DNA of 64,000 bases from Pelomonas aquatica (GTDB lineage: Bacteria > Pseudomonadota > Gammaproteobacteria > Burkholderiales > Burkholderiaceae_C), in NCBI RefSeq assembly GCF_026712205.1, contig NZ_JAPPUW010000021.1:1-64000 (forward strand). Direction: 5' to 3'. The position numbers were made by a program, and so were the translations under genes. Each line of letters starts with the position of its first letter. Position 1 is the first letter of the stretch. Of this stretch, positions 1 through 64,000 are shown piece after piece. The notes under the pieces were generated by a model. That model saw nothing but the letters and a program-made list of their open reading frames with translations. It searched no databases and was not told where the DNA came from.

Positions 1-112
1 CATACGGGCCTTCGCGAGGCCAGCGCCGCAGGCAGTCACCATGGGGGCACGGAAGTCAGTTCCTACCCTCGGTCCACCTCCTCGTCGATGTCAACAAGCA
101 GGAGGTTGCCCA
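1..112 (+). other. 5' edge upstream of tadC, possible end of an upstream gene
   Basis: All three forward frames stay open in this short edge. The third frame ends in a TGA at 114-116 that overlaps the tadC ATG at 113-115 in the ATGA pattern typical of coupled genes, so it may be the tail of a preceding tad gene. The last residues do not resemble a TadB tail that I recognise, so no product is assigned. A strong AGGAGG at 100-105 serves tadC. Confidence 0.25.
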
Positions 113-997
113 ATGAGCCTTTACGCCTGGATTCCGCTGCTGTGCGCGCTGGGCCTGGGCCTCGCAATCGCGCTGGTCGCGCATTCGTTGATCCGCGCCA
201 TCGACGACGTGCCCGACGAGGATCGCAGCTACCGCGACTCGCCGCCGCTGGCCTTCCGCCTGGGCTGGTGGCCCATCCGCTGGATCGCCTACTACCTGGG
301 GCCGCAACTGAGCGTGCCGCTGCGCCAGCGCGTGCTGACGCGGCTGCGCCTGGCGGGCCTGGACTACGCCCTCGCACCCGAGCAGTTCGTGGCAGGCCAG
401 TTGCTGAGCGCTGCGCTGGTGGGCTTGCTGACCGTCTGGCTGCTGGGCAGCTTCGGCCGCCCGCTCGGGCCCTGGCCGCTGGTGGCCGGGCTGTGCGGCT
501 ACCTCTTCCCGGCGATCTGGCTGCGCGACCTCGTGCAGCTGCGCCGCCGCGAGACGCTGAAGACCCTGCCCTTCATGCTGGACATCATCACGCTGTGCGT
601 GGAGGCCGGCCTCAACCTGACCGGCGCCTTCAGCCAGGCCGTGGCCAAGGGGCCGGCGGGTCCGCTGCGGGACGAGTTTTCGCGCGTGCTGCGCGACGTG
701 CGCGCCGGCCGGCCACGGCTGGACGCGCTGCGCACGCTGGCCGACCGCATGAACGAGCCGTCCATCACCAACTTCGTTTCCGCGCTGATCCAGGCGGAGC
801 GCATGGGCATGAACCTCGGCCCCATCCTGCGCGCCCAGTCCGAGCAGCGCCGCAGCGAGCGCTTTGCGCGCGCCGAGAAGCTGGCCATGGAGGCGCCCGT
901 GAAGCTGCTGTTCCCGCTGATCGCCTTCATCTTTCCCTGCACCTTCGTCGTCCTCGGTTTCCCGATCGCGATGAAGTTCATGCACATGGGCCTGTGA
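113..997 (+). CDS. tadC: Tad/Flp pilus inner-membrane platform protein TadC (type II secretion F domain)
   Basis: TadC is one of two polytopic platform proteins of the Tad (tight adherence, Flp pilus) machine. With TadB it sits in the inner membrane above the ATPase TadA. The 294-residue protein has an N-terminal membrane segment (residues about 5-25), a hydrophobic pair near 110-150, and a type II secretion F domain around 160-285 that includes LPFMLDIITLCVEAGLNL. It ends in a long membrane helix (LLFPLIAFIFPCTFVVLG). The ATG at 113 is preferred over an in-frame ATG at 41 because AGGAGG lies 7 bases upstream of it. The gene is followed after 7 bases by the DUF192 gene and appears to head an operon that reaches the Rhs toxin genes. 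TadB and TadA are not in the window. Confidence 0.9.
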   Translation: MSLYAWIPLLCALGLGLAIALVAHSLIRAIDDVPDEDRSYRDSPPLAFRLGWWPIRWIAYYLGPQLSVPLRQRVLTRLRLAGLDYALAPEQFVAGQLLSAALVGLLTVWLLGSFGRPLGPWPLVAGLCGYLFPAIWLRDLVQLRRRETLKTLPFMLDIITLCVEAGLNLTGAFSQAVAKGPAGPLRDEFSRVLRDVRAGRPRLDALRTLADRMNEPSITNFVSALIQAERMGMNLGPILRAQSEQRRSERFARAEKLAMEAPVKLLFPLIAFIFPCTFVVLGFPIAMKFMHMGL

Positions 998-1004
998 GGA
1001 ACGA

Positions 1005-1373
1005 ATGCACATCACCCCCACACCCGACACCCTGCTCGTGCACGAGGCCACGCGCTTTCGCACACGCCTGCTCGGCCTGCTCGCGCTGCCGCGCCTGCAG
1101 CCCGGCGAAGCCCTGGCCCTGCAGCCCTGCGGCAGCGTGCACACCTGCTTCATGCGCTACGCCATCGACGTGGTCTACCTCGACGCCGACGACACGGTGA
1201 TCAAGGTCGTTCTCGCACTCGCGCCCTGGCGTTTCAGCGCCTGTCGAGGTGCGCGCACGACGCTGGAGCTGGCTGCCGGCGAGGCCACGCGCCTGCAGAT
1301 CCACCCCGGCATGCACCTCGCATGGTGCAACCCGCACGCGCCCGGGGCCACCACCCGCCCGACTCATCCATGA
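1005..1373 (+). CDS. DUF192 family protein
   Basis: This is a small (122-residue) DUF192 protein. The family core is visible as SVHTCFMRYAIDVVYLD at about residues 44-60, followed by the conserved basic/proline segment that ends in a GMHLAW motif. The biochemical role of DUF192 is not established; such genes often lie near Tad/pilus or secretion loci. A GAGGAA ribosome site overlaps the tadC stop. The stop codon overlaps the next gene's ATG, which indicates translational coupling. No signal peptide is evident, unlike many exported DUF192 homologues. Confidence 0.8.
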   Translation: MHITPTPDTLLVHEATRFRTRLLGLLALPRLQPGEALALQPCGSVHTCFMRYAIDVVYLDADDTVIKVVLALAPWRFSACRGARTTLELAAGEATRLQIHPGMHLAWCNPHAPGATTRPTHP

Positions 1374-2236
1374 ACCCTTCCATGAACGCCTACCGACTCG
1401 TCCCCGTTCCCGCCATTGCCGCCCTTGCGCTGACGCTCGCCGCCTGCGGCGGCGGCAGCTCTGCCGATTCGGCCACGGCCACGCCCAGTGCGTCGAGCGA
1501 TCCCTACGCCGGCACCGCCCATCTGAAAACACAGGAGACCTATCTGCACACCAACGGCAGCACGGGCATCGCCCGCGACGTCTTCCAGGTCAATGTCGAT
1601 CAATGCAACGCCTTCCGCGACGCGCAATACAAGCTGCCGGCCGTGCAGCCACCCGAGGTGCTGATGGCCGGCCTGGACGTGAAGGTGGTGGAGCGCTACT
1701 ACGACAACGGCCGCTCGGTCGAAACCACCGCCGGCTACGGTCTGACGCTGCCCGACATGCAGCGCTGGCTGGACGATCTCAAGGCCGCGCAAGGCAATGC
1801 TGCCGCCGTCACGCCGCCGGACTGCGCCGCCGCCAAGCGGCAGGACAGCGTCAGCGGCTGGCTGTGGCTGGACGGCGTGAAGTACGAGTTGCGCTACGAC
1901 ACCCGGCAGGCCATCGGCACGCGCGGCGGCAGCAGCTTCACGCGCAGCAACATCGCCACGAGCGCCGAGGTCGCGGCCTGGTCCAAGAAGCAGGTCATGG
2001 GCGAGACCTGCCTGGTCGCCAGCGGCCCCAACGTGCCGCCCAGCCTCACGTCAGGCTGCTTGTGGGACCGCTTCCCGGCGGCCCAGTACCTGAACTTGCC
2101 CTGGATGCTCGACGCGCCCCAGCCCGGCCTGAGCGAACGCAAGCTCATCGTCACGCTGGGGGTCGACAGCGGCAAGGCCACGCCGGCCGGCAAGCTCGAC
2201 CTGCCCGCCGGCTTCACGGTGAAGGTCATCAACTGA
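1370..2236 (+). CDS. Predicted lipoprotein of unknown function in the tad-Rhs operon
   Basis: The 288-residue protein begins with a lipoprotein signal: a hydrophobic stretch ends in a lipobox LAAC, with the acylated cysteine at residue 26 when translation starts at 1370. A Gly/Ser linker follows. I do not recognise the remaining 250 residues as a known domain. They contain several cysteines (for example around DQCNAF and PPDCAAAK) compatible with a disulfide-bonded periplasmic or outer-membrane protein. The ATG overlaps the upstream TGA; an alternative ATG lies at 1382. It sits 10 bases before a TadE-type pseudopilin gene, so a role in the Tad apparatus or in display of the Rhs protein is possible but only inferred. 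Confidence 0.7.
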   Translation: MNPSMNAYRLVPVPAIAALALTLAACGGGSSADSATATPSASSDPYAGTAHLKTQETYLHTNGSTGIARDVFQVNVDQCNAFRDAQYKLPAVQPPEVLMAGLDVKVVERYYDNGRSVETTAGYGLTLPDMQRWLDDLKAAQGNAAAVTPPDCAAAKRQDSVSGWLWLDGVKYELRYDTRQAIGTRGGSSFTRSNIATSAEVAAWSKKQVMGETCLVASGPNVPPSLTSGCLWDRFPAAQYLNLPWMLDAPQPGLSERKLIVTLGVDSGKATPAGKLDLPAGFTVKVIN

Positions 2237-2246
2237 CGGAGCCACC

Positions 2247-3140
2247 ATGCGCCGCCACCTCTGCCGACCGCGCCCAGGGCCGCAGCGCCAGCGCGGCGCC
2301 GGCCTGGTCGAGACCACGCTGGTCCTGCCGACCCTGCTGTTCCTGGTTCTCGGCCTGTGGCAGGCGGCGCTGGGCTATCACGCCAAGTCCAGCGTCAACT
2401 ACGCGACCTTCGAGGCAGCGCGCGCGGGCTCCGTCGCCAACGCCAGCAGGGCCAAGATCATGTCGGGCTTCCAGCGCGCGATGCTGGGCTACTACGGCGG
2501 CGGCCGCACGGCGGCCGAGCTGGCCAGCACCGGCAAGAAGGTGCTGGAGGACATCACCGGCACGGTCGTGCGCATCGAGATCCTGTCGCCCACCCAGGAG
2601 AGCTTCGACGACTACAACAGCCCCGAGCTGCAGAAGGCACTGAAGACCGACGAGAAGGTCATCCCCAACACCGGCCTGGACGAACTGAGCTGCCCGCGCG
2701 ACGTGCCCGGCTGCCAGAGCGACCCGAAGAAGAACGCCAGCGGCCAGAGCCTGCTCGACGCCAACCTGCTCAAGCTGCGCGTCACCTACGGCATCCCCGA
2801 GAAGAAGCAGTTGCCTCTCGTCGGCCGCTTCTACACCTGGGCGCTGGGCAAGCTCGGCGCCGGGGCGGACGACCCCTTCAAGCAGGCCCTGATCGACGCC
2901 CACCGCATCCCCGTCGTGTCGCATGTCGTCGTGCGCATGCAGTCCGACGCGATCCGCAATGCCGCCATGGTCAGCAACCCCGGCCCGGGCAACGACGGCA
3001 GGCCCGTCGACCCCGGCCCGCCCGCCAGCAGCCCCAGCCTGCCCACCTGCCCCTGGTGGGACCCGAGCTGCTCCATCTGCACCGATGGCTCCGACGTCGG
3101 CAAGTGCGAACCCAAGCCGCCGAGCTGCGGCGGCCATTGA
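2247..3140 (+). CDS. TadE/TadG-like pseudopilin with a cysteine-rich tail
   Basis: The 297-residue protein has the TadE signature: a short basic leader, then GAGLVETTLVLPTLLFLVLG, with the conserved Glu directly before the membrane helix (about residues 17-45). This helix inserts the minor pseudopilin into the inner membrane and pilus. The long periplasmic part is followed by a Pro/Ser linker and a C-terminal 28-residue tail with five cysteines, which ends in KCEPKPPSCGGH. A closely similar Cys-Pro pattern occurs in the N-terminal linker of the next gene product, the Rhs protein. The gene is 21 bases upstream of the Rhs gene and is presumably co-transcribed. It is longer than a typical TadE (about 130-200 residues). 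Confidence 0.75.
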   Translation: MRRHLCRPRPGPQRQRGAGLVETTLVLPTLLFLVLGLWQAALGYHAKSSVNYATFEAARAGSVANASRAKIMSGFQRAMLGYYGGGRTAAELASTGKKVLEDITGTVVRIEILSPTQESFDDYNSPELQKALKTDEKVIPNTGLDELSCPRDVPGCQSDPKKNASGQSLLDANLLKLRVTYGIPEKKQLPLVGRFYTWALGKLGAGADDPFKQALIDAHRIPVVSHVVVRMQSDAIRNAAMVSNPGPGNDGRPVDPGPPASSPSLPTCPWWDPSCSICTDGSDVGKCEPKPPSCGGH

Positions 3141-3161
3141 CGCCGGAACGGGCTCCACCCC

Positions 3162-6100
3162 ATGAAAACGATGAACGCCGCTCGCTTCCCATCCGCCCTG
3201 AGGGACTTGTCGACCCGCTGCGGGCTTTTGCCGTGCATTGCCGCATTGCTCTGGACCGCGGTCGCATTGCAGCCCTCCGCCCAGGCGGCCGTGCTGCAGT
3301 CGCCATTGGCGAGCTGCCCGCCCAATATGAGCTGCGCGCCGGACCCCAAGCCGCCGATCTGCTCCATCCTGCCGAACGACCCGCGCTGCACGCCGGGAGG
3401 CGGTGGCGGTGGCCCCACCTGCACGGCGCCCGGCGGCGGCAGCCCGAACTGCGGCGGCTCGGGGCCGGCCAGCGTCGGCGGCGGGGGCAGTGGCGGTGTC
3501 TCGGTCGGCGGCGGCAACCCGATCAACCTGCTCAGCGGCAACAAATACCAGGAGGAGACCGACCTGCCGGCCCTGCCCGGCGTGCTCGGCCTGGAGCTCA
3601 AGCGCTACTACAACAGCGACGCCAGCTACCCCGGCTTGAGCGGCGCCAACTGGCGCACCAGTTACGAGACGGTGCTCTACGACCTGGGCTCGCAGCTGCA
3701 GATCGTGCAGGCCGATGGCCGCCGCATCACGCTGCAGCGCGGCGTGGGCGCCAACGCCAGGCTGTGCACCAGCACGCAGCTGCAGGACGGGCAGGTCCGC
3801 ATCGAGCAGACCGGCCCCGAGGGCAGGGACCGCGTCTATCGCTGGCGCTGGGCCGACGGCCGCGTGCTGAGCTTCCGCGCGGTGGGGGCGACCACGGGCG
3901 GCTACCCGCTGCACGAGATTCGCGCCGCCAGTGGGGAGCACTTGCAGCTGCGCTACAGCCCGCTGGGCGACCTCATCGGCGTGACCGACCCGCAGGGCCG
4001 CAAGCTCGAATTCATCTACGCCAAGGCCGCGCCGGGCCAGCGCGCGCCGCTGCAGGCTGTGCTGACGCCGCTGGGCCGCATCGGCTACCAGCACGACGCC
4101 CAGGGTCGCCTCACTGCAGTGAGCCAATACGCGCCCGGCAAGGATGGCCAGCCGCAGGCCAGCGCCTACGTCACGCGGCTCTACCACTACGAGGCCCAGT
4201 ACAACGGCGGCTACGGCTATCTGCTGACGGGCATCAGCGTGCAGGCGCCGGGGGAGAACAAAGGCAGCCCGCAGCGCCTGTCCACCTACGCCTACGACGC
4301 CCAGGGCCGCGCCATCCTGTCCACCAAGGGCCTGCCCGCTGAAGACGGCAAGGCCGATGCCCAGCACGGCATCGAGCAGGTTCGTGTCGACTACCTGCGC
4401 AAGCCAAGCCCCAACGAGGGCCGGCCGGACAAGAGCGGCGAGGTGCAGGTGTCGCCCGAGCGACTGGGCCTTGTCAGGCTGACCAACAGCCTCGGGCAGA
4501 CGAGCGAACTCAAGACCGCCGTGATCGGCGGGCAGCTGCGGCTGATCGAGTTCACCGGTGCCGGCTGCTCGACCTGCGGGCCGAGCAACCGGCGCTATGC
4601 CTACGACGCCGAGGGGCGGCTGCTGCGCAGCATCGAGCTCGATGCGCGGGGACAACCCCTGCGGGCCGAGCTGTGGCGCTATGACGGCTGGCATCGTCAG
4701 GTCGAGATTGCGGAACAGCTCTATGCGGCTGGCAAGCCTCAGTCGCCGCAATGGCGCCAGCGCCTGGAGTACACAGACACGCGTTTCAAGGATGGCAGCC
4801 TCGCTCTCGGGATGCAGCCAACGCGGATTGAGCAGCCCAGCGTCGTCCCCGGCAAGTCTCGCGCGACCGAGGTCGACTACAACGAGTCTGGTCAGGTGCT
4901 GCGCATCACCGAGAAGGGCTGGAGCCTCGTCGATGCGCGAGGCGAGGAGCGGCCTACGCCCGTGGAGCGGTCGACCCACTACCGCTACACCCTGGTCGCC
5001 GGCAAGAGCGTGCTGACCGAGGTCGACGGCGCATTGCCTAACGGCCCCAAGGGAGACCCGAGCGATTCCGATATCACGCGCATCGTCTGGGACGCACGGG
5101 GCCGCACGCCGTTGCGCATGGAGATGCCTGCCGGCCTGCAGGCGCGATTCGAATACGGCCCCGATGGCCGCCTTGCCAGCCTGATCGGCCCCGATGGGGC
5201 CAAGACTCGCTATAGCTACGCCGCGGACGGCACCCTCGCGGCGCTTGACCGCGGCGGTGTAATCCAGCGCTTTGAGAACAACGGCTCGCTGCACCTCCGC
5301 AAGGTGGTCATGGCCGGCGGTCAGGCCCTGCAGTTCCAGATGGACCTGAGCGGCCGGGTGGCAGCGGTCTGGGACGGACCGAGCAACCGCATCGAGTTGC
5401 AACGGGATACCGAGGGTCAGTTGCTGCAGGCCCGCCTGCTCAACCCCGATGGCTCCATTGCGCAGACGAAGGCCTGGCAGTCGGACCGTCGCGACGGCAG
5501 CGCCAACGAGCGCCGCGACGAGCTCGCGGACGGCCTGCAGCAACTCATCGGCCAAAGCGAGAGCGGTGCCGAGGTGGCCCGTCCCGACATCTGGCGGGCA
5601 CTCAGCCCCGCGCAGCAACGACTGGACGACATCCTCGCGGCCGGTCGTCTCGCGTCATCTCAGGGTTTCAGCGAGCAGGCCGATTCGGCCGGCCGCTACA
5701 CGATCTACTGGCGAGACGACTTCGGCCTCCTGCGCCGCGCGGACAGCCCCACCACCGGCAGCACTCGCTACGACTACGACGCTGCCGGTCGCCTCATCGG
5801 CCAGCGCGACAACGTGGGCGACACAGCGCGCTACCAGCGCGATGCGGCGGGTCGCGTCATCGCCATTCAAGCCCGCGACGCCCAGGGCCAGTTGGACGAG
5901 GATGCCCACATCGAATGGGGCGCGAACAACAAGCCCAGCCGCATCCGCTCGCTGCACAGCGACGAGCGCTTCGCCTACGACCGTACCGGGCAATTGAGCG
6001 AACACAGCCAGACCGTCGACGGCCACAGCTGGACGCTGCGCTACACCTACGACGCAAACGGCCAGCTGATCGCCAAGCAGATGCCGGGAGGCCAGCAGCT

Positions 6101-8264
6101 GGCCTATCGCTACCGAGGCAGCCAGCATCCGCGCGCGGGCTTGCTGGAATCGGTCTGGCTCAAGGGCTGGGTGGACCGACCGCTGGTTCACGGACTGAAC
6201 GACGAGGCCGACACCTTCGCCAATCGACGCTTCATGTTCGGCAATGGCCTGGGCAACGAACTGCGGCTCGACGACCAGGGCCGTGCGATCGAGGCAGGGT
6301 CACCAGAGGTCGGCCAGACCCGACTCAGTTACACCAGCGCCGACACGGAACCCGGCGTCGTCAGAACCCAACGCGGCACAAGCCTGGGGCAGGTTGCGAA
6401 CAGCACCTCGCCTCCGCTCTGGCAAGGTCGCCTGTATGGCCAATGGGATCGCTGGCGCGGCTCGGACTCCGCTGCGCAGCCTGCCTCGTTTAGGTTGGCC
6501 GGCATCGCCACGCCGGGCCATGAACTCTTTGATGACCTGGGACGCCAGATCACCCGTGGCGAACTGCGCCTGAGTTACGACAGCCTGGGCCGTCTGGTCG
6601 AAGTACAGCGCGACGCGAAGGGTGAAGCGCTGCAACCCGTGGCCCGCTATCGCTACAACGTGTTCGGCCAGCGCATTGCCAAGGTCACGGTCCAGGCGGG
6701 CAGTCAGGTCAGCCGAACGACTTACTTTTTCCACGACGGCAGCCAACTTGTGGCCGAGGCCGACGCCGCTGGCGCTGTGCAACGCCAATACGTCTGGATC
6801 AACGACAAGCCCGTGGCGCTGCTGGAGACTGGGCAGGTCCTGTACATCCACACCGACCACCGCAATGCACCGCTTGCTTTGACCAATGCGGCACGTCAGG
6901 TGGTCTGGCAAGCGCAAGTCGCTGACTTCCTTGCCGCCTCTGTGGTGCAAGGTGCGTCGCTGGGCCGCGTCGAGTTCAACCTGAGAGGGTCTAACCAGTA
7001 CCACGACCCCGAGACCGAGCTGCACTACAACACCCACCGCTACTACGACGCGCAGGCCGGACGCTACCTCACGCCTGACCCCATGGGCCTGGCCGTTGGG
7101 CCTGACCTATACGCCTTTGCGCTGAATCGGCCGCATTCGTTGCAGGACCCGTTGGGCCTGGCGCCAGCCGGCACGGACGTAAGCGGTTGGAGCTTTGGCG
7201 ACAAGCTGGTCGAGGTTGTCAGCATCGCTCTGAAAGAAAAACTGCCCAGCGACCTGGCAGCCGCGCTAAGCGATCTGGTCAGCCCCAGCCATATCGCCAC
7301 CACCGCGGCCATCTTCGCGCTCTGGGCCGGTTCGCATGCTTTGGGCATCGGGTTCGCGTTCGATGCCGTGATGCTGGGCGTCGCCTATTACACCCTGGGC
7401 AAGGCAGCGGCGGATCTCATCGTGGGTCTGATCGACACCACGATCGCCATCAACGCGGCGAAATGCAGCGGTGACCTGGATGCCGCGGCAGCCAAGCTGT
7501 CAAAGGCGCTTGGCAAGGGGACGGCAGCCTTCATCGAAGGTGCCGTGCTGAGAAAGGTCTTCTCCAAGACCGAAGGCGACCTCGGCGCCACAGCGATCGA
7601 GTCGCTCAAGAAAAGCGTCAACTACGCCAAGAGCAAGGTCGTCAACGCCGCTTCCTCAGCCGCCAAGCTGGGCTTCCGCTCCAGTTCATGGGCGGCCATC
7701 AGCAGCAACGCGGAGCGCGGTTTCGTCGGTGAAATCGACGCTTGGAGTTGGCTGATGAGTGGCAAGGCCAAACTGCAAGCGCTCTGCTGCAAAACCATTG
7801 ATCCGAACAAGATCACCAATCAAGCAGAATACGATACAGCGCTTGCTGCCTACAAAGGCACAAAGGGGGTCGACGGCGCCTTTGAATCACAGCCCGGCTT
7901 TTTCAAACGGTTACTCGGCGGCAAAGATCAATACTATGTCATTGAATCCAAGGCGACCGGAGGAACATTCAGCCACACCAAGGCGGAACTCAACGGCCTA
8001 CTGAACAAGACCAAGGCTGGCGATCAGCAGCTGAGCAACAATTGGCTGGGCATTGACAAGCCAGCGGACCCCAGCAGCAGACTCAATAGTTCGGTTGGAA
8101 CATCTGCTGCGACTGAAATGCAAAAAGCCTTCAAGGAGGGCCGCCTGACCCGGGTTCTCGCCACGACCGATTCCAGCGGGACAAGGTATTGGGAGGTCAA
8201 GCCGGATCCAACCGACCCAAAGAAAGTGGCCGTTGGCGATGAGATTACCAGCCTATTCAAATAG
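3162..8264 (+). CDS. Sec-exported Rhs repeat toxin with a PoNe-like PD-(D/E)xK nuclease tip
   Basis: This is a polymorphic Rhs toxin of 1700 residues. A Sec signal ends near residue 42 (PSAQA). A linker rich in Cys, Pro and Gly follows (about 50-118, six cysteines), then a DUF6531 start (PINLLSGNKYQ, from about 120). Many YD repeats (for example YDAEGRL, YDAAGRL) form the shell. The Rhs core ends with YDAQAGRYLTPDPMGL and DPLGLAP at about 1292-1332. The variable tip begins with a hydrophobic stretch (about 1377-1435) and ends in a nuclease-like domain with E1518, E1524, D1571 and the pair E1595-x-K1597 (YYVIESKAT), followed by QQLSNNWL. That arrangement resembles PoNe DNases. No PAAR or VgrG-linked N-terminus is present, so type VI export is unlikely. 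The immunity gene follows after 7 bases. Confidence 0.88.
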   Translation: MKTMNAARFPSALRDLSTRCGLLPCIAALLWTAVALQPSAQAAVLQSPLASCPPNMSCAPDPKPPICSILPNDPRCTPGGGGGGPTCTAPGGGSPNCGGSGPASVGGGGSGGVSVGGGNPINLLSGNKYQEETDLPALPGVLGLELKRYYNSDASYPGLSGANWRTSYETVLYDLGSQLQIVQADGRRITLQRGVGANARLCTSTQLQDGQVRIEQTGPEGRDRVYRWRWADGRVLSFRAVGATTGGYPLHEIRAASGEHLQLRYSPLGDLIGVTDPQGRKLEFIYAKAAPGQRAPLQAVLTPLGRIGYQHDAQGRLTAVSQYAPGKDGQPQASAYVTRLYHYEAQYNGGYGYLLTGISVQAPGENKGSPQRLSTYAYDAQGRAILSTKGLPAEDGKADAQHGIEQVRVDYLRKPSPNEGRPDKSGEVQVSPERLGLVRLTNSLGQTSELKTAVIGGQLRLIEFTGAGCSTCGPSNRRYAYDAEGRLLRSIELDARGQPLRAELWRYDGWHRQVEIAEQLYAAGKPQSPQWRQRLEYTDTRFKDGSLALGMQPTRIEQPSVVPGKSRATEVDYNESGQVLRITEKGWSLVDARGEERPTPVERSTHYRYTLVAGKSVLTEVDGALPNGPKGDPSDSDITRIVWDARGRTPLRMEMPAGLQARFEYGPDGRLASLIGPDGAKTRYSYAADGTLAALDRGGVIQRFENNGSLHLRKVVMAGGQALQFQMDLSGRVAAVWDGPSNRIELQRDTEGQLLQARLLNPDGSIAQTKAWQSDRRDGSANERRDELADGLQQLIGQSESGAEVARPDIWRALSPAQQRLDDILAAGRLASSQGFSEQADSAGRYTIYWRDDFGLLRRADSPTTGSTRYDYDAAGRLIGQRDNVGDTARYQRDAAGRVIAIQARDAQGQLDEDAHIEWGANNKPSRIRSLHSDERFAYDRTGQLSEHSQTVDGHSWTLRYTYDANGQLIAKQMPGGQQLAYRYRGSQHPRAGLLESVWLKGWVDRPLVHGLNDEADTFANRRFMFGNGLGNELRLDDQGRAIEAGSPEVGQTRLSYTSADTEPGVVRTQRGTSLGQVANSTSPPLWQGRLYGQWDRWRGSDSAAQPASFRLAGIATPGHELFDDLGRQITRGELRLSYDSLGRLVEVQRDAKGEALQPVARYRYNVFGQRIAKVTVQAGSQVSRTTYFFHDGSQLVAEADAAGAVQRQYVWINDKPVALLETGQVLYIHTDHRNAPLALTNAARQVVWQAQVADFLAASVVQGASLGRVEFNLRGSNQYHDPETELHYNTHRYYDAQAGRYLTPDPMGLAVGPDLYAFALNRPHSLQDPLGLAPAGTDVSGWSFGDKLVEVVSIALKEKLPSDLAAALSDLVSPSHIATTAAIFALWAGSHALGIGFAFDAVMLGVAYYTLGKAAADLIVGLIDTTIAINAAKCSGDLDAAAAKLSKALGKGTAAFIEGAVLRKVFSKTEGDLGATAIESLKKSVNYAKSKVVNAASSAAKLGFRSSSWAAISSNAERGFVGEIDAWSWLMSGKAKLQALCCKTIDPNKITNQAEYDTALAAYKGTKGVDGAFESQPGFFKRLLGGKDQYYVIESKATGGTFSHTKAELNGLLNKTKAGDQQLSNNWLGIDKPADPSSRLNSSVGTSAATEMQKAFKEGRLTRVLATTDSSGTRYWEVKPDPTDPKKVAVGDEITSLFK

Positions 8265-8271
8265 ATAAACT

Positions 8272-9630
8272 ATGGCAATTTTATCTGCACTCAAGAGGAT
8301 GTTTGGTGTTCAGCAACTGCCAACAATTCGGCTCGACATTGCTCCAAGAATTGGAGCCGACACCATTCACCACATTCGCGACAACCAGCGCCAGGCGAGC
8401 GCCTCAGGCGAATATCTTCAAAATCAGGCCGTCAAGGCCTTGAAATTCGCACGCGCCGAACTTGTCGATGATCGAAATAATGGTCATCGCCATGAAAATC
8501 GAATCAATGGAGAGGGCAACATTCCGGCCTATTGGCATATAGCCTATTCAGCAGGATTTCCAATTTCTGAACTGGCCTCGACGATCGATGAGTATCTGGA
8601 ACAGTTGGAGCACTTCGACAAGGAGTTTTCTACCATCTGGCAGCCGGCGCGCCGCATCATTGAAGTTCAGTTCAAGCTGGAAGAGGCGCTAAAAGGCTTG
8701 GCCTGGCTCGTCGGTATGCGAGCTACACCGGCGCAACTGGCGCGTTATCTGGACTGCTGTGGCCCGCCAGGCCAAGACGCACTCTTTGACCGTATCGTCT
8801 GCCAACTGGGTTTTGCTCGTCCGATGGCCCGTCGTCTAAGGATGCCAATGGATCACCAGCATTTGATGGCTCTGATCGATGGCGCCGTAGCTGACCGCCC
8901 GAAGCTGGCTGTCAGGGCTTTGGAGAAATGGGCTCGGGCACTGGCGCGCAGCGGAGCGCCCAGCAAGCCGGGAGACCTTGGCTACGTCGGGCAGTGGGAC
9001 CTGCCGCTAGCCCTGGTCGTTATGCTGTGGGACATTGACGACGTCGGGCTAAGCGACCACCCCCACTACCCCAGGGATCTGGTTGCGCACTTTCGGGCTT
9101 ATGGTGGCCATGTCTTGCCGATAACCAGCGGAGAGCATCTCCCCGAGCCAGCGCCTGGCAAACGGATAAATCTCGATCAACGTCATGGCACAGACCTGGA
9201 ACGCTGGCTGGCTTTGGCCAGCGATGGGGATGAAGTCGCCGTCGCCGCTGCGCTCAGTTCGCTGGACGAGACTGGCGCTCTTGAATCCAGCGCTGACTTG
9301 GCTTTCGGCGCGCTTGCAGAGCACGGGCAGGCGATCTGTGCAGACCTGAAGGACGACGAGACGCTTGAGGCGCAACTGCACGCGTTGATCGCTGCACGCG
9401 CGCCCGGAAGCGTCTTCGAAAGCGACGACATCGACGGCAATGGTGCCGCCCGCTGCGAGGCCGTGATGGTGCGCGCCCAAGCATGGATTCAGCGGTCTGC
9501 AGGCAACCTTCGCCTGCTGCAGTACAGCAGCGGCCAGGACGATTGGCGAGCGCTCCTGGTCCAGCGCAAGCATGTTGACGAGTTGGAGGCGCTGTCCCAG
9601 CAACTGCGGCTGGCTGGTCGCTTCACGTGA
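8272..9630 (+). CDS. PoNi-like immunity protein (DUF1910/DUF1911) with an extra C-terminal region
   Basis: This is the likely cognate immunity protein that neutralises the nuclease tip of the preceding Rhs protein. Residues about 20-150 match the general shape of DUF1910 (helical, with RDNQRQASASGEYL near the start). Residues about 235-275 carry the DUF1911 hallmark: GQWDLPLALVVMLWDIDD, then SDHPHYPRDLVAHF. DUF1910/1911 proteins are known as PoNi, the antidotes of PoNe DNases. The protein is 452 residues long. About 160 residues after the DUF1911 part, beginning near LPEPAPGKRINL, are additional and unassigned. The gene has lower GC than its surroundings and a weak ribosome site; translation may be coupled to the toxin gene, which ends 7 bases upstream. 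Confidence 0.78.
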   Translation: MAILSALKRMFGVQQLPTIRLDIAPRIGADTIHHIRDNQRQASASGEYLQNQAVKALKFARAELVDDRNNGHRHENRINGEGNIPAYWHIAYSAGFPISELASTIDEYLEQLEHFDKEFSTIWQPARRIIEVQFKLEEALKGLAWLVGMRATPAQLARYLDCCGPPGQDALFDRIVCQLGFARPMARRLRMPMDHQHLMALIDGAVADRPKLAVRALEKWARALARSGAPSKPGDLGYVGQWDLPLALVVMLWDIDDVGLSDHPHYPRDLVAHFRAYGGHVLPITSGEHLPEPAPGKRINLDQRHGTDLERWLALASDGDEVAVAAALSSLDETGALESSADLAFGALAEHGQAICADLKDDETLEAQLHALIAARAPGSVFESDDIDGNGAARCEAVMVRAQAWIQRSAGNLRLLQYSSGQDDWRALLVQRKHVDELEALSQQLRLAGRFT

Positions 9631-9745
9631 AGGAAGGTTCAGCCTAGCAAATCCAGGCCGGAAATCTCGCCGGAGCTACAGGCGCTGTGCAAGCGGTTCG
9701 ATGGCACCCTGCCCTGCGCTGGCTGTTGCCGACGCAGGTGCTTGA

Positions 9746-11510
9746 CGGCGTAACAGAAGCGAAGAGCAAGAGCGGATCCACTACCGCACGACGAATTGGA
9801 AGGCGTACAACGCTGGGCAGGATCGCACGGACTACCTCTACGACGCGCGGCCGCCGCGTGCTGAGCTGGCGCCACGGTAGCGGCGGGGCCGACACGCTGG
9901 CGCTTAGCCTCTACGACGACCGCCACCGCTTGGTGGCCGAGGCCGACGCCCGCGACCAGTTCACCCAGGCCTATGCGTCGATCGGCTACCGCGCCGTGAC
10001 CCAGCTCGATCCGAGCCCTCGCGGTCGTTGGGCGCGCCTGCGGACCTGGCTGCTGGGCGCCCCCAGCCACGCCTTGTACACCGATGCCGCCGGTCGCGTG
10101 CAGCGCATGGTGGATGGCGAGCGCGTGCTGTGGTCGGCTGCCGACCCAGCCGCCACGGTGGCAGGCATCCACCAGCCGCTGCGCCATGTCGGCCAGGTGC
10201 AGGACGAGGACAGCGGCCTCATCTACCGCAGTGCTCGCTTCTTGGAGCCGGGTGCCGGCCGCTTCATCAGCCCCGACCCGGCAGGCATCGCCGATGCTGT
10301 CAACGCGACCGGTCCGGCCCATCTGCTTGACCTCTACGCCTTCGCCGCCGGTCAGCCCGATCAGTACTTCGACCCGGACGGCGCGGCCCGCATCCGCTAC
10401 TTCGCCATCACCACCGAAGCCAAGGGCAAGGCCCTGGGCACCATGCAGGGCTACACCAAGGCCCGTTGGGCCTTCATCGTCGACCAGGTGGTGGCGCCGT
10501 CCGGCGTGGGCGGTGACGCCACGCTCAACAACCTGCAAAGCAAATACGCCAGCAGCCAGCAGAGCCTGCTGGTCGACGTTAACGGTGACTTCCTCAACGG
10601 CAAGTCGGCCGAGAGCTGGCTGGGCGAAGGTGGCGTGGCCGACCTGTTCAAGGACCATTACGGCGACCACCTCATCAGCGCTGCCGAGTTCACCGTGACG
10701 ATGAACGATGCGAACGCCACACGCCTGATCGCAAACTACATCGACGCCGACCGCCCCGCGCTCTACCCCAACGGCTGTCCGGCCCGCAGCCTGATGTTGC
10801 CGCCGATCAACTTCGCGGCCGAGGAGCCACCGATCAACGTCACGTCGGCGACCTCGGGCGATGCCGACAAGCAGCGCATCCTGGCCTGCGGCGACGGGGC
10901 GGCCACCGACATCGACAAGCGCCGCGTGGCCAAGTACGAGGCAGCGTCCGAGATCAACGAAACTGCGCAGATCAACCGCGACTGCTCCACCAACGGCTGC
11001 CCCGGCATCGGCTACTACTGCGACGCCACCAAGTGCTATCCGCCGCGCGACCAGCTGAAGTTCGGCGCACCGAACACCACGGCCTACGTCGATGATTTCG
11101 GCCGTGACATTACCTATCCTGGACACCATATCGAAACTTACAAAGACGATGCTCAAGAAATCGCCAAACGCCAGATCATTGCCAAGAACAAGGGCATCCA
11201 GCATCATGGGCCCTGGGGCAGTCATTACGACAGCGAAATGCTGGGCGACTACACCGTCGAAGTCGCACGCCGCATCCCCGATGAAGTGCTGGCCGACATC
11301 CGCGCCCGCCGTGGCGCACTGCGGCTGAAGTTCCGCCTCAAGCCCGATGGCGTGCTGTTCGGCTGGGACATCGAGCGCGCAGACGGCGGTCTTTCGCGCT
11401 TCGACATGCCTGGCGGGGATTTCAATGCCGCACGCTACACCAAGGCCACGGGCTTGATACGAGGCTGGGAGATCAAGCCCGACGGCAGCCGCGTCGAGAC
11501 AGAGCATTGA
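9746..11510 (+). pseudogene. Displaced Rhs C-terminus with a different tip, frameshifted near its start
   Basis: The stretch encodes the end of a second Rhs protein without its shell. In one frame, 9746-9846 reads ERIHYRTTNWKAYNAG then RTDYLYDAR. The continuation RRVLSWRHG is in another frame, so a one-base shift lies near 9846-9855. From there an open frame runs to 11510 with Rhs core features (DEDSGLIYRSARFLEPGAGR, ISPDPAGIA, LYAFAAGQPDQYFDPDG). It ends in an unassigned tip of about 370 residues that contains a cysteine-rich patch (NRDCSTNGCPGIGYYC). An ATG at 9687 could start a 607-residue product in the second frame, but its first 55 residues are not Rhs-like. I read it as a silent tip cassette left by Rhs tip exchange. 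No immunity gene follows it. Confidence 0.7.
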
Positions 11511-11581
11511 CTCGTATCGGCATCATTTTCCTCCTTCGGCGGCCAGCCCACTCGCGCCGCAATCCCTTGCCCAACGGCAAG

Positions 11582-11606
11582 CCGCGCAGCCCAGCAGGCT
11601 GCGCGG
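11582..11606. terminator. 10-bp perfect inverted repeat before comM
   Basis: CCGCGCAGCC at 11582-11591 and GGCTGCGCGG at 11597-11606 are perfect complements around a 5-base loop. The hairpin separates the Rhs remnant from comM. No T-run follows on the + strand, so it may be a weak terminator or simply a hairpin. Confidence 0.45.
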
Positions 11607-11668
11607 ACAAGGCCAGCCCATTCCCCGCCCGCACTATGCTGCGGCCCATCGCGACAAGCCACGCCGCC

Positions 11669-13183
11669 ATGTCCCTCGCCACCGTCCACTCCCGCGCCCT
11701 CGACGGCCTTGCCGCTGCGCCGGTGACCGTGGAAGTGCATCTGGCCAACGGCCTGCCGTCGTTCACCGTCGTCGGCCTCGCGGATACCGAGGTCAAGGAG
11801 GCCCGCGAGCGCGTGCGCGCGGCGCTGCAGAACAGCGGCCTGGGCTTCCCTGCGAACAAGCGCATCACCGTGAACCTCGCGCCGGCCGATCTGCCCAAGG
11901 AGGGCGGCCGTTTCGACCTGCCGATGGCCCTGGGCCTGCTGGCGGCCAACGGGCAGATCGACGCGGCCAGGCTGGCGCGCTTCGAATGCGCCGGCGAACT
12001 GTCGCTGGCCGGCGAGCTGCGGCCCGTGCGCGGCGCGCTGGCGATGGCCCTGGCGCTGCGCCAGGCCGGCACGGACCGCGAGCTGCTGCTGCCCGAGGCC
12101 AGCGCCGCCGAGGCCGCACTGGTCGACGGCCTCGCGGTGCGGCAGGCCAGACACCTGCTCGATGTCGTCGCGGCGCTGCAGCCCGAAGGCGAAGGCCTGG
12201 CGCGCGCCGCGGCCCTGCCGCGCGAACGTCAGAGCGGCCTGCCCGACCTGGCCGACATCAAGGGCCAGGCCGGCCCGAAGCGCGCGCTGGAGATCGCCGC
12301 GGCCGGCTCGCACAGCCTGTTGATGGTCGGCCCGCCGGGCACCGGCAAGTCCATGCTGGCCCAGCGCCTGGCCGGCCTGCTGCCGGCGCTGGACGACGAT
12401 GCGGCCCTGGAGTCCGCCGCCGTGCTCAGCCTGTCCGGCCAGTTCGACATCTCGCGCTGGGGGCAGAGGCCGCTGCGGGCGCCTCACCACTCGGCGTCGA
12501 GCGTGGCCCTGGTCGGCGGCGGATCACCGCCGCGACCGGGGGAGATCTCGCTGGCCCAGCACGGCGTGTTGTTCCTCGACGAAATTCCCGAATTTCCAAG
12601 GGCTGCGTTGGAGGCCTTGCGAGAGCCCTTGGAGACCGGCCGCATCCTGATCTCGAGGGCGGCCCGCCAGGCCGAGTTCCCCGCGCGCTTCCAGCTCGTT
12701 GCCGCGATGAACCCCTGCCCTTGCGGACATCTGGGCAACCCGCTGCGCGCCTGCCGCTGCACGCCCGACCAGGTGGCGCGCTACCAGGGCCGGCTCAGCG
12801 GGCCCTTCCTGGACCGGCTGGACCTGCTCGTCGAGGTGCCCGTCATCCCGCCGCGCGAGCTGCAGGACATGGCCCCGGGCGAGCCCAGCGCCGTCGTCGC
12901 CGAGCGCGTGGCCGCCGCGCGCGAGCGCGCACTGATGCGCCAGGGCGTGGCGAACGCGCAGCTGCCAGCCCAGGACCTGGCCGGGCACGCCGGACTGGAG
13001 CCGGCCGCCAAGTCCTTGCTGGAGCGCTCGGCCGAGCGCCTCGGCTGGTCGGCGCGAAGCTTCCACCGCGTGCTGCGCGTCGCGCGCACGATCGCGGACC
13101 TGGCCGGCGCGGCAGGCATCGGCAGCGGCCATGTGGCCGAGGCCATCCAGATGCGGCGCGGCCTGCCCGGCCAGGCGGGCTGA
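11669..13183 (+). CDS. comM: ComM/YifB family AAA+ ATPase (Mg chelatase-like)
   Basis: ComM is a hexameric AAA+ helicase that drives branch migration during natural transformation; the family is also called YifB. The 504-residue product has the usual length. It starts with the conserved MSLATVHSRALDG, has a Lon/S5-like N-terminal domain (about 1-125), a Walker A GPPGTGKS at about 219-226, Walker B LFLDEIPEF, and the C-terminal Mg-chelatase helical domain from about 400. The start at 11669 fits the family N-terminus; an in-frame ATG far upstream (11507) would overlap the Rhs remnant and is rejected. It is transcribed alone and is followed by a convergent glycine-zipper gene. Confidence 0.93.
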   Translation: MSLATVHSRALDGLAAAPVTVEVHLANGLPSFTVVGLADTEVKEARERVRAALQNSGLGFPANKRITVNLAPADLPKEGGRFDLPMALGLLAANGQIDAARLARFECAGELSLAGELRPVRGALAMALALRQAGTDRELLLPEASAAEAALVDGLAVRQARHLLDVVAALQPEGEGLARAAALPRERQSGLPDLADIKGQAGPKRALEIAAAGSHSLLMVGPPGTGKSMLAQRLAGLLPALDDDAALESAAVLSLSGQFDISRWGQRPLRAPHHSASSVALVGGGSPPRPGEISLAQHGVLFLDEIPEFPRAALEALREPLETGRILISRAARQAEFPARFQLVAAMNPCPCGHLGNPLRACRCTPDQVARYQGRLSGPFLDRLDLLVEVPVIPPRELQDMAPGEPSAVVAERVAAARERALMRQGVANAQLPAQDLAGHAGLEPAAKSLLERSAERLGWSARSFHRVLRVARTIADLAGAAGIGSGHVAEAIQMRRGLPGQAG

Positions 13184-13198
13184 GCCGCCGGCCGGCGC

Positions 13199-13651
13199 CT
13201 ACTGGCGCTGCAGCTGGCCGTCCTTCTCGCGCACCGTGTCGCCCGCCCTCAGATTCGGGTCGGCGCCCAGTTCCATGCGGCGCGTGCTGCCGTCCTTGTT
13301 GACGAGCTGCACGATCCAGACGGTCTGCTTCTTCATGTTCTTCTCGACCTCGTTGCCGGCATAGCCGCCGGCCACGGCACCGCCCACGGTCGCGATCTTC
13401 TTGCCCGTGCCGCCGCCGACCTGGTTGCCCAGCAGGCCGCCGAGCACGGCGCCGCCGACGACGCCCAGGCCGCTGCCCTTGCCCTTGTGGGTCTCGCTGT
13501 GCACGTCCTGCACCCAGGCGCAGCCGTCGCAGAGCTTGGCCAGTTGCCTCGCGGTCGGCAGGGGCACCGAAGCGGCCGGCTGCGGCGCCTGCTGGGCCTG
13601 CGCGGCGGCAAAAACGGCGGCCAGCGCCGCCGCGGGGATCATCTGCTTCAT
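13199..13651 (-). CDS. Exported glycine-zipper 2TM domain protein, copy A
   Basis: A 150-residue envelope protein with a Sec signal (to about AAAQA) and a conserved CDGCAWVQDVHSE segment. A glycine-zipper two-helix domain follows (GGAVLGGLLGNQVGGGTGKK, then GGAVAGGYAGNE, about residues 65-105). The C-terminal part (WIVQLVNKDGSTRRMEL) is typical of PcpY/SlyB-like outer-membrane proteins. The precise function is not known; such domains are thought to insert in membranes. AGGAGG lies just upstream of the ATG. It is a paralogue of the gene at 13733-14305 on the same strand. Confidence 0.8.
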   Translation of the reverse strand: MKQMIPAAALAAVFAAAQAQQAPQPAASVPLPTARQLAKLCDGCAWVQDVHSETHKGKGSGLGVVGGAVLGGLLGNQVGGGTGKKIATVGGAVAGGYAGNEVEKNMKKQTVWIVQLVNKDGSTRRMELGADPNLRAGDTVREKDGQLQRQ

Positions 13652-13732
13652 GGCGTCACCTCCTGGGTATGCGAACCCGGCCAGTGTGCGGCAGCCGGCG
13701 CCCGCGCGCCAGCGCCGCCGTCATGCCCGCCT

Positions 13733-14305
13733 TCAGACGCGGCTGAAGCCGCTCTCGGTCAGGCGCACCTCGTCGCCGACGCGCAGGCCCGGGTCGGCGC
13801 TGCGCTCGAAGCGGCGCGTGTGGCCGTCGCGCTCCTGCACCTGCACGACCCAGACCGAGTACCTCTTCTCGTTCTTCTCGATCTCGTTGCCGGCATAGCC
13901 GCCGGCGACGGCACCGCCCACGGTCGCGAGCTTCTTGCCATTGCCACCGCCCAGCATGTTGCCGAGCAGGCCACCGACGACGGCGCCGCCCACGGCACCC
14001 ACGCCGCTGGCCTGGCCACGGCGGGTCTCGGTGTGCACATCGGTCACGCGGGCGCAGCCCTGGCAGAGCGCGGGCTGGCTGCCTTCTTCGGCGTGGCGGG
14101 CCTGCGGCGCGGCCTCGCGCGGCGCGGTGTTTCCGGCGGCGGCCAGGCGCTGGGGCTTGGCGGCCTCCTGCGCAACCACCGGCGGGGGGGCGTCGGCGCC
14201 GGGGCCTTGCGAGCGGCCCACCGCGTAGGCGCCGCCAAGCAGCGCCAGCACGACGGCGACGCCGGCGACGATCTGGGTGGACTTGAGCTGGGGGGCGGGC
14301 GACAT
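13733..14305 (-). CDS. Membrane-anchored glycine-zipper 2TM domain protein, copy B
   Basis: This 190-residue paralogue of the downstream gene shares the CQGCARVTDVHTE segment and the same glycine-zipper block (GGAVVGGLLGNMLGGGNGKK, GGAVAGGYAGNE), then WVVQVQERDGHTRRFE. It begins with an uncleaved-looking membrane anchor (residues about 10-28) and a Pro/Ala linker instead of a cleavable signal, so the two copies probably sit in different envelope layers. AAGGAG precedes the start. The two genes are 81 bases apart and probably arose by tandem duplication. Confidence 0.8.
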   Translation of the reverse strand: MSPAPQLKSTQIVAGVAVVLALLGGAYAVGRSQGPGADAPPPVVAQEAAKPQRLAAAGNTAPREAAPQARHAEEGSQPALCQGCARVTDVHTETRRGQASGVGAVGGAVVGGLLGNMLGGGNGKKLATVGGAVAGGYAGNEIEKNEKRYSVWVVQVQERDGHTRRFERSADPGLRVGDEVRLTESGFSRV

Positions 14306-14416
14306 GGGGGCTCCTTGAAATCTGTAGGCCTCCAGCCTAAGGCCGGCGCCACCCCTGGCTTGTAGGACGGCGCCGGCTCTGCGGGTAGGGCCGCGCGGCC
14401 CAAGGCGCAGGCCGCC

Positions 14417-17110
<2,694 letters not shown>

Positions 17111-17270
17111 CGAGGCAGTCCACGCGGGAGATCGATGAGCGCCGTTTGAAAACGATCCGAGCCTGGGGAAAATCCTCGCAGCGCTCCTCGGATGAAGGCG
17201 GGAATTCTACGCAGCCGGCCTTCGCCAGCCCTCAAGCCAGGCTTAAACCTGCCGAACAATGGCCTGATCC

Positions 17271-18473
17271 ATGGCCTCAGACCTCATCCCCCTGCCCGCC
17301 CGCACGCTGCGGCCGGGCATGACGCTGCCCTACGACCTGTTCGACGCCGGCGGCAAGCTGCTGTTCGCGCGCGGCCAGGTGCTGCGCGACTCGCCGCTGG
17401 TGCGCCAGCTCGCCGAGGGCGGCGCCTGGGTGCAGTCCGAGGACACGCTGGAATACCAGCGCGCCCGCGCCCACCGGCTCGACACCCTGGTCCTGCAGGA
17501 CGTGCCGCTGTCCGACATCGCCAAGGCCGACGCCAGCTTCCGGCTCGACACGCTGGCGCCGGGCAAGGTCGAGCCCGGCCCGCGCGAGGCCTGGTCCGAC
17601 CTGCTGCTGCACGCCCACGCGCTGCTGCGCGAAGCCGCGCCGGCCGACTTCGCCGTCCGCCTGGCGGCGCTGCGCGACGCGGCGCTGAAGCGCCTGCACG
17701 GCCATCCCGACGCGACGCTGATGCTGCTGGTCTTCGAGAGCAGCCAGGAGTTCGGCGACTACAGCTCCCGCCACGCGCTGCTGACCCTGCTGCTCTGCGA
17801 CCTCATCGCCGGGCAGCTGCAGCTCGCGCCCGAGCTGCGCACGGCCCTGCAGGGCGCGGCGCTGACGATGAACTACGGCGCCGGCGAGGCCCATGACCGC
17901 ATGGCCAGCCAGACCGGGCCGGCAACGCCGGCCCAGCGCCAGGCCATGGCCGCCCACGGCGACCGCGCCGCCCAGCGCCTGGCCCAGGCCGGCATCACCG
18001 ACCCGGTCTGGCTGACGGCCGTGCGCCTGCACCACGAGGCCGGCCCCGGCCCGCTGGCCGCGCGCAGCGACGGCGAGAGGCTGGCGCGCCTGCTGCGCCG
18101 CATCGACATCTTCGGCGCCCGCCTGTCACCGCGCCGCAGCCGCCAGGCCATGAGCGGCGCGGCAGCGGCGCGCGCCGTCTTCCTCGACGAGCTCGGCCAG
18201 CCCGACGAGGCCGGCGCGGCACTGATCAAGACCGTGGGCCTCTACCCGCCCGGCAGCATCGTGCGCCTGGCCAACGGCGAGGTCGGCATCGTGTTCAAGC
18301 GCGGCTTCAGCGCCAACGAACCCCTGGTGGCCGCGCTGATCGGCAAGAGCGGCAGCCCGCTGAGCAACCCTGTGCCGCGCGACACCCGGCTGGCCACCCA
18401 GGCCATCGCCGCCAGCCTCGCGCCGGCGGAGCTGAAGCTGCATGTGAACCTGGATGCGCTGCTGAGGCTCTGA
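17271..18473 (+). CDS. Degenerate HD-GYP family protein
   Basis: The 400-residue protein resembles c-di-GMP HD-GYP phosphodiesterases in layout but not in catalytic residues. An N-terminal segment (LRPGMTLPYDLFDAGGKLLF) precedes an all-helical domain that starts near YSSRHALL. Where active proteins have HDIGK it has LTMNYG (198-203). HHEA is kept, but the GYP loop reads GPGP, and the last conserved stretch reads RIDIFGARLSPRRSR. Loss of the HD pair suggests it does not hydrolyse c-di-GMP and may bind a ligand or partner instead; this is inference. It has about 160 bases of its own upstream region, shared with divergent metH, and is followed by a strong hairpin. Confidence 0.72.
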   Translation: MASDLIPLPARTLRPGMTLPYDLFDAGGKLLFARGQVLRDSPLVRQLAEGGAWVQSEDTLEYQRARAHRLDTLVLQDVPLSDIAKADASFRLDTLAPGKVEPGPREAWSDLLLHAHALLREAAPADFAVRLAALRDAALKRLHGHPDATLMLLVFESSQEFGDYSSRHALLTLLLCDLIAGQLQLAPELRTALQGAALTMNYGAGEAHDRMASQTGPATPAQRQAMAAHGDRAAQRLAQAGITDPVWLTAVRLHHEAGPGPLAARSDGERLARLLRRIDIFGARLSPRRSRQAMSGAAAARAVFLDELGQPDEAGAALIKTVGLYPPGSIVRLANGEVGIVFKRGFSANEPLVAALIGKSGSPLSNPVPRDTRLATQAIAASLAPAELKLHVNLDALLRL

Positions 18474-18486
18474 ACGCCACGGCAAA

Positions 18487-18506
18487 GGGCGGCCCTCGGG
18501 CCGCCC
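18487..18506. terminator. Likely bidirectional terminator hairpin
   Basis: GGGCGGCCC (18487-18495) and GGGCCGCCC (18498-18506) form a perfect 9-bp inverted repeat with a very short loop. It lies between two convergent genes (17271-18473 + and 18528-19166 -), with an A-rich left flank and a CTGCTGCTT right flank. It probably ends transcription from both sides. Confidence 0.6.
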
Positions 18507-18527
18507 TGCTGCTTCAGCCGGACCGGA

Positions 18528-19166
18528 TCAGCGCTGGGCCGAGCCGTTGGCCGACGCATCCACCGCCACCGAGTGGTCGGCGCGCGAGGCCGTGGCGGAC
18601 GCGCCGCCCGAAGCCTGCGCCTGACGGCCGGTAGCCTGGGCATTGACACCCCCGTTCGCCGCCTTGCTGCTGCCGGTGGTCGCGGCCGGGGCCGTGGACG
18701 CCACGGGGGTTGCCGGGGCGGTGGGCTTCGCCGTCGTCGCCGCGGCCGGCGTGGCGCTCGGCGCTGCGCTCTGGCTCAACGCGCCACTGGCGCTGCCCGA
18801 GCCGCTGGCCGCCGTCGACGCGAACTGGTCCTTCAAGCCCTGGCCGGCCGTCTTCAAATCGCCGGCCTCGTCGCCCGCCGTGGACTTCAGGCCGCCCGCC
18901 GTGCCCTGAGCGGCGGACTTGGCCTCGCCGGCCTTGTCGCTGGCGTTCTGCCTCAGGTCGCCGGCCCAGCCCCTGGCAGAGCCGTTGGCATTGCCGCCGA
19001 TGTCGAGCTGGCGCGGCGACAGCGCGCCGTTCAGGCCGCCGGTGAGGCCTCCGCCGAGGCCGCCACCGAGCAGGCCGGCGTGGGCGTTGGTGGCGCACAG
19101 GCCGGCGGCCAGGGCGGCGAGGCTCAGCGTGCTGCGAAGGACTTGGGTGCGACGGGTTGCAAACAT
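18528..19166 (-). CDS. Exported low-complexity Ala/Gly/Ser/Thr-rich protein under ECF control
   Basis: The 212-residue protein has a Sec signal (to about NAHA) and a Gly/Leu-rich start (GLLGGGLGGGLTGGLNG). Its remainder is low-complexity and rich in Ala, Ser, Gly and Thr, with little predicted fold. No domain is recognised. The upstream region carries GGGAAG-N17-CGTTGT, identical in boxes and spacing to the sequence upstream of the ECF sigma gene at 20646, so it is probably a target of that sigma factor. A ribosome site GGAGA precedes the ATG. A secreted or surface-coating role is a guess. Confidence 0.65.
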   Translation of the reverse strand: MFATRRTQVLRSTLSLAALAAGLCATNAHAGLLGGGLGGGLTGGLNGALSPRQLDIGGNANGSARGWAGDLRQNASDKAGEAKSAAQGTAGGLKSTAGDEAGDLKTAGQGLKDQFASTAASGSGSASGALSQSAAPSATPAAATTAKPTAPATPVASTAPAATTGSSKAANGGVNAQATGRQAQASGGASATASRADHSVAVDASANGSAQR

Positions 19167-19226
19167 GATGGATCTCCGAGGGTGGTCGTCTTGGAAGAGC
19201 CGGCCATTCCGGCCCTTTCACCGAGT

Positions 19227-19255
19227 ACAACGACCGCCGCCGGAACTTCCTTCCC
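19227..19255 (-). promoter_or_regulatory. Predicted ECF sigma promoter of the 18528-19166 gene
   Basis: Read on the minus strand, GGGAAG (19255-19250) and CGTTGT (19232-19227) are separated by exactly 17 bases. Both boxes and the spacing match the site upstream of the sigma gene. The form (GGAA-type -35, CGTT-type -10) is typical of ECF sigma promoters. The predicted leader is about 55 bases. Confidence 0.6.
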
Positions 19256-19277
19256 GCCTGACTTGAAACGATTTGTG

Positions 19278-20567
19278 TCAGCGCGCCTGCCGCTGCTGCA
19301 ACTGCTCGGGCACGACGCGCAGCTCCTCGGCGACGAGGCCGCGGCCGTAGACCGGGTCGCGGCCCGGCGCGCCCAGGTCCACGGCGCCGGTCGCGAGCTT
19401 GTCCACCGCTGCTGCGGCTGCCGCGACATCGGGCGCGCGCAGCTCGGCCGCCAGCAGGCCGGCCACCAGCGGCGCGGCGAACGAGGTGCCGCGCGCGATG
19501 CCATAGCCGCCGCCGCTGCGCGCCACGGCCACGTCGGCGCCGGGCGCTGACCACATCACCTGCGGCCCCTGCGCCGCCTCGGGCAGCACGCGGCGGCCGG
19601 GGCTCACGCCGGTCACGCCGACGACGCCGGCATAGGACGCCGGGTAGAGCGGCGGCGCGGCCGGGCCGTCGTTGCCGACCGCCGCGACGAGCAGGTGGCC
19701 GCGCTTCACCAGCGCCGCGACGCCCTGCTCCAGCAGCCGGTTCTGCGGCCCGACCAGGCTGATGTTGACGACGGCGACGCGCTCGCGCGCCATCCAGGCC
19801 AGCGCACGCACGACCTCCTCGGCCGAGCCGCCGTCGGGCTGCTCGCAATAGACGTCCGCCGCGAACAGCTCGGCCTTGGACGCAGCGCCGGCAAAGCCGC
19901 GGTCGTGGCCGACCAGCAGGGACGCGACGGCCGTGCCGTGCTCACTCGGCAGGGCACGGCCGTCACAGCCGAAGCTTGCGCCGGCCGCGTGGCGCAGGGC
20001 CGCGTGGCGGCGGTCCACGCCGCCGTCGACGAGGCCCACGCGCAGCGGCCCGGGCTGCGCGCCGCGCTGCGCTGCGGCCGCAGCCGCGGCGACCTCGCCG
20101 CTGCGCGAATACAGATGGTTGAAGTCCGCCTGCAGGCCGGGCTGGGCGGCGCGCAGCCGCGCAAGCGCCTGCGCCGTGTCCAGGCCCGCCGGCACGCGCA
20201 GCACGACCTCGCGCAGGTCCAGCTCGGGCCAGGCCTCCTCGCGCAGCCGGGCCAGGCCCAGCTCGGCCGCTGCGGCCAGGGCCGCATGGCTGGGCGAGAC
20301 CAGCACCAGCTCCTGGCGCCGGATGGGTTCGCCGGCCGGGTCGGCCTCGACGAGGTCGCGGTGGCGGGCCAGCAGCTCGCGCACGGTGCTCAGGCGCAGG
20401 TCGACGAGCTGGGTCGCCGACGACAGCAGCTCGGGCAGCGGCTGGGGCAGCACGCGGTCGGCAATGCCCGGCAGGCGCGGCATGCCGGGCAGCTGCGGCA
20501 GGCGCAGCTGGGCCTGGGCGGGCGCAGCCAGCGCGGCGCAAAGGGACAGGGTGAAGACGGCTTTCAT
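19278..20567 (-). CDS. Secreted subtilisin-like serine protease (S8)
   Basis: A 429-residue exported protease with a Sec signal (to about PAQAQ) and a prodomain-like region with Leu/Pro-rich repeats. The S8 catalytic domain has Asp181 in VGLVDGGVD, His210 in EHGTAVASL, the oxyanion Asn in AVGNDG and Ser362 in RGTSFAAP, so the triad is complete. The domain is compact, without a long C-terminal extension. The gene is divergent from the ECF sigma/anti-sigma operon with only 78 bases between start codons, which suggests it belongs to the same regulatory unit; it could also process the anti-sigma factor or envelope targets. Substrate unknown. Confidence 0.9.
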   Translation of the reverse strand: MKAVFTLSLCAALAAPAQAQLRLPQLPGMPRLPGIADRVLPQPLPELLSSATQLVDLRLSTVRELLARHRDLVEADPAGEPIRRQELVLVSPSHAALAAAAELGLARLREEAWPELDLREVVLRVPAGLDTAQALARLRAAQPGLQADFNHLYSRSGEVAAAAAAAQRGAQPGPLRVGLVDGGVDRRHAALRHAAGASFGCDGRALPSEHGTAVASLLVGHDRGFAGAASKAELFAADVYCEQPDGGSAEEVVRALAWMARERVAVVNISLVGPQNRLLEQGVAALVKRGHLLVAAVGNDGPAAPPLYPASYAGVVGVTGVSPGRRVLPEAAQGPQVMWSAPGADVAVARSGGGYGIARGTSFAAPLVAGLLAAELRAPDVAAAAAAVDKLATGAVDLGAPGRDPVYGRGLVAEELRVVPEQLQQRQAR

Positions 20568-20606
20568 GGCGTTCGGGAATGTTTTACGAGGATAACGAGC
20601 GAGGCC

Positions 20607-20635
20607 GGGAAGAAAATCCGCGCCTCATCCGTTGT
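20607..20635 (+). promoter_or_regulatory. Predicted autoregulatory ECF promoter of the sigma operon
   Basis: GGGAAG at 20607-20612 and CGTTGT at 20630-20635 lie 17 bases apart, just before the sigma gene ATG at 20646. The same pair and spacing precede the exported low-complexity gene. If used, transcription would begin only a few bases before the start codon. Confidence 0.6.
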
Positions 20636-20645
20636 CCTTGCATCG

Positions 20646-21152
20646 ATGCCAGAAAACCTTGCCGAGCTTCGCCAGCAGATCGCCGCGCTGCTGCCGCGGC
20701 TGCGCCGTTTCGGCCGCACGCTGGCCCATGCCCGCGAAGACGCCGACGACCTGGTGCAGGCCGCCATCGAGAAGGCGCTGACCCGCAGCGACCAGTGGAC
20801 GCCTGGAACGCGTCTGGACAGCTGGATGTTTCGCATCATGCAGAACGCCTGGATCGACGAACTGCGCGCCCGCGAGCGGCGCGGCCAGACCTTCCTGCCC
20901 GAGGAGGACGGCGAGCACGTCGGCGACGGCGCGGCCGTCTCGGGTTCTGGTTCGCAGCTCGACGCCATCCTCGTGCGCAAGGCCGTCGCGCGGCTGAGCG
21001 AGGAGCACCGCGCCGTCGTCGGCCTGGTGCTGGTGGAGGGCCAGAGCTACCAGGAAGCGGCCGAGGTGCTGGGCGTGCCCGTGGGCACGGTGACGAGCCG
21101 CCTCGCCCGCGCCCGCGAGGCCTTGCAGGAATTGCTGGGAGAGTGGCCATGA
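20646..21152 (+). CDS. ECF RNA polymerase sigma factor
   Basis: A 168-residue sigma-70 family factor with only regions 2 and 4. Region 2 contains AREDADDLVQAAIEKAL and the core-binding/melting helix DSWMFRIMQNAWIDELR. Region 4 has SEEHRAVVGLVLVEGQSY and VPVGTVTSRLARAR. It directs polymerase to a small regulon, presumably the GGGAAG-N17-CGTTGT promoters found at its own upstream region and at 19227-19255. Its stop overlaps the start of the downstream anti-sigma gene (ATGA), a standard coupling. No clear ribosome site lies upstream of the ATG, which agrees with a nearly leaderless message. Confidence 0.92.
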   Translation: MPENLAELRQQIAALLPRLRRFGRTLAHAREDADDLVQAAIEKALTRSDQWTPGTRLDSWMFRIMQNAWIDELRARERRGQTFLPEEDGEHVGDGAAVSGSGSQLDAILVRKAVARLSEEHRAVVGLVLVEGQSYQEAAEVLGVPVGTVTSRLARAREALQELLGEWP

Positions 21153-21775
21153 GCCCGAACGACGAAGAGATGCTGAAGGCCGAGCGCCGGCGCATGGCCG
21201 CCGCCTTCGGCGAGGTGCTGCACGAGCCGGTGCCGGACCGCCTCAAGGCGCTGCTGGCCGAGCCGGCACCGCAGGTCGTTGACATCGGCGCGGTGCGGGC
21301 CAGGCTTCGAGGGCCGGGCCGGGCGATGTCCAGCTGGGCGGCCTGGGGCGGCATGGCCGCGACGCTGCTGCTGGGCACGCTGCTCGGCACGCGGCTGGCG
21401 CCCTCCGGCGGCGACGCGCTGGACGGCGGCCGGCTGGTGGCCACGGGCTCGGTGGCCCGCGCGCTGGACCGTCAGCTGGCCGGCGCGCCCGAGGCCGGCG
21501 CCGCGGTGGCGGTCCAGCTCAGCTTCAAGGCCCGGGACGGGCGCTACTGCCGCAGCTTCACGACCGCCGCGTCGGCCGGCCTGGCCTGCCGGGAGGCCGA
21601 TGGCGGCTGGGCGCTGCAGCAGCTGGCGGCCACGGCGCCGGCAGCGGGCGGCGGCATGCGCCAGGCCGCCAGCAGCCTGCCGCCCTCGGTGCTGACCGCC
21701 GTGGACGGCCTGATGGCCGGCGAGGCCCTGGGGCCGGAGCAGGAGCGCGCGGCGCGGGACGCGGGCTGGCGCTGA
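21149..21775 (+). CDS. Predicted transmembrane anti-sigma factor
   Basis: The 208-residue product is translationally coupled to the sigma gene. An N-terminal cytoplasmic part (about 1-58, charged helices) would bind the sigma factor. One membrane helix follows (AAWGGMAATLLLGTLLGTRL, about 64-83), then a periplasmic domain with two cysteines (GRYCRSF and LACREAD). It lacks the HxxxCxxC zinc-binding anti-sigma motif. Family assignment therefore rests on position and topology. The divergent subtilase could act in its release, but nothing in the sequence proves this. Confidence 0.75.
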   Translation: MSPNDEEMLKAERRRMAAAFGEVLHEPVPDRLKALLAEPAPQVVDIGAVRARLRGPGRAMSSWAAWGGMAATLLLGTLLGTRLAPSGGDALDGGRLVATGSVARALDRQLAGAPEAGAAVAVQLSFKARDGRYCRSFTTAASAGLACREADGGWALQQLAATAPAAGGGMRQAASSLPPSVLTAVDGLMAGEALGPEQERAARDAGWR

Positions 21776-21829
21776 GCCGACCTTGCGGGCCGGGCGCCGG
21801 GCCGCCCCAAGCCGGCCCGTCTGGCGATG

Positions 21830-21854
21830 TTGACCGGGCTCGAAGCACGGTCAA
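21830..21854. promoter_or_regulatory. Inverted repeat TTGACCG-N11-CGGTCAA
   Basis: TTGACCG (21830-21836) and CGGTCAA (21848-21854) are perfect complements. The half-sites resemble the TTGACCA/TGGTCAA halves of RutR operators, but the spacing is too long and the site lies past the 3' end of the regulator gene. It may instead be a transcription hairpin. Confidence 0.3.
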
Positions 21855-21859
21855 TCGCC

Positions 21860-21874
21860 GTCCCCTTGGGGGAC
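21860..21874. repeat. Short hairpin GTCCCC-TTG-GGGGAC
   Basis: A 6-bp perfect stem with a 3-base loop lies in the 146-base gap between the anti-sigma gene and the TetR gene. The CCCCTTGGGG core looks like the intergenic repeats common in Burkholderiales genomes. I see no second copy in this window. Confidence 0.3.
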
Positions 21875-21921
21875 TGACCAGGCTTGCTCGCGTTCAGCGG
21901 CGCAAGACTGGGCAAGGGGCT

Positions 21922-22554
21922 TCACACCTGCAGGCTGCGCCAGATCAGGCTCGTGATGAGTTCGCGGGCCGCGTCGAAATCAGCCTCCTGCAGCCGCGGC
22001 TTGCCCATGTAGAGGGCGAACTGCGGCGCCAGGTCGGCATAGGCCTGGGTGGACGACCAGATCAGGAACATCAGGTGCGTGAAGTCCAGCCGCCGCACGC
22101 GGCCCTCGGAGGCCCAGCGCTCGAAGCGGGCCACGTCGGCATGCAGCAGCGGCATGACCTGGGCCTTGAGCACATCCTGGTAGCGCGGCGCACCGGCCAT
22201 GATCTCGCGGGTGAAGACGGCATTGCCGCTGGGCCGCTCGCGGCTGAAGCGCAGCTTGACGGCGACATAGGTCTGGATGGCCGCCTGGGGCTCGTCGGCC
22301 TCGGCGATGGCCGTCATATTGGCCATCCACTCGCCCATCACGCTGTCCAGCACGGCCCGGTAGAGCTCCTCCTTGCTGGGCCAGTGGTAGAGCAGGTTCT
22401 GGCGCGAGAGGGCGAGGACGGCGGCAATGCTGTCGAGGCTGACGCCTTCGAAGCCGAAGCGCGCGAACTGGCGCTCGGCCTCGGCAAGGATGGCCTCCTG
22501 CTTGCGCAGGGTGGCGGCGCGCGGGATGCGCGTCACGGCGACGGGTTCGGTCAT
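21922..22554 (-). CDS. RutR-like TetR family regulator of pyrimidine degradation
   Basis: The 210-residue protein has a TetR helix-turn-helix at about residues 15-60 (FGFEGVSLDSIAAVLALSRQNLLYHW) and a RutR-type C-terminal ligand domain (FTREIMAGAPRY, YADLAPQFA). RutR regulators bind uracil or thymine and control pyrimidine catabolism. It is divergent from preT, with 107 bases between the starts, so it most likely represses that operon and responds to a pyrimidine. The start at 22554 gives the usual length; an in-frame ATG at 22578 would add eight residues. Confidence 0.88.
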   Translation of the reverse strand: MTEPVAVTRIPRAATLRKQEAILAEAERQFARFGFEGVSLDSIAAVLALSRQNLLYHWPSKEELYRAVLDSVMGEWMANMTAIAEADEPQAAIQTYVAVKLRFSRERPSGNAVFTREIMAGAPRYQDVLKAQVMPLLHADVARFERWASEGRVRRLDFTHLMFLIWSSTQAYADLAPQFALYMGKPRLQEADFDAARELITSLIWRSLQV

Positions 22555-22595
22555 GCACCGGATTTTGACGGGGCGCACCAGGCGGGAGCTGCGGG

Positions 22596-22638
22596 TTTTT
22601 ACGTCTGGGTCAATTTTTACGGGGTAGTAATGTTTGAC
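22596..22638. promoter_or_regulatory. Candidate operator/promoter region between the TetR gene and preT
   Basis: The region holds two direct copies of TTTTTACG (22596-22603 and 22614-22621). GGTCAA at 22608-22613 and TTGAC at 22634-22638 form inverted half-sites, similar to RutR half-sites. It is AT-rich relative to its surroundings and includes a -10-like TAGTAAT at 22625-22631. The exact operator cannot be fixed by eye. Confidence 0.4.
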
Positions 22639-22661
22639 TGTTAAACCCTCGGAGAGCCCCC

Positions 22662-24017
22662 GTGGACCTTGCCGACCTGAAGCCGGGCCGACTTTCGCCC
22701 GCCGACTACGCCCGCAACTTCGCCGACGCCCACCCGCCGCTGAACCGCACGCAGGCGCTGATCGAGGCGGAGCGCTGCTACTACTGCTTCGACGCGCCCT
22801 GCCAGGCGGCCTGCCCGACCGGCATCGACATCCCGAGCTTCATCCAGCGCATCGCGCAGGACAACCTGCGCGGCGCGGCCGAGGCCATCCTGACGGCCAA
22901 CCCGCTCGGCGGCCTGTGCGCCCGCGTCTGCCCGACCGAGGTGCTGTGCGAGCAGGCCTGCGTGCGCCATGCCAACGAGGCCAAGCCGGTCGAGATCGGG
23001 CTGCTGCAGCGCTTTGCGGTGGAGGGCCACTTCGCGCGCCCGGGCAAGCCGCTGTTCGAGCGCGGCCTGCCCACGGGCCGGCGCGTGGCGGTCGTCGGCG
23101 CCGGCCCGGCCGGCCTGGCGGCGGCGCATGGCCTGGCGCGGCATGGCCACGACATCGCGCTGTTCGACGCCCGCCCCAAGCTCGGCGGCCTGAACGAATA
23201 CGGCCTGGCCAGCTACAAGGTGGCCGGCGGTTTCGCGCAGCGCGAGATCGCCTGGTTGCTGAGCATCGGCGGCATCACGCCGCAACTGAACCGCCGCCTC
23301 GGCCGCGACATCACGCTGGACGGCCTGCTGGCCGAGTACGACGCGGTCTTCCTCGGCCTGGGCCTGGCCGGCGTCAACGCGCTGGGCATTGCCGAGCCGC
23401 AGGTGCCGGGCTTGCGCGATGCGGTCGACTTCATCGCCGAGCTGCGCCAGAGCGCGCCCGAGATCGTGGCCGTGGGCCGCCGCGTCGTCGTCATCGGCGG
23501 CGGCATGACGGCCGTGGACGCGGCCGTGCAGAGCCGGCTGCTCGGGGCCGAGCAGGTGACCATGGTCTACCGCCGCGGGCCTTCGGCGCTGTCGGCCTCC
23601 GAATATGAGCAGCACTGGGCGCAAACCCATGGCGTGACGATCCGCTGCTGGGCGCGGCCGCTGGCCGTCGAGGCAAGCGGCGGCGTGCTGCGCGGCATGC
23701 GCTTCGCGGCGACGCGGCTCGAAGGCAGCCAACTCGTCGACACCGGCGAGCAGTTCTTCATCGAGGCCGACCTGGTGCTGCGCGCCATCGGCCAGGCCTA
23801 CGGAGATGAAACTGGCGAGGCGGCCGGCGCGGCCATCGCGCTGGAAGGCGGCCGCATCAGGACCGACGCGCAGTTCCGCACCAGCCTGCCGCGCGTCTGG
23901 GCCGGCGGCGACTGCCGCGCCGGCGGGCGCGACCTGACGGTCGAGGCCGTCGAGCACGGCAAGCGCGCCGCCGAGTCCATCCACGCCGCACTGACGCAGG
24001 AGCTGGCCCATGGCTGA
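22662..24017 (+). CDS. preT: NAD-dependent dihydropyrimidine dehydrogenase subunit PreT
   Basis: PreT is the electron-input subunit of dihydropyrimidine dehydrogenase. It takes electrons from NAD(P)H through FAD and Fe-S clusters to PreA, which reduces uracil and thymine. The 451 residues begin with a double cysteine cluster region (CYYCFDAPCQAACPTG and RVCPTEVLCEQACV), then FAD- and NAD-binding glycine motifs VVGAGPAGLAAA (about 145) and VVVIGGGMTAVDAA (about 275). Translation starts at a GTG, with GGAG at 22651-22654. The gene overlaps preA by 8 bases. Confidence 0.93.
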   Translation: MDLADLKPGRLSPADYARNFADAHPPLNRTQALIEAERCYYCFDAPCQAACPTGIDIPSFIQRIAQDNLRGAAEAILTANPLGGLCARVCPTEVLCEQACVRHANEAKPVEIGLLQRFAVEGHFARPGKPLFERGLPTGRRVAVVGAGPAGLAAAHGLARHGHDIALFDARPKLGGLNEYGLASYKVAGGFAQREIAWLLSIGGITPQLNRRLGRDITLDGLLAEYDAVFLGLGLAGVNALGIAEPQVPGLRDAVDFIAELRQSAPEIVAVGRRVVVIGGGMTAVDAAVQSRLLGAEQVTMVYRRGPSALSASEYEQHWAQTHGVTIRCWARPLAVEASGGVLRGMRFAATRLEGSQLVDTGEQFFIEADLVLRAIGQAYGDETGEAAGAAIALEGGRIRTDAQFRTSLPRVWAGGDCRAGGRDLTVEAVEHGKRAAESIHAALTQELAHG

Positions 24018-25317
24018 CCTGAGCAGCAACTTCCTCGGCATCCAGAGCCCCAACCCCTTCTGGCTCGCATCGGCGCCGCCGACCGACAAGGAGGTCAATG
24101 TGCGGCGCGCCTTCGAGGCCGGCTGGGGCGGCGTGGTCTGGAAGACGCTGGGCGAGGACCCGCCGGTCGTCAACGTCAACGGCCCGCGCTATGCGACGCT
24201 GTGGAGCCAAGACCGCCGCGTCATCGGCTTCAACAACATCGAGCTCATCTCCGACCGGCCGCTGCAGACCAACCTCGACGAGATCCGCCGCGTGAAGCGC
24301 GACTTCCCCGACCGCGCCATGGTCGTGTCGCTGATGGTGCCGGTGAACGAGGAGGCCTGGAAGAACATCCTCGCCAGGGTTGCCGACACCGGCGCCGATG
24401 GCGTCGAGCTGAACTTCGGCTGCCCGCACGGCATGAGCGAGCGCGGCATGGGCTCGGCCGTGGGCCAGGTGCCCGAGTACATCCAGCAGGTGACCGAGTG
24501 GTGCAAGAAGCACACGCGCATGCCCGTCATCGTCAAGCTGACGCCCAACATCACCGACGTAAGGGTCCCGGCCCGCGCGGCCAGGGCCGGCGGCGCCGAC
24601 GCGGTCAGCCTCATCAACACCATCAACTCGGTGATGGGCGTCGACCTGGACCGCATGATCATGAGCCCTTCCACTGACGGCCTGGGCTCGCACGGCGGCT
24701 ACTGCGGTCAGGCGGTCAAGCCCATCGCGCTCAACATGGTGGCCGAGATCGCGCGCGACGCGGCCACGGCCGGGCTGCCGATCAGCGGCATCGGCGGCAT
24801 CACCACCTGGCGCGACGCGGCCGAGTTCATCGCCATGGGCTGCGGCACCGTGCAGGTCTGCACGGCCGCCATGGTCTACGGCTTCAAGATCGTGCAGGAC
24901 CTGTGCTCGGGCCTCGCCAACTTCATGGACGAGAAGGGTTACGCGAGCCTCGCGGACTTCCAGGGCCGCGCGGTGCCGAGCGTGAAGAACTGGAACCAGC
25001 TCAACCTGAACCACGTCGAGAAGGCGGTGATCGATCAGGACAGCTGCATCCAGTGCGGCCGCTGCCACGTGGTCTGCGAAGACACCTCCCACCAGGCCAT
25101 CTTCGCCACGAAGGAGGGCAAGCGTCACTTCCACGTCAACGAAGCCGAGTGCGTGGGTTGCAACTTGTGCGTGTCGATCTGCCCCGTCCCTGGCACCATC
25201 ACGATGCGCAGGCTGGACGCCGGCGAGACCGATGCCCGCACGGGTCGCGTCATCGACGGCAGTTACGCGAACTGGACCACGCACCCCAACAACCCGATGC
25301 GCGCCGGGTGCGACTGA
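24010..25317 (+). CDS. preA: NAD-dependent dihydropyrimidine dehydrogenase subunit PreA
   Basis: PreA is the catalytic FMN subunit that reduces uracil/thymine to the 5,6-dihydro forms, the first step of reductive pyrimidine degradation. The 435-residue protein has a dihydroorotate dehydrogenase-like barrel (1 to about 310) with the active-site cysteine in NFGCPHGMSERG (Cys138). A C-terminal two-[4Fe-4S] ferredoxin domain follows, CIQCGRCHVVC and CVGCNLCVSICP (about 346-393). It overlaps preT by 8 bases and is followed after 10 bases by mmsA. Confidence 0.95.
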   Translation: MADLSSNFLGIQSPNPFWLASAPPTDKEVNVRRAFEAGWGGVVWKTLGEDPPVVNVNGPRYATLWSQDRRVIGFNNIELISDRPLQTNLDEIRRVKRDFPDRAMVVSLMVPVNEEAWKNILARVADTGADGVELNFGCPHGMSERGMGSAVGQVPEYIQQVTEWCKKHTRMPVIVKLTPNITDVRVPARAARAGGADAVSLINTINSVMGVDLDRMIMSPSTDGLGSHGGYCGQAVKPIALNMVAEIARDAATAGLPISGIGGITTWRDAAEFIAMGCGTVQVCTAAMVYGFKIVQDLCSGLANFMDEKGYASLADFQGRAVPSVKNWNQLNLNHVEKAVIDQDSCIQCGRCHVVCEDTSHQAIFATKEGKRHFHVNEAECVGCNLCVSICPVPGTITMRRLDAGETDARTGRVIDGSYANWTTHPNNPMRAGCD

Positions 25318-25327
25318 AGGAATCGAG

Positions 25328-26827
<1,500 letters not shown>

Positions 26828-26849
26828 ACGCAAAGACGCGGCCAACGCT

Positions 26850-27578
26850 ATGGAACGTCGTCATCACATCATTGCAGAGGCAAGAAAAGCGTTATCGCCG
26901 TCTTTACTTAAGGCCAGTGGCCGCGCGTTGTATTCGCCTGCCAGTACGTTGGACGGCAGCTCACCGTTTTACTTTCTTGGATTGAATCCTGGCGAAAACG
27001 AAACGGACGATCAGCATCACAGTCATCTCACCATTGAAGAAGACCTAGCGAGACTTGAGCAGGATCTCGTTGTTGAGCATGCGTACTTAGATGAGCGATG
27101 GAAAGGCTGCATGCCGGGCCGAGCCCCCATTCAAATGGCCGGCCGCGAGGTCTTCGCCATTCTGTGCGGCAACAACCCGATAGCGGGTGATCGCCTGCTG
27201 AGGGAAACGCCAGTCAGCAACCTGATCCTGCCCCGATCCAAGTCAGAGGCAGCCTTGTTAGAAAAGACTGGCTTCAGTTCAGCGCAACTGTTGGCGGCGT
27301 GCTGGCCGTTCCATCAGGCCGTTGTTGACGTTAGCGGCTGTCAATTCGTGATCACTCATGCTGTCGGTGCCGCTCGCAAGCTTGCAGAACGACTGAACCT
27401 CGGTGCAGGCGAATGTCGCCCATCTGGTTGGGGTGGGACGCTGAAATCGCTCTATGCGTGGCAGCTCAGCTCCGGTGTAAGACTGCTCGCTATTCCAAAC
27501 CTGTCGAGATACAAGCCGAACGGCGACCGCGCCCTCGCGCTATCAGCATTCTTCGATGAGTTTGGGGCAATTCATTGA
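26850..27578 (+). CDS. Uracil-DNA-glycosylase-fold protein of unknown role
   Basis: The 242-residue protein has FYFLGLNPGENE near residues 40-50, like motif A of the uracil-DNA glycosylase superfamily, and LLAIPNLSRYKPNG near the C-terminus in the place of motif B. Its central part is not recognised. The base composition is clearly lower in GC than the flanking operon genes, and codon use differs, so it looks acquired. It begins 22 bases after mmsA and ends before the transporter gene. Whether it acts on DNA is uncertain; catalytic residues cannot be confirmed by eye. Confidence 0.55.
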   Translation: MERRHHIIAEARKALSPSLLKASGRALYSPASTLDGSSPFYFLGLNPGENETDDQHHSHLTIEEDLARLEQDLVVEHAYLDERWKGCMPGRAPIQMAGREVFAILCGNNPIAGDRLLRETPVSNLILPRSKSEAALLEKTGFSSAQLLAACWPFHQAVVDVSGCQFVITHAVGAARKLAERLNLGAGECRPSGWGGTLKSLYAWQLSSGVRLLAIPNLSRYKPNGDRALALSAFFDEFGAIH

Positions 27579-27618
27579 CATGCCTCCTACCTCGCGCAAC
27601 CGTGCAAGGGAACCAAGA

Positions 27619-30542
<2,924 letters not shown>

Positions 30543-30550
30543 CGTAAGTC

Positions 30551-30964
30551 ATGAAGCAATCCGTACTGGCGTTCGCAGCCGCACCATTCTTTGGCACGCT
30601 GTTCGCCACGCCTGTGATCTCCGCGCTGTTCGGTGACTTTCGGTCGTGGGGGCTGTACTGCTTCTTCGGAATGTTTCTGGCCTACGCAGCCGCACTCTTA
30701 TTCGGAGCGCCTTTGTACCTAGTGATACGACGACTGGTGAAGAACATCCGGCTGTGGCACGCAGCACTGGGCGGCATGGTCTGCTCGCTGCCTGTCATTG
30801 CGATCTGGCTGTATCCGTTCGAGAGCCTGTACTTCCAACGCTCTTGGCAAATCAATCTTGCTCTCGCGCTTGGAACGGGGCTGACGTCAGGCGCATTTTT
30901 CTGGGCGATCTTGTGGGCACCGCTCAAGGCACCTGACCGCAGCATCGCTTCCAAAACCAACTAA
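30551..30964 (+). CDS. Small four-helix membrane protein, unknown function
   Basis: The 137-residue protein has about four hydrophobic segments: APFFGTLFATPVISALF, YCFFGMFLAYAAALLFGAPL, LGGMVCSLPVIAIWL and LALGTGLTSGAFFWAILW. No known family is recognised. Its GC content is visibly lower than that of the genes on both sides, which belong to the pyrimidine operon, so it is probably an insertion. It lies 8 bases after the dihydropyrimidinase stop. Confidence 0.55.
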   Translation: MKQSVLAFAAAPFFGTLFATPVISALFGDFRSWGLYCFFGMFLAYAAALLFGAPLYLVIRRLVKNIRLWHAALGGMVCSLPVIAIWLYPFESLYFQRSWQINLALALGTGLTSGAFFWAILWAPLKAPDRSIASKTN

Positions 30965-30995
30965 CTCAGCTCGAATCTGCACTGAGGAGTCCAGC

Positions 30996-32252
30996 ATGGA
31001 CATGCCCGCCACCAAGCCCGACATCACGAAATTGCGCATCAACGGCCAGCGCCTGTGGGCCTCGCTGATGGAGCTGGCCAAGATCGGCGCCACCGAGAAA
31101 GGCGGCGTCTGCCGCCTGACGCTGACCGACCTCGACAAGCAGGGCCGCGACCTCGTCACCCGCTGGGCGCGCGAGGCCGGCATGACGGTCACCATCGACC
31201 AGATCGGCAACGGCTTCATGCGCCGCCCGGGCCGCAACAACAGCCTGCCGCCCATCATGACCGGCAGCCACATCGACACCCAGCCCACCGGCGGCAAGTT
31301 CGACGGCAACTACGGCGTGCTGGCCGGCATCGAGGTCGTGCGCACGCTGAACGACTATCGCCTAGAGACCGAGGCGCCCATCGAGGTCGCGTTCTGGACG
31401 AACGAGGAAGGCTCGCGCTTCGTGCCCGTCATGATGGGCTCGGGCGTGTTCGCCAAGGCCTTCACGCTCGAGCACGCCTATGCGGCCACCGACACCGAGG
31501 GCAAGACCGTCAAGGGCGAGCTGGAGCGCATCGGCTACATCGGCAGCCAGGTGCCCGGCGACCACCCCATCGGCGCCTATTTCGAGACCCACATCGAGCA
31601 GGGCCCGGTGCTGGAAGACCACGACAAGACCATCGGCGTCGTCACCGGTGTTTTGGGCATCCGCTGGTACGACTGCATCGTGACCGGCATGGAAGCCCAC
31701 GCCGGCCCCACGCCGATGGCGCTGCGCAAGGATGCGCTGCAGGTCGCGACGCGGCTGATGCAGGAGGTCGTCGCCTGCGCCCACCGCCATCCGCCGCATG
31801 GCCGCGGCACCGTGGGCATGGTGCAGGTCCACCCCAACAGCCGCAACGTCATCCCCGGCCGCGTGAAGTTCAGCATCGACCTGCGCAACGCGAGCGATGC
31901 GCTGTGCGAGGCGATGGATGCCGACATCCGCGCGGTGGCGGCCAGGCTCGCGGCCGAATCGGGCCTGGGCATCGAGATCACGCAGGTCAGCGCCTACCCG
32001 GCCCAGCCCTTCCACAAGGACTGCATCGCCGCCGTGCAGAAGGCCGCCGACGCGCTGGGCTACAGCAATATGCCGGCCGTGTCAGGCGCCGGCCACGACG
32101 CCGTCTACATGGCCCGCCTGGCCCCGGCCGGCATGATCTTCATCCCCTGCAAGGACGGCATCAGCCACAACGAGATCGAGGACGCGAAGCCGGAACACAT
32201 TGAGGCGGGGTGCAATGTGTTGTTGCAGGCGATGCTGAATGCCGCGCGTTAA
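30996..32252 (+). CDS. Zn-dependent M20 hydrolase, beta-ureidopropionase/N-carbamoylase type
   Basis: The enzyme most likely hydrolyses N-carbamoyl-beta-alanine to beta-alanine, CO2 and ammonia, the third step of reductive pyrimidine degradation. The 418 residues belong to the M20 allantoate amidohydrolase/N-carbamoyl-amino-acid hydrolase family. Metal ligands are in GSHIDTQPTGGKFDGNYG (His92 and the following Asp), NEEGSRF and FETHIEQGPVLE, and a late conserved GAGHDAVYM is present. GAGGAG precedes the ATG. A strict L-carbamoyl-amino-acid hydrolase is possible, but operon context favours the pyrimidine role. Confidence 0.88.
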   Translation: MDMPATKPDITKLRINGQRLWASLMELAKIGATEKGGVCRLTLTDLDKQGRDLVTRWAREAGMTVTIDQIGNGFMRRPGRNNSLPPIMTGSHIDTQPTGGKFDGNYGVLAGIEVVRTLNDYRLETEAPIEVAFWTNEEGSRFVPVMMGSGVFAKAFTLEHAYAATDTEGKTVKGELERIGYIGSQVPGDHPIGAYFETHIEQGPVLEDHDKTIGVVTGVLGIRWYDCIVTGMEAHAGPTPMALRKDALQVATRLMQEVVACAHRHPPHGRGTVGMVQVHPNSRNVIPGRVKFSIDLRNASDALCEAMDADIRAVAARLAAESGLGIEITQVSAYPAQPFHKDCIAAVQKAADALGYSNMPAVSGAGHDAVYMARLAPAGMIFIPCKDGISHNEIEDAKPEHIEAGCNVLLQAMLNAAR

Positions 32253-32295
32253 AGCGCGAACGTCAACAACGAACGATGCACGAAGGGCAGCGTTC

Positions 32296-32817
32296 TCAGG
32301 CCTGCTGAGGAAGCAGTCGAGCAGCTTCCCGCTCTGGCGCGACCACCAATGCTGAAGCGAACCGCTTCAGTCGGCCAAGCGTCGCCATCAGCAGAGCAAC
32401 TGGGATCAGATAGACAAACCATCCCCCGGCATTAACGACCATCGCCTCTTCTACGACCTTGACGGTCCGCCTAAAGACGCTCTTGACGACATCGTTAGTG
32501 CATTGGTCGATGGTGGCAATTCGCTTGTTCACCACAGCACGCAGCTCTGGGTCCGCACGTAGCACCTCCAAAGCCAAATGCTGATTCCAAGCCGTTAGAC
32601 TGGGGAGTTTGCTAAGAAACGAATTGACGCCGTTGTGCACGAACCAGAAGGCTTCGTCATCTGCCTTGGATACGCCACGGATTTTTTCCTCCCGCACCTC
32701 ATCGCGAAGCACGAATAGCTCATTGCGAAGCTTCATCCGCCATGAAGGCGCAACGATGCTTTCATAGACGAAATGGACAACGGCGATGAACGCAAAAATC
32801 AAAATTGCTGTGCTCAT
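32296..32817 (-). CDS. Membrane protein of a two-gene low-GC module, unknown function
   Basis: The 173-residue protein has an N-terminal membrane helix (AILIFAFIAVVHFVYE), a charged helical middle that may form a coiled coil (RNELFVLRDEVREEKIR), and a second helix (AGGWFVYLIPVALLMATLG) near the C-terminus. No family is recognised. Its start overlaps the stop of the upstream gene by 4 bases, so the pair is one unit. GC content is low compared with its neighbours, suggesting recent acquisition. Confidence 0.55.
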   Translation of the reverse strand: MSTAILIFAFIAVVHFVYESIVAPSWRMKLRNELFVLRDEVREEKIRGVSKADDEAFWFVHNGVNSFLSKLPSLTAWNQHLALEVLRADPELRAVVNKRIATIDQCTNDVVKSVFRRTVKVVEEAMVVNAGGWFVYLIPVALLMATLGRLKRFASALVVAPEREAARLLPQQA

Positions 32818-33221
32818 GAACGCCTTCCTTTCGAAGCTACACCGCGATTCACATCGCTGGACTTGAACTCAACGCCTGCAGCGTCACTCTGTAGCTTGGA
32901 CTTCTCTCTGCCAATTCGTTTGGCCTCGTCGCTAAAGGCCTTCCGCATCGAACGGGCATGCCAGTACCAAAAACCGATGGTCACCACCCAAAGGCCGTAA
33001 CCAGTAAGCGCGCCATTCCGCAAAGAATCAAGGATGTCCTTGAACAGCTCAGCGACCGCCGCTTCCGGCAGCCTGTATACCATCAGAAGCGCTAATGCGA
33101 CGAATCCAAGAACGGGCAATTGCCCACGATTTATCGCCGTAACGACGATGTCACGTACGGCTTGCACCCAGGTGATACCCGTCTGACTCGGTGATTTGCT
33201 GGTCTTCGCCGGCGTGCCCAT
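32814..33221 (-). CDS. Membrane protein, first gene of the low-GC two-gene module
   Basis: A 135-residue protein with two hydrophobic segments (LPVLGFVALALLMVY and GLWVVTIGFWYWHA) and a basic, charged C-terminal tail (AKRIGREKSKLQS). No family is recognised. It is coupled to the following gene through an ATGA overlap. A role for the pair, for example as a small membrane complex or as phage defence, would be speculation. Confidence 0.55.
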   Translation of the reverse strand: MGTPAKTSKSPSQTGITWVQAVRDIVVTAINRGQLPVLGFVALALLMVYRLPEAAVAELFKDILDSLRNGALTGYGLWVVTIGFWYWHARSMRKAFSDEAKRIGREKSKLQSDAAGVEFKSSDVNRGVASKGRRS

Positions 33222-33349
33222 TTTTTCCTCCCGCTGCGCTCGCTAGTCAGGGATTTCAAACGTCAGCCATGCCCGTTTGATCCGCTTGCAGCCATCAGAT
33301 TCTGAACGCAATCCTCTAAGACGTCTCATCGGGACTTCGCCAATGAAGC

Positions 33350-33381
33350 ACCCTGCATCAGCCATCTCGCTGATGCAGGGT
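33350..33381. terminator. 13-bp perfect hairpin at the 3' side of ilvD
   Basis: ACCCTGCATCAGC (33350-33362) and GCTGATGCAGGGT (33369-33381) pair perfectly around a 6-base loop. It lies 17 bases beyond the ilvD stop, so it likely ends ilvD transcription on the minus strand. No T-run follows it. Confidence 0.6.
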
Positions 33382-33397
33382 AGGTCACTTGAGGAAA

Positions 33398-35257
33398 TCA
33401 GCCTTCCAGCTGCCCCAAATCCCTCACCGCCCCCTTGTCCGCCGACGTCGCCAGCAGCGCATACGCCTTCAGTGCGGCGGACACCTTGCGGGGCCGGGCC
33501 TCGATCGGCTTCCAGCCCTTGGCATCCTGCTCGGCACGGCGCTTCGCCAGTTCCTCATCGCTGACCAGCACATCGATCGTCCGGTTCGGAATGTCGATGC
33601 GGATGCGATCACCATTCCTGACCAGGCCAATCGCGCCCCCCGCCGCCGCCTCGGGCGAGCAGTGGCCGATGGACAGGCCCGAGGTGCCGCCGGAGAAGCG
33701 GCCGTCGGTCAGCAGTGCGCAGGCCTTGCCCAGACCCTTGGACTTGATGTAGCTCGTCGGGTAGAGCATCTCCTGCATGCCGGGGCCGCCCTTGGGGCCT
33801 TCGTAGCGCACGACGACGACGTCGCCGGCCTTGACCTTGTCGTCCAGGATGTTGGCGACCGCCTCGTCCTGGCTCTCGACGACATGGGCCGGGCCCTCGA
33901 AGACCATCAGGCTGTCGTCCACGCCGGCCGTCTTCACGACGCAGCCGTCCAGCGCGATATTGCCGCGCAGCACGGCCAGGCCGCCTTCCTTGCTGAAGGC
34001 ATGGTCGAAGGAGCGGATGCAGCCTTCGGCGCGGTCGGTGTCCAGGCTGGGCCAGCGCGTGTTCTGGCTGAAGGCGACCTGGGTCGGGATGCCGGCCGGG
34101 CCGGCCCTGTAGAAGGTCTTGACCGCGTCGCTCGGATTGCGAGCGATGTCCCACTGGTCCAGCGCATCCTTCATCGTCTTGGCGTGCACGGTGGGCACGT
34201 CGACGTGCAGCTTGCCGGCGCGGTCCAGCTCGCCCAGGATGGCCATGATGCCGCCGGCGCGGTGCACGTCCTCGATGTGGTATTTGTTGGTGTTGGGCGC
34301 CACCTTGCACAGTTGCGGCACGTCGCGCGACAGGCGGTCGATGTCCGTCATGTCGAACTCGATGCCGGCTTCCTGCGCCGCGGCCAGGATGTGCAGGATG
34401 GTGTTGGTGGAGCCACCCATCGCGATGTCCAGCGTCATCGCGTTCTCGAAGGCCTTCTTGCCGATGGCGCGCGGCAGCACGCCGGCGTCGTCCTGCTCGT
34501 AGTAGCGGCGGCACAGCTCGACGGCCGTGCGGCCGGCCTGCTTGAACAAGGCCTCGCGGTCCGCGTGCGTGGCCACCACCGTGCCGTTGCCGGGCAGCGA
34601 AAGGCCCAGGGCCTCGGTCAGGCAGTTCATGGAGTTGGCCGTGAACATGCCCGAGCAGCTGCCGCAGGTGGGGCAGGCCGAGCGCTCGACCTCGGCGAGG
34701 TCGGCGTCGCTGACCTTGCTGTCGGCGGCCATGACCATGGCGTCGATGAGGTCCAGCTTCTTGATCTCGATCTTGCCGGTGCCGGGTACCGCCAGGCGCA
34801 CCTTGCCGGCCTCCATCGGGCCGCCGGAGACGAAGACGACGGGGACGTTGAGCCGCATCGCGGCCATCAGCATGCCGGGGGTGATCTTGTCGCAGTTGGA
34901 GATGCACACCAGCGCGTCGGCGCAGTGGGCGTTGACCATGTACTCGACCGAGTCGGCAATGATGTCGCGGCTGGGCAGCGAATACAGCATGCCGTCGTGG
35001 CCCATCGCGATGCCGTCGTCCACGGCGATGGTGTTGAACTCCTTGGCCACGCCGCCCACGGCCTCGATCTCGCGGGCCACCAGCTGGCCCAGGTCCTTCA
35101 GGTGCACGTGGCCGGGCACGAACTGCGTGAACGAGTTGGCGATGGCGATGATGGGCTTGGAGAAGTCGTCGTCCTTCATGCCGGTGGCACGCCACAGCGA
35201 GCGGGCGCCGGCCATGTTGCGGCCGGCGGTGGAGGTCTTGGAGCGGTAGGTGGGCAT
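33398..35257 (-). CDS. ilvD: Dihydroxy-acid dehydratase
   Basis: IlvD dehydrates 2,3-dihydroxy-isovalerate and 2,3-dihydroxy-3-methylvalerate to the 2-keto acids in valine, isoleucine and leucine synthesis. It uses an Fe-S cluster and Mg. The 619-residue product has full family length with the cluster cysteines in [12 protein letters not shown] and [19 protein letters not shown], plus [20 protein letters not shown] near the C-terminus. The ATG at 35257 gives the standard N-terminus [10 protein letters not shown]; the longer frame upstream is not IlvD-like. It stands alone and ends before a strong hairpin. Confidence 0.95.
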
Positions 35258-35358
35258 GGCGGGCGGTGCGGAATCGGGATTCAGCGATTGTCCGGCTCCG
35301 CCGGCGTCCCGCCTATTCCCAGGCGCCGCCGAATGCTTGGTTGCGGCTTGCCGAAAGC

Positions 35359-35763
35359 TCAGCCCTCGCGCCTGACCCGCCAGGCCTGCACCACGGCCCA
35401 GCCCGCCTCCGGCAGCAGGAACAGCAGCAGCACCGGCGCGCCCGTCTGCAGCCAGGCCCAGGCCATCCACAGGCTGAACAGCGCGCGCGCTGCCGCGTCG
35501 TAGCGGCCCAGCTGCAGCGTCGGCCCGCGCAGCCGCAGCACGGACCACACCAGCACGATGCTGCCCATCAGCAGCGCGAACAGCGTGTGCAAGGGCGTGA
35601 AGGCCGGCAAGGGCGGGCCGCCCAGTGCCTGGTTGACGGCGCCGAGCTGGCCGAAGGCGACGGCGAAGCTCCAGGGCGTGGCGAAAGGCGCCGTGACGAC
35701 GAGGTCGTAGGCGGCGCTGGCCCGCACGACGCGGCGGAACTGGGCAGGGCTGAATGTGAGCAT
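35359..35763 (-). CDS. Small membrane protein, probable target of the divergent MerR regulator
   Basis: The 134-residue protein has about four hydrophobic segments ([48 protein letters not shown], and a weaker one near the N-terminus). No family is recognised. The start at 35763 is chosen because the upstream ATG at 35823 lies inside a MerR-type promoter, whose spacer palindrome is at 35798-35821. That promoter reads toward this gene, so it is probably induced by the divergent regulator. Confidence 0.6.
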
Positions 35764-35797
35764 GGGCACTGCGGAAGTGACGAAGGCCCGCATGCTC

Positions 35798-35821
35798 GAC
35801 CCTGGACTACGCTCCAGGGTC
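35798..35821 (-). promoter_or_regulatory. MerR-type operator within a long-spacer promoter
   Basis: GACCCTGGA (35798-35806) and TCCAGGGTC (35813-35821) form a perfect 9-bp inverted repeat. On the minus strand it follows a -35-like TTGACC (35823-35818) and precedes a -10-like GAGCAT at a long spacer of about 19 bases. This is the layout of promoters activated by MerR family proteins such as ZntR. Confidence 0.7.
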
Positions 35822-35849
35822 AAGCACTTTCGCCCCTGGCCCGACGCCC

Positions 35850-36410
35850 ATGCAGATCGGCACCCTGTCCGCCCTCACCGGCCTGAGCCGCGACAGCCTG
35901 CGCTTCTACGAGAAGCGCGGCCTGCTGCAGGCCCGCCGCGCCGCCAACGGCTACCGCGACTACCCAGAAGAAGCCGTGCAGTGGCTGGGCTATGTGCGCA
36001 CAGCCCAGCAGCTCGGCTTCACGCTGGCCGAGATCGCCGCCGACCTGCCGCTGCTGGCCCAGGGCGAGGACGCCGGCCCGGCGCTGCGGGCGACGCTGGC
36101 GCGCAAGCTGGCGGACGTCGATGCGCGCATCGCCGCGCTGCAGGGCCTGCGCGCCGAGCTGGCGACCCGTCAGCCCGCCACCGCGCTGCGCACCGCCTCG
36201 CGCACGAGGCCGTCGAGCTTGCCGGTGATCTGCGTGAACTCGCCCGACACGACCGCGAACTCGCGGCCCGAGTGGCCGGCCCGCGCCGCGACGACCTGGG
36301 CGTTGAAGGAGACGATGCGCGCGTGCCTGGCGATCTGCTCGATGTCGCCCATGACGGACGTCAGCTGCTTCCTGGCGCTGCTGGCCTGCTGGCGGGCGAG
36401 GTCTTCGTAG
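35850..36410 (+). CDS. MerR family regulator with a C-terminus reading antisense to its neighbour
   Basis: Residues 1 to about 110 form a regular MerR DNA-binding domain and dimerisation helix: IGTLSALTGLSRDSLRFYEK, then GYRDYPEEAVQWLGYVRTAQ, ending near LQGLRAELATR. The remaining 75 residues (from about 36170) run antisense over the coding region of the next gene and do not look like a MerR effector domain. The natural length may be about 110-140 residues, and the frame may have lost its original stop by rearrangement. No metal-binding cysteines occur in the MerR part. The divergent palindrome at 35798-35821 is the likely operator. Confidence 0.75.
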   Translation: MQIGTLSALTGLSRDSLRFYEKRGLLQARRAANGYRDYPEEAVQWLGYVRTAQQLGFTLAEIAADLPLLAQGEDAGPALRATLARKLADVDARIAALQGLRAELATRQPATALRTASRTRPSSLPVICVNSPDTTANSRPEWPARAATTWALKETMRACLAICSMSPMTDVSCFLALLACWRARSS

Positions 36411-36856
36411 ACCTGGGTCAGCCGGTTCAGCGTGGCCAGCAGCGGCGTGGCGCTTTCCACCAGCGCCTCCAGCAGCGGCGCGGCGCCGGGGCCCCGGGCC
36501 GGGATGGCGTCCAGCACGCGGCGGGCCAGGTCGATGAAGGCGGCGATGCGCTCATCCGCGCGATCCGGGCCGAAATAGGCCTGCTGCAACTCGCCGCCCA
36601 GCATAGCCGGCGCCAGCTCGCCTTCGAGCAGCGCGCGATGGGCCTCGCGGAAGGTCGCCAGCGCGTCATGGGCCGTGGCCAGCGCACCGTCGCGGCCCTG
36701 GGATGCCAGCACCGCGTAGAGCACGAGGCGCTGCGACGTGAAGCGGCGGCGGCCCGACAGATTGATCGACTTGCCGTAGAGCTCGCCGGCCGTCGACTTG
36801 GGTGCGGCGGGTGCTCGCTTTGGTGCATCGTGGGTGGCACGCGTGGGGTGCAGCAT
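36170..36856 (-). CDS. Soluble PilJ-like chemoreceptor fragment
   Basis: The 228-residue protein carries a PilJ-type sensory N-domain (SINLSGRRRFTSQRLVLYAV, about residues 28-50) and a short signalling tip (IARHARIVSFNAQVVAARAG, then GREFAVVSGEF) like the hairpin of methyl-accepting chemotaxis proteins. It has no membrane helices and no HAMP domain, so it is a small cytoplasmic receptor-like protein. The start at 36856 has GGAGG 5 bases upstream. Its 3' end overlaps the MerR reading frame by about 240 bases in convergent orientation. Confidence 0.65.
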   Translation of the reverse strand: MLHPTRATHDAPKRAPAAPKSTAGELYGKSINLSGRRRFTSQRLVLYAVLASQGRDGALATAHDALATFREAHRALLEGELAPAMLGGELQQAYFGPDRADERIAAFIDLARRVLDAIPARGPGAAPLLEALVESATPLLATLNRLTQVYEDLARQQASSARKQLTSVMGDIEQIARHARIVSFNAQVVAARAGHSGREFAVVSGEFTQITGKLDGLVREAVRSAVAG

Positions 36857-36952
36857 GGAGGCCTCCGTGAACTGGGTCATGGCCGGCGCCGCCCACCGAG
36901 GGCGCGCCGGTCCTGTCGACCTAGGGATAGCACGGGGCGTGCCAGCGTGCCC

Positions 36953-38104
36953 TCAGCGCCGCAAGCCGCGCTGCAGCCTTTGTGCCGCTTCGGCCAGCGT
37001 CTCGTCCCGCTTCGCAAAGCAGAAGCGCACATGCCGCCGCTGCTGGGGCCGCTGGTAGAAGACCGACAGCGGGATGGCTGCGACGCCGATCTCGGTGGTC
37101 AGCCATCGGGCGAAGTCCAGCTCCGGCAGGTCGGAGACCGCACCGTAGTCCACGGTCTGGAAATAGGTGCCCTCGCAGGGCAGCAGCTTCAGCCCCGTGC
37201 CGGCCAGCGCGGCGCGGAAGGCGTCGCGCTTGGCCTGGTAGAAGCCGCTCAGGCCCTGCCAGGGCGCCGGGTCGGCGAGGTAGGCGGCCAGGGCGTGCTG
37301 GGTCGGTGTGTGCACGGTGAACACCGTGTACTGGTGCAGGCGGCGGAAGGCCGCGGACAGGGCCGGCGGCGCGGCGACGAAGCCGACCTTCCAGCCCGTC
37401 ACGTGAAAGGTCTTGCCGAAGCTGCCGACGAGGAAGCTGCGCTCGCGCAGGCCGGCAAAGCGCGCCACGCTCTGGTGGACGGCGCCGTCGAAGACCATGT
37501 GCTCGTAGACCTCGTCGCTGATGACGAAGAGGTCGTGCTGCTCGGCGATGCGCCCCAGCTCGCGCAGGTCGTCGGCGCTGGCGACGCGGCCGCTGGGGTT
37601 GTGCGGCGTGTTCAGCATCAGCGCGCGCGTGCGCGGCGTGACGGCGGCGCGCACGGCGGACCAGTCGATGCGGTAGTCCGCCGTCATCGGCACGCCCACC
37701 GGCATCGCGCCGCCCAGGCGGATGGCGGGGTCGTAGCTGTCGTAGGCCGGCTCGATGACGATGACCTCGTCGCCCGCGCCGACGCAGGCGTGCAGCGCCG
37801 TGATGAGGCCCTGCGTGCCGCCGGCGGTGATGGTGATGTCGCCGTCTGCGTCGTAGGCAGAGCCGTAGAGGGCGTTGAGCTTGTCCGCCACGGCTCGGCG
37901 CAGCGCCGGCACGCCGGTCATCGGCGGGTACTGGTTGTGGCCGGCCGCCATCGCGTCGGTGACGGTCTGCAGCAGGGCCGGGTCGGCGCCGAAGTCCGGA
38001 AAGCCCTGGCCGAGGTTGACGGCGCCATGCTCGGCCGCGAGGGCCGACATGACGGTGAAGATGGTGGTGCCGGCGTTGGGCAGCTTGGCGGGCAGGATGG
38101 GCAT
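36953..38104 (-). CDS. ybdL: Class I/II PLP aminotransferase, methionine aminotransferase (YbdL) type
   Basis: A 383-residue PLP enzyme of the aminotransferase I/II fold. Family motifs are NLGQGFPDF near the start, YPPMTGVPALR, GGTQGLI, NTPHNPSGR, and the PLP lysine in GSFGKTFHVTGWK (Lys231). YbdL-like enzymes transaminate methionine, glutamine or aromatic substrates with keto acids; the exact substrate here is not readable from the sequence. It stands alone between the receptor gene and the membrane protein gene. Confidence 0.85.
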   Translation of the reverse strand: MPILPAKLPNAGTTIFTVMSALAAEHGAVNLGQGFPDFGADPALLQTVTDAMAAGHNQYPPMTGVPALRRAVADKLNALYGSAYDADGDITITAGGTQGLITALHACVGAGDEVIVIEPAYDSYDPAIRLGGAMPVGVPMTADYRIDWSAVRAAVTPRTRALMLNTPHNPSGRVASADDLRELGRIAEQHDLFVISDEVYEHMVFDGAVHQSVARFAGLRERSFLVGSFGKTFHVTGWKVGFVAAPPALSAAFRRLHQYTVFTVHTPTQHALAAYLADPAPWQGLSGFYQAKRDAFRAALAGTGLKLLPCEGTYFQTVDYGAVSDLPELDFARWLTTEIGVAAIPLSVFYQRPQQRRHVRFCFAKRDETLAEAAQRLQRGLRR

Positions 38105-38132
38105 GGCCTGATTTTGCAGGCCAGCCCTCCGT

Positions 38133-38735
38133 TCAATGAGCGGGCTCGATGGGGTCGTAGCGCTGGCCCCGCAACAGAGCCAGCGGCGAGCGCCAGTAGA
38201 TGTCGACGTTGTGCAGCGGGTCGGTCAGGATCTTGACGACCCAGGCCAGGCCCCAGGCCGGGCCGCGCAGCACGGCCAGCTGCAGGCCGCGCAGCAGCAG
38301 GCCCGACACGCCCAGCGCCAGCCAGGCCAGGCCCACGTCATGCGCCCAGCCGGCGGCGCCGTGGGCGGGCTCGATGAGGCCGAACAGGCCGGGGCTGGCC
38401 CACAGCAGCAGGGGCAGGGCCAGCCACACGCCGATCAGCACGGCCTTGCGGCGCATGTTGTAGCCGGCCTTGATGGCCTCCTTGTGTTCGTCGCTCGCCT
38501 GGTTGACGTGGTCGTAGCCGCGCGGCTCGAAGAAGATGTGGCCGCTCTGGCGCGTGACCATGCCGACGCACCACCCGACCCAGGCCGCGGCGGCCGGGTC
38601 GATGAAGAGCAGCGCATAGGCGACCAGGAAGCTGATCGCGCTGACGAGGTGCAGCGTCTGGTTGATGCGGCACTGGTGGTAGTAGCGGTGGTCGTCCCAG
38701 CGCAGGGTGCGGACCTTGTCCCGGAAACTGGCCAT
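38133..38735 (-). CDS. Membrane protein, possibly Mpo1/DUF962-like
   Basis: The 200-residue protein has about four membrane helices and several conserved-looking His residues (HRYYHQCRINQTLHLVSA, GHIFFEPRGYDHVN). The pattern of an early HxxxNxxxH-like segment, a helix, and a GHxFFE block is reminiscent of DUF962/Mpo1 dioxygenases, but the match is partial and I do not claim it. The start at 38735 is chosen because the upstream part of the frame is not membrane-like. It has its own upstream gap of about 147 bases. Confidence 0.6.
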   Translation of the reverse strand: MASFRDKVRTLRWDDHRYYHQCRINQTLHLVSAISFLVAYALLFIDPAAAAWVGWCVGMVTRQSGHIFFEPRGYDHVNQASDEHKEAIKAGYNMRRKAVLIGVWLALPLLLWASPGLFGLIEPAHGAAGWAHDVGLAWLALGVSGLLLRGLQLAVLRGPAWGLAWVVKILTDPLHNVDIYWRSPLALLRGQRYDPIEPAH

Positions 38736-38882
38736 GATGGTGAAGCCTTGTCGATCACGCGCAACGCGTGGCGACAGCCTGACCGGCCTGCATGAAATTC
38801 CGGTTACGCCGGGCGCACCGCGTCGCCAGGCCTTGATCCAGCGCAAGAGGGCGCCGCGCGCGGCGCGCGCGTCACGATCTCG

Positions 38883-39208
38883 TCATCGGGCCGAGCCGTC
38901 GCGGCTGTACTGCTCGAAGGCGTCGACGGCGTGGGCCGCATACATCAGCGACGGGCCGCCGCCCATGTAGACGCAGACGGCCAGCATCTCCTCCAGCTCG
39001 GCCCGCGTGCAGCCGAGCTTGACGAGGGCCTCGGCGTGGAAGGCCAGGCAGGGGTCGCAGCGCCCGGCCCACGCCCAGGGCCATCGCGATCAGTTCCTTG
39101 GTCTTCTTGTCGAGGGCGCCATCGCGCATGGCGGCCTGGGACAGCGCGCCGAAGCCGCGGGGGGTGTCGGGGATGTCGCCCGGCGAGGGTGCGGTAATGG
39201 ATGCTCAT
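38883..39208 (-). pseudogene. Carboxymuconolactone decarboxylase family protein with two frameshifts
   Basis: Read in three successive frames this is a 108-residue AhpD/CMD-family protein: MSIHYRTLAG, then FGALSQAAMRDGALDKKTKE, then CDPCLAFHAEALVKLGCTRA and MGGGPSLMYAAHAVDAFEQY. The CxxC-containing block suggests a peroxidase-like member. The frame changes near 39180 and near 39065. In each case one extra G lies in a GGGC run on the coding strand, and the total length (326 bases) equals 324 plus 2. The two shifts may be true decay or sequence errors. Confidence 0.75.
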
Positions 39209-39341
39209 CGGGGCTCCCGGCCATCTGTGTCGTGCCCCATGCTGGGGCCGACGCGCGCCGCCCGGCTTGACCTGGGGCAAGCATCGGTGCCGGCCGGCGG
39301 GCAGGCCGCGTGCAGGGAGGACCGGGGCGCCCGAAAAGGGC

Positions 39342-40391
39342 TCAGGCGGCCAGCATCCGGCTGAAGAACTTCTCGCCGCTGACGCGCGGCTTGTAGGCCG
39401 ACACGGCCTTGGCGATGGCGGCGATGTGGTCGGGCGTCGTGCCGCAGCAGCCGCCGGCGATGTTCAGGAAGCCGGCCTGGGCGAACTCGCCGACCAGGCG
39501 GGCCGTCACGTCCGGTGTCTCGTCGAAGCCGGTGTCGCTCATCGGGTTGGGCAGGCCGGCATTGGGATAGCAGCTGACGGCCACCTCGCCCGCCACCTTG
39601 GCCAGCTCCTCGATATAGGGCCGCATCAGCGTGGCGCCCAACGCGCAGTTCAGGCCGATGGCGATGGGCCGCGCATGGCGCACCGAATGCCAGAAGGCCG
39701 TCACCGTCTGGCCCGACAGGATGCGGCCCGAGGCGTCGGTCACCGTGCCGGAGATGATGACGGGCAGGCGCTCGCCCGTGTCCTCCATCAGCTCGTCCAG
39801 CGCGAAGATGGCGGCCTTGGCGTTCAGCGTGTCGAAGATGGTCTCGACGAGGAAGAGGTCGGCGCCGCCGTCGAGCAGCCCCTTGGCCTGCTCGTAGTAG
39901 GCGGCGCGCAGCGTGTCGAAGTCGATGTTGCGGGCGCCGGGGTCGTTGACGTCGGGGCTGATGGAGGCCGTGCGCGGCGTCGGGCCGAGGGCGCCGGCAA
40001 CAAACCGCGGCTTGTCCGGCGTCGAGTATTTGTCGCAGGCGGCGCGGGCGATCTGCGCGGCGACGAGGTTCATCTCGTAGGCCAGCTCGGGCAGGTCGTA
40101 GTCCTCCTGCGCGACCGAGGTGGCGCCGAAGGTATTGGTCTCGATCAGGTCGGCGCCGGCGGCGAGGTATTGCTCGTGAATCTCGCGGATGACGTCGGGC
40201 CGCGTGAACAGCAGCAGCTCGTTGTTGCCCTTCAGATCCTTGCCATGGTCCTTGAAGCGCTCGCCGCGGTAGTCGGCCTCGCCGAGCCTGTAGCGCTGGA
40301 TCATCGTGCCCATCGCGCCGTCGAGCACGGCGATGCGGTTCTGCAGCAGCGCAGGCAGGTCTTTGGCGCGGGTGTAGGCGATGGGCTTCAT
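39342..40391 (-). CDS. metH: Methionine synthase homocysteine-binding subunit (split metH N-part)
   Basis: This 349-residue protein is the homocysteine S-methyltransferase domain that is normally the N-terminal third of MetH. It starts with [16 protein letters not shown], has ETNTFGAT and GLNCALGA, and ends with the zinc motif [11 protein letters not shown] (about 315-325). With the 897-residue part at 14417-17110 it would form a full enzyme. The two genes are on the same strand but about 22 kb apart, whereas in many Burkholderiales they are neighbours. Confidence 0.92.
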
Positions 40392-40586
40392 GCCGGCATT
40401 TTCGCAGCCCTCGCACGCCGGCCCGGGCCTTCACGCCGATGGGCTCTGCGTCGGCCTCGATGCACCGCTCCGGTCGCGGCTGGCCTGCGTATAAGCTTTT
40501 GCCCTGCCTCGTGATTGCCGCCCTGCCCGCAGCGCTCGAATCGGCGTCGAACCACGCGGCGCGCCCGCACCCCCTTGCCATCTGCC

Positions 40587-42167
40587 ATGAAGCTCGCCGT
40601 TCCGCTGCTCTCCATCGCCCTCGCACTGACGCCGCCCGCGGCCCACGCCCAGGGCAAGCCGCTGGTCTATTGCGCCGATGCCAGCCCCGAAGGCTTCGAC
40701 CCCGGCATGTGGGACAGCGCCAGCACCAATATCGTCGGCACCCAGATGTTCGACGGCCTGCTGGGCTTCAGGCGGCCGACGACGGCGCTGATGCCGAAAC
40801 TCGCCGAGAGCTGGGAGATCTCGCCCGACGCGAAGCGCTTCACCTTCAGGCTGCGCGCCGGCGTAAAGTTCCACAGCAGGCCGTGGTTCAAGCCGACGCG
40901 CGACTTCAATGCCGACGACGTGCTGTTCACCTTCCGGCGCTTCATCGACCCCAACCTCCCTTTCAACAGGGCCTTCCCCGCGAACTTCGTCTACCCGCAG
41001 AACCTCGGCCTGGCCAGGATGATCGAGGGCATCGACCGCATCGACGAGCGCACAATTCGTTTCCGCCTGCGCCGGCCCAACGTGACATTCGTCGCGAACT
41101 TCGCCTTCGCCTGGGCCGGCATCCAGTCGGCTGAATACGCCGCGCAGCTGCTGAAGGCGGGCCAGGCCAGCCAGATCAATGTCCAGCCGGTCGGCACCGG
41201 GCCATTCATGTTCAAGAGCTATGCCAAGGACGACGTGCTGCGCATGACGGCCAACCCCGACTACTGGGGCGGCCATCAGCCCACGCCGGCCCTGGTGTTC
41301 AGCATCAGCCGCGAACCCAATGTGCGGGTGCAGAAGATCGCGGCCGGCGAATGCCACGTGGCGGCGGCGCTGCGCGACGTGGACATCGCCACGCTGGCCC
41401 GCAACCCCAACGTCGGCATCGAGAAGATCCAGGCGCTGAACATCTCCTACCTGAGCTTCAACCTGAAGAAGCCGCCCACCGACAGGCGCGAGGTGCGCGA
41501 GGCGCTGGACATCGCCATCGACCGCGACGCCATCTTCAAGGCCCTGTTCCCGCGCGGCGATGCGATGCAGGCCGTCAGCGCCTTCCCGCCGTCCATCCCC
41601 GGCTACAACAGCAAGCTGAAGAACGAGTTCGACCCCGCCAGGGCCAAGGCCCTGCTCGCCAGGGCCGGCTTCGCCAACGGCCTCGACATCGATCTGTGGG
41701 CCCTGCCCGTGCAGCGCTCCTCCAACCCCAACGGCCAGCTGATGGCCCAGCTGATCCAGCAGGACTGGGCCAGGATCGGCGTGCGCGCCCACATCAAGAC
41801 CTACGAGTGGGGCGAGTACCTGAAGCGCGCCAACAACGGCGAGCACAACGTCTACATGAGCGGCTGGAGCGGCGAGACGGGCGATGCCGACGACTTCCTG
41901 ACGCCCAACCTCAGCTGCGCGGCCAACAAGAGCGGCGTCAAGTTCTGCAATGCCGAGTTCGAGGGGCTGATCGACGAGGCCCGCGCGACGCCCGACGCCG
42001 GGAAGCGCATCGCCCTCTACGAGCGCGCGCAGGAGATCTTCAAGCGCGAGCGGCCCTGGATCACGATGGCCCACTCGACGGTCTACATCCCCGTCCGCAA
42101 GGACGTCGTCGGCTTCAAGATGGCGCCCAACGGCAGCGTCGACTTCGCAGGCGTGTACCGCAAGTGA
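40587..42167 (+). CDS. Dipeptide/oligopeptide ABC transporter substrate-binding protein
   Basis: A 526-residue periplasmic family 5 solute-binding protein (DppA/DdpA-like) with a Sec signal (to about PPAAHAQ). Signatures are EGFDPGMWDSAS at the N-terminus, VQPVGTGPFMFKSY, and the C-terminal SGETGDADDFLTPN typical of DppA-like proteins. The ATG at 40587 heads the signal peptide. Its stop overlaps the GTG of a VanX-like dipeptidase, so the cargo may be D-Ala-D-Ala or related cell-wall dipeptides. No permease or ATPase gene is adjacent. Confidence 0.88.
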   Translation: MKLAVPLLSIALALTPPAAHAQGKPLVYCADASPEGFDPGMWDSASTNIVGTQMFDGLLGFRRPTTALMPKLAESWEISPDAKRFTFRLRAGVKFHSRPWFKPTRDFNADDVLFTFRRFIDPNLPFNRAFPANFVYPQNLGLARMIEGIDRIDERTIRFRLRRPNVTFVANFAFAWAGIQSAEYAAQLLKAGQASQINVQPVGTGPFMFKSYAKDDVLRMTANPDYWGGHQPTPALVFSISREPNVRVQKIAAGECHVAAALRDVDIATLARNPNVGIEKIQALNISYLSFNLKKPPTDRREVREALDIAIDRDAIFKALFPRGDAMQAVSAFPPSIPGYNSKLKNEFDPARAKALLARAGFANGLDIDLWALPVQRSSNPNGQLMAQLIQQDWARIGVRAHIKTYEWGEYLKRANNGEHNVYMSGWSGETGDADDFLTPNLSCAANKSGVKFCNAEFEGLIDEARATPDAGKRIALYERAQEIFKRERPWITMAHSTVYIPVRKDVVGFKMAPNGSVDFAGVYRK

Positions 42168-42769
42168 TCCGCATCGAGGACATCGCTTCGCAGCCCGACT
42201 TCCGCCCGCTGGCCGGCCTGCGCCACGGAATTGCCGTCGAGCTGCGCTACGCGACGGCCGCCAACTTCGTCGGCCACCCGGTCTACGCGGGCATGGACTG
42301 CGCCTGGCTGCGCCGCGAGGCCGCCGACGCCCTCGAACGCGCCGCCGCCTGGCTGCGGCAGCACCGCCCCGGCTGGCGCCTGCTCGTGCTGGACGCGCTG
42401 CGCCCCCAGCGCGTGCAGCAGCGCCTGTGGGACGAACTGCAGGGCACGCCGCTGACGCTCTACCTCGCCCATCCCGAGCGCGGCTCCATCCACAGCTATG
42501 GCATGGCGGTGGACCTGACCCTGCTCGACCCGCAGGGCCGCGAGGTCGACATGGGCAGCGGCTTTGACGAGATGACGCTGGCCTCCCACCCCGACCACGA
42601 GGCCGAGCACCTGGCTCTGGGTGCGCTGACGGCCCAGCACCTCGTCGAGCGCGGCTGGCTGCGCGCCGCGATGCGCGAGGCGGGTTTCCACGGCATCCCG
42701 ACCGAGTGGTGGCACTTCGACTTCGGCGACCGCGTGGCCGTGCGCCGCGACCTGCCGCGGGCGCTCTGA
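42164..42769 (+). CDS. ddpX: D-alanyl-D-alanine dipeptidase, VanX/DdpX family
   Basis: The enzyme cleaves D-Ala-D-Ala dipeptide and helps recycle or use peptidoglycan fragments. The 201 residues contain the zinc motif SIHSYGMAVDLTL (His110, Asp117) and the catalytic Glu/His in TEWWHFDF (Glu181, His184). Translation starts at a GTG that overlaps the TGA of the solute-binding gene (GTGA), a tight coupling. There is no signal peptide, so it acts in the cytoplasm on imported dipeptide, as in the E. coli ddp operon. Confidence 0.88.
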   Translation: MIRIEDIASQPDFRPLAGLRHGIAVELRYATAANFVGHPVYAGMDCAWLRREAADALERAAAWLRQHRPGWRLLVLDALRPQRVQQRLWDELQGTPLTLYLAHPERGSIHSYGMAVDLTLLDPQGREVDMGSGFDEMTLASHPDHEAEHLALGALTAQHLVERGWLRAAMREAGFHGIPTEWWHFDFGDRVAVRRDLPRAL

Positions 42770-42770
42770 C

Positions 42771-43088
42771 TCAGCCCGCCTTGGCAGGGCGCTGGGGGCG
42801 AAGCGGCTTGAGCCTGAGCCCGACGTGATAGGCGACACCCCAGGCCAGCGCGCCCGCCACGCCGAAGACGGCGACGTAATGGCCCAGCGCATCGCGCGCC
42901 GATTCCGCCCAGAACCACAGAGCCGCGAACACCGCCAGCTCCAGCATGGCCGCGACGGCCAATGCCCAGGCGGATGCCCGGCGCAGATTGGCGGACAGCG
43001 CCCAGCCGCAGTGGTGGCAGCTGAACTCGGCGCGGATCGCCCAATCCGCGATGGGGCCGGAGCAGACCGGGCAGCGCTTGATGGCCAT
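42771..43088 (-). CDS. Small zinc-ribbon membrane protein
   Basis: The 105-residue protein begins with a zinc ribbon (CPVCSGPIADW, then FSCHHCGW), followed by two membrane helices (ALAVAAMLELAVFAALWFW and YVAVFGVAGALAWGVAYHVG) and a basic tail. No named family is recognised. It is convergent with ddpX, one base apart. Topology suggests a cytoplasmic zinc knuckle on an inner-membrane hairpin. Confidence 0.6.
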   Translation of the reverse strand: MAIKRCPVCSGPIADWAIRAEFSCHHCGWALSANLRRASAWALAVAAMLELAVFAALWFWAESARDALGHYVAVFGVAGALAWGVAYHVGLRLKPLRPQRPAKAG

Positions 43089-43144
43089 GGCTTCGTGAAA
43101 AGGAAGTTGACGATGCAGTGCCCGCCGATGCAGGGTGCCTGGCC

Positions 43145-43615
43145 TCAGATCGCCTTCTGCATGAAGACGCTCAGCGGGTCATCGGCATAGTCGCCGAAAG
43201 GCCCGCGCCGCTCGAAGCCGCAGGCGGCATACAGGCCCAGCGCCTCCGGCTGATAGGGCCCGGTCTCCAGCGTCAGCAGGCCGCAGCCGCGCGCACCGGC
43301 CTCGGCTTCGAGCAGGGCCAGCAGGCGACGGCCCACGCCGCGCCCGCGGCCGCGCGGGCTGACGAACAGGCGCTTCAGTTCGCCGAACTCCGGCGCCAGC
43401 ACGACGGCGCCGCAGCCGATGGCCCGGCCGGCCTCGTCCCGCGCGACGGCGAACACCACCTCCGGCCGGGTCAGGCCCGCCAGGTCCAGCGCATGACGGC
43501 TCTCGGGCGGGTAGAGCCCGTCCTGGTAGGCGTCCAGCTCGGCGATCAGTTCGATGACCTCGGGCTGGTCGGCGGATTCGAGGGCGAGGCTCGCCTCGCA
43601 GGGCTGCGCCGTCAT
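43145..43615 (-). CDS. GNAT family N-acetyltransferase
   Basis: A 156-residue acetyltransferase with the acetyl-CoA-binding loop of the GNAT fold, RLFVSPRGRGRGVGRRLLAL, in the middle, followed by LLTLETGPYQPEALGLYAAC. Substrate unknown. The start at 43615 overlaps the stop of the upstream DUF1653 gene in an ATGA pattern; a longer frame upstream would run through that gene and is not GNAT-like. Confidence 0.85.
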   Translation of the reverse strand: MTAQPCEASLALESADQPEVIELIAELDAYQDGLYPPESRHALDLAGLTRPEVVFAVARDEAGRAIGCGAVVLAPEFGELKRLFVSPRGRGRGVGRRLLALLEAEAGARGCGLLTLETGPYQPEALGLYAACGFERRGPFGDYADDPLSVFMQKAI

Positions 43616-43848
43616 GCGCCGAAGTGCTCGAAGCGCGGCCGCTCGGCGCCGTCGATGACGACGTTCTCGACGAACATTGCATAGGGCCGCACCCACCAGC
43701 CGCTGTCGTTGTACAGCGGCCGGTAGACGACCACGGCCTCCAGCGTCTCGCTGTGGCGGGCGGTGGCGAGCACCTCGTATTCGCCACCCTTGTAGTGGCG
43801 GTAGCGGCCGGGCGTGATGGCAGGCAGCGGGGGCAGGTCGGAACTCAT
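43612..43848 (-). CDS. DUF1653 family protein
   Basis: The 78-residue product matches DUF1653: GRYRHYKGGEYEVLATARHS, then VVYRPLYNDSGWWVRPYAMF and RFEHFG. The function of the family is unknown. The start MSSDLPP at 43848 gives the usual length. It is coupled to the GNAT gene, with a 4-base overlap of stop and start. Confidence 0.85.
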   Translation of the reverse strand: MSSDLPPLPAITPGRYRHYKGGEYEVLATARHSETLEAVVVYRPLYNDSGWWVRPYAMFVENVVIDGAERPRFEHFGA

Positions 43849-43863
43849 GCCCCGCATTTCACC

Positions 43864-46704
43864 TCAGGGCTTGAAGGCCGGGTCGCTCTCCGCCCCGGCA
43901 CGGGGCTTCCAGCCGACGCTGTAGTAGCTGCCGCGGTCGCGCGCCCAGGGGTCGAAGGCGTTGACGACGCCGCTCAGCTCGGGCGCGAGCTCGGGCACGG
44001 TGCGCAGCAGCACGCGCTTGAAGGGCGAGACCGGCACGCGGTGGCCGTTGCTCTCCCTGGGCTCGAACTGCGGGCCGGTGGGGCCGTTGTTCATGACCCA
44101 GTCGACACCGAGCCGGCCGTAGAACTCGGGCCGGAAGCTGCTCGTGAAGAAGCGGTCACTGAACAGGCGCCGCGACGCGTTCAGGATGAAGACCTGGAAC
44201 TGTGTCTCCGAGATCGCATAACCATGCGGCCGCGTGAACTCGGACAGCCAGCCCACCACCGTGTCCACGTCCTCGATGTTGTCGACCAGGCTGCCGTCGG
44301 GGTGGCCCAGGCAGTCGTTGATCGGGCTGCCGTCGAGGTTCTTTTGCGCCGCCGTGATGACCTTGCCGGCATCGCATTTGTGCTGGCCATAGATGCTGCG
44401 CAGGTCGGCGATCACCTTCATCTGGCGTGCGTGCTCGGCCGAGTCGGCCGGCAGGTGCGCATCGGCAAAGTCGTCATAACTGGTCAGCTGGCGCAGCCCG
44501 TACTGGCGGCGGAACTCGTTGAAGCGCGGCACGCCGTGCTCGCGGTCGCGGATGAGGTCCAGCGCGGCGACGTCGATCTTGCCGGTGCTGGACTGCAAGC
44601 GCGGCAGCGGCAGATTTTGCAGGAAGGCCGGCGTGTTGCCCAGCGTCAGCAGGCCCAGGCGCTGGCGGCCCATGGACAGGGCCCAGTCGGCCGCGCCCTG
44701 GGTAGCCAGCGCGCCGGTGGCCTTGGCGCGGAAGGTCTCGATGACGGGCACCTTGGCGGCGATGCGGTTGGGGTCGGCGTCCCAGTGGCGCAGCTCGATC
44801 AGGTCGGGCACCAGCGAATGCAGGCGGTAGACGCTGACGAACTCCTCAGGGAAATTGAACGGCGAGCCGAAGTGGTTGACGCCGCCGTTCACGTCGTCGG
44901 GATTGGCCAGGTTCCAGATGTCGTCCCTGGCCGGGTCGTGGCGGGCGAACAGGCGGTCGTCCTTGTAGACGCGCGCGCCCAGGCCGAAGATGCCCGGCCC
45001 GGAGGCCAGCGCCGAATACCACTGGCCGGCCTTCTTCGCGTCCTCGGACTTGCCGAAGTTCTGCACGACGACGGCCTCCAGCGCATGCTCGACGCGCGGA
45101 TGGCCTTCGAACAGCCCGCCCCAGTTCGCGTTCATGGCGAGGTAGAGGGGCTCGTCGTAGAGCAGCTGCGGCGTCCATTCGATGGTGTGGATCTTGGCGA
45201 TCTCGGCCGCGACGACGAGGCGGGCCACCTCGAACAGCACGTCGGCCGACACGTCGCTGTAGCGGATCACGTCGGTCGGCCTGACCGGGTCGCGCAGGCC
45301 CGAGTCGGCGTCGGGCGTGGCCGCGGCGCGGCGGCGGAACTCGGCGACGAAGGCGTTGTGCTCGCGCGAGAAGATGGTGTGCAAAAAGCCGATGCCGATG
45401 CTCCAGTTGTCCGGGAAGGCCGCGCTGCCTTGGCCCCCCCATTGCGGGTTGATCGGGTCGCCGGGCGCGAACACCGGCAGCTGGCCCTGGGCCTCGCCGG
45501 CGCCGGCGCGCGCGCCCGGCAGCAGCAGCAGCCGGGCGGGGTCGGCCGGGTCGCGCTTCACGCGCTGGCGCGAGGTCGTGTCGTAGCCGTAGATCTGCGA
45601 GGCGTCCCACCAGGCCGTCACATTGTTGGCATGGGTGCGGAAGGCGCGCGCCAGCGGCCGGCTGCCGTCGGGCGCCGTGTAGCGCGGCGGCGCACCGGCC
45701 TCGGCCACATAGCCGCGGTCGATGCGGTCGCCGGGTCGGCAGCCGGAGCGGGCCGCATCGCCGCTGCAGCCGACCGGCATCCAGTCGGGCGCGTTGTGGC
45801 CTTCCTCCATGTGCGAGAACCAGTCGTGCGTCATGAACTGGATCCAGAACGCGGCCAGCACGTTGAAGAAAGGCGCCTTCTGGTAGTCGCAGTTCGCGTC
45901 GGCCGAATTGCCGGGCAGGCCCTGGCCGTCGCGGCAGCGCGCCGGGTCGCTCTGGGTGCGCGTGAACAGCTTGCGGCTGATCAGCTGCGGGTCGGGCCGC
46001 AGCAGCGAGAGGCGGTCGCCGTGGCGGTTGCGCGCAAGCGGGTCGTCGCTGCTGTCGGGGTAGGTGGCCTCGAACTGCACATTGCGCGCGAACGGCGTGC
46101 CGCTGGAACCCATGCGCGGGTTGCGCAGGTCGTTGCAGATGCCGCCGAGCTGGCGCCAGCGGATCAGCTCGCCCTGGCAGAGCTGCGGGCCGTCGCCGCC
46201 CACGGCAGCGTAGAAGGGCGAGCTGGCCGGCAGCCGCATCGAGGGCCAGGTCTTGAGGGCCAGGCCGGGTACGCCGCCGCGGCCCAGCGCGTAGTCGGCA
46301 AAGCTGCCGGCGTTGTCGAACAGATTGAGCTTGATGAGCTCCATGCGCTGGTATTCGAGGTCCAGCAGCGCGCCGTCCACGCCGCGGCCGTTGGGGCCGA
46401 GGTGGCTGCCGATGCCGCCTGTACCTGGCAGCAGCGAGCTCGCGTCGCCAGTGGCCCAGTAGTTGGCCCAGTCGACATAGGGCGTGGCGCGGAAGGCCGC
46501 CGCCTTGTCGCCGCCGCGGCAGCGCCCGACGTCCTCGCCGACCTTGCCGTTGAAGCGCTCGCCGCGCGCATCGGCCACCTTGCGAAAGCCCCCCAGCACC
46601 ATGGCCGAGCAGTGCTTCGTGTCGTCCAGGCTGGCCTGGGGCGTCGTGCTGACGCAGCCGGCCAGCAGCGGGGGCAACAGCAGGGCTGTCAGACAAGACT
46701 TCAT
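43864..46704 (-). CDS. Animal-type haem peroxidase family lipoprotein
   Basis: A 946-residue secreted protein with a lipoprotein signal (LLPPLLAGC). The haem peroxidase (peroxidase-cyclooxygenase superfamily) domain covers roughly 200-850. The distal histidine region is QFMTHDWFSH (His293); later blocks include TIFSREHNAFVAEFRRR and AALDLIRDREHGVPRFNEFR, both typical of the family. The bacterial members are thought to oxidise halides, phenols or fatty acids; the substrate here is open. An alpha-helical N-terminal region of about 200 residues is not assigned. The gene has a normal G/C profile and stands alone. Confidence 0.85.
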   Translation of the reverse strand: MKSCLTALLLPPLLAGCVSTTPQASLDDTKHCSAMVLGGFRKVADARGERFNGKVGEDVGRCRGGDKAAAFRATPYVDWANYWATGDASSLLPGTGGIGSHLGPNGRGVDGALLDLEYQRMELIKLNLFDNAGSFADYALGRGGVPGLALKTWPSMRLPASSPFYAAVGGDGPQLCQGELIRWRQLGGICNDLRNPRMGSSGTPFARNVQFEATYPDSSDDPLARNRHGDRLSLLRPDPQLISRKLFTRTQSDPARCRDGQGLPGNSADANCDYQKAPFFNVLAAFWIQFMTHDWFSHMEEGHNAPDWMPVGCSGDAARSGCRPGDRIDRGYVAEAGAPPRYTAPDGSRPLARAFRTHANNVTAWWDASQIYGYDTTSRQRVKRDPADPARLLLLPGARAGAGEAQGQLPVFAPGDPINPQWGGQGSAAFPDNWSIGIGFLHTIFSREHNAFVAEFRRRAAATPDADSGLRDPVRPTDVIRYSDVSADVLFEVARLVVAAEIAKIHTIEWTPQLLYDEPLYLAMNANWGGLFEGHPRVEHALEAVVVQNFGKSEDAKKAGQWYSALASGPGIFGLGARVYKDDRLFARHDPARDDIWNLANPDDVNGGVNHFGSPFNFPEEFVSVYRLHSLVPDLIELRHWDADPNRIAAKVPVIETFRAKATGALATQGAADWALSMGRQRLGLLTLGNTPAFLQNLPLPRLQSSTGKIDVAALDLIRDREHGVPRFNEFRRQYGLRQLTSYDDFADAHLPADSAEHARQMKVIADLRSIYGQHKCDAGKVITAAQKNLDGSPINDCLGHPDGSLVDNIEDVDTVVGWLSEFTRPHGYAISETQFQVFILNASRRLFSDRFFTSSFRPEFYGRLGVDWVMNNGPTGPQFEPRESNGHRVPVSPFKRVLLRTVPELAPELSGVVNAFDPWARDRGSYYSVGWKPRAGAESDPAFKP

Positions 46705-46810
46705 GGGCGTCTCCTCACGGGCGGCCTCGCGGATCGAGCAACATAGCGAGCCGGCCAGCGCAGCGTCAATCCTGCGAAGGCCCAGAAAGATTCATCTTGA
46801 GGACAGCCCC

Positions 46811-47860
46811 ATGCTCCCCGTCGAAGCCACGCCAGCCTCCCGCCGCCAACTGCTGCAGTTCGGCGCCGCCGCCAGCGGCCTGCTGGGCGGCACGACCCAG
46901 GCCGCGGCCGGCCCGCTGCGCGCGCCGCGGCTGCGCCCGGGCGACACCGTCGGCCTCGTCAGCCCGGCCAATGCGACCTTCGAGCGCGAGCCGCTGCAGA
47001 TCGCCATCGAGTCGCTGCAGGCGCTGGGCTTCAAGGTCAAACCCGGCGAATTCGTCGCCGCGCGGCGCGGCCCCTTCGCCGGCACCGACGCCCAGCGCGC
47101 CGCCGACATCAATGCGATGTTCGCCGACGACTCGGTGGCCGGCATCCTCGCGATGACCGGCGGCTCGGGCTGCAACCGCATCGTCGACAAGCTGGACTAC
47201 GCGCTGATCCGCCGCAAGCCGAAATTCTTCGGCGGCTTCAGCGACCTGACCAGCCTCGTCAACGCCATCCACCGCCAGACCGGCCTCGTCAGCTTCCACT
47301 GCCCGGTGGCCGCGTCGGAGTGGAACGACTACTCGGTGCAGAACTTCAGGGCCGTCGCGATGAACGCCGAGGCCGCGCTGCTGCGCAACCCGGCCGCGCC
47401 GCCGGCGGACGACCTCGTCGCCCGCGAGGAGCGCATCACCACGCTCCGCGCCGGCCGCGCGCAGGGGCCGCTGGTGGGCGGCAACCTGAGCGTGCTGGCC
47501 TCGCTGGCCGGCACGCCCTATTTCCCCGACTGCCGCGGCGCGCTGCTCTTCCTCGAAGACATCGGCGAATACATCTACCGCGTCGACCGCTGCCTCTCCA
47601 CGCTGCGCCTGGGCGGCGCGCTGGCCCGGCTGGCCGGCGTCGTGCTCGGCCGCTTCACGAAATGCGAGCCCGGCGAGGGCTACGGCAGCCTGACGCTGGA
47701 CGAGGTCTTCGACGACTACTTGCTGCCGCTCGGCGTGCCGGTGTTCCGCGGTGCGGCCATCGGCCACATCAAACGCAAGCTGACGGTGCCGGTGGGCGCG
47801 CCGGCCGAGATGGATGCGGATGCCGGCACGATCAGGCTGCTGCAACCCGCCGTCATTTGA
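46811..47860 (+). CDS. Exported S66 family LD-carboxypeptidase
   Basis: The 349-residue protein is an LdcA-like (peptidase S66) enzyme that would cut the L,D bond of murein tetrapeptides. It carries a twin-arginine-type leader (SRRQLLQFGAAASGLLGG), unlike cytoplasmic LdcA. The nucleophile region reads MTGGSGCNRIVDKLDY, in the subfamily form with Cys after the Gly rather than the Ser of classical LdcA. Later motifs are GLVSFHCPVAA and LLFLEDIGEYIYRVDR. Its 3' end overlaps the convergent gene by 8 bases. Confidence 0.85.
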   Translation: MLPVEATPASRRQLLQFGAAASGLLGGTTQAAAGPLRAPRLRPGDTVGLVSPANATFEREPLQIAIESLQALGFKVKPGEFVAARRGPFAGTDAQRAADINAMFADDSVAGILAMTGGSGCNRIVDKLDYALIRRKPKFFGGFSDLTSLVNAIHRQTGLVSFHCPVAASEWNDYSVQNFRAVAMNAEAALLRNPAAPPADDLVAREERITTLRAGRAQGPLVGGNLSVLASLAGTPYFPDCRGALLFLEDIGEYIYRVDRCLSTLRLGGALARLAGVVLGRFTKCEPGEGYGSLTLDEVFDDYLLPLGVPVFRGAAIGHIKRKLTVPVGAPAEMDADAGTIRLLQPAVI

Positions 47861-48620
47861 CGCAGACCGACGCCGGCAGGCCATAGGGCTTGAGCAGTTC
47901 GGCCGTGCGGCCGCTGCGGCACAGCTCGTGGAGCGTCTTCGCCAAGGCCTGGGCCTGGGCCGGGTCGACGCTCTGGCGGGTCAGCCCGAAGGCATAGCCG
48001 AAGGCCTTCACGAGGCCGGCGGGCCGCAGGTTGCGGATGCCGTCCTCGCGCATCAGGTGCTGGGCCACGGCCTCGTTGGCCAGGGCCAGGCCGTCTTCGC
48101 CGTAGCGGCCGGCCGCGAGCTTGCGCACGACGGTGCGGTTGTCGGGCTCGATCTCGCTGCGCGTGCGCGGCACGCCCTCGATGAGCTGCTCCAGCGTCAG
48201 CGCCGTGGCCGACGGGCCGTAGGCGCCGATGACGCGCCCGGCCAGGGTCTGCGGGTCGCCGGCGTACTGGAAGCGGCTGCCCAGGCGCGCGAACAGCACA
48301 TAGCGCGCCTCGATGACCGGCGGCGACACATGAAAATACTCACGCCTCTCGGGCGAGTCGACGACGGTGAAGATGCCCTCCACCTCGCCGCGCTGGGCCA
48401 TGAACAGCGCGCGCCGCCAGGGCAGCACCTCGATGCTGCAGCTCCAGGCCAGCTTCACGCAGGCGGCCTGCAGCACGTCGACCATCGGGCCCGCCGCGCG
48501 GCCGTCGATGGCGAAGGTGTAGGGCGGGAAGGACTCGGTGACGAAGCGCATCGGCGCTGCTGCGGCCTGCAGCGCGGCCACTGCCAGCAGCACGCCGATC
48601 ACGCCCCGTCGCTTGCCCAT
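47853..48620 (-). CDS. Periplasmic family 3 solute-binding protein
   Basis: The 255-residue exported protein has a Sec signal and a family 3 (amino-acid type) binding domain: VTESFPPYTFAIDGRAAGPM near the N-terminus, VDVLQAACVKLAW, and RRALFMAQRGEVEGIF. No permease genes are adjacent, so it may be an orphan binding protein or sensor-type protein. Two cysteines sit near the C-terminus (HELCRSG, ASVC). It is upstream of dacB's 3' end but on the same strand. Confidence 0.78.
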   Translation of the reverse strand: MGKRRGVIGVLLAVAALQAAAAPMRFVTESFPPYTFAIDGRAAGPMVDVLQAACVKLAWSCSIEVLPWRRALFMAQRGEVEGIFTVVDSPERREYFHVSPPVIEARYVLFARLGSRFQYAGDPQTLAGRVIGAYGPSATALTLEQLIEGVPRTRSEIEPDNRTVVRKLAAGRYGEDGLALANEAVAQHLMREDGIRNLRPAGLVKAFGYAFGLTRQSVDPAQAQALAKTLHELCRSGRTAELLKPYGLPASVCVK

Positions 48621-48665
48621 GCCTGCCCTCCCGGTCCACTGCGTCGGGGACGCAGGATAGGCGGA

Positions 48666-50087
48666 TCAGCGCTGCGCGGCCACCCAGTTCACGAGGGCGT
48701 CGAGCACGGGCCGGCCCTTGGCCGCCGCGTCGGGGTGGTTGAGCAGCGCGACGAAGAGCCAGGTCCGGCCCGCGGCGTCGGGCACGAAGCCGGCCAGGCC
48801 GACCGCGTCGCGCAGCGTGCCGGTCTTGAGCCGCGCCTGGCCGGCGGCCGGGCCGTCCTTCAGGCGCCGCGACAGCGTGCCGTCGAGGCCGGCGACGGGC
48901 AGGGCCGCCAGCAGTTCGGGCGCCTGGCCGCCGGCCTGGCTCGCGCGCAGCAGGCCGGCCAGCTGGGCGGGGCTGATGCGCTCGCTGCGCGACAGGCCGG
49001 AGCCGTTGTCGAGCACGAGGCCGCGGTCGTCCAGCCCATGGGCCGCGAACCAGGCGCGCACGCTGCGCCCGGCCGCCGCCAGCGTGGGCTCGCCGGGCCG
49101 CGCGGCCTGGGCGCCGAGCTGCAGGTAGACGAGGCGGGCCAGCGCGTTGTCACTGCCTTTCATGACGCCGCGCAGCACCTCGGCCAGCGGCCGGCCGCGG
49201 TGGCTGGCCAGCACGACCGCATCGGCCGGCGCCGCGCCTTCCGCGTCACCCGCGCCCATCGTGCCGCCGAGCTCGGCCCAGAACTGGCGCACCGCATGGG
49301 TCGCCAGCCATTGGCGGTCGACGAGCTGCAGCGCTTCGAGCCGGCGGCAGCCGCACGGGAAGGCGCCGTGCAGCGTCAGCCGCCGCGCATCGCCGGCGGC
49401 AGTCAGTTCGGCGGGTCGCCAGTCTTCGTCCCAGTCCTTGCAAGGCCGGGCGGACAGCGTCATCGCGCCGGCGTCGATGCCCAGCCCGGCGAGCGCCGGC
49501 AGGCTGCGTGCGACGACGCCGGTGTCCGTCGCGCGCAGCTCGACGTCGAGCAGGCTGCCGTTCAGCTGCAGCGCGTCGGGGATGACGTTGTAGGCGAACG
49601 CTGGCGCCTCGTCGAAGGGCGGCGCACCGATGTCGAGCCGGGCGGGGTTGAACAGCGTGCGGTCGACGAGCAGGCCGCCGCGGATCTCGCGCACGCCGCT
49701 CTCGCGCAGCTGGCGCAGCAGCCACCACAGCGCCGGCCAGTCGAGGTCGGGGTCGGCGCCACCGCGCAGGAACAACGGGCCGTCGATGACGCCGTTCAGC
49801 GGCGGCACGGCGGCCAGCAGTTCGGTGCGGCCGCGGTGGGCTATGCCCAGCCGGTCCAGCGCGACGATGGCGGTGACCAGCTTCATCGTCGAGGCCGGCG
49901 CCATCGCGTCGCCGGCGCGGCGGGTCAGCGCGGGCCGCGAGCCGTCCAGCGGCTGCAGCACGAAGCCCAGGCTGTCGGCCGGCAGGCCGGCCCGGGCGAG
50001 CGCCGCCTGGGCGGGGTCGGGCAGCCGCGTCGTGGCGCAGCCCGCCAGCAGCAGGGCTGCTGCACACAACCACGCGCGTGTCAGCAC
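48666..50087 (-). CDS. dacB: D-alanyl-D-alanine carboxypeptidase/endopeptidase, PBP4 type
   Basis: A 473-residue serine peptidase of family S13 (PBP4, DacB) that trims peptidoglycan stem peptides and may open cross-links. It has a lipoprotein-type signal (LLLAGCATTR). The active site shows the three penicillin-binding motifs: STMK (Ser66), SDN in KGSDNALARL, and KTG in LKTGTLRDAVG. The length and the large insert between the first two motifs are typical. Its 5' end overlaps the upstream ornithine cyclodeaminase-family gene by 7 bases. Confidence 0.92.
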   Translation of the reverse strand: MLTRAWLCAAALLLAGCATTRLPDPAQAALARAGLPADSLGFVLQPLDGSRPALTRRAGDAMAPASTMKLVTAIVALDRLGIAHRGRTELLAAVPPLNGVIDGPLFLRGGADPDLDWPALWWLLRQLRESGVREIRGGLLVDRTLFNPARLDIGAPPFDEAPAFAYNVIPDALQLNGSLLDVELRATDTGVVARSLPALAGLGIDAGAMTLSARPCKDWDEDWRPAELTAAGDARRLTLHGAFPCGCRRLEALQLVDRQWLATHAVRQFWAELGGTMGAGDAEGAAPADAVVLASHRGRPLAEVLRGVMKGSDNALARLVYLQLGAQAARPGEPTLAAAGRSVRAWFAAHGLDDRGLVLDNGSGLSRSERISPAQLAGLLRASQAGGQAPELLAALPVAGLDGTLSRRLKDGPAAGQARLKTGTLRDAVGLAGFVPDAAGRTWLFVALLNHPDAAAKGRPVLDALVNWVAAQR

Positions 50088-51025
50088 AGGCCCAGTCGGC
50101 GGGCGACGAGGCGGGCCAGGGCCACATCCTCCAGGCCGATGCCGACGCTCTTGTAGACGACGATGTCCAGCGGCCCGCGCGGGCGCGGCTCGACGAGCAG
50201 CGCGCCGAGCTCGACGAGGCGCTCGGCCGGCACGACGCCGGGCGCGGCCAGCACGAGCTCGCCGGCCTCATGGCGGGCGGCGCCCAGCCATTCGACGGCA
50301 ACCAGGCTGGCGCGGCCGAGCAGCGCATCGTCCAGCTCGCGCGCCGTCGGCGTGCTGGTGCCGACGGCGGCGACGAAGGCGCCCGCCTTCACGAGGCCGC
50401 CGTCGAACAGCGGCGTGGCCGAGCGCGTGGCCGTCACGATCACGTCGGCCTCGGCGGCGGCCTCGGCCACGGCGGCGCTGCGCACCGTCAGGCCCAGCGC
50501 CGCCTGCAGCTCGCGCGCCAGCGCGTCGGCGCCGGAGCGGGCGCAGACCAGCACGCGCTCGAAGCGGCGCACGCGGTACAGCGCCTCGGCGTGTGCGCGC
50601 GCCTGGATGCCGGCGCCGAACACGGCCAGCGTGCGCGCGTCCGGCCGCGCCAGCAGGTCGGCCGCGACGGCCGTGGCCGCGGCCGTGCGCAGCCGCGTGA
50701 ACTCGTTGGCCTCCAGCGTCGCGATGGGCGCGCCGGTGGCGGCCGAGAACAGGCTGACGAGGAAGTGGTAGCGGCCGTTGCGCGCCGAGTAGACCTTGGT
50801 GCCGAGCACGGCCGGCAGCCCGCCGTCGGCCGCCGCGTCGGCATCGAGGATGGCGCCCATCGCGCTGATGGCCAGCGCGGCGCCGTCCTGCGTGGCGGTC
50901 GCGCGGTGGCGGCCCAGCACCTGGGCGCGCCCCCGGCCATGCTGGGCGAAGGCGGCGCGCAGCGCGGCCACGGCGCTGTCGGGGTCGAGCACGGCCGCGA
51001 CCTCGGCCTCGGTGATCAATCGCAT
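50081..51025 (-). CDS. Ornithine cyclodeaminase/mu-crystallin family protein
   Basis: The 314-residue protein has the family architecture: LITEAEVAAVLD at the start, the NAD(P)-binding glycine motif FGAGIQARAHAEAL, ANEFTRLRTAAATAVAA, and a C-terminal KSVGIGLEDVALARLV. Members convert ornithine to proline or reduce cyclic imino acids; the individual substrate cannot be read from this sequence. It overlaps dacB by 7 bases, so the two are probably co-transcribed. Confidence 0.88.
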   Translation of the reverse strand: MRLITEAEVAAVLDPDSAVAALRAAFAQHGRGRAQVLGRHRATATQDGAALAISAMGAILDADAAADGGLPAVLGTKVYSARNGRYHFLVSLFSAATGAPIATLEANEFTRLRTAAATAVAADLLARPDARTLAVFGAGIQARAHAEALYRVRRFERVLVCARSGADALARELQAALGLTVRSAAVAEAAAEADVIVTATRSATPLFDGGLVKAGAFVAAVGTSTPTARELDDALLGRASLVAVEWLGAARHEAGELVLAAPGVVPAERLVELGALLVEPRPRGPLDIVVYKSVGIGLEDVALARLVARRLGLC

Positions 51026-51066
51026 GGAGACATCTCCGGAAAGCTGGTTGGCGCCGGCCCGGGCGC

Positions 51067-51930
51067 CTACAAGCCCGGCGTGGGCCTGGCGCGGCGCTGG
51101 AAGTAGGCGTCGATGGCGTCGCGGTAGGCGCGCTGGGTGTCGGCCGGCAGCGAGATGCGCAGGGCCTCGCGCAGCATGGCGGCGCCCTCGGGCGTGCCCA
51201 GGGCCTGGTCGATCAGCCGGATGGCCGCGTGGCCCCAGGGCGTGCGCGGGCAGGCCGCGCCGCTGGGGACGGGGTCGGTGGCCCCCTTGACCGGCAGCAC
51301 CGCCAGCGGCAGTTCGCCCTCGCGCTGGCTGGCCAGCGCGACCAGCAGATTGGGATATTCGACGGTGTAGTCGGCGCGGTCCTGCAGCAGCATGGACACG
51401 AGGTTGCTGCCAAAGTCGCCGCCGGTCACGCGCCGCAGCGCCGGGCCGCCGGAGGCCAGCTGCGCGTCCAGCGTCGCGCCATAACTGCGCGCATGAACGA
51501 CAACGCCGCGCAGCGACGCATCGGCCAGCAGGGCCTGCAGGTCGACGGCGCCGCGCGCGTCCAGCGGCAGCGCGTCGCGGCGTTCGCGGCGCACGATGAG
51601 CTGGGGCGGCGGCATCAGCCAGATCGCGCTGAAGTAGGCGATGCGCTCGCGCTCGGGCAGGCGCACGGCGTTGGCGATGCAGGCGTTCTCGCCGCGCCGC
51701 ACCAGCGTCCAGGCACGCTCGGCATTGGCCACGATGGGCCTGAGCTCGACGCCCTGCAGATGGGTCTGCAGCCAGATCGAGATCATCTGGGACGGGCGCA
51801 CGAGCTTGTCGCCGTCGCGCACGGCGAGGGTGTCGCCGTTCAGCCAGAGGATGCGGTCGACGACCGGCTCGGCCGCGTGAGCCGAGCCGGCCAGCAGCAG
51901 CGCGGCGATGCCGCAGAGCCGCCCTCGCAT
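51067..51930 (-). CDS. Periplasmic solute-binding-like protein, TIGR02285-type
   Basis: A 287-residue exported protein (Sec signal to about SAHA) of the family 3-like binding fold. Its order of motifs (NGDTLAVRDG, then SMLLQDRADYTVEYPN and LAVLPVKGAT) resembles the uncharacterised TIGR02285 group. There is no nearby permease. The ligand is unknown. It ends about 40 bases before the ornithine cyclodeaminase-type gene on the same strand and lies 7 bases after the tyrB stop. Confidence 0.7.
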   Translation of the reverse strand: MRGRLCGIAALLLAGSAHAAEPVVDRILWLNGDTLAVRDGDKLVRPSQMISIWLQTHLQGVELRPIVANAERAWTLVRRGENACIANAVRLPERERIAYFSAIWLMPPPQLIVRRERRDALPLDARGAVDLQALLADASLRGVVVHARSYGATLDAQLASGGPALRRVTGGDFGSNLVSMLLQDRADYTVEYPNLLVALASQREGELPLAVLPVKGATDPVPSGAACPRTPWGHAAIRLIDQALGTPEGAAMLREALRISLPADTQRAYRDAIDAYFQRRARPTPGL

Positions 51931-51937
51931 GGGTGGG

Positions 51938-53134
51938 TCAGCCGGCCAGCACCGCGGCCATGGCCGCGGCGGTGGCCTCGACGTTGCGCGTGTTCAGCCC
52001 CGCCACGCACATGCGGCCCGAACGCAGGATGTAGACGCCGAACTCGGCCTTCAGCCGCTCGGCCTGGGTCTCCGTCAGGCCGGTGTAGCTGAACATGCCG
52101 CGCTGGGTCAGGAAGTAGTCGAAGCTGCGGCCCGGCAGCTTGGCCGCCAGCACCGCATGCAGCTCGCGGCGCATGGCCTGGATGCGCTCGCGCATCTCGG
52201 CCACCTCGGCCTCCCACATCGCGCGCAGCTCGGGCGTGGTCAGCACCTTGGCGACGATCTGGCCGCCGTGCATCGGCGGGTTGGAGTAGTTGCGCCGGAT
52301 CATGAACTTCATCTGACCGAGCACGCGCGCGGCCTGGTCGGCGTCGGGGCAGACGACGCTCAGCGCACCGCAGCGCTCGCCGTACAGGCTCATGCTCTTG
52401 GAGAAGCTGTTGGCGATCAGGAAGGCGAGGCCCGCGTCGGCCAGCAGGCGCGGCGCGAAGGCGTCCTCCTCGATGCCGTCGCCATAGCCCTGGTAGGCCA
52501 GGTCGAGGAAGGGCAGCAGCTGGCGCTCGCGGATGACGGGCAGCAGGGCGCGCCACTGGTCCTGCGTCAGGTCCACGCCGGTGGGGTTGTGGCAGCAGGC
52601 GTGCAGCACGACGATGCTGCGCGCGGGCAGGGCCTTGAGGCGGGCCAGCAGTTCGTCGAAGCGCAGGCCGCCGGTGGCCGCGTCGTAGTAGGGATAGGTC
52701 TCGCAGACATGGCCCGAGCCCTCGAAGACGGCGCGGTGGTTGTCCCAGGTCGGGTCGGACAGATAGACCTTGCTGTCGGGGAAATAACGCTTCAGCAGAT
52801 CGGCGCCGACCTTGAGGCCGCCGCTGGAGCCCACGCCCTGGATGGTGACGATACGGCCGGCGGCGATGGCCGGATGCTCGGCGCCGAACAGCAGGGCCTG
52901 CACGGCGCTGCGGAAGTTGGCGGCGCCCTCCATCGGCAGATAGGGCCGCGCGCCGGCGGCCTCGACGACGGCCAGCTCCGCGGCTCGCACCGAGGGCAGC
53001 ATCGGGATGCGGCCGTCGTTGTCGAAATAGATGCCGATGGACAGGTTGATCTTGCCGGCGCGCGGATCCTTCTGGAAGGCCTCGTTGAGGCTCAGGATGG
53101 GATCGCCGGCGTAGGCATCGACGTGCTGGAACAT
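51938..53134 (-). CDS. tyrB: Aromatic-amino-acid / aspartate aminotransferase
   Basis: The 398-residue PLP enzyme is close to TyrB/AspC. It shows the typical LSIGIYFDNDG and LPMEG start region, QGVGSSGGLKVGADLL, CCHNPTGVDL, and the PLP lysine in SFSKSMSLYGER (Lys246). The C-terminal CVAGLNTRNV is also characteristic. It transfers amino groups between aromatic amino acids or aspartate and 2-oxoglutarate. The start at 53134 is the family N-terminus MFQHVDAYAGDPIL. Confidence 0.92.
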   Translation of the reverse strand: MFQHVDAYAGDPILSLNEAFQKDPRAGKINLSIGIYFDNDGRIPMLPSVRAAELAVVEAAGARPYLPMEGAANFRSAVQALLFGAEHPAIAAGRIVTIQGVGSSGGLKVGADLLKRYFPDSKVYLSDPTWDNHRAVFEGSGHVCETYPYYDAATGGLRFDELLARLKALPARSIVVLHACCHNPTGVDLTQDQWRALLPVIRERQLLPFLDLAYQGYGDGIEEDAFAPRLLADAGLAFLIANSFSKSMSLYGERCGALSVVCPDADQAARVLGQMKFMIRRNYSNPPMHGGQIVAKVLTTPELRAMWEAEVAEMRERIQAMRRELHAVLAAKLPGRSFDYFLTQRGMFSYTGLTETQAERLKAEFGVYILRSGRMCVAGLNTRNVEATAAAMAAVLAG

Positions 53135-53190
53135 GGGGCTCGACTCCGTTGGGGAACCCAGATTATCCGAGCGGCCGCCAAAGCCCCCTC

Positions 53191-54303
53191 CTACAGCCAG
53201 GCCACCCAGCGCCCGTGCGGGTGGCTCCAGCCCAGCGCCCGCTCGGCGACGCGGCCGGCCTGCGGCCAGCGCAGCGTCCACAGCGTGGCCGACGACGCGA
53301 CCTCGCCCGGCGGCAGCGCGGGCAACGGCGGCGGCGCGAGCAGCTGGGCGCTCAGGGCCGGCAGCTCGCCGCAGATCCAGGCCAGGCCGTGGCCGAGGGC
53401 GAGGCGGTCCGCCGTCTCGCGCAGCCGCGCGAGCTCGGCCGCGCCGAGGTAGTACAGCACCCAGCTCGTCAGCAGCACCGGCTGCACGCCGGCGGGCAGG
53501 CCGGCCAGCCAGGGCCCGATGGCGGCGATGCAGTCGTCGGCCCGGGTCAGCGCGTGGGGCAGCGTGCGCAGCTGGGCCGCCGCGCGGGCCAGGCGCTCGC
53601 GGCGGCGGGCGTCGTGCGGCCACAGGCAGGCCTGCAGCCAGCGCAGACGCACGGGGTCGGCGACGTCGACCGGCGCCGGGTCCAGGCCATGGCGCAGGGC
53701 CAGGCGCCAGCCGGTGTCGGCCGGCGGCGGCGCGGCGCTCAGCCACAGCGCTTCGATCTCGGCCGCGCCGTGTTCGTCGCGGGCGGCACCGCGCTCGTGC
53801 CAGCCGCCGTCGCCGCAGCGGTAGCGCAGCCGGTAGCGGTCCACGCCGAGGTTGAGGCCGGCGCTGCAGCCGAAGTCCAGCAGCGCCAGCTGCCGCGCAC
53901 CGGTCGCGGCCGCCGCGGCGCCCAGGGCCGGCCAGATCGCAGCGCCGCGGGCGACCTCGTTGGTCTGCGTCGCGCCGTGGCGCAGCTGCCGGACGAGGGC
54001 CGGCCATTCGCGCTCGACGCAGGCCGCCAGCGCGGCGGCCAGCCCGGCGTCGGGCGTGCGCTCGCCGCCGGCGCTCGGGTAGTAGGCCGCCAGCTCGGGG
54101 GCGGCGCCGGCCAGCACGCGCTCGTGCAGCGCGGCCAGCAGCAGATTGACCTTGCGCTGCTCGGGCGGCACCTCGGCCAGCAGCGCGCACAGCCGGGCGT
54201 CGTCCGCGGCCAGCCCGCACAGCGCGACGTAGAGCGGTTCCTGCGCGCATTCCTCGCGGCCGAAGCGGCGCAGCAGCGCGGAGAGTTCTTCGGGGTGGTC
54301 CAT
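53191..54303 (-). CDS. DUF2332 family protein
   Basis: The 370-residue product belongs to DUF2332, a family of unknown activity that may have an SAM-methyltransferase-like core; LLDFGCSAGLNLGVDRY is the visible glycine motif, about residue 140. RFGREECAQEPLYVALC and LLTSWVLYYL are other conserved-looking blocks. No signal peptide. It is divergent from a Crp/Fnr gene, with 57 bases between start codons. Confidence 0.82.
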   Translation of the reverse strand: MDHPEELSALLRRFGREECAQEPLYVALCGLAADDARLCALLAEVPPEQRKVNLLLAALHERVLAGAAPELAAYYPSAGGERTPDAGLAAALAACVEREWPALVRQLRHGATQTNEVARGAAIWPALGAAAAATGARQLALLDFGCSAGLNLGVDRYRLRYRCGDGGWHERGAARDEHGAAEIEALWLSAAPPPADTGWRLALRHGLDPAPVDVADPVRLRWLQACLWPHDARRRERLARAAAQLRTLPHALTRADDCIAAIGPWLAGLPAGVQPVLLTSWVLYYLGAAELARLRETADRLALGHGLAWICGELPALSAQLLAPPPLPALPPGEVASSATLWTLRWPQAGRVAERALGWSHPHGRWVAWL

Positions 54304-54360
54304 GCGGCCAGCATAGGCAGGCACCGGGCCGGCTTGTGTCGGCCAGCCGACAATAGAACC

Positions 54361-55023
54361 ATGACTGTCGATCCGGCCCTGCAGCGCGTCTTCGACGCCC
54401 ATTTCCCCGGCATCGCGCTGCCGGCCGACATCGCCGCTGCCGTCGCGCGGCGGCGCCTGGCGGCCGGCCGCAGCCTGTTCGTGCAGGGCCAGCGGACGAC
54501 GGCCTTCTACGCGGTCGCGGCCGGCGAGATCGAGACCCGCTTCACCGGCGTCGACGGCACGGTGTCGGTCATCGAGAACGTCGGCCCGCCACGCCTCTTC
54601 GGCCTGGCCGCGTTCGCTGCGCGACGGCCGTCCGAGTACGAGGCGCTTGCGCGCGGTGCGAGCGAGGTGCTGGTCTTCGGCCCCGAGGCCTATGCGCGGC
54701 TGATGGACGAGGTGCCGGGTTTTGCGCGCGCACTGCTGGCCGAGTTCGCGCGCCGCTACGACGGCACGCTGCGCCTGCTGCAGGCGGCCCGCCACCAGAG
54801 CGCGGCGGAGCGCTTCGGCCTCGCGCTGGCCCAGCTCGCGCGCGAGCGCGGCCGGCCGGCGGCCCCGGGCTGGCTGGAGGTGGCGGCCACGCAGGCCGAG
54901 CTGGCCCGCCTGGCCCATCTGTCGCGGCAGACGGTCAACGAGCTGCTGCAGGCCGGCCGCGCCGACGGCCGGCTGCGCCTGAGCCGCGGCCGCTGGTGGC
55001 AGCGCACGGCAGGGGATGGCTGA
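54361..55023 (+). CDS. Crp/Fnr family transcription regulator
   Basis: A 220-residue regulator with an N-terminal cyclic-nucleotide-binding-like domain (about 30-130, FVQGQRTTAFYAVAAGEIET) and a C-terminal winged helix of the Crp type (ATQAELARLAHLSRQTVNEL). It has no Fnr-type cysteine cluster, so its signal is not oxygen by Fe-S. Ligand is unknown. It is divergent from the DUF2332 gene and precedes the DUF2235 gene by 49 bases. Confidence 0.88.
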   Translation: MTVDPALQRVFDAHFPGIALPADIAAAVARRRLAAGRSLFVQGQRTTAFYAVAAGEIETRFTGVDGTVSVIENVGPPRLFGLAAFAARRPSEYEALARGASEVLVFGPEAYARLMDEVPGFARALLAEFARRYDGTLRLLQAARHQSAAERFGLALAQLARERGRPAAPGWLEVAATQAELARLAHLSRQTVNELLQAGRADGRLRLSRGRWWQRTAGDG

Positions 55024-55072
55024 AACGCCCGCTTCGGACTAAAAGGCGGGCTTCACCGCTCGGGAGGGCTTC

Positions 55073-56284
55073 ATGGGCAAGCAGATCGTCTTCTGTGCCG
55101 ACGGCACCTGGAATGGCAGCGGCAGCGACGACGAGGAGCCGGGGCCGCCGACCAATGTGCTCAAGCTCTTCCACAACCTGGCCGGCATCGACTCGCTGGA
55201 CAGCCTCGCGCTGGCCGACGAGCAGGAGCGCTTCCTCGCCGACGGCGCCGGCGCCACGCTGCAGGCGGCCAAATACCTGCACGGCGTCGGCGACTCCAAC
55301 AACCTGCTCGTCAAGCTGCTGGGCGGCACCCTCGGCGCCGGGCTGATCGCGCGCGTCATCCGCGGCTACACCTTCGTGTCGCGCCACTACGAGACCGGCG
55401 ACCGCATCCACCTGATCGGCTTCAGCCGCGGCGCCTACACGGCGCGGGCGCTGGCCGGGCTGATCGCGTCCCAGGGCCTGCTCGACCCGGCCCGCAGCGA
55501 CCTGGAGGACAAGGCCGGCGCCTACCGCCTCGGCGCGGCGGCCTGGAGCGACTACCGCCGCGGCGCCCTCGGCGGCGACCCGACCCTGCTCGGCCGGCTG
55601 GAAGACCTGCTGACCTCGCTGCCCGGCTTCTTCAGCGCCGGCCCGGCCACGCCGCCGCGGCGCACGGGCATAGTCATCGCGACGGTGGCGGTCTGGGACA
55701 CCGTGGGCTCGCTGGGCATCCCGCAGATCGGCAGCGACGGCGCGCTGGTGGACGCGCTGCAGTTCGCCGACACGCGGCTGAGCCCGGCCGTCGAGCGCGG
55801 CCTGCACGCGGTGGCGGCCGACGAGAAGCGCAAGAACTTCACGCCCTGCCTGTGGACGGCCGATGCCCGCATCACCCAGGTGCTCTTCCCCGGTGCCCAT
55901 GCCGACGTGGGCGGCGGCTATCCGAACACGGCCGAGGAGTCCGGCCTGTCGGACGCCGCCCTGGCCTGGATGCAGGCCGGCGTCGCGGCCCAGGGCCTGC
56001 GCTTCGTCGACCCGCTGCCCACGCTGCCGCGGCCCCAGCCCGACGCCTGGGCCCACGCCCCCTGGCAGCATCTGCCGTGGACGGCCCTCGGCGTCGCGGC
56101 CCGCGTCGCCCCGGGCCAGATGCCCGCCGGCCTGCGCCTGCATCACTCCGTCGTCGACCGCTGGCGCCAGCCCGCCGTCGTGCACGACCCCGGCGAAGCG
56201 GCCCGGCCCTACCGGCCGGGCAACCTGGCCAACTATCTGGACCTGGCCAGCGGCACGGCGCTGGCGGACATCGAGATCGTCTAG
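55073..56284 (+). CDS. DUF2235 family alpha/beta hydrolase
   Basis: The 403-residue protein has the DUF2235 layout: IVFCADGTWNG start, the nucleophile elbow GFSRGAYTAR (Ser118), VWDTVGSLGIP and the catalytic His in PGAHADVGGGYPNT. Some DUF2235 proteins are type VI phospholipase effectors, but no VgrG, PAAR or immunity gene is next to this one. Some others are housekeeping hydrolases. An AGGAG-type ribosome site precedes the ATG. The substrate is not known. Confidence 0.85.
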   Translation: MGKQIVFCADGTWNGSGSDDEEPGPPTNVLKLFHNLAGIDSLDSLALADEQERFLADGAGATLQAAKYLHGVGDSNNLLVKLLGGTLGAGLIARVIRGYTFVSRHYETGDRIHLIGFSRGAYTARALAGLIASQGLLDPARSDLEDKAGAYRLGAAAWSDYRRGALGGDPTLLGRLEDLLTSLPGFFSAGPATPPRRTGIVIATVAVWDTVGSLGIPQIGSDGALVDALQFADTRLSPAVERGLHAVAADEKRKNFTPCLWTADARITQVLFPGAHADVGGGYPNTAEESGLSDAALAWMQAGVAAQGLRFVDPLPTLPRPQPDAWAHAPWQHLPWTALGVAARVAPGQMPAGLRLHHSVVDRWRQPAVVHDPGEAARPYRPGNLANYLDLASGTALADIEIV

Positions 56285-56296
56285 GGCCTGTTCACC

Positions 56297-56782
56297 CTAC
56301 GCCAGCGCCTTCTCGATGTCGGCGCGCAGCTTCTCCGGCGCGTCGTTGGGCGCGTAGCGCCTGATGACCTGGCCGTCGCGGCCGATGAGGAACTTGGTGA
56401 AGTTCCACTTGATCGCCTCGGTGCCCAGGAAGCCGGGCTTCTCGCTCTTCAGGAACTTCCACAGCGGGTGGGCTTCCGCGCCGTTGACCCTGATCTTGGC
56501 CATCATCGGGAAGCTGACGCCGTAGTTCATCTCGCAGAAGCTCGCGATCTGGTCGTTGCTGCCCGGGTCCTGGCCGCCGAACTCGTTGCTCGGGAAGCCG
56601 ATGACCACGAGGCCGCGGGGGCCATAGTCCTCCCAGAGCCGCTCCAGGCCCTTGAACTGCGGCGTGAAGCCGCATTCGCTGGCCGTGTTGACGATGAGCA
56701 GCACCTTGCCGCGCTGCGCGGCCAGGTCGGCCGGCTCGCCGCGGATGGAAACGGCCTGGAAGTCGAACGCGTTCTCGGCCAT
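56297..56782 (-). CDS. Glutathione peroxidase
   Basis: A 161-residue thiol peroxidase of the GPx family, which reduces hydroperoxides with glutathione or thioredoxin. The active cysteine is in NTASECGFTPQ (Cys37). Other conserved elements are FPSNEFGGQDPGSNDQI and IKWNFTKFLIGRDG. No signal peptide, so it is cytoplasmic. It is convergent with the DUF2235 gene and has a gap of about 150 bases upstream. Confidence 0.93.
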   Translation of the reverse strand: MAENAFDFQAVSIRGEPADLAAQRGKVLLIVNTASECGFTPQFKGLERLWEDYGPRGLVVIGFPSNEFGGQDPGSNDQIASFCEMNYGVSFPMMAKIRVNGAEAHPLWKFLKSEKPGFLGTEAIKWNFTKFLIGRDGQVIRRYAPNDAPEKLRADIEKALA

Positions 56783-56939
56783 GGGGCCTCCCTAAAAAAG
56801 CGGGTCCATGCTAACGCCGGGCACCCCCAGGGTTTGTAGCATGGCGGCCGGCGCGCGGCTGGCTTTCCAATCGCGCGAAATTCGAGCGCCGCCTCCGTGG
56901 GGCGTCCCACGGTCAGCCACTTCGGACAACATCACGTTC

Positions 56940-57908
56940 ATGGATCACCTGGCTTGCTTCACCCCGGCCGACCTGGCCGGCAGCCCTCCGCCCGATTTCA
57001 CTCCCTTCCGCTGGAAGCTGCTGGCCCAGGGCGACTCGTGGTTCTCGAACGCGCGCGCCAAGCTCAACGCCCATGCCAACCTGCTGCAGGAGCTGGTCTT
57101 CAAGTCCGCCACCGCGGCCGTCAACTGCGCCGGCACGGGCAATGCGCTGTCGCACATGGTGGACCTGCAATCCAGCCCCGACTTCGTGCGGCTGCTGGCC
57201 GGTGCCGACGCGCCGGCCTGGGACGGCGTGCTGCTGTCCGTGGGCGGCAACGACCTGATCGCCGCGGCCCGCACGCCGGCCCAGAACTGGAACGGCGAGC
57301 CCATCCCGCTGGAACTGCGCCTGCTGCGCCGCCAGACCGAATGGGGCCCGCCGTCGGCCGGCGTCGCCCGCTATTTCTCAGAGCCCGGCTGGGCCACCTA
57401 TGCCGGCTATCTGCGCGCCAACGTCAAGCACCTGCTGAGCCTGCGCGACCAGGGGCCGTCGGCGGGCAAGCCCGTCTTCATGCACTGCTATGCCGTGCCC
57501 ATGCCGCGCCCGGCCGGCGCCGAGAGCAACGACGACCTGGGCGCCGCCAGCGGCCCCTGGCTCTACCCGGCGCTGAAGGCCTATGGCGTGCCGTCGGCCG
57601 ACTGGGCGGCGGTGAGCCGGCTGATGGTCTTCCACCTCGCCCAGCTGCTCAAGAGCATGGCCGCCGACAAGGTGGCCTTCCCCGGCCTGTTCGTGTTCGA
57701 CTCGACGACCGTGCCGCTGGCCCTGGCCGCGCCCGGCTCCACCGGCATCAGCGGCGACTGGCACAACGAGATCCACCTGAACCACAGCGGCTGCTTCAAG
57801 ATCGCCCGCGCCTGGAGCGAGGCCATCGAGATGGTGCTGGAAGGCCGGCACCTGATCCCGGCGCCCACCGGCCGCAAGGGCCGCGGCGGCGGCCAGAGCA
57901 GCAGTTGA
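56940..57908 (+). CDS. SGNH/GDSL-type hydrolase
   Basis: The 322-residue protein has an SGNH esterase layout: AQGDSWFSN with the catalytic Ser33, SVGGNDLIAAA as block III, and DWHNEIHLNHSG near the C-terminus with the Asp/His pair. No export signal is seen after the chosen start at 56940; an in-frame ATG at 56808 lies in an unlikely leader. Substrate class (esterase, lipase or acyl-transfer) is undetermined. Confidence 0.8.
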   Translation: MDHLACFTPADLAGSPPPDFTPFRWKLLAQGDSWFSNARAKLNAHANLLQELVFKSATAAVNCAGTGNALSHMVDLQSSPDFVRLLAGADAPAWDGVLLSVGGNDLIAAARTPAQNWNGEPIPLELRLLRRQTEWGPPSAGVARYFSEPGWATYAGYLRANVKHLLSLRDQGPSAGKPVFMHCYAVPMPRPAGAESNDDLGAASGPWLYPALKAYGVPSADWAAVSRLMVFHLAQLLKSMAADKVAFPGLFVFDSTTVPLALAAPGSTGISGDWHNEIHLNHSGCFKIARAWSEAIEMVLEGRHLIPAPTGRKGRGGGQSSS

Positions 57909-57930
57909 TCGCCCGCCGGCTGGCGCCGGC

Positions 57931-59220
57931 TCAGCGGTCTTGCGGCAGGTGGTCGGTGCGGGCGACGTCGAGCAGATGCTCGACCTCGTCCTTGTGCTCG
58001 ACGAGGTTGCGCCGGTGCCAGCCGCGGATCCACCACATCGAGGCGGCCACGACGAGGCCGAAGATGGTGATGGCGCCGAACACCGACAGGCCGAACTTGG
58101 TCATGGCCGTGTAGAAGGCGCCCATGCCGAGGATGCAGGCCTGCTCGTTGAAGTTCTGCACCGCGATGCTACGGCCCGCGCCCATCAGGTTGTGGCCGCG
58201 GTGCTGCAGCAGCGCGTTCATCGGCACGACCATATAGCCGCCGATGGCGCCCAGGATCATCAGGAAGGGCGCCGCCAGCCAGACATTGCTGATCGCGTTC
58301 ATGAAGATGACCAGCAGACCCATCGCGATGCCCAGCGGGATGACGGCCGTGGCGCGGTCCAGCCGGCTGAAGACCGAGGCCACGACGGCGCCCACCGCCG
58401 TGCCGACGGCCACGACGCCGACCAGCGACGAGGCCTGCGTCATGCCATAGCCCAGCGCCGCGGCGGCCCAGGCCAGCACGATGTAGCGCAGATTGCTGGT
58501 CGCGCCCCAGAACAGCGTCGTCACGGCCAGCGAGATCTGGCCGAGCCTGTCCTGCCAGAGCAGGCTGTTGCAGGAGGAGAAGTCGCGCACCAGGCCGACG
58601 ACGCTGTGCGCGTAGGGCTTCAGCGGCGCCGAGGTGCGCGGGATGCGCAGATTGAACAGCGCCGCCAGCACATACAGACTCAGCAGGCTGGCGATGGCGG
58701 CCTGGGGCGGCGTGTCGATGCCGGTGTCGATCATCGGCAGGTCGAAGGACAGCAGCACGTGCGAGACGCGCTCACCCACGAGCTGGCCGCCCAGCAGCAC
58801 GCCGAGGATGATGGAGGCGATGGTCAGGCCCTCGATCCAGCCGTTGGCCTTGACCAGCTGCGACGGCGGCAGCAGCTCGGTCAGGATGCCGTACTTGGCC
58901 GGCGAATAGGCCGCCGCGCCAAGGCCGACGATGGCATAGGCCGCCAGCGGATGGGCGCCGAACAGCATCATCAGGCAGCCCACCACCTTGATACTGTTGG
59001 AATAGAACATGACCTTGCCCTTGGGCACCGCGTCGGCGAAGGCGCCGACGAAGGGCGCCAGCACGACGTAGAACAGCGCGAACATCGGCACCAGCGCGGC
59101 GCGCTGCCATTCGGCGGTACCCGAGGAGCGCAACAGTTCGATGGCGGCGACGAAAAGCGCGTTGTCGGCCAGCGAGCTGAAGAACTGCGCCGACATGATG
59201 GTGTAGAAGCCGCGTTTCAT
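57931..59220 (-). CDS. lplT: Lysophospholipid transporter LplT (MFS)
   Basis: A 429-residue MFS flippase with about 12 membrane helices, matching LplT: MKRGFYTIMSAQFFSSLADN at the N-terminus, AAYSPAKYGILTELLP and GANGWIEGL-like segment after it. LplT brings lysophosphatidylethanolamine inward for re-acylation by Aas. An acyltransferase partner is not adjacent here. The gene is divergent from alr and its 3' end is convergent with the SGNH gene. Confidence 0.9.
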   Translation of the reverse strand: MKRGFYTIMSAQFFSSLADNALFVAAIELLRSSGTAEWQRAALVPMFALFYVVLAPFVGAFADAVPKGKVMFYSNSIKVVGCLMMLFGAHPLAAYAIVGLGAAAYSPAKYGILTELLPPSQLVKANGWIEGLTIASIILGVLLGGQLVGERVSHVLLSFDLPMIDTGIDTPPQAAIASLLSLYVLAALFNLRIPRTSAPLKPYAHSVVGLVRDFSSCNSLLWQDRLGQISLAVTTLFWGATSNLRYIVLAWAAAALGYGMTQASSLVGVVAVGTAVGAVVASVFSRLDRATAVIPLGIAMGLLVIFMNAISNVWLAAPFLMILGAIGGYMVVPMNALLQHRGHNLMGAGRSIAVQNFNEQACILGMGAFYTAMTKFGLSVFGAITIFGLVVAASMWWIRGWHRRNLVEHKDEVEHLLDVARTDHLPQDR

Positions 59221-59339
59221 CGGGCGGAGCGCAATCCTGAACTGTCTTCGGCGGGGGGGCTGTAAACCGGGGCGGCGCGGGTTTATAGCACGCCCCCGCT
59301 CCGCCGGCGGCACCCCGGACCGGGGCGCAAAATCCCGCC

Positions 59340-60449
59340 ATGCCGCGCCCCATCGAAGCCTTGATCCACACGGAAGCCCTCGCCCACAACCTGGGCCGCG
59401 CCCGCGCCCAGGCGCCCAACGCCCGGGTCTGGGCCGTCGTCAAGGCCAATGCCTATGGCCACGGCATAGAGCGCGCCTACCCGGGGCTGCGCGCGGCCGA
59501 CGGCTTCGCGCTGCTGGACCTGGCCGAGGCCGAGCGCCTGCGCGCGCTGGACTGGCGCGGCCCCATCCTGCTGCTGGAAGGCGTGTTCGAGCCGCGCGAC
59601 CTGGAGCTGTGCTCGCGGCTCAAGCTCTGGCATGCGGTGCACTGCGAGCAGCAGATCGACTGGCTGGCCATGCACAAGACGCACGAGCCGCATCGCGTCT
59701 TCCTGAAGCTGAACTCGGGCATGAACCGGCTGGGCTTCGCGCCGGCCGCCTTCCGCGCCGCCTATGCGCGGCTGGACGCCCTGCCCCAGGTCGACGAGAT
59801 CGGCCTGATGACGCACTTCTCCGACGCCGACGCGCCGCGCCTCGGTGCCGACGGCATCGCCCACCAGCTCGCCGCCTTCGAGGCCGCAGCCGAGGGCCTG
59901 GCCGGCGAGCGCACGGTGGCCAACAGCGCCGCCACGCTGCGCCACGCGGCCCGCACGGCCAATGACTGGGTGCGCGCCGGCATCATGAGCTATGGCGGCG
60001 TGCCCGACTTCCCCGAGCACGACGCGGCCCACTGGGATCTGAAGCCGGCCATGACGCTGCGCTCGAAGATCATCGGCGTGCAGCCGCTGCAGCCCGGCGA
60101 CACGGTGGGCTATGGCAGCGCCTTCACGGCCGAGCGGGCCATGCGCATCGGCATCGTCGCCTGCGGCTATGCCGACGGCTACCCGCGCCACGCGCCCACG
60201 GGCACGCCGGTGCTGGTGGACGGGGCGCGGACGCGCACGCTGGGCCGCGTGTCGATGGACATGCTGGCCGTGGACCTGGGCGAGCTGCCGGCCAGCGGCT
60301 TCGGCAGCGAGGTGACGCTGTGGGGCGAGGGCCCGCGCGGCGCACGCCTGCCCATCGACGAGGTCGCCCACGCCGCCGGCACCATAGGCTACGAGCTGAT
60401 GTGCGCCGTCGCGCCGCGCGTGCCCATGCGCAGTGACGGCAATGCCTGA
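59340..60449 (+). CDS. alr: Alanine racemase
   Basis: The 369-residue PLP enzyme makes D-alanine for peptidoglycan. The PLP lysine is in [10 protein letters not shown] (Lys35) and the catalytic tyrosine of the partner subunit in GYGSAFTAE (Tyr258). Other marks are [16 protein letters not shown] and [13 protein letters not shown]. The start at 59340 gives the typical length. It overlaps the arfB start by a few bases. The order lplT-alr-radA is common in this group of bacteria. Confidence 0.95.
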
Positions 60450-60849
60450 ATTCCGCTGGCAACCGCGGCCGGACGAACTCGAGTTCGACGCGATCCGCGC
60501 CAGCGGCCCCGGCGGCCAGAACGTCAACAAGGTCAGCAACGCCGTCCACCTGCGCTTCGACATCCGCGCGTCCAGCCTGCCCGAGGCCGTCAAGGCGCGG
60601 CTGCTGGCCCGGGCCGACCAGCGCATCACGGCGGACGGCATCGTCGTCATCAAGGCCCAGGACTCGCGCAGCCTGGAGCGCAACCGGGCCGACGCCGTCG
60701 CGCGGCTCGTCGAGCTCGTGCAGGCCGCCGCCCATGTGCCCAAGGCGCGCCGGGCGACCAAGCCGACCTATGGCTCGCGGCAGCGCCGGCTGGAGGGCAA
60801 GGCCAGGCGCGGCGGCGTCAAGGCCGGGCGGCGCTCGCCGATCGAGTAG
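60442..60849 (+). CDS. arfB: Peptidyl-tRNA hydrolase ArfB (ribosome rescue)
   Basis: ArfB is a class I release-factor-like hydrolase that frees peptides from stalled ribosomes. The 135-residue protein carries the catalytic GGQ (residues 24-26) in [10 protein letters not shown] and the basic C-terminal tail ([20 protein letters not shown]) that binds the mRNA channel. The ATG at 60442 is preferred, although a GTG at 60433 is in frame. It overlaps alr by 8 bases. Confidence 0.92.
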
Positions 60850-61732
60850 CGACGAACAGGCTGGCCAGGCACAGGGCCATGCCGCCCACGGCCAGCGGCG
60901 TGGCCTGCCAGCCCTCGAACAGCGCCGAGATCACGAGGGCGATGACCGGCACCAGCACGCCGATCAGCGCCGCCTGGGCCGGCCCGCGGCGCTCGGCCAG
61001 CTTGTAGTACAGCGTGAACGCAATGACCGAGCCGAAGGCCGCCAGGTAGACCAGGCTGGCGACATAGGTCCAGGCCGTGTCGAAAGCCAGGCCCTGCCCG
61101 GTGCCCAGGGACAGGGCCAGCAGGAAGACCGCGCCATAGCCCATGCTCCAGGCCAGCACCGGCAGCAACGGCAGGCCGCGGCGCGTCAGCACCAGCGTGA
61201 AGAAGCCGCCCACGACGGCCGCGACGACCGCGAACAGGCTCAGACCCAGGCCGAGCGCCGCGCCCGGCCGTGCGCCGGTGGACGCGAGCTCGGGCCAGAA
61301 GATCAGCGCCACGCCCAGCACCGCGCCGCTGGAGGCCGCCAGGAAGCGCCGGCTGACCCGCTGGCGCCACAGCAGCCAGGCGACCAGCGCGTTCATGAAC
61401 ACCATCAGGCAGAACAGCACGGCCACGAGGCCGCTGGGCACATGGCGCTCGGCCTCGTAGACCGCCCAGTAGTTGCCGGCGTACTGGATGACGCCCGTGG
61501 CCAGCGCGAAGGCATGGGCCTGGCGCGGCAGCTTCAGCGAGCGGCCCTGCCAGCGCGCCAGCCCGGCCAGCATCAGCGCCGCGAGCAGGAAGCGCCAGCC
61601 CACCGAGGTCAGCGCCGGCACGCGGCTGGCGAGCTGGTAGAGGATGACGTGCCAGGTGCTGGCCCAGATCAGCACCGGGGCCAGGAAGAGGAACCAGGTC
61701 GGGAGGCCGCGCGCTGGCTTGCCGGCCGCCAT
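60818..61732 (-). CDS. EamA (DMT) family transporter
   Basis: A 304-residue drug/metabolite transporter with about ten membrane helices in two EamA repeats; LIWASTWHVILYQLASRVPA opens the first and VGGFFTLVLTRRGLPLLPVL is in the second. The substrate is unknown. It overlaps arfB by 32 bases at the 3' ends. Its start shares one base with the stop of the upstream LysE-type gene, so the two transporters are probably one transcription unit. Confidence 0.88.
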   Translation of the reverse strand: MAAGKPARGLPTWFLFLAPVLIWASTWHVILYQLASRVPALTSVGWRFLLAALMLAGLARWQGRSLKLPRQAHAFALATGVIQYAGNYWAVYEAERHVPSGLVAVLFCLMVFMNALVAWLLWRQRVSRRFLAASSGAVLGVALIFWPELASTGARPGAALGLGLSLFAVVAAVVGGFFTLVLTRRGLPLLPVLAWSMGYGAVFLLALSLGTGQGLAFDTAWTYVASLVYLAAFGSVIAFTLYYKLAERRGPAQAALIGVLVPVIALVISALFEGWQATPLAVGGMALCLASLFVATRSASAARP

Positions 61733-62361
61733 CAGGCAGCGCGCTTGATGCTCGCCAGCAGCATGCCGGCCGCGACGAAGAGCGCGCCGAACACGCGGTT
61801 CAGCGCCCGGATGTGGCTCTCGCTCTTCAGCGCCGCCAGCACGCGGGCGGCCAGCGCCGTGTAGCCGGCCATGACGACGAGGTCGGTGAAGGCCAGCGTG
61901 CCGCCGATGACGAGGTATTGCGGCCCCAGCGGCGTGTGCAGGTTCAGGAACTGCGGCACGATGGCCAGCAGGAAGACCGTGCCCTTGGGGTTGACGGCGT
62001 TGATGCCCCAGCCGCGCAGCACCAGCTGGCGGCGCGTGACCTGCGCGGCGCCGTCGTCGGCGGCCACCAGCGGCCGGGCCGGCGCGCGCCACTGCTGCAC
62101 GCCCAGCCAGATCAGATAGGCCACGCCGGCCCATTTGACGAAGGCGAAGGCCAGCGACGAGGCCGCGATCAGCGCGCCCAGGCCGGCACCGACGAGCACC
62201 ACCTGGGTCAGGATGCCGAGGATGAGGCCGAAGGTCGTGAAATAGCCGCGCCTGAAGCCGTGGCTGAGGCCGGAACTCATCGCCGCCACCGCGCCCGCGC
62301 CGGGCGACAGGCTGATGGCCCAGGACGCCGCGAAAAAGGCCAACCACACCGAGAAGTCCAT
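61732..62361 (-). CDS. LysE family exporter
   Basis: A 209-residue amino-acid or metabolite exporter with about six helices. LysE features are SPGAGAVAAMSSGLSHGFRR near the start, then FVKWAGVAYLIWLG and NPKGTVFLLAIVPQF. It may export homoserine lactone, threonine or lysine-type compounds; the substrate is not readable. The ATG at 62361 fits the family start. It precedes the EamA gene with a 1-base overlap (TGATG). Confidence 0.88.
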   Translation of the reverse strand: MDFSVWLAFFAASWAISLSPGAGAVAAMSSGLSHGFRRGYFTTFGLILGILTQVVLVGAGLGALIAASSLAFAFVKWAGVAYLIWLGVQQWRAPARPLVAADDGAAQVTRRQLVLRGWGINAVNPKGTVFLLAIVPQFLNLHTPLGPQYLVIGGTLAFTDLVVMAGYTALAARVLAALKSESHIRALNRVFGALFVAAGMLLASIKRAA

Positions 62362-62419
62362 GACTGCCTCACGCCCCGACAACGACAGAGCGCGAGTGTC
62401 CCACGCGACAGGTCAGTTG

Positions 62420-62457
62420 GTGCCAGAGCTACTCGCTGCGCTCGGGCGGTCTGGCAC
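62420..62457. repeat. 8-bp inverted repeat with a 22-base loop
   Basis: GTGCCAGA (62420-62427) and TCTGGCAC (62450-62457) pair perfectly. They lie in the 116-base gap between the divergent LysE and MFS genes, close to the MFS start. It could be an operator or a leader hairpin. Confidence 0.35.
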
Positions 62458-62477
62458 GCAAAACATAAGATCGCTCG

Positions 62478-63653
62478 ATGCTGAAAGCCCTTTTCTCCCT
62501 GCCGCGCAGCGTCTGGCTGCTGGGCCTGATCAGCCTGGTCAACGACAGCGCCAGCGAGATGATGTACCCGCTGATACCGCTGTACCTGAGCGGCGTGCTG
62601 ATGGCGGGGCCGCGGGTGCTGGGCCTGATCGAGGGCATGGCCGAGGCCGTCGCCAGCCTGCTCAAGCTCTGGGCCGGCGTCATGGTGGACCGCAGCGGGA
62701 CAGCCAAGCCCTGGATCATCGGCGGCTACGGCATCGCGGGCCTGGCGCGGCCGGCCATCGCCTTCGTCGGCAGCTGGCCGCTGCTGCTGGTGCTGCGCGT
62801 GGCCGACCGCATCGGCAAGGCCGTGCGCGCCGCGCCGCGCGACGCGCTGCTGGCCGCCAATATCGCGCCCGGCCAGCGTGGCCTGGCCTTCGGCCTGCAC
62901 CGCGCCATGGACAACAGCGGCGCCGTCATCGGCCCGCTGCTGGCCTGGGCATTGCTCAGCGCAGGCGCGCCGCTGCAGCAGGTCTTCCTGTGGGCCCTGC
63001 TGCCGGGCCTGGCCTGCCTGGCGCTGACCACCGCGGTGCGCGATGCGCCGCCGCCGGCCGCCCCGCCGCCGGCCTTCTCCTGGGTGCTGGCCGACCTGCC
63101 CCTGCCGCTGCGCCGCTACCTCGTCGTCGTCGCGCTGTTCACGCTGGGCAATTCCAGCAATATGTTCCTGTTCCTGCGCGCGCGGGAGCTCGGCGTGAGC
63201 GAGTCCCAGGTGCCGCTGCTGTGGGCCGCGGTCTCGGCCGTGGCGGCGCTGTTCTCGGTGCCGCTGAGCGGCCTGTCCGACCGTTTCGGCCGCGTGCGCC
63301 TGCTCGTCACCGGCTACCTGGCCTATGCGGTCTTCTACGTCGGCATGGCGGTCTGGGCCGAGCCGGGCTGGCGGCTCTATGCGCTGTTCGGCCTCTACGG
63401 CATCTTCATGGCCGCGACCGAAGGCGTGGAGCGCGCGCTGATGGCCGACCTGGCCCCGCCCGAGCAGCGCGGCACGGCCTTCGGCTGGCTGAACCTCGTC
63501 ATGGGCGCGCTGCTGCTGCCGGCCTCGCTGCTGTTCGGCTGGCTGTGGGAGGGCCTGTCGGCCACGGTCGCCTTCGGCTTCTCGGCGAGCTGCGCACTGG
63601 CCGCGGCGCTGCTGCTGACGGCCTGGGTCAGGCCGGGCACGAGAATGCATTGA
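62478..63653 (+). CDS. MFS transporter
   Basis: A 391-residue major-facilitator protein with about 12 helices. The N-terminal helix region LLGLISLVNDSASEMMYPLI and the loop VADRIGKAVRAAPRDALLAA resemble bacterial MFS drug or metal exporters. Substrate unknown. The stop codon overlaps the ATG of radA (TGATG), so the two are read together. Not related in sequence to the LysE/EamA genes. Confidence 0.88.
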   Translation: MLKALFSLPRSVWLLGLISLVNDSASEMMYPLIPLYLSGVLMAGPRVLGLIEGMAEAVASLLKLWAGVMVDRSGTAKPWIIGGYGIAGLARPAIAFVGSWPLLLVLRVADRIGKAVRAAPRDALLAANIAPGQRGLAFGLHRAMDNSGAVIGPLLAWALLSAGAPLQQVFLWALLPGLACLALTTAVRDAPPPAAPPPAFSWVLADLPLPLRRYLVVVALFTLGNSSNMFLFLRARELGVSESQVPLLWAAVSAVAALFSVPLSGLSDRFGRVRLLVTGYLAYAVFYVGMAVWAEPGWRLYALFGLYGIFMAATEGVERALMADLAPPEQRGTAFGWLNLVMGALLLPASLLFGWLWEGLSATVAFGFSASCALAAALLLTAWVRPGTRMH

Positions 63654-64000
63654 TGGCCACGAGCAAAAGCATCTACACCTGTACCGAGTGCGGCGGCAGC
63701 AACGCCAAATGGCTGGGCAAATGCCCGCACTGCGGCGCCTGGAACACGCTGACCGAGAGCGCCGCCGAACCCGTCGGCGGCGGCAAGAACCGCTACCAGT
63801 CCCTGGCCAGGAGCCAGCCGGTGGCGACCCTGTCCGAGATCGAGGCCAGCGACTTCGAGCGCACGCCCACGGGCCAGGAGGAGCTGGACCGCGTGCTCGG
63901 CGGCGGCATCGTGGCCGGCGGCGTCGTGCTGATCGGCGGCGACCCGGGCATCGGCAAGTCCACGCTGCTGCTGCAGGCGGTGGAGTCGCTGAGCCAGACG
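63653..64000 (+). CDS. radA: DNA repair protein RadA (partial, cut by the window end)
   Basis: The first 116 residues of RadA are visible. RadA is a DnaB-like helicase relative that supports recombinational repair and, in naturally competent bacteria, recombination of incoming DNA. The N-terminal C4 zinc finger is YTCTECGG and CPHCGAW. The Walker A GGDPGIGKST is near residue 95. The start overlaps the MFS stop. The lid and C-terminal Lon-like domain lie beyond the window. Confidence 0.93.
   Translation, partial: MATSKSIYTCTECGGSNAKWLGKCPHCGAWNTLTESAAEPVGGGKNRYQSLARSQPVATLSEIEASDFERTPTGQEELDRVLGGGIVAGGVVLIGGDPGIGKSTLLLQAVESLSQT

Follow-up and report, generated by a model that had tools for sequence, protein, structure and literature searches.

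A Sec-type Rhs polymorphic toxin as a candidate cargo of the Tad pilus: TadE-linked and TadE-fused Rhs genes in Pelomonas aquatica and other bacteria

Introduction

The Rhs toxins of the type VI secretion system (T6SS), which are linked to PAAR or VgrG, are built from an Rhs shell and a variable C-terminal toxin and are accompanied by an immunity gene. The Rhs protein of Pelomonas aquatica presented here shares these features but differs in that it has a Sec-type start, TadE and TadC neighbors, and no PAAR or VgrG match. A polymorphic C-terminus combined with Sec export is also found in the WapA-type Rhs toxins of Gram-positive bacteria, which are, to our knowledge, not linked to a pilus.

The closest described pilus is the Tad-like Kil pilus of Myxococcus, which is required for contact killing (PMC8460266, PMC12075869). 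The Kil pilus of M. xanthus resembles the system described here in its Tad apparatus and in its TadE/F/G-like tip minor pilins with variable domains. Contact killing has been demonstrated for Kil. Kil differs in that it works with a needleless T3SS, and no toxin is named for it in the available text; the word Rhs occurs 0 times in the available part of PMC12075869. A precedent for cargo docking is the TcpB-TcpF pair, in which a minor pilin of the toxin-coregulated pilus docks its cargo (PMC12075869, introduction). Cargo loading or docking by a minor pilin, as in type II secretion systems (T2SS) and the toxin-coregulated pilus, would be shared by the present system; here, in contrast, the cargo would be an Rhs polymorphic toxin that is sometimes fused to the pilin. 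With respect to the toxin itself, the PoNe/PoNi DNase toxins (PMC6688995) have in common with the P. aquatica locus a PoNi_C immunity protein and a PD-(D/E)xK motif, here in a relaxed form, and PoNe domains fused to Sec signal peptides occur. No Tad association of PoNe/PoNi was found in the available part of that paper.

A link between Tad and Rhs, TadE and a toxin, or a pilin and Rhs was absent from the open-access literature among the matches listed, and the available text of the 2012 polymorphic-toxin survey (PMC3482391) contains 0 occurrences of Tad, TadE, pilus or pili. In this study, recognized kinds of toxin with immunity-like genes are found beside, or fused to, a Tad minor pilin in many bacteria, so that the carriage of toxins by the Tad pilus becomes directly testable. 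If such carriage is true, the Tad pilus would be an added delivery route for polymorphic toxins.

Results and Discussion

Gene content of the locus

The window is the whole stretch of P. aquatica DNA that was analyzed, 64,000 nucleotides in length. The features relevant to this study are the following.

1..112, no strand assigned: end of an IS110-family element (a repeat with 7 genomic occurrences; most likely separates tadC from tadB)
113..997, plus strand: TadC, inner-membrane platform protein of the Tad pilus (PF00482, T2SSF, 6.7e-19; synteny with tadA-tadB in relatives)
1005..1373, plus strand: DUF192 protein (PF02643, 5.1e-14; many relatives have one in the same place)
1370..2236, plus strand: putative lipoprotein (lipobox by eye; Pelomonas locus L044 has a relative in the corresponding position)
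2247..3140, plus strand: TadE-like minor pilin (PF07811, 1.1e-10; prepilin site G/AGLVE by eye; tail comparison)
3162..8264, plus strand: Sec-type Rhs polymorphic toxin of 1700 aa (DUF6531, RHS_repeat and RHS above the Pfam cut-off)
7161..8261, plus strand: variable C-terminal region of Rhs with a PD-(D/E)xK (PoNe-like) motif (motif comparison with PMC6688995)
8272..9630, plus strand: PoNi-like immunity protein (PoNi_C, 2.1e-9; no signal sequence by eye)
9687..11510, plus strand: displaced orphan cassette that combines a fragment of the Rhs core with a different C-terminal region and a tail (Rhs_assc_core, 6.4e-14; tblastn)

The earlier note described a tightly packed set of six genes from tadC to the PoNi-like gene, and this arrangement is borne out: all six open reading frames are present between 113 and 9630, and neighbors either overlap or are separated by at most 21 nt. 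The lipoprotein (1370-2236) has no Pfam family above the cut-off. The C-terminal tail of TadE (2247-3140) is rich in proline and cysteine, with five cysteines. NCBIfam adds the Rhs-associated core to the Rhs protein (3162-8264), which thus presents the succession that marks an Rhs polymorphic toxin, namely DUF6531, RHS repeats, the Rhs-associated core and a variable C-terminus. The gene directly downstream (8272-9630) is a putative immunity gene on the basis of its PoNi_C match.

Two further features that the earlier note attributed to Rhs also hold. Its amino terminus contains a hydrophobic segment, averaging 2.4 in hydropathy across 12 residues, ahead of an AQA-A site identified by eye, consistent with a Sec signal, and a Cys-rich linker precedes DUF6531. 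Scanning of seven proteins (113-11510) gave no PAAR or VgrG domain with E <= 0.1. Neither the Rhs nor the immunity protein matched a family in PADLOC (0 families). A simple scan located neither a sigma-70-like promoter nor a plus-strand terminator between 113 and 9630, a weak result for the promoter since the scan finds about one by chance in 11.7 kb.

The reading frame at 9687-11510 is a displaced cassette, and displaced orphan cassettes are usual at rhs loci. Its tail resembles genes that follow Tle1-type relatives.

Probable interruption of the tad operon in P. aquatica

The window starts at position 1 of contig C14, and the upstream tad genes (Flp-like, Lnt-TadG, RcpC, secretin, FHA-TadA and TadB) sit on contig C3, the end of which follows directly on tadB. 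The opening 112 bases of C14 are found at 7 genomic sites, and so are the final 114 bases of C3. Contig C11 carries both repeats, approximately 1,486 bases apart, and the C11 copy between them encodes an IS110-family transposase (PF01548, 9.6e-38). Because the repeats flank this transposase gene, an IS110-family element most likely sits between tadB and tadC in this genome. From the shared repeats and the synteny of relatives, we infer that C3 and C14 are neighbors.

Thus, the window holds only the second half of the tad operon. Across the two contigs, the Tad (type IVc) locus comprises TadA, TadB, TadC, RcpC/CpaB, secretin, TadE and a candidate Flp pilin, the Flp-like gene scoring below the Flp_Fap cut-off (17.9 vs 32.2 bits). 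The unbroken Tad-Rhs operon put forward by the earlier note is present in relatives; an intact operon in P. aquatica itself was rejected on account of the probable element at the tadB/tadC junction. The element may uncouple expression of the genes from tadC to Rhs from that of the tad genes upstream.

Conservation of the Tad-Rhs linkage

Named genomes were searched with four Tad-linked Rhs proteins, and the best 80 of 82 stretches yielded 78 loci. Linkage was counted by profile positions after 12 of 84 Rhs reading frames with less than 1.5 kb upstream had been left out. A TadE gene ends within 700 nt upstream in 40 of the remaining 72, which is not an unbiased rate because the query came from linked Rhs proteins. 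TadC is also present in 36 of these 40 loci. For the other 32, TadE was undetected upstream in 28 and only distant in four. The 40 linked loci span 15 genera as named, some of them from MAGs: Pelomonas, Roseateles, Aquabacterium, Rhodoferax, Rubrivivax, Massilia, Duganella, Janthinobacterium, Rugamonas, Collimonas, Thauera, Pseudothauera, Thiobacillus, Sulfurimicrobium and Solimonas, the last belonging to Nevskiales.

When the search began from TadE, some of the sampled loci ran off at contig ends. Within the family, 200 genomes were searched, 13 matched TadE, and 4 of these 13 have Rhs next to it. The order gave 4 of 30 loci with adjacent Rhs (86 matching genomes among 399), and the class 7 of 30 loci, two adjacent and five fused (31 matching genomes among 369). 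Rhs is therefore a minority partner of the sampled TadE proteins, and many Rhs proteins of the same clade are orphans. A sample based on DUF6531 consisted of 30 loci from 150 genomes of the order, with one best locus per genome. An Rhs profile match was obtained for 28 of the 30, of which 27 include 1 kb or more of upstream sequence, and TadE lies in the flank of the window's own locus alone; genomes G254 and G330 carry TadE-linked copies outside these 30 loci. A phylum-wide search gave matches in 11 of 398 genomes, all from the same class (new loci L250-L260).

The tad-Rhs linkage reported by the earlier note in a single genome is thus conserved: it recurs in many genera, and in four other families TadE and Rhs form a single polypeptide. 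A chance neighborhood was rejected since the linkage is conserved and the TadE-Rhs fusions exist.

Rhs phylogeny and type VI secretion

One alternative holds that Rhs acts as a T6SS effector and lies beside tad genes by chance. Rhs toxins are often T6SS effectors, and the sheath gene TssC is present in P. aquatica itself, so that absence of the sheath gene cannot argue against T6SS delivery here. The distribution of TssC was followed in 39 genomes with Tad-linked or fused toxins, comprising 15 of the sampled G genomes and the genomes of 24 of the 40 linked named loci. TssC was present in 23 and was not found in 16, including G013, G115, G623 and G642, although many of the 39 are drafts.

A FastTree phylogeny of 97 Rhs N-terminal regions was rooted on seven order-sample sequences chosen by the authors; L029-L031 were left out as the same loci as L055, L046 and L093. 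All 42 linked sequences, four fused sequences and 30 other clade sequences group together with 4 of 21 order-sample sequences, and the other 17 order-sample Rhs proteins fall outside this clade. Among those outside are L206, L214 and L223, which are PAAR-like by eye. These positions, the Sec-type start and the fusion of Rhs to TadE also speak against T6SS delivery. The T6SS reading was rejected for want of a PAAR or VgrG match among the seven proteins scanned and of a TssC match in 16 of the 39 genomes; we consider it the least probable of the explanations weighed in this study.

The clade of fused sequences has a support of 0.99, and the node joining fused and linked Rhs one of only 0.33. As a result, one ancient association of Tad with Rhs and two independent associations are both possible from the tree.

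TadE tails and Rhs amino termini

The tails of Rhs-adjacent TadE proteins are rich in proline, glycine and cysteine, and a PGxGN motif is often present. Scored by script for a length of 50 aa or more and three or more cysteines, a tail is present in 41 of 43 Rhs-adjacent TadE proteins versus 8 of 33 without Rhs (Fisher p = 4e-11, with sequences treated as independent of kinship). TadE reading frames cut at the 3' end were left out of this comparison, and identical ends were counted once. The TadE of L045 was scored as untailed by the script, yet its sequence displays a Cys-rich tail; that of L051 has a 55-aa tail with one cysteine. The tailed TadE proteins without Rhs are those of L029 (first copy), L032 (joined to a further domain), L044 (second copy), L120, L121, L122 (by eye, an Rhs core fragment lies on the same short contig, L152), L139 (by eye, a tail of another kind) and L149 (with a 401-aa protein after it). 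Some TadE tails contain an OmpA domain (PF00691 in L052).

Of 89 Rhs reading frames, 78 combine a hydrophobic start with two or more cysteines in the linker ahead of a GNP..GNK motif: 44 of 44 that are TadE-linked versus 34 of 45 others. Of the remaining 11, six have no motif and five fail, four of these being cut at the contig start.

As a separate observation, a gene like that at 3903-4520 of L029 recurs beside TadE or Rhs and appears DsbG-like by eye. In Pfam, it has only a sub-threshold Thioredoxin_2 match in L029, and a thioredoxin match is absent in the L061 copy.

TadE-toxin fusions and proposed toxin carriage

The class-wide search identified five genomes with single reading frames that combine TadE and Rhs. 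They belong to four other families and are G671 and G794, which share a genus, together with G623, G642 and G934. In G671, G623 and G642, TadE, DUF6531 and RHS are all above the Pfam cut-offs in single reading frames, which encode 1,909, 1,799 and 1,883 aa; two have a Tle1-like lipase end. The fusions of G794 and G934 run off their contigs and were identified with custom profiles. Among the stretches fetched, tad genes lie beside the fusion only in G623. The prepilin site G/xxxxE, assessed by eye, is retained in the fused TadE parts except that of G934, the start of which is missing. In G630, TadE is joined to a pretoxin HINT domain (PT-HINT). The TadE of G065 has a 349-aa tail that overlaps a second small reading frame.

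The recurring pairing and the fusions suggest toxin carriage by the pilus, most simply with TadE holding the toxin covalently in some lineages and by means of its tail in others, and we infer that Rhs makes use of the Tad apparatus. Rhs is probably a dedicated cargo of the Tad (type IVc) pilus, docked on the TadE minor pilin and delivered by contact. In the proposed mechanism, Sec would export Rhs to the periplasm, where the Cys-rich N-terminal linker of Rhs may dock to the Pro/Cys-rich tail of TadE. Rhs would then leave through the RcpC/secretin channel, pushed outward along with the pilus tip. Upon contact with a neighboring cell, the C-terminal nuclease-like domain would be released and enter that cell, possibly killing it, and the PoNi-like protein would protect kin. 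The Rhs cage is wide, which was counted against its passage through the Tad secretin. More broadly, TadE may be the carrier of interchangeable polymorphic toxins, fused or docked by a Cys-rich tail, in a separate class of contact weapon; the chances that this wider claim is right or wrong appear about equal. If true, the pilus tip itself would be the toxin-bearing part, hinting at the kind of toxin that a Kil-like pilus might carry.

The fusions also bear on two other explanations. Tad may act in the manner of a T2SS, its TadE pseudopilins pushing a soluble periplasmic Rhs into the medium with neither tip display nor contact. The Sec-type start of Rhs fits such a route, the platform, ATPase and secretin families are common to Tad and T2SS, and T2SS minor pilins load cargo (PMC12075869, introduction). 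The fusion proteins, however, keep the pilin N-terminus with its prepilin site and so tether the toxin to the pilin, which favors display over free release and leaves secretion into the medium an unlikely account. In the second explanation, Rhs leaves the cell by some other route and has only its regulation in common with the tad genes. The presence of the same kind of N-terminus in orphan copies with no TadE (the 34 of 45 above) is in keeping with this; even so, single-polypeptide fusions in four families and the association of the tail with Rhs-linked TadE make a merely regulatory connection very unlikely.

Toxin ends and immunity genes

The toxin ends vary among the Tad-linked Rhs proteins. 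That of the window aligns with the end of the Aquabacterium protein of L045 (29 percent identity), with GE, D and ESK residues in common. The motif in the window's end reads GFVGE..GVDGAF..YYVIESK. Compared by eye with the PoNe motif Kx3GExnGIDx2YxnYx3ExK given in PMC6688995, the GE, D and YxxxExK elements are kept, whereas K, I and Y are replaced by R, V and F. This end has no Pfam, NCBIfam or PDB-sequence match (the PDB sequence search returned 0). The window toxin was thus rejected as a proven PoNe, since the motif is relaxed and no model matched. The PoNi-like immunity protein matches DUF1911 proteins of known structure (E = 4e-5).

Elsewhere, the list of ends, from which L029-L031 were again left out as duplicates of L055, L046 and L093, includes matches to a Tle1-like lipase (phospholipase effector domain), DUF6765 (L047), VanY, a D-Ala-D-Ala carboxypeptidase (L053, an orphan copy), and VWA7_N/Het-C below the cut-off (L051). 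When ten ends were scanned, only those of L047 and L053 were above a cut-off, and NCBIfam gave no relevant match for ten toxin-bearing proteins.

That several ends have no family match is one point in favor of regarding Rhs as a teneurin-like adhesin at the pilus tip, the variable end of which binds rather than poisons; the large YD-repeat shell and the existence of a TadE-OmpA fusion are others. Against it, a phospholipase effector domain, a carboxypeptidase (L053) and a PoNe-like motif are matched by other ends, and immunity-like genes follow Rhs. An adhesin is accordingly judged highly improbable, a shade below the regulatory connection discussed above, and a toxin carried by TadE remains the preferred reading.

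For the Tle1-type loci, recognized by FDGT or FDGS and counted with L030 merged with L046, a pattern search placed the start of a lipobox reading frame at most 60 nt after the Rhs stop in 14 of the 19 that are TadE-linked. In three more of the 19, inspection by eye suggests the same arrangement.

TadE fusions and accessory genes

At the TadE and/or Rhs loci found in genomes of relatives, TadE may be joined to, or may precede, other proteins:

L032 10112-11881, TadE fused to a 349-aa tail
L032 11881-12393, small ORF overlapping the TadE fusion
L240 5311-7503, TadE, a pretoxin HINT domain and a C-terminal region in one fusion
L149 11700-12905, 401-aa protein after a tailed TadE, where Rhs would stand

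The L032 tail and small ORF are possibly a toxin and immunity pair. A Pfam scan of the L149 401-aa protein, which overlaps the tailed TadE by 4 bases, gave no matches.

The Pro/Cys-rich C-terminal end of TadE minor pilins (Cys-rich tail) is followed by an OmpA-like domain in L052, where PF00691 was confirmed, and, as judged by eye, in L065, L075, L077, L092, L112, L115 and L156. A DsbG-like gene, assigned by eye, recurs near TadE and Rhs and may have a role for the Cys-rich tails; a Pfam scan of two copies produced no matches over the cut-off.

L029 3903-4520, DsbG-like gene
L061 5334-5939, DsbG-like gene
L063 6051-6689, DsbG-like gene
L100 2479-3129 and 5929-6711, DsbG-like genes
L152 3093-3716, DsbG-like gene

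Features of the Pelomonas aquatica genome

L027 is the contig C3 stretch that carries the upstream tad genes.

Window 1-112 with L027 18600-18713, the two termini of an IS110-family element that most likely lies at the tadB/tadC junction
Window 9687-11510, orphan Rhs core fragment
L027 7559-10462, single ORF fusing a carbon-nitrogen hydrolase / apolipoprotein N-acyltransferase (Lnt)-like region to a Tad domain

The IS110-family element is approximately 1.49 kb long, and each of its two termini occurs at 7 places in the genome. The tail of the orphan fragment is similar to the genes downstream of Tle1-type relatives. Within the L027 fusion, LNT_N scored slightly under the cut-off; in L057, Lnt is a separate gene upstream of Rhs. 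By eye, the ORF before Rhs in L070 resembles the Lnt of L057.
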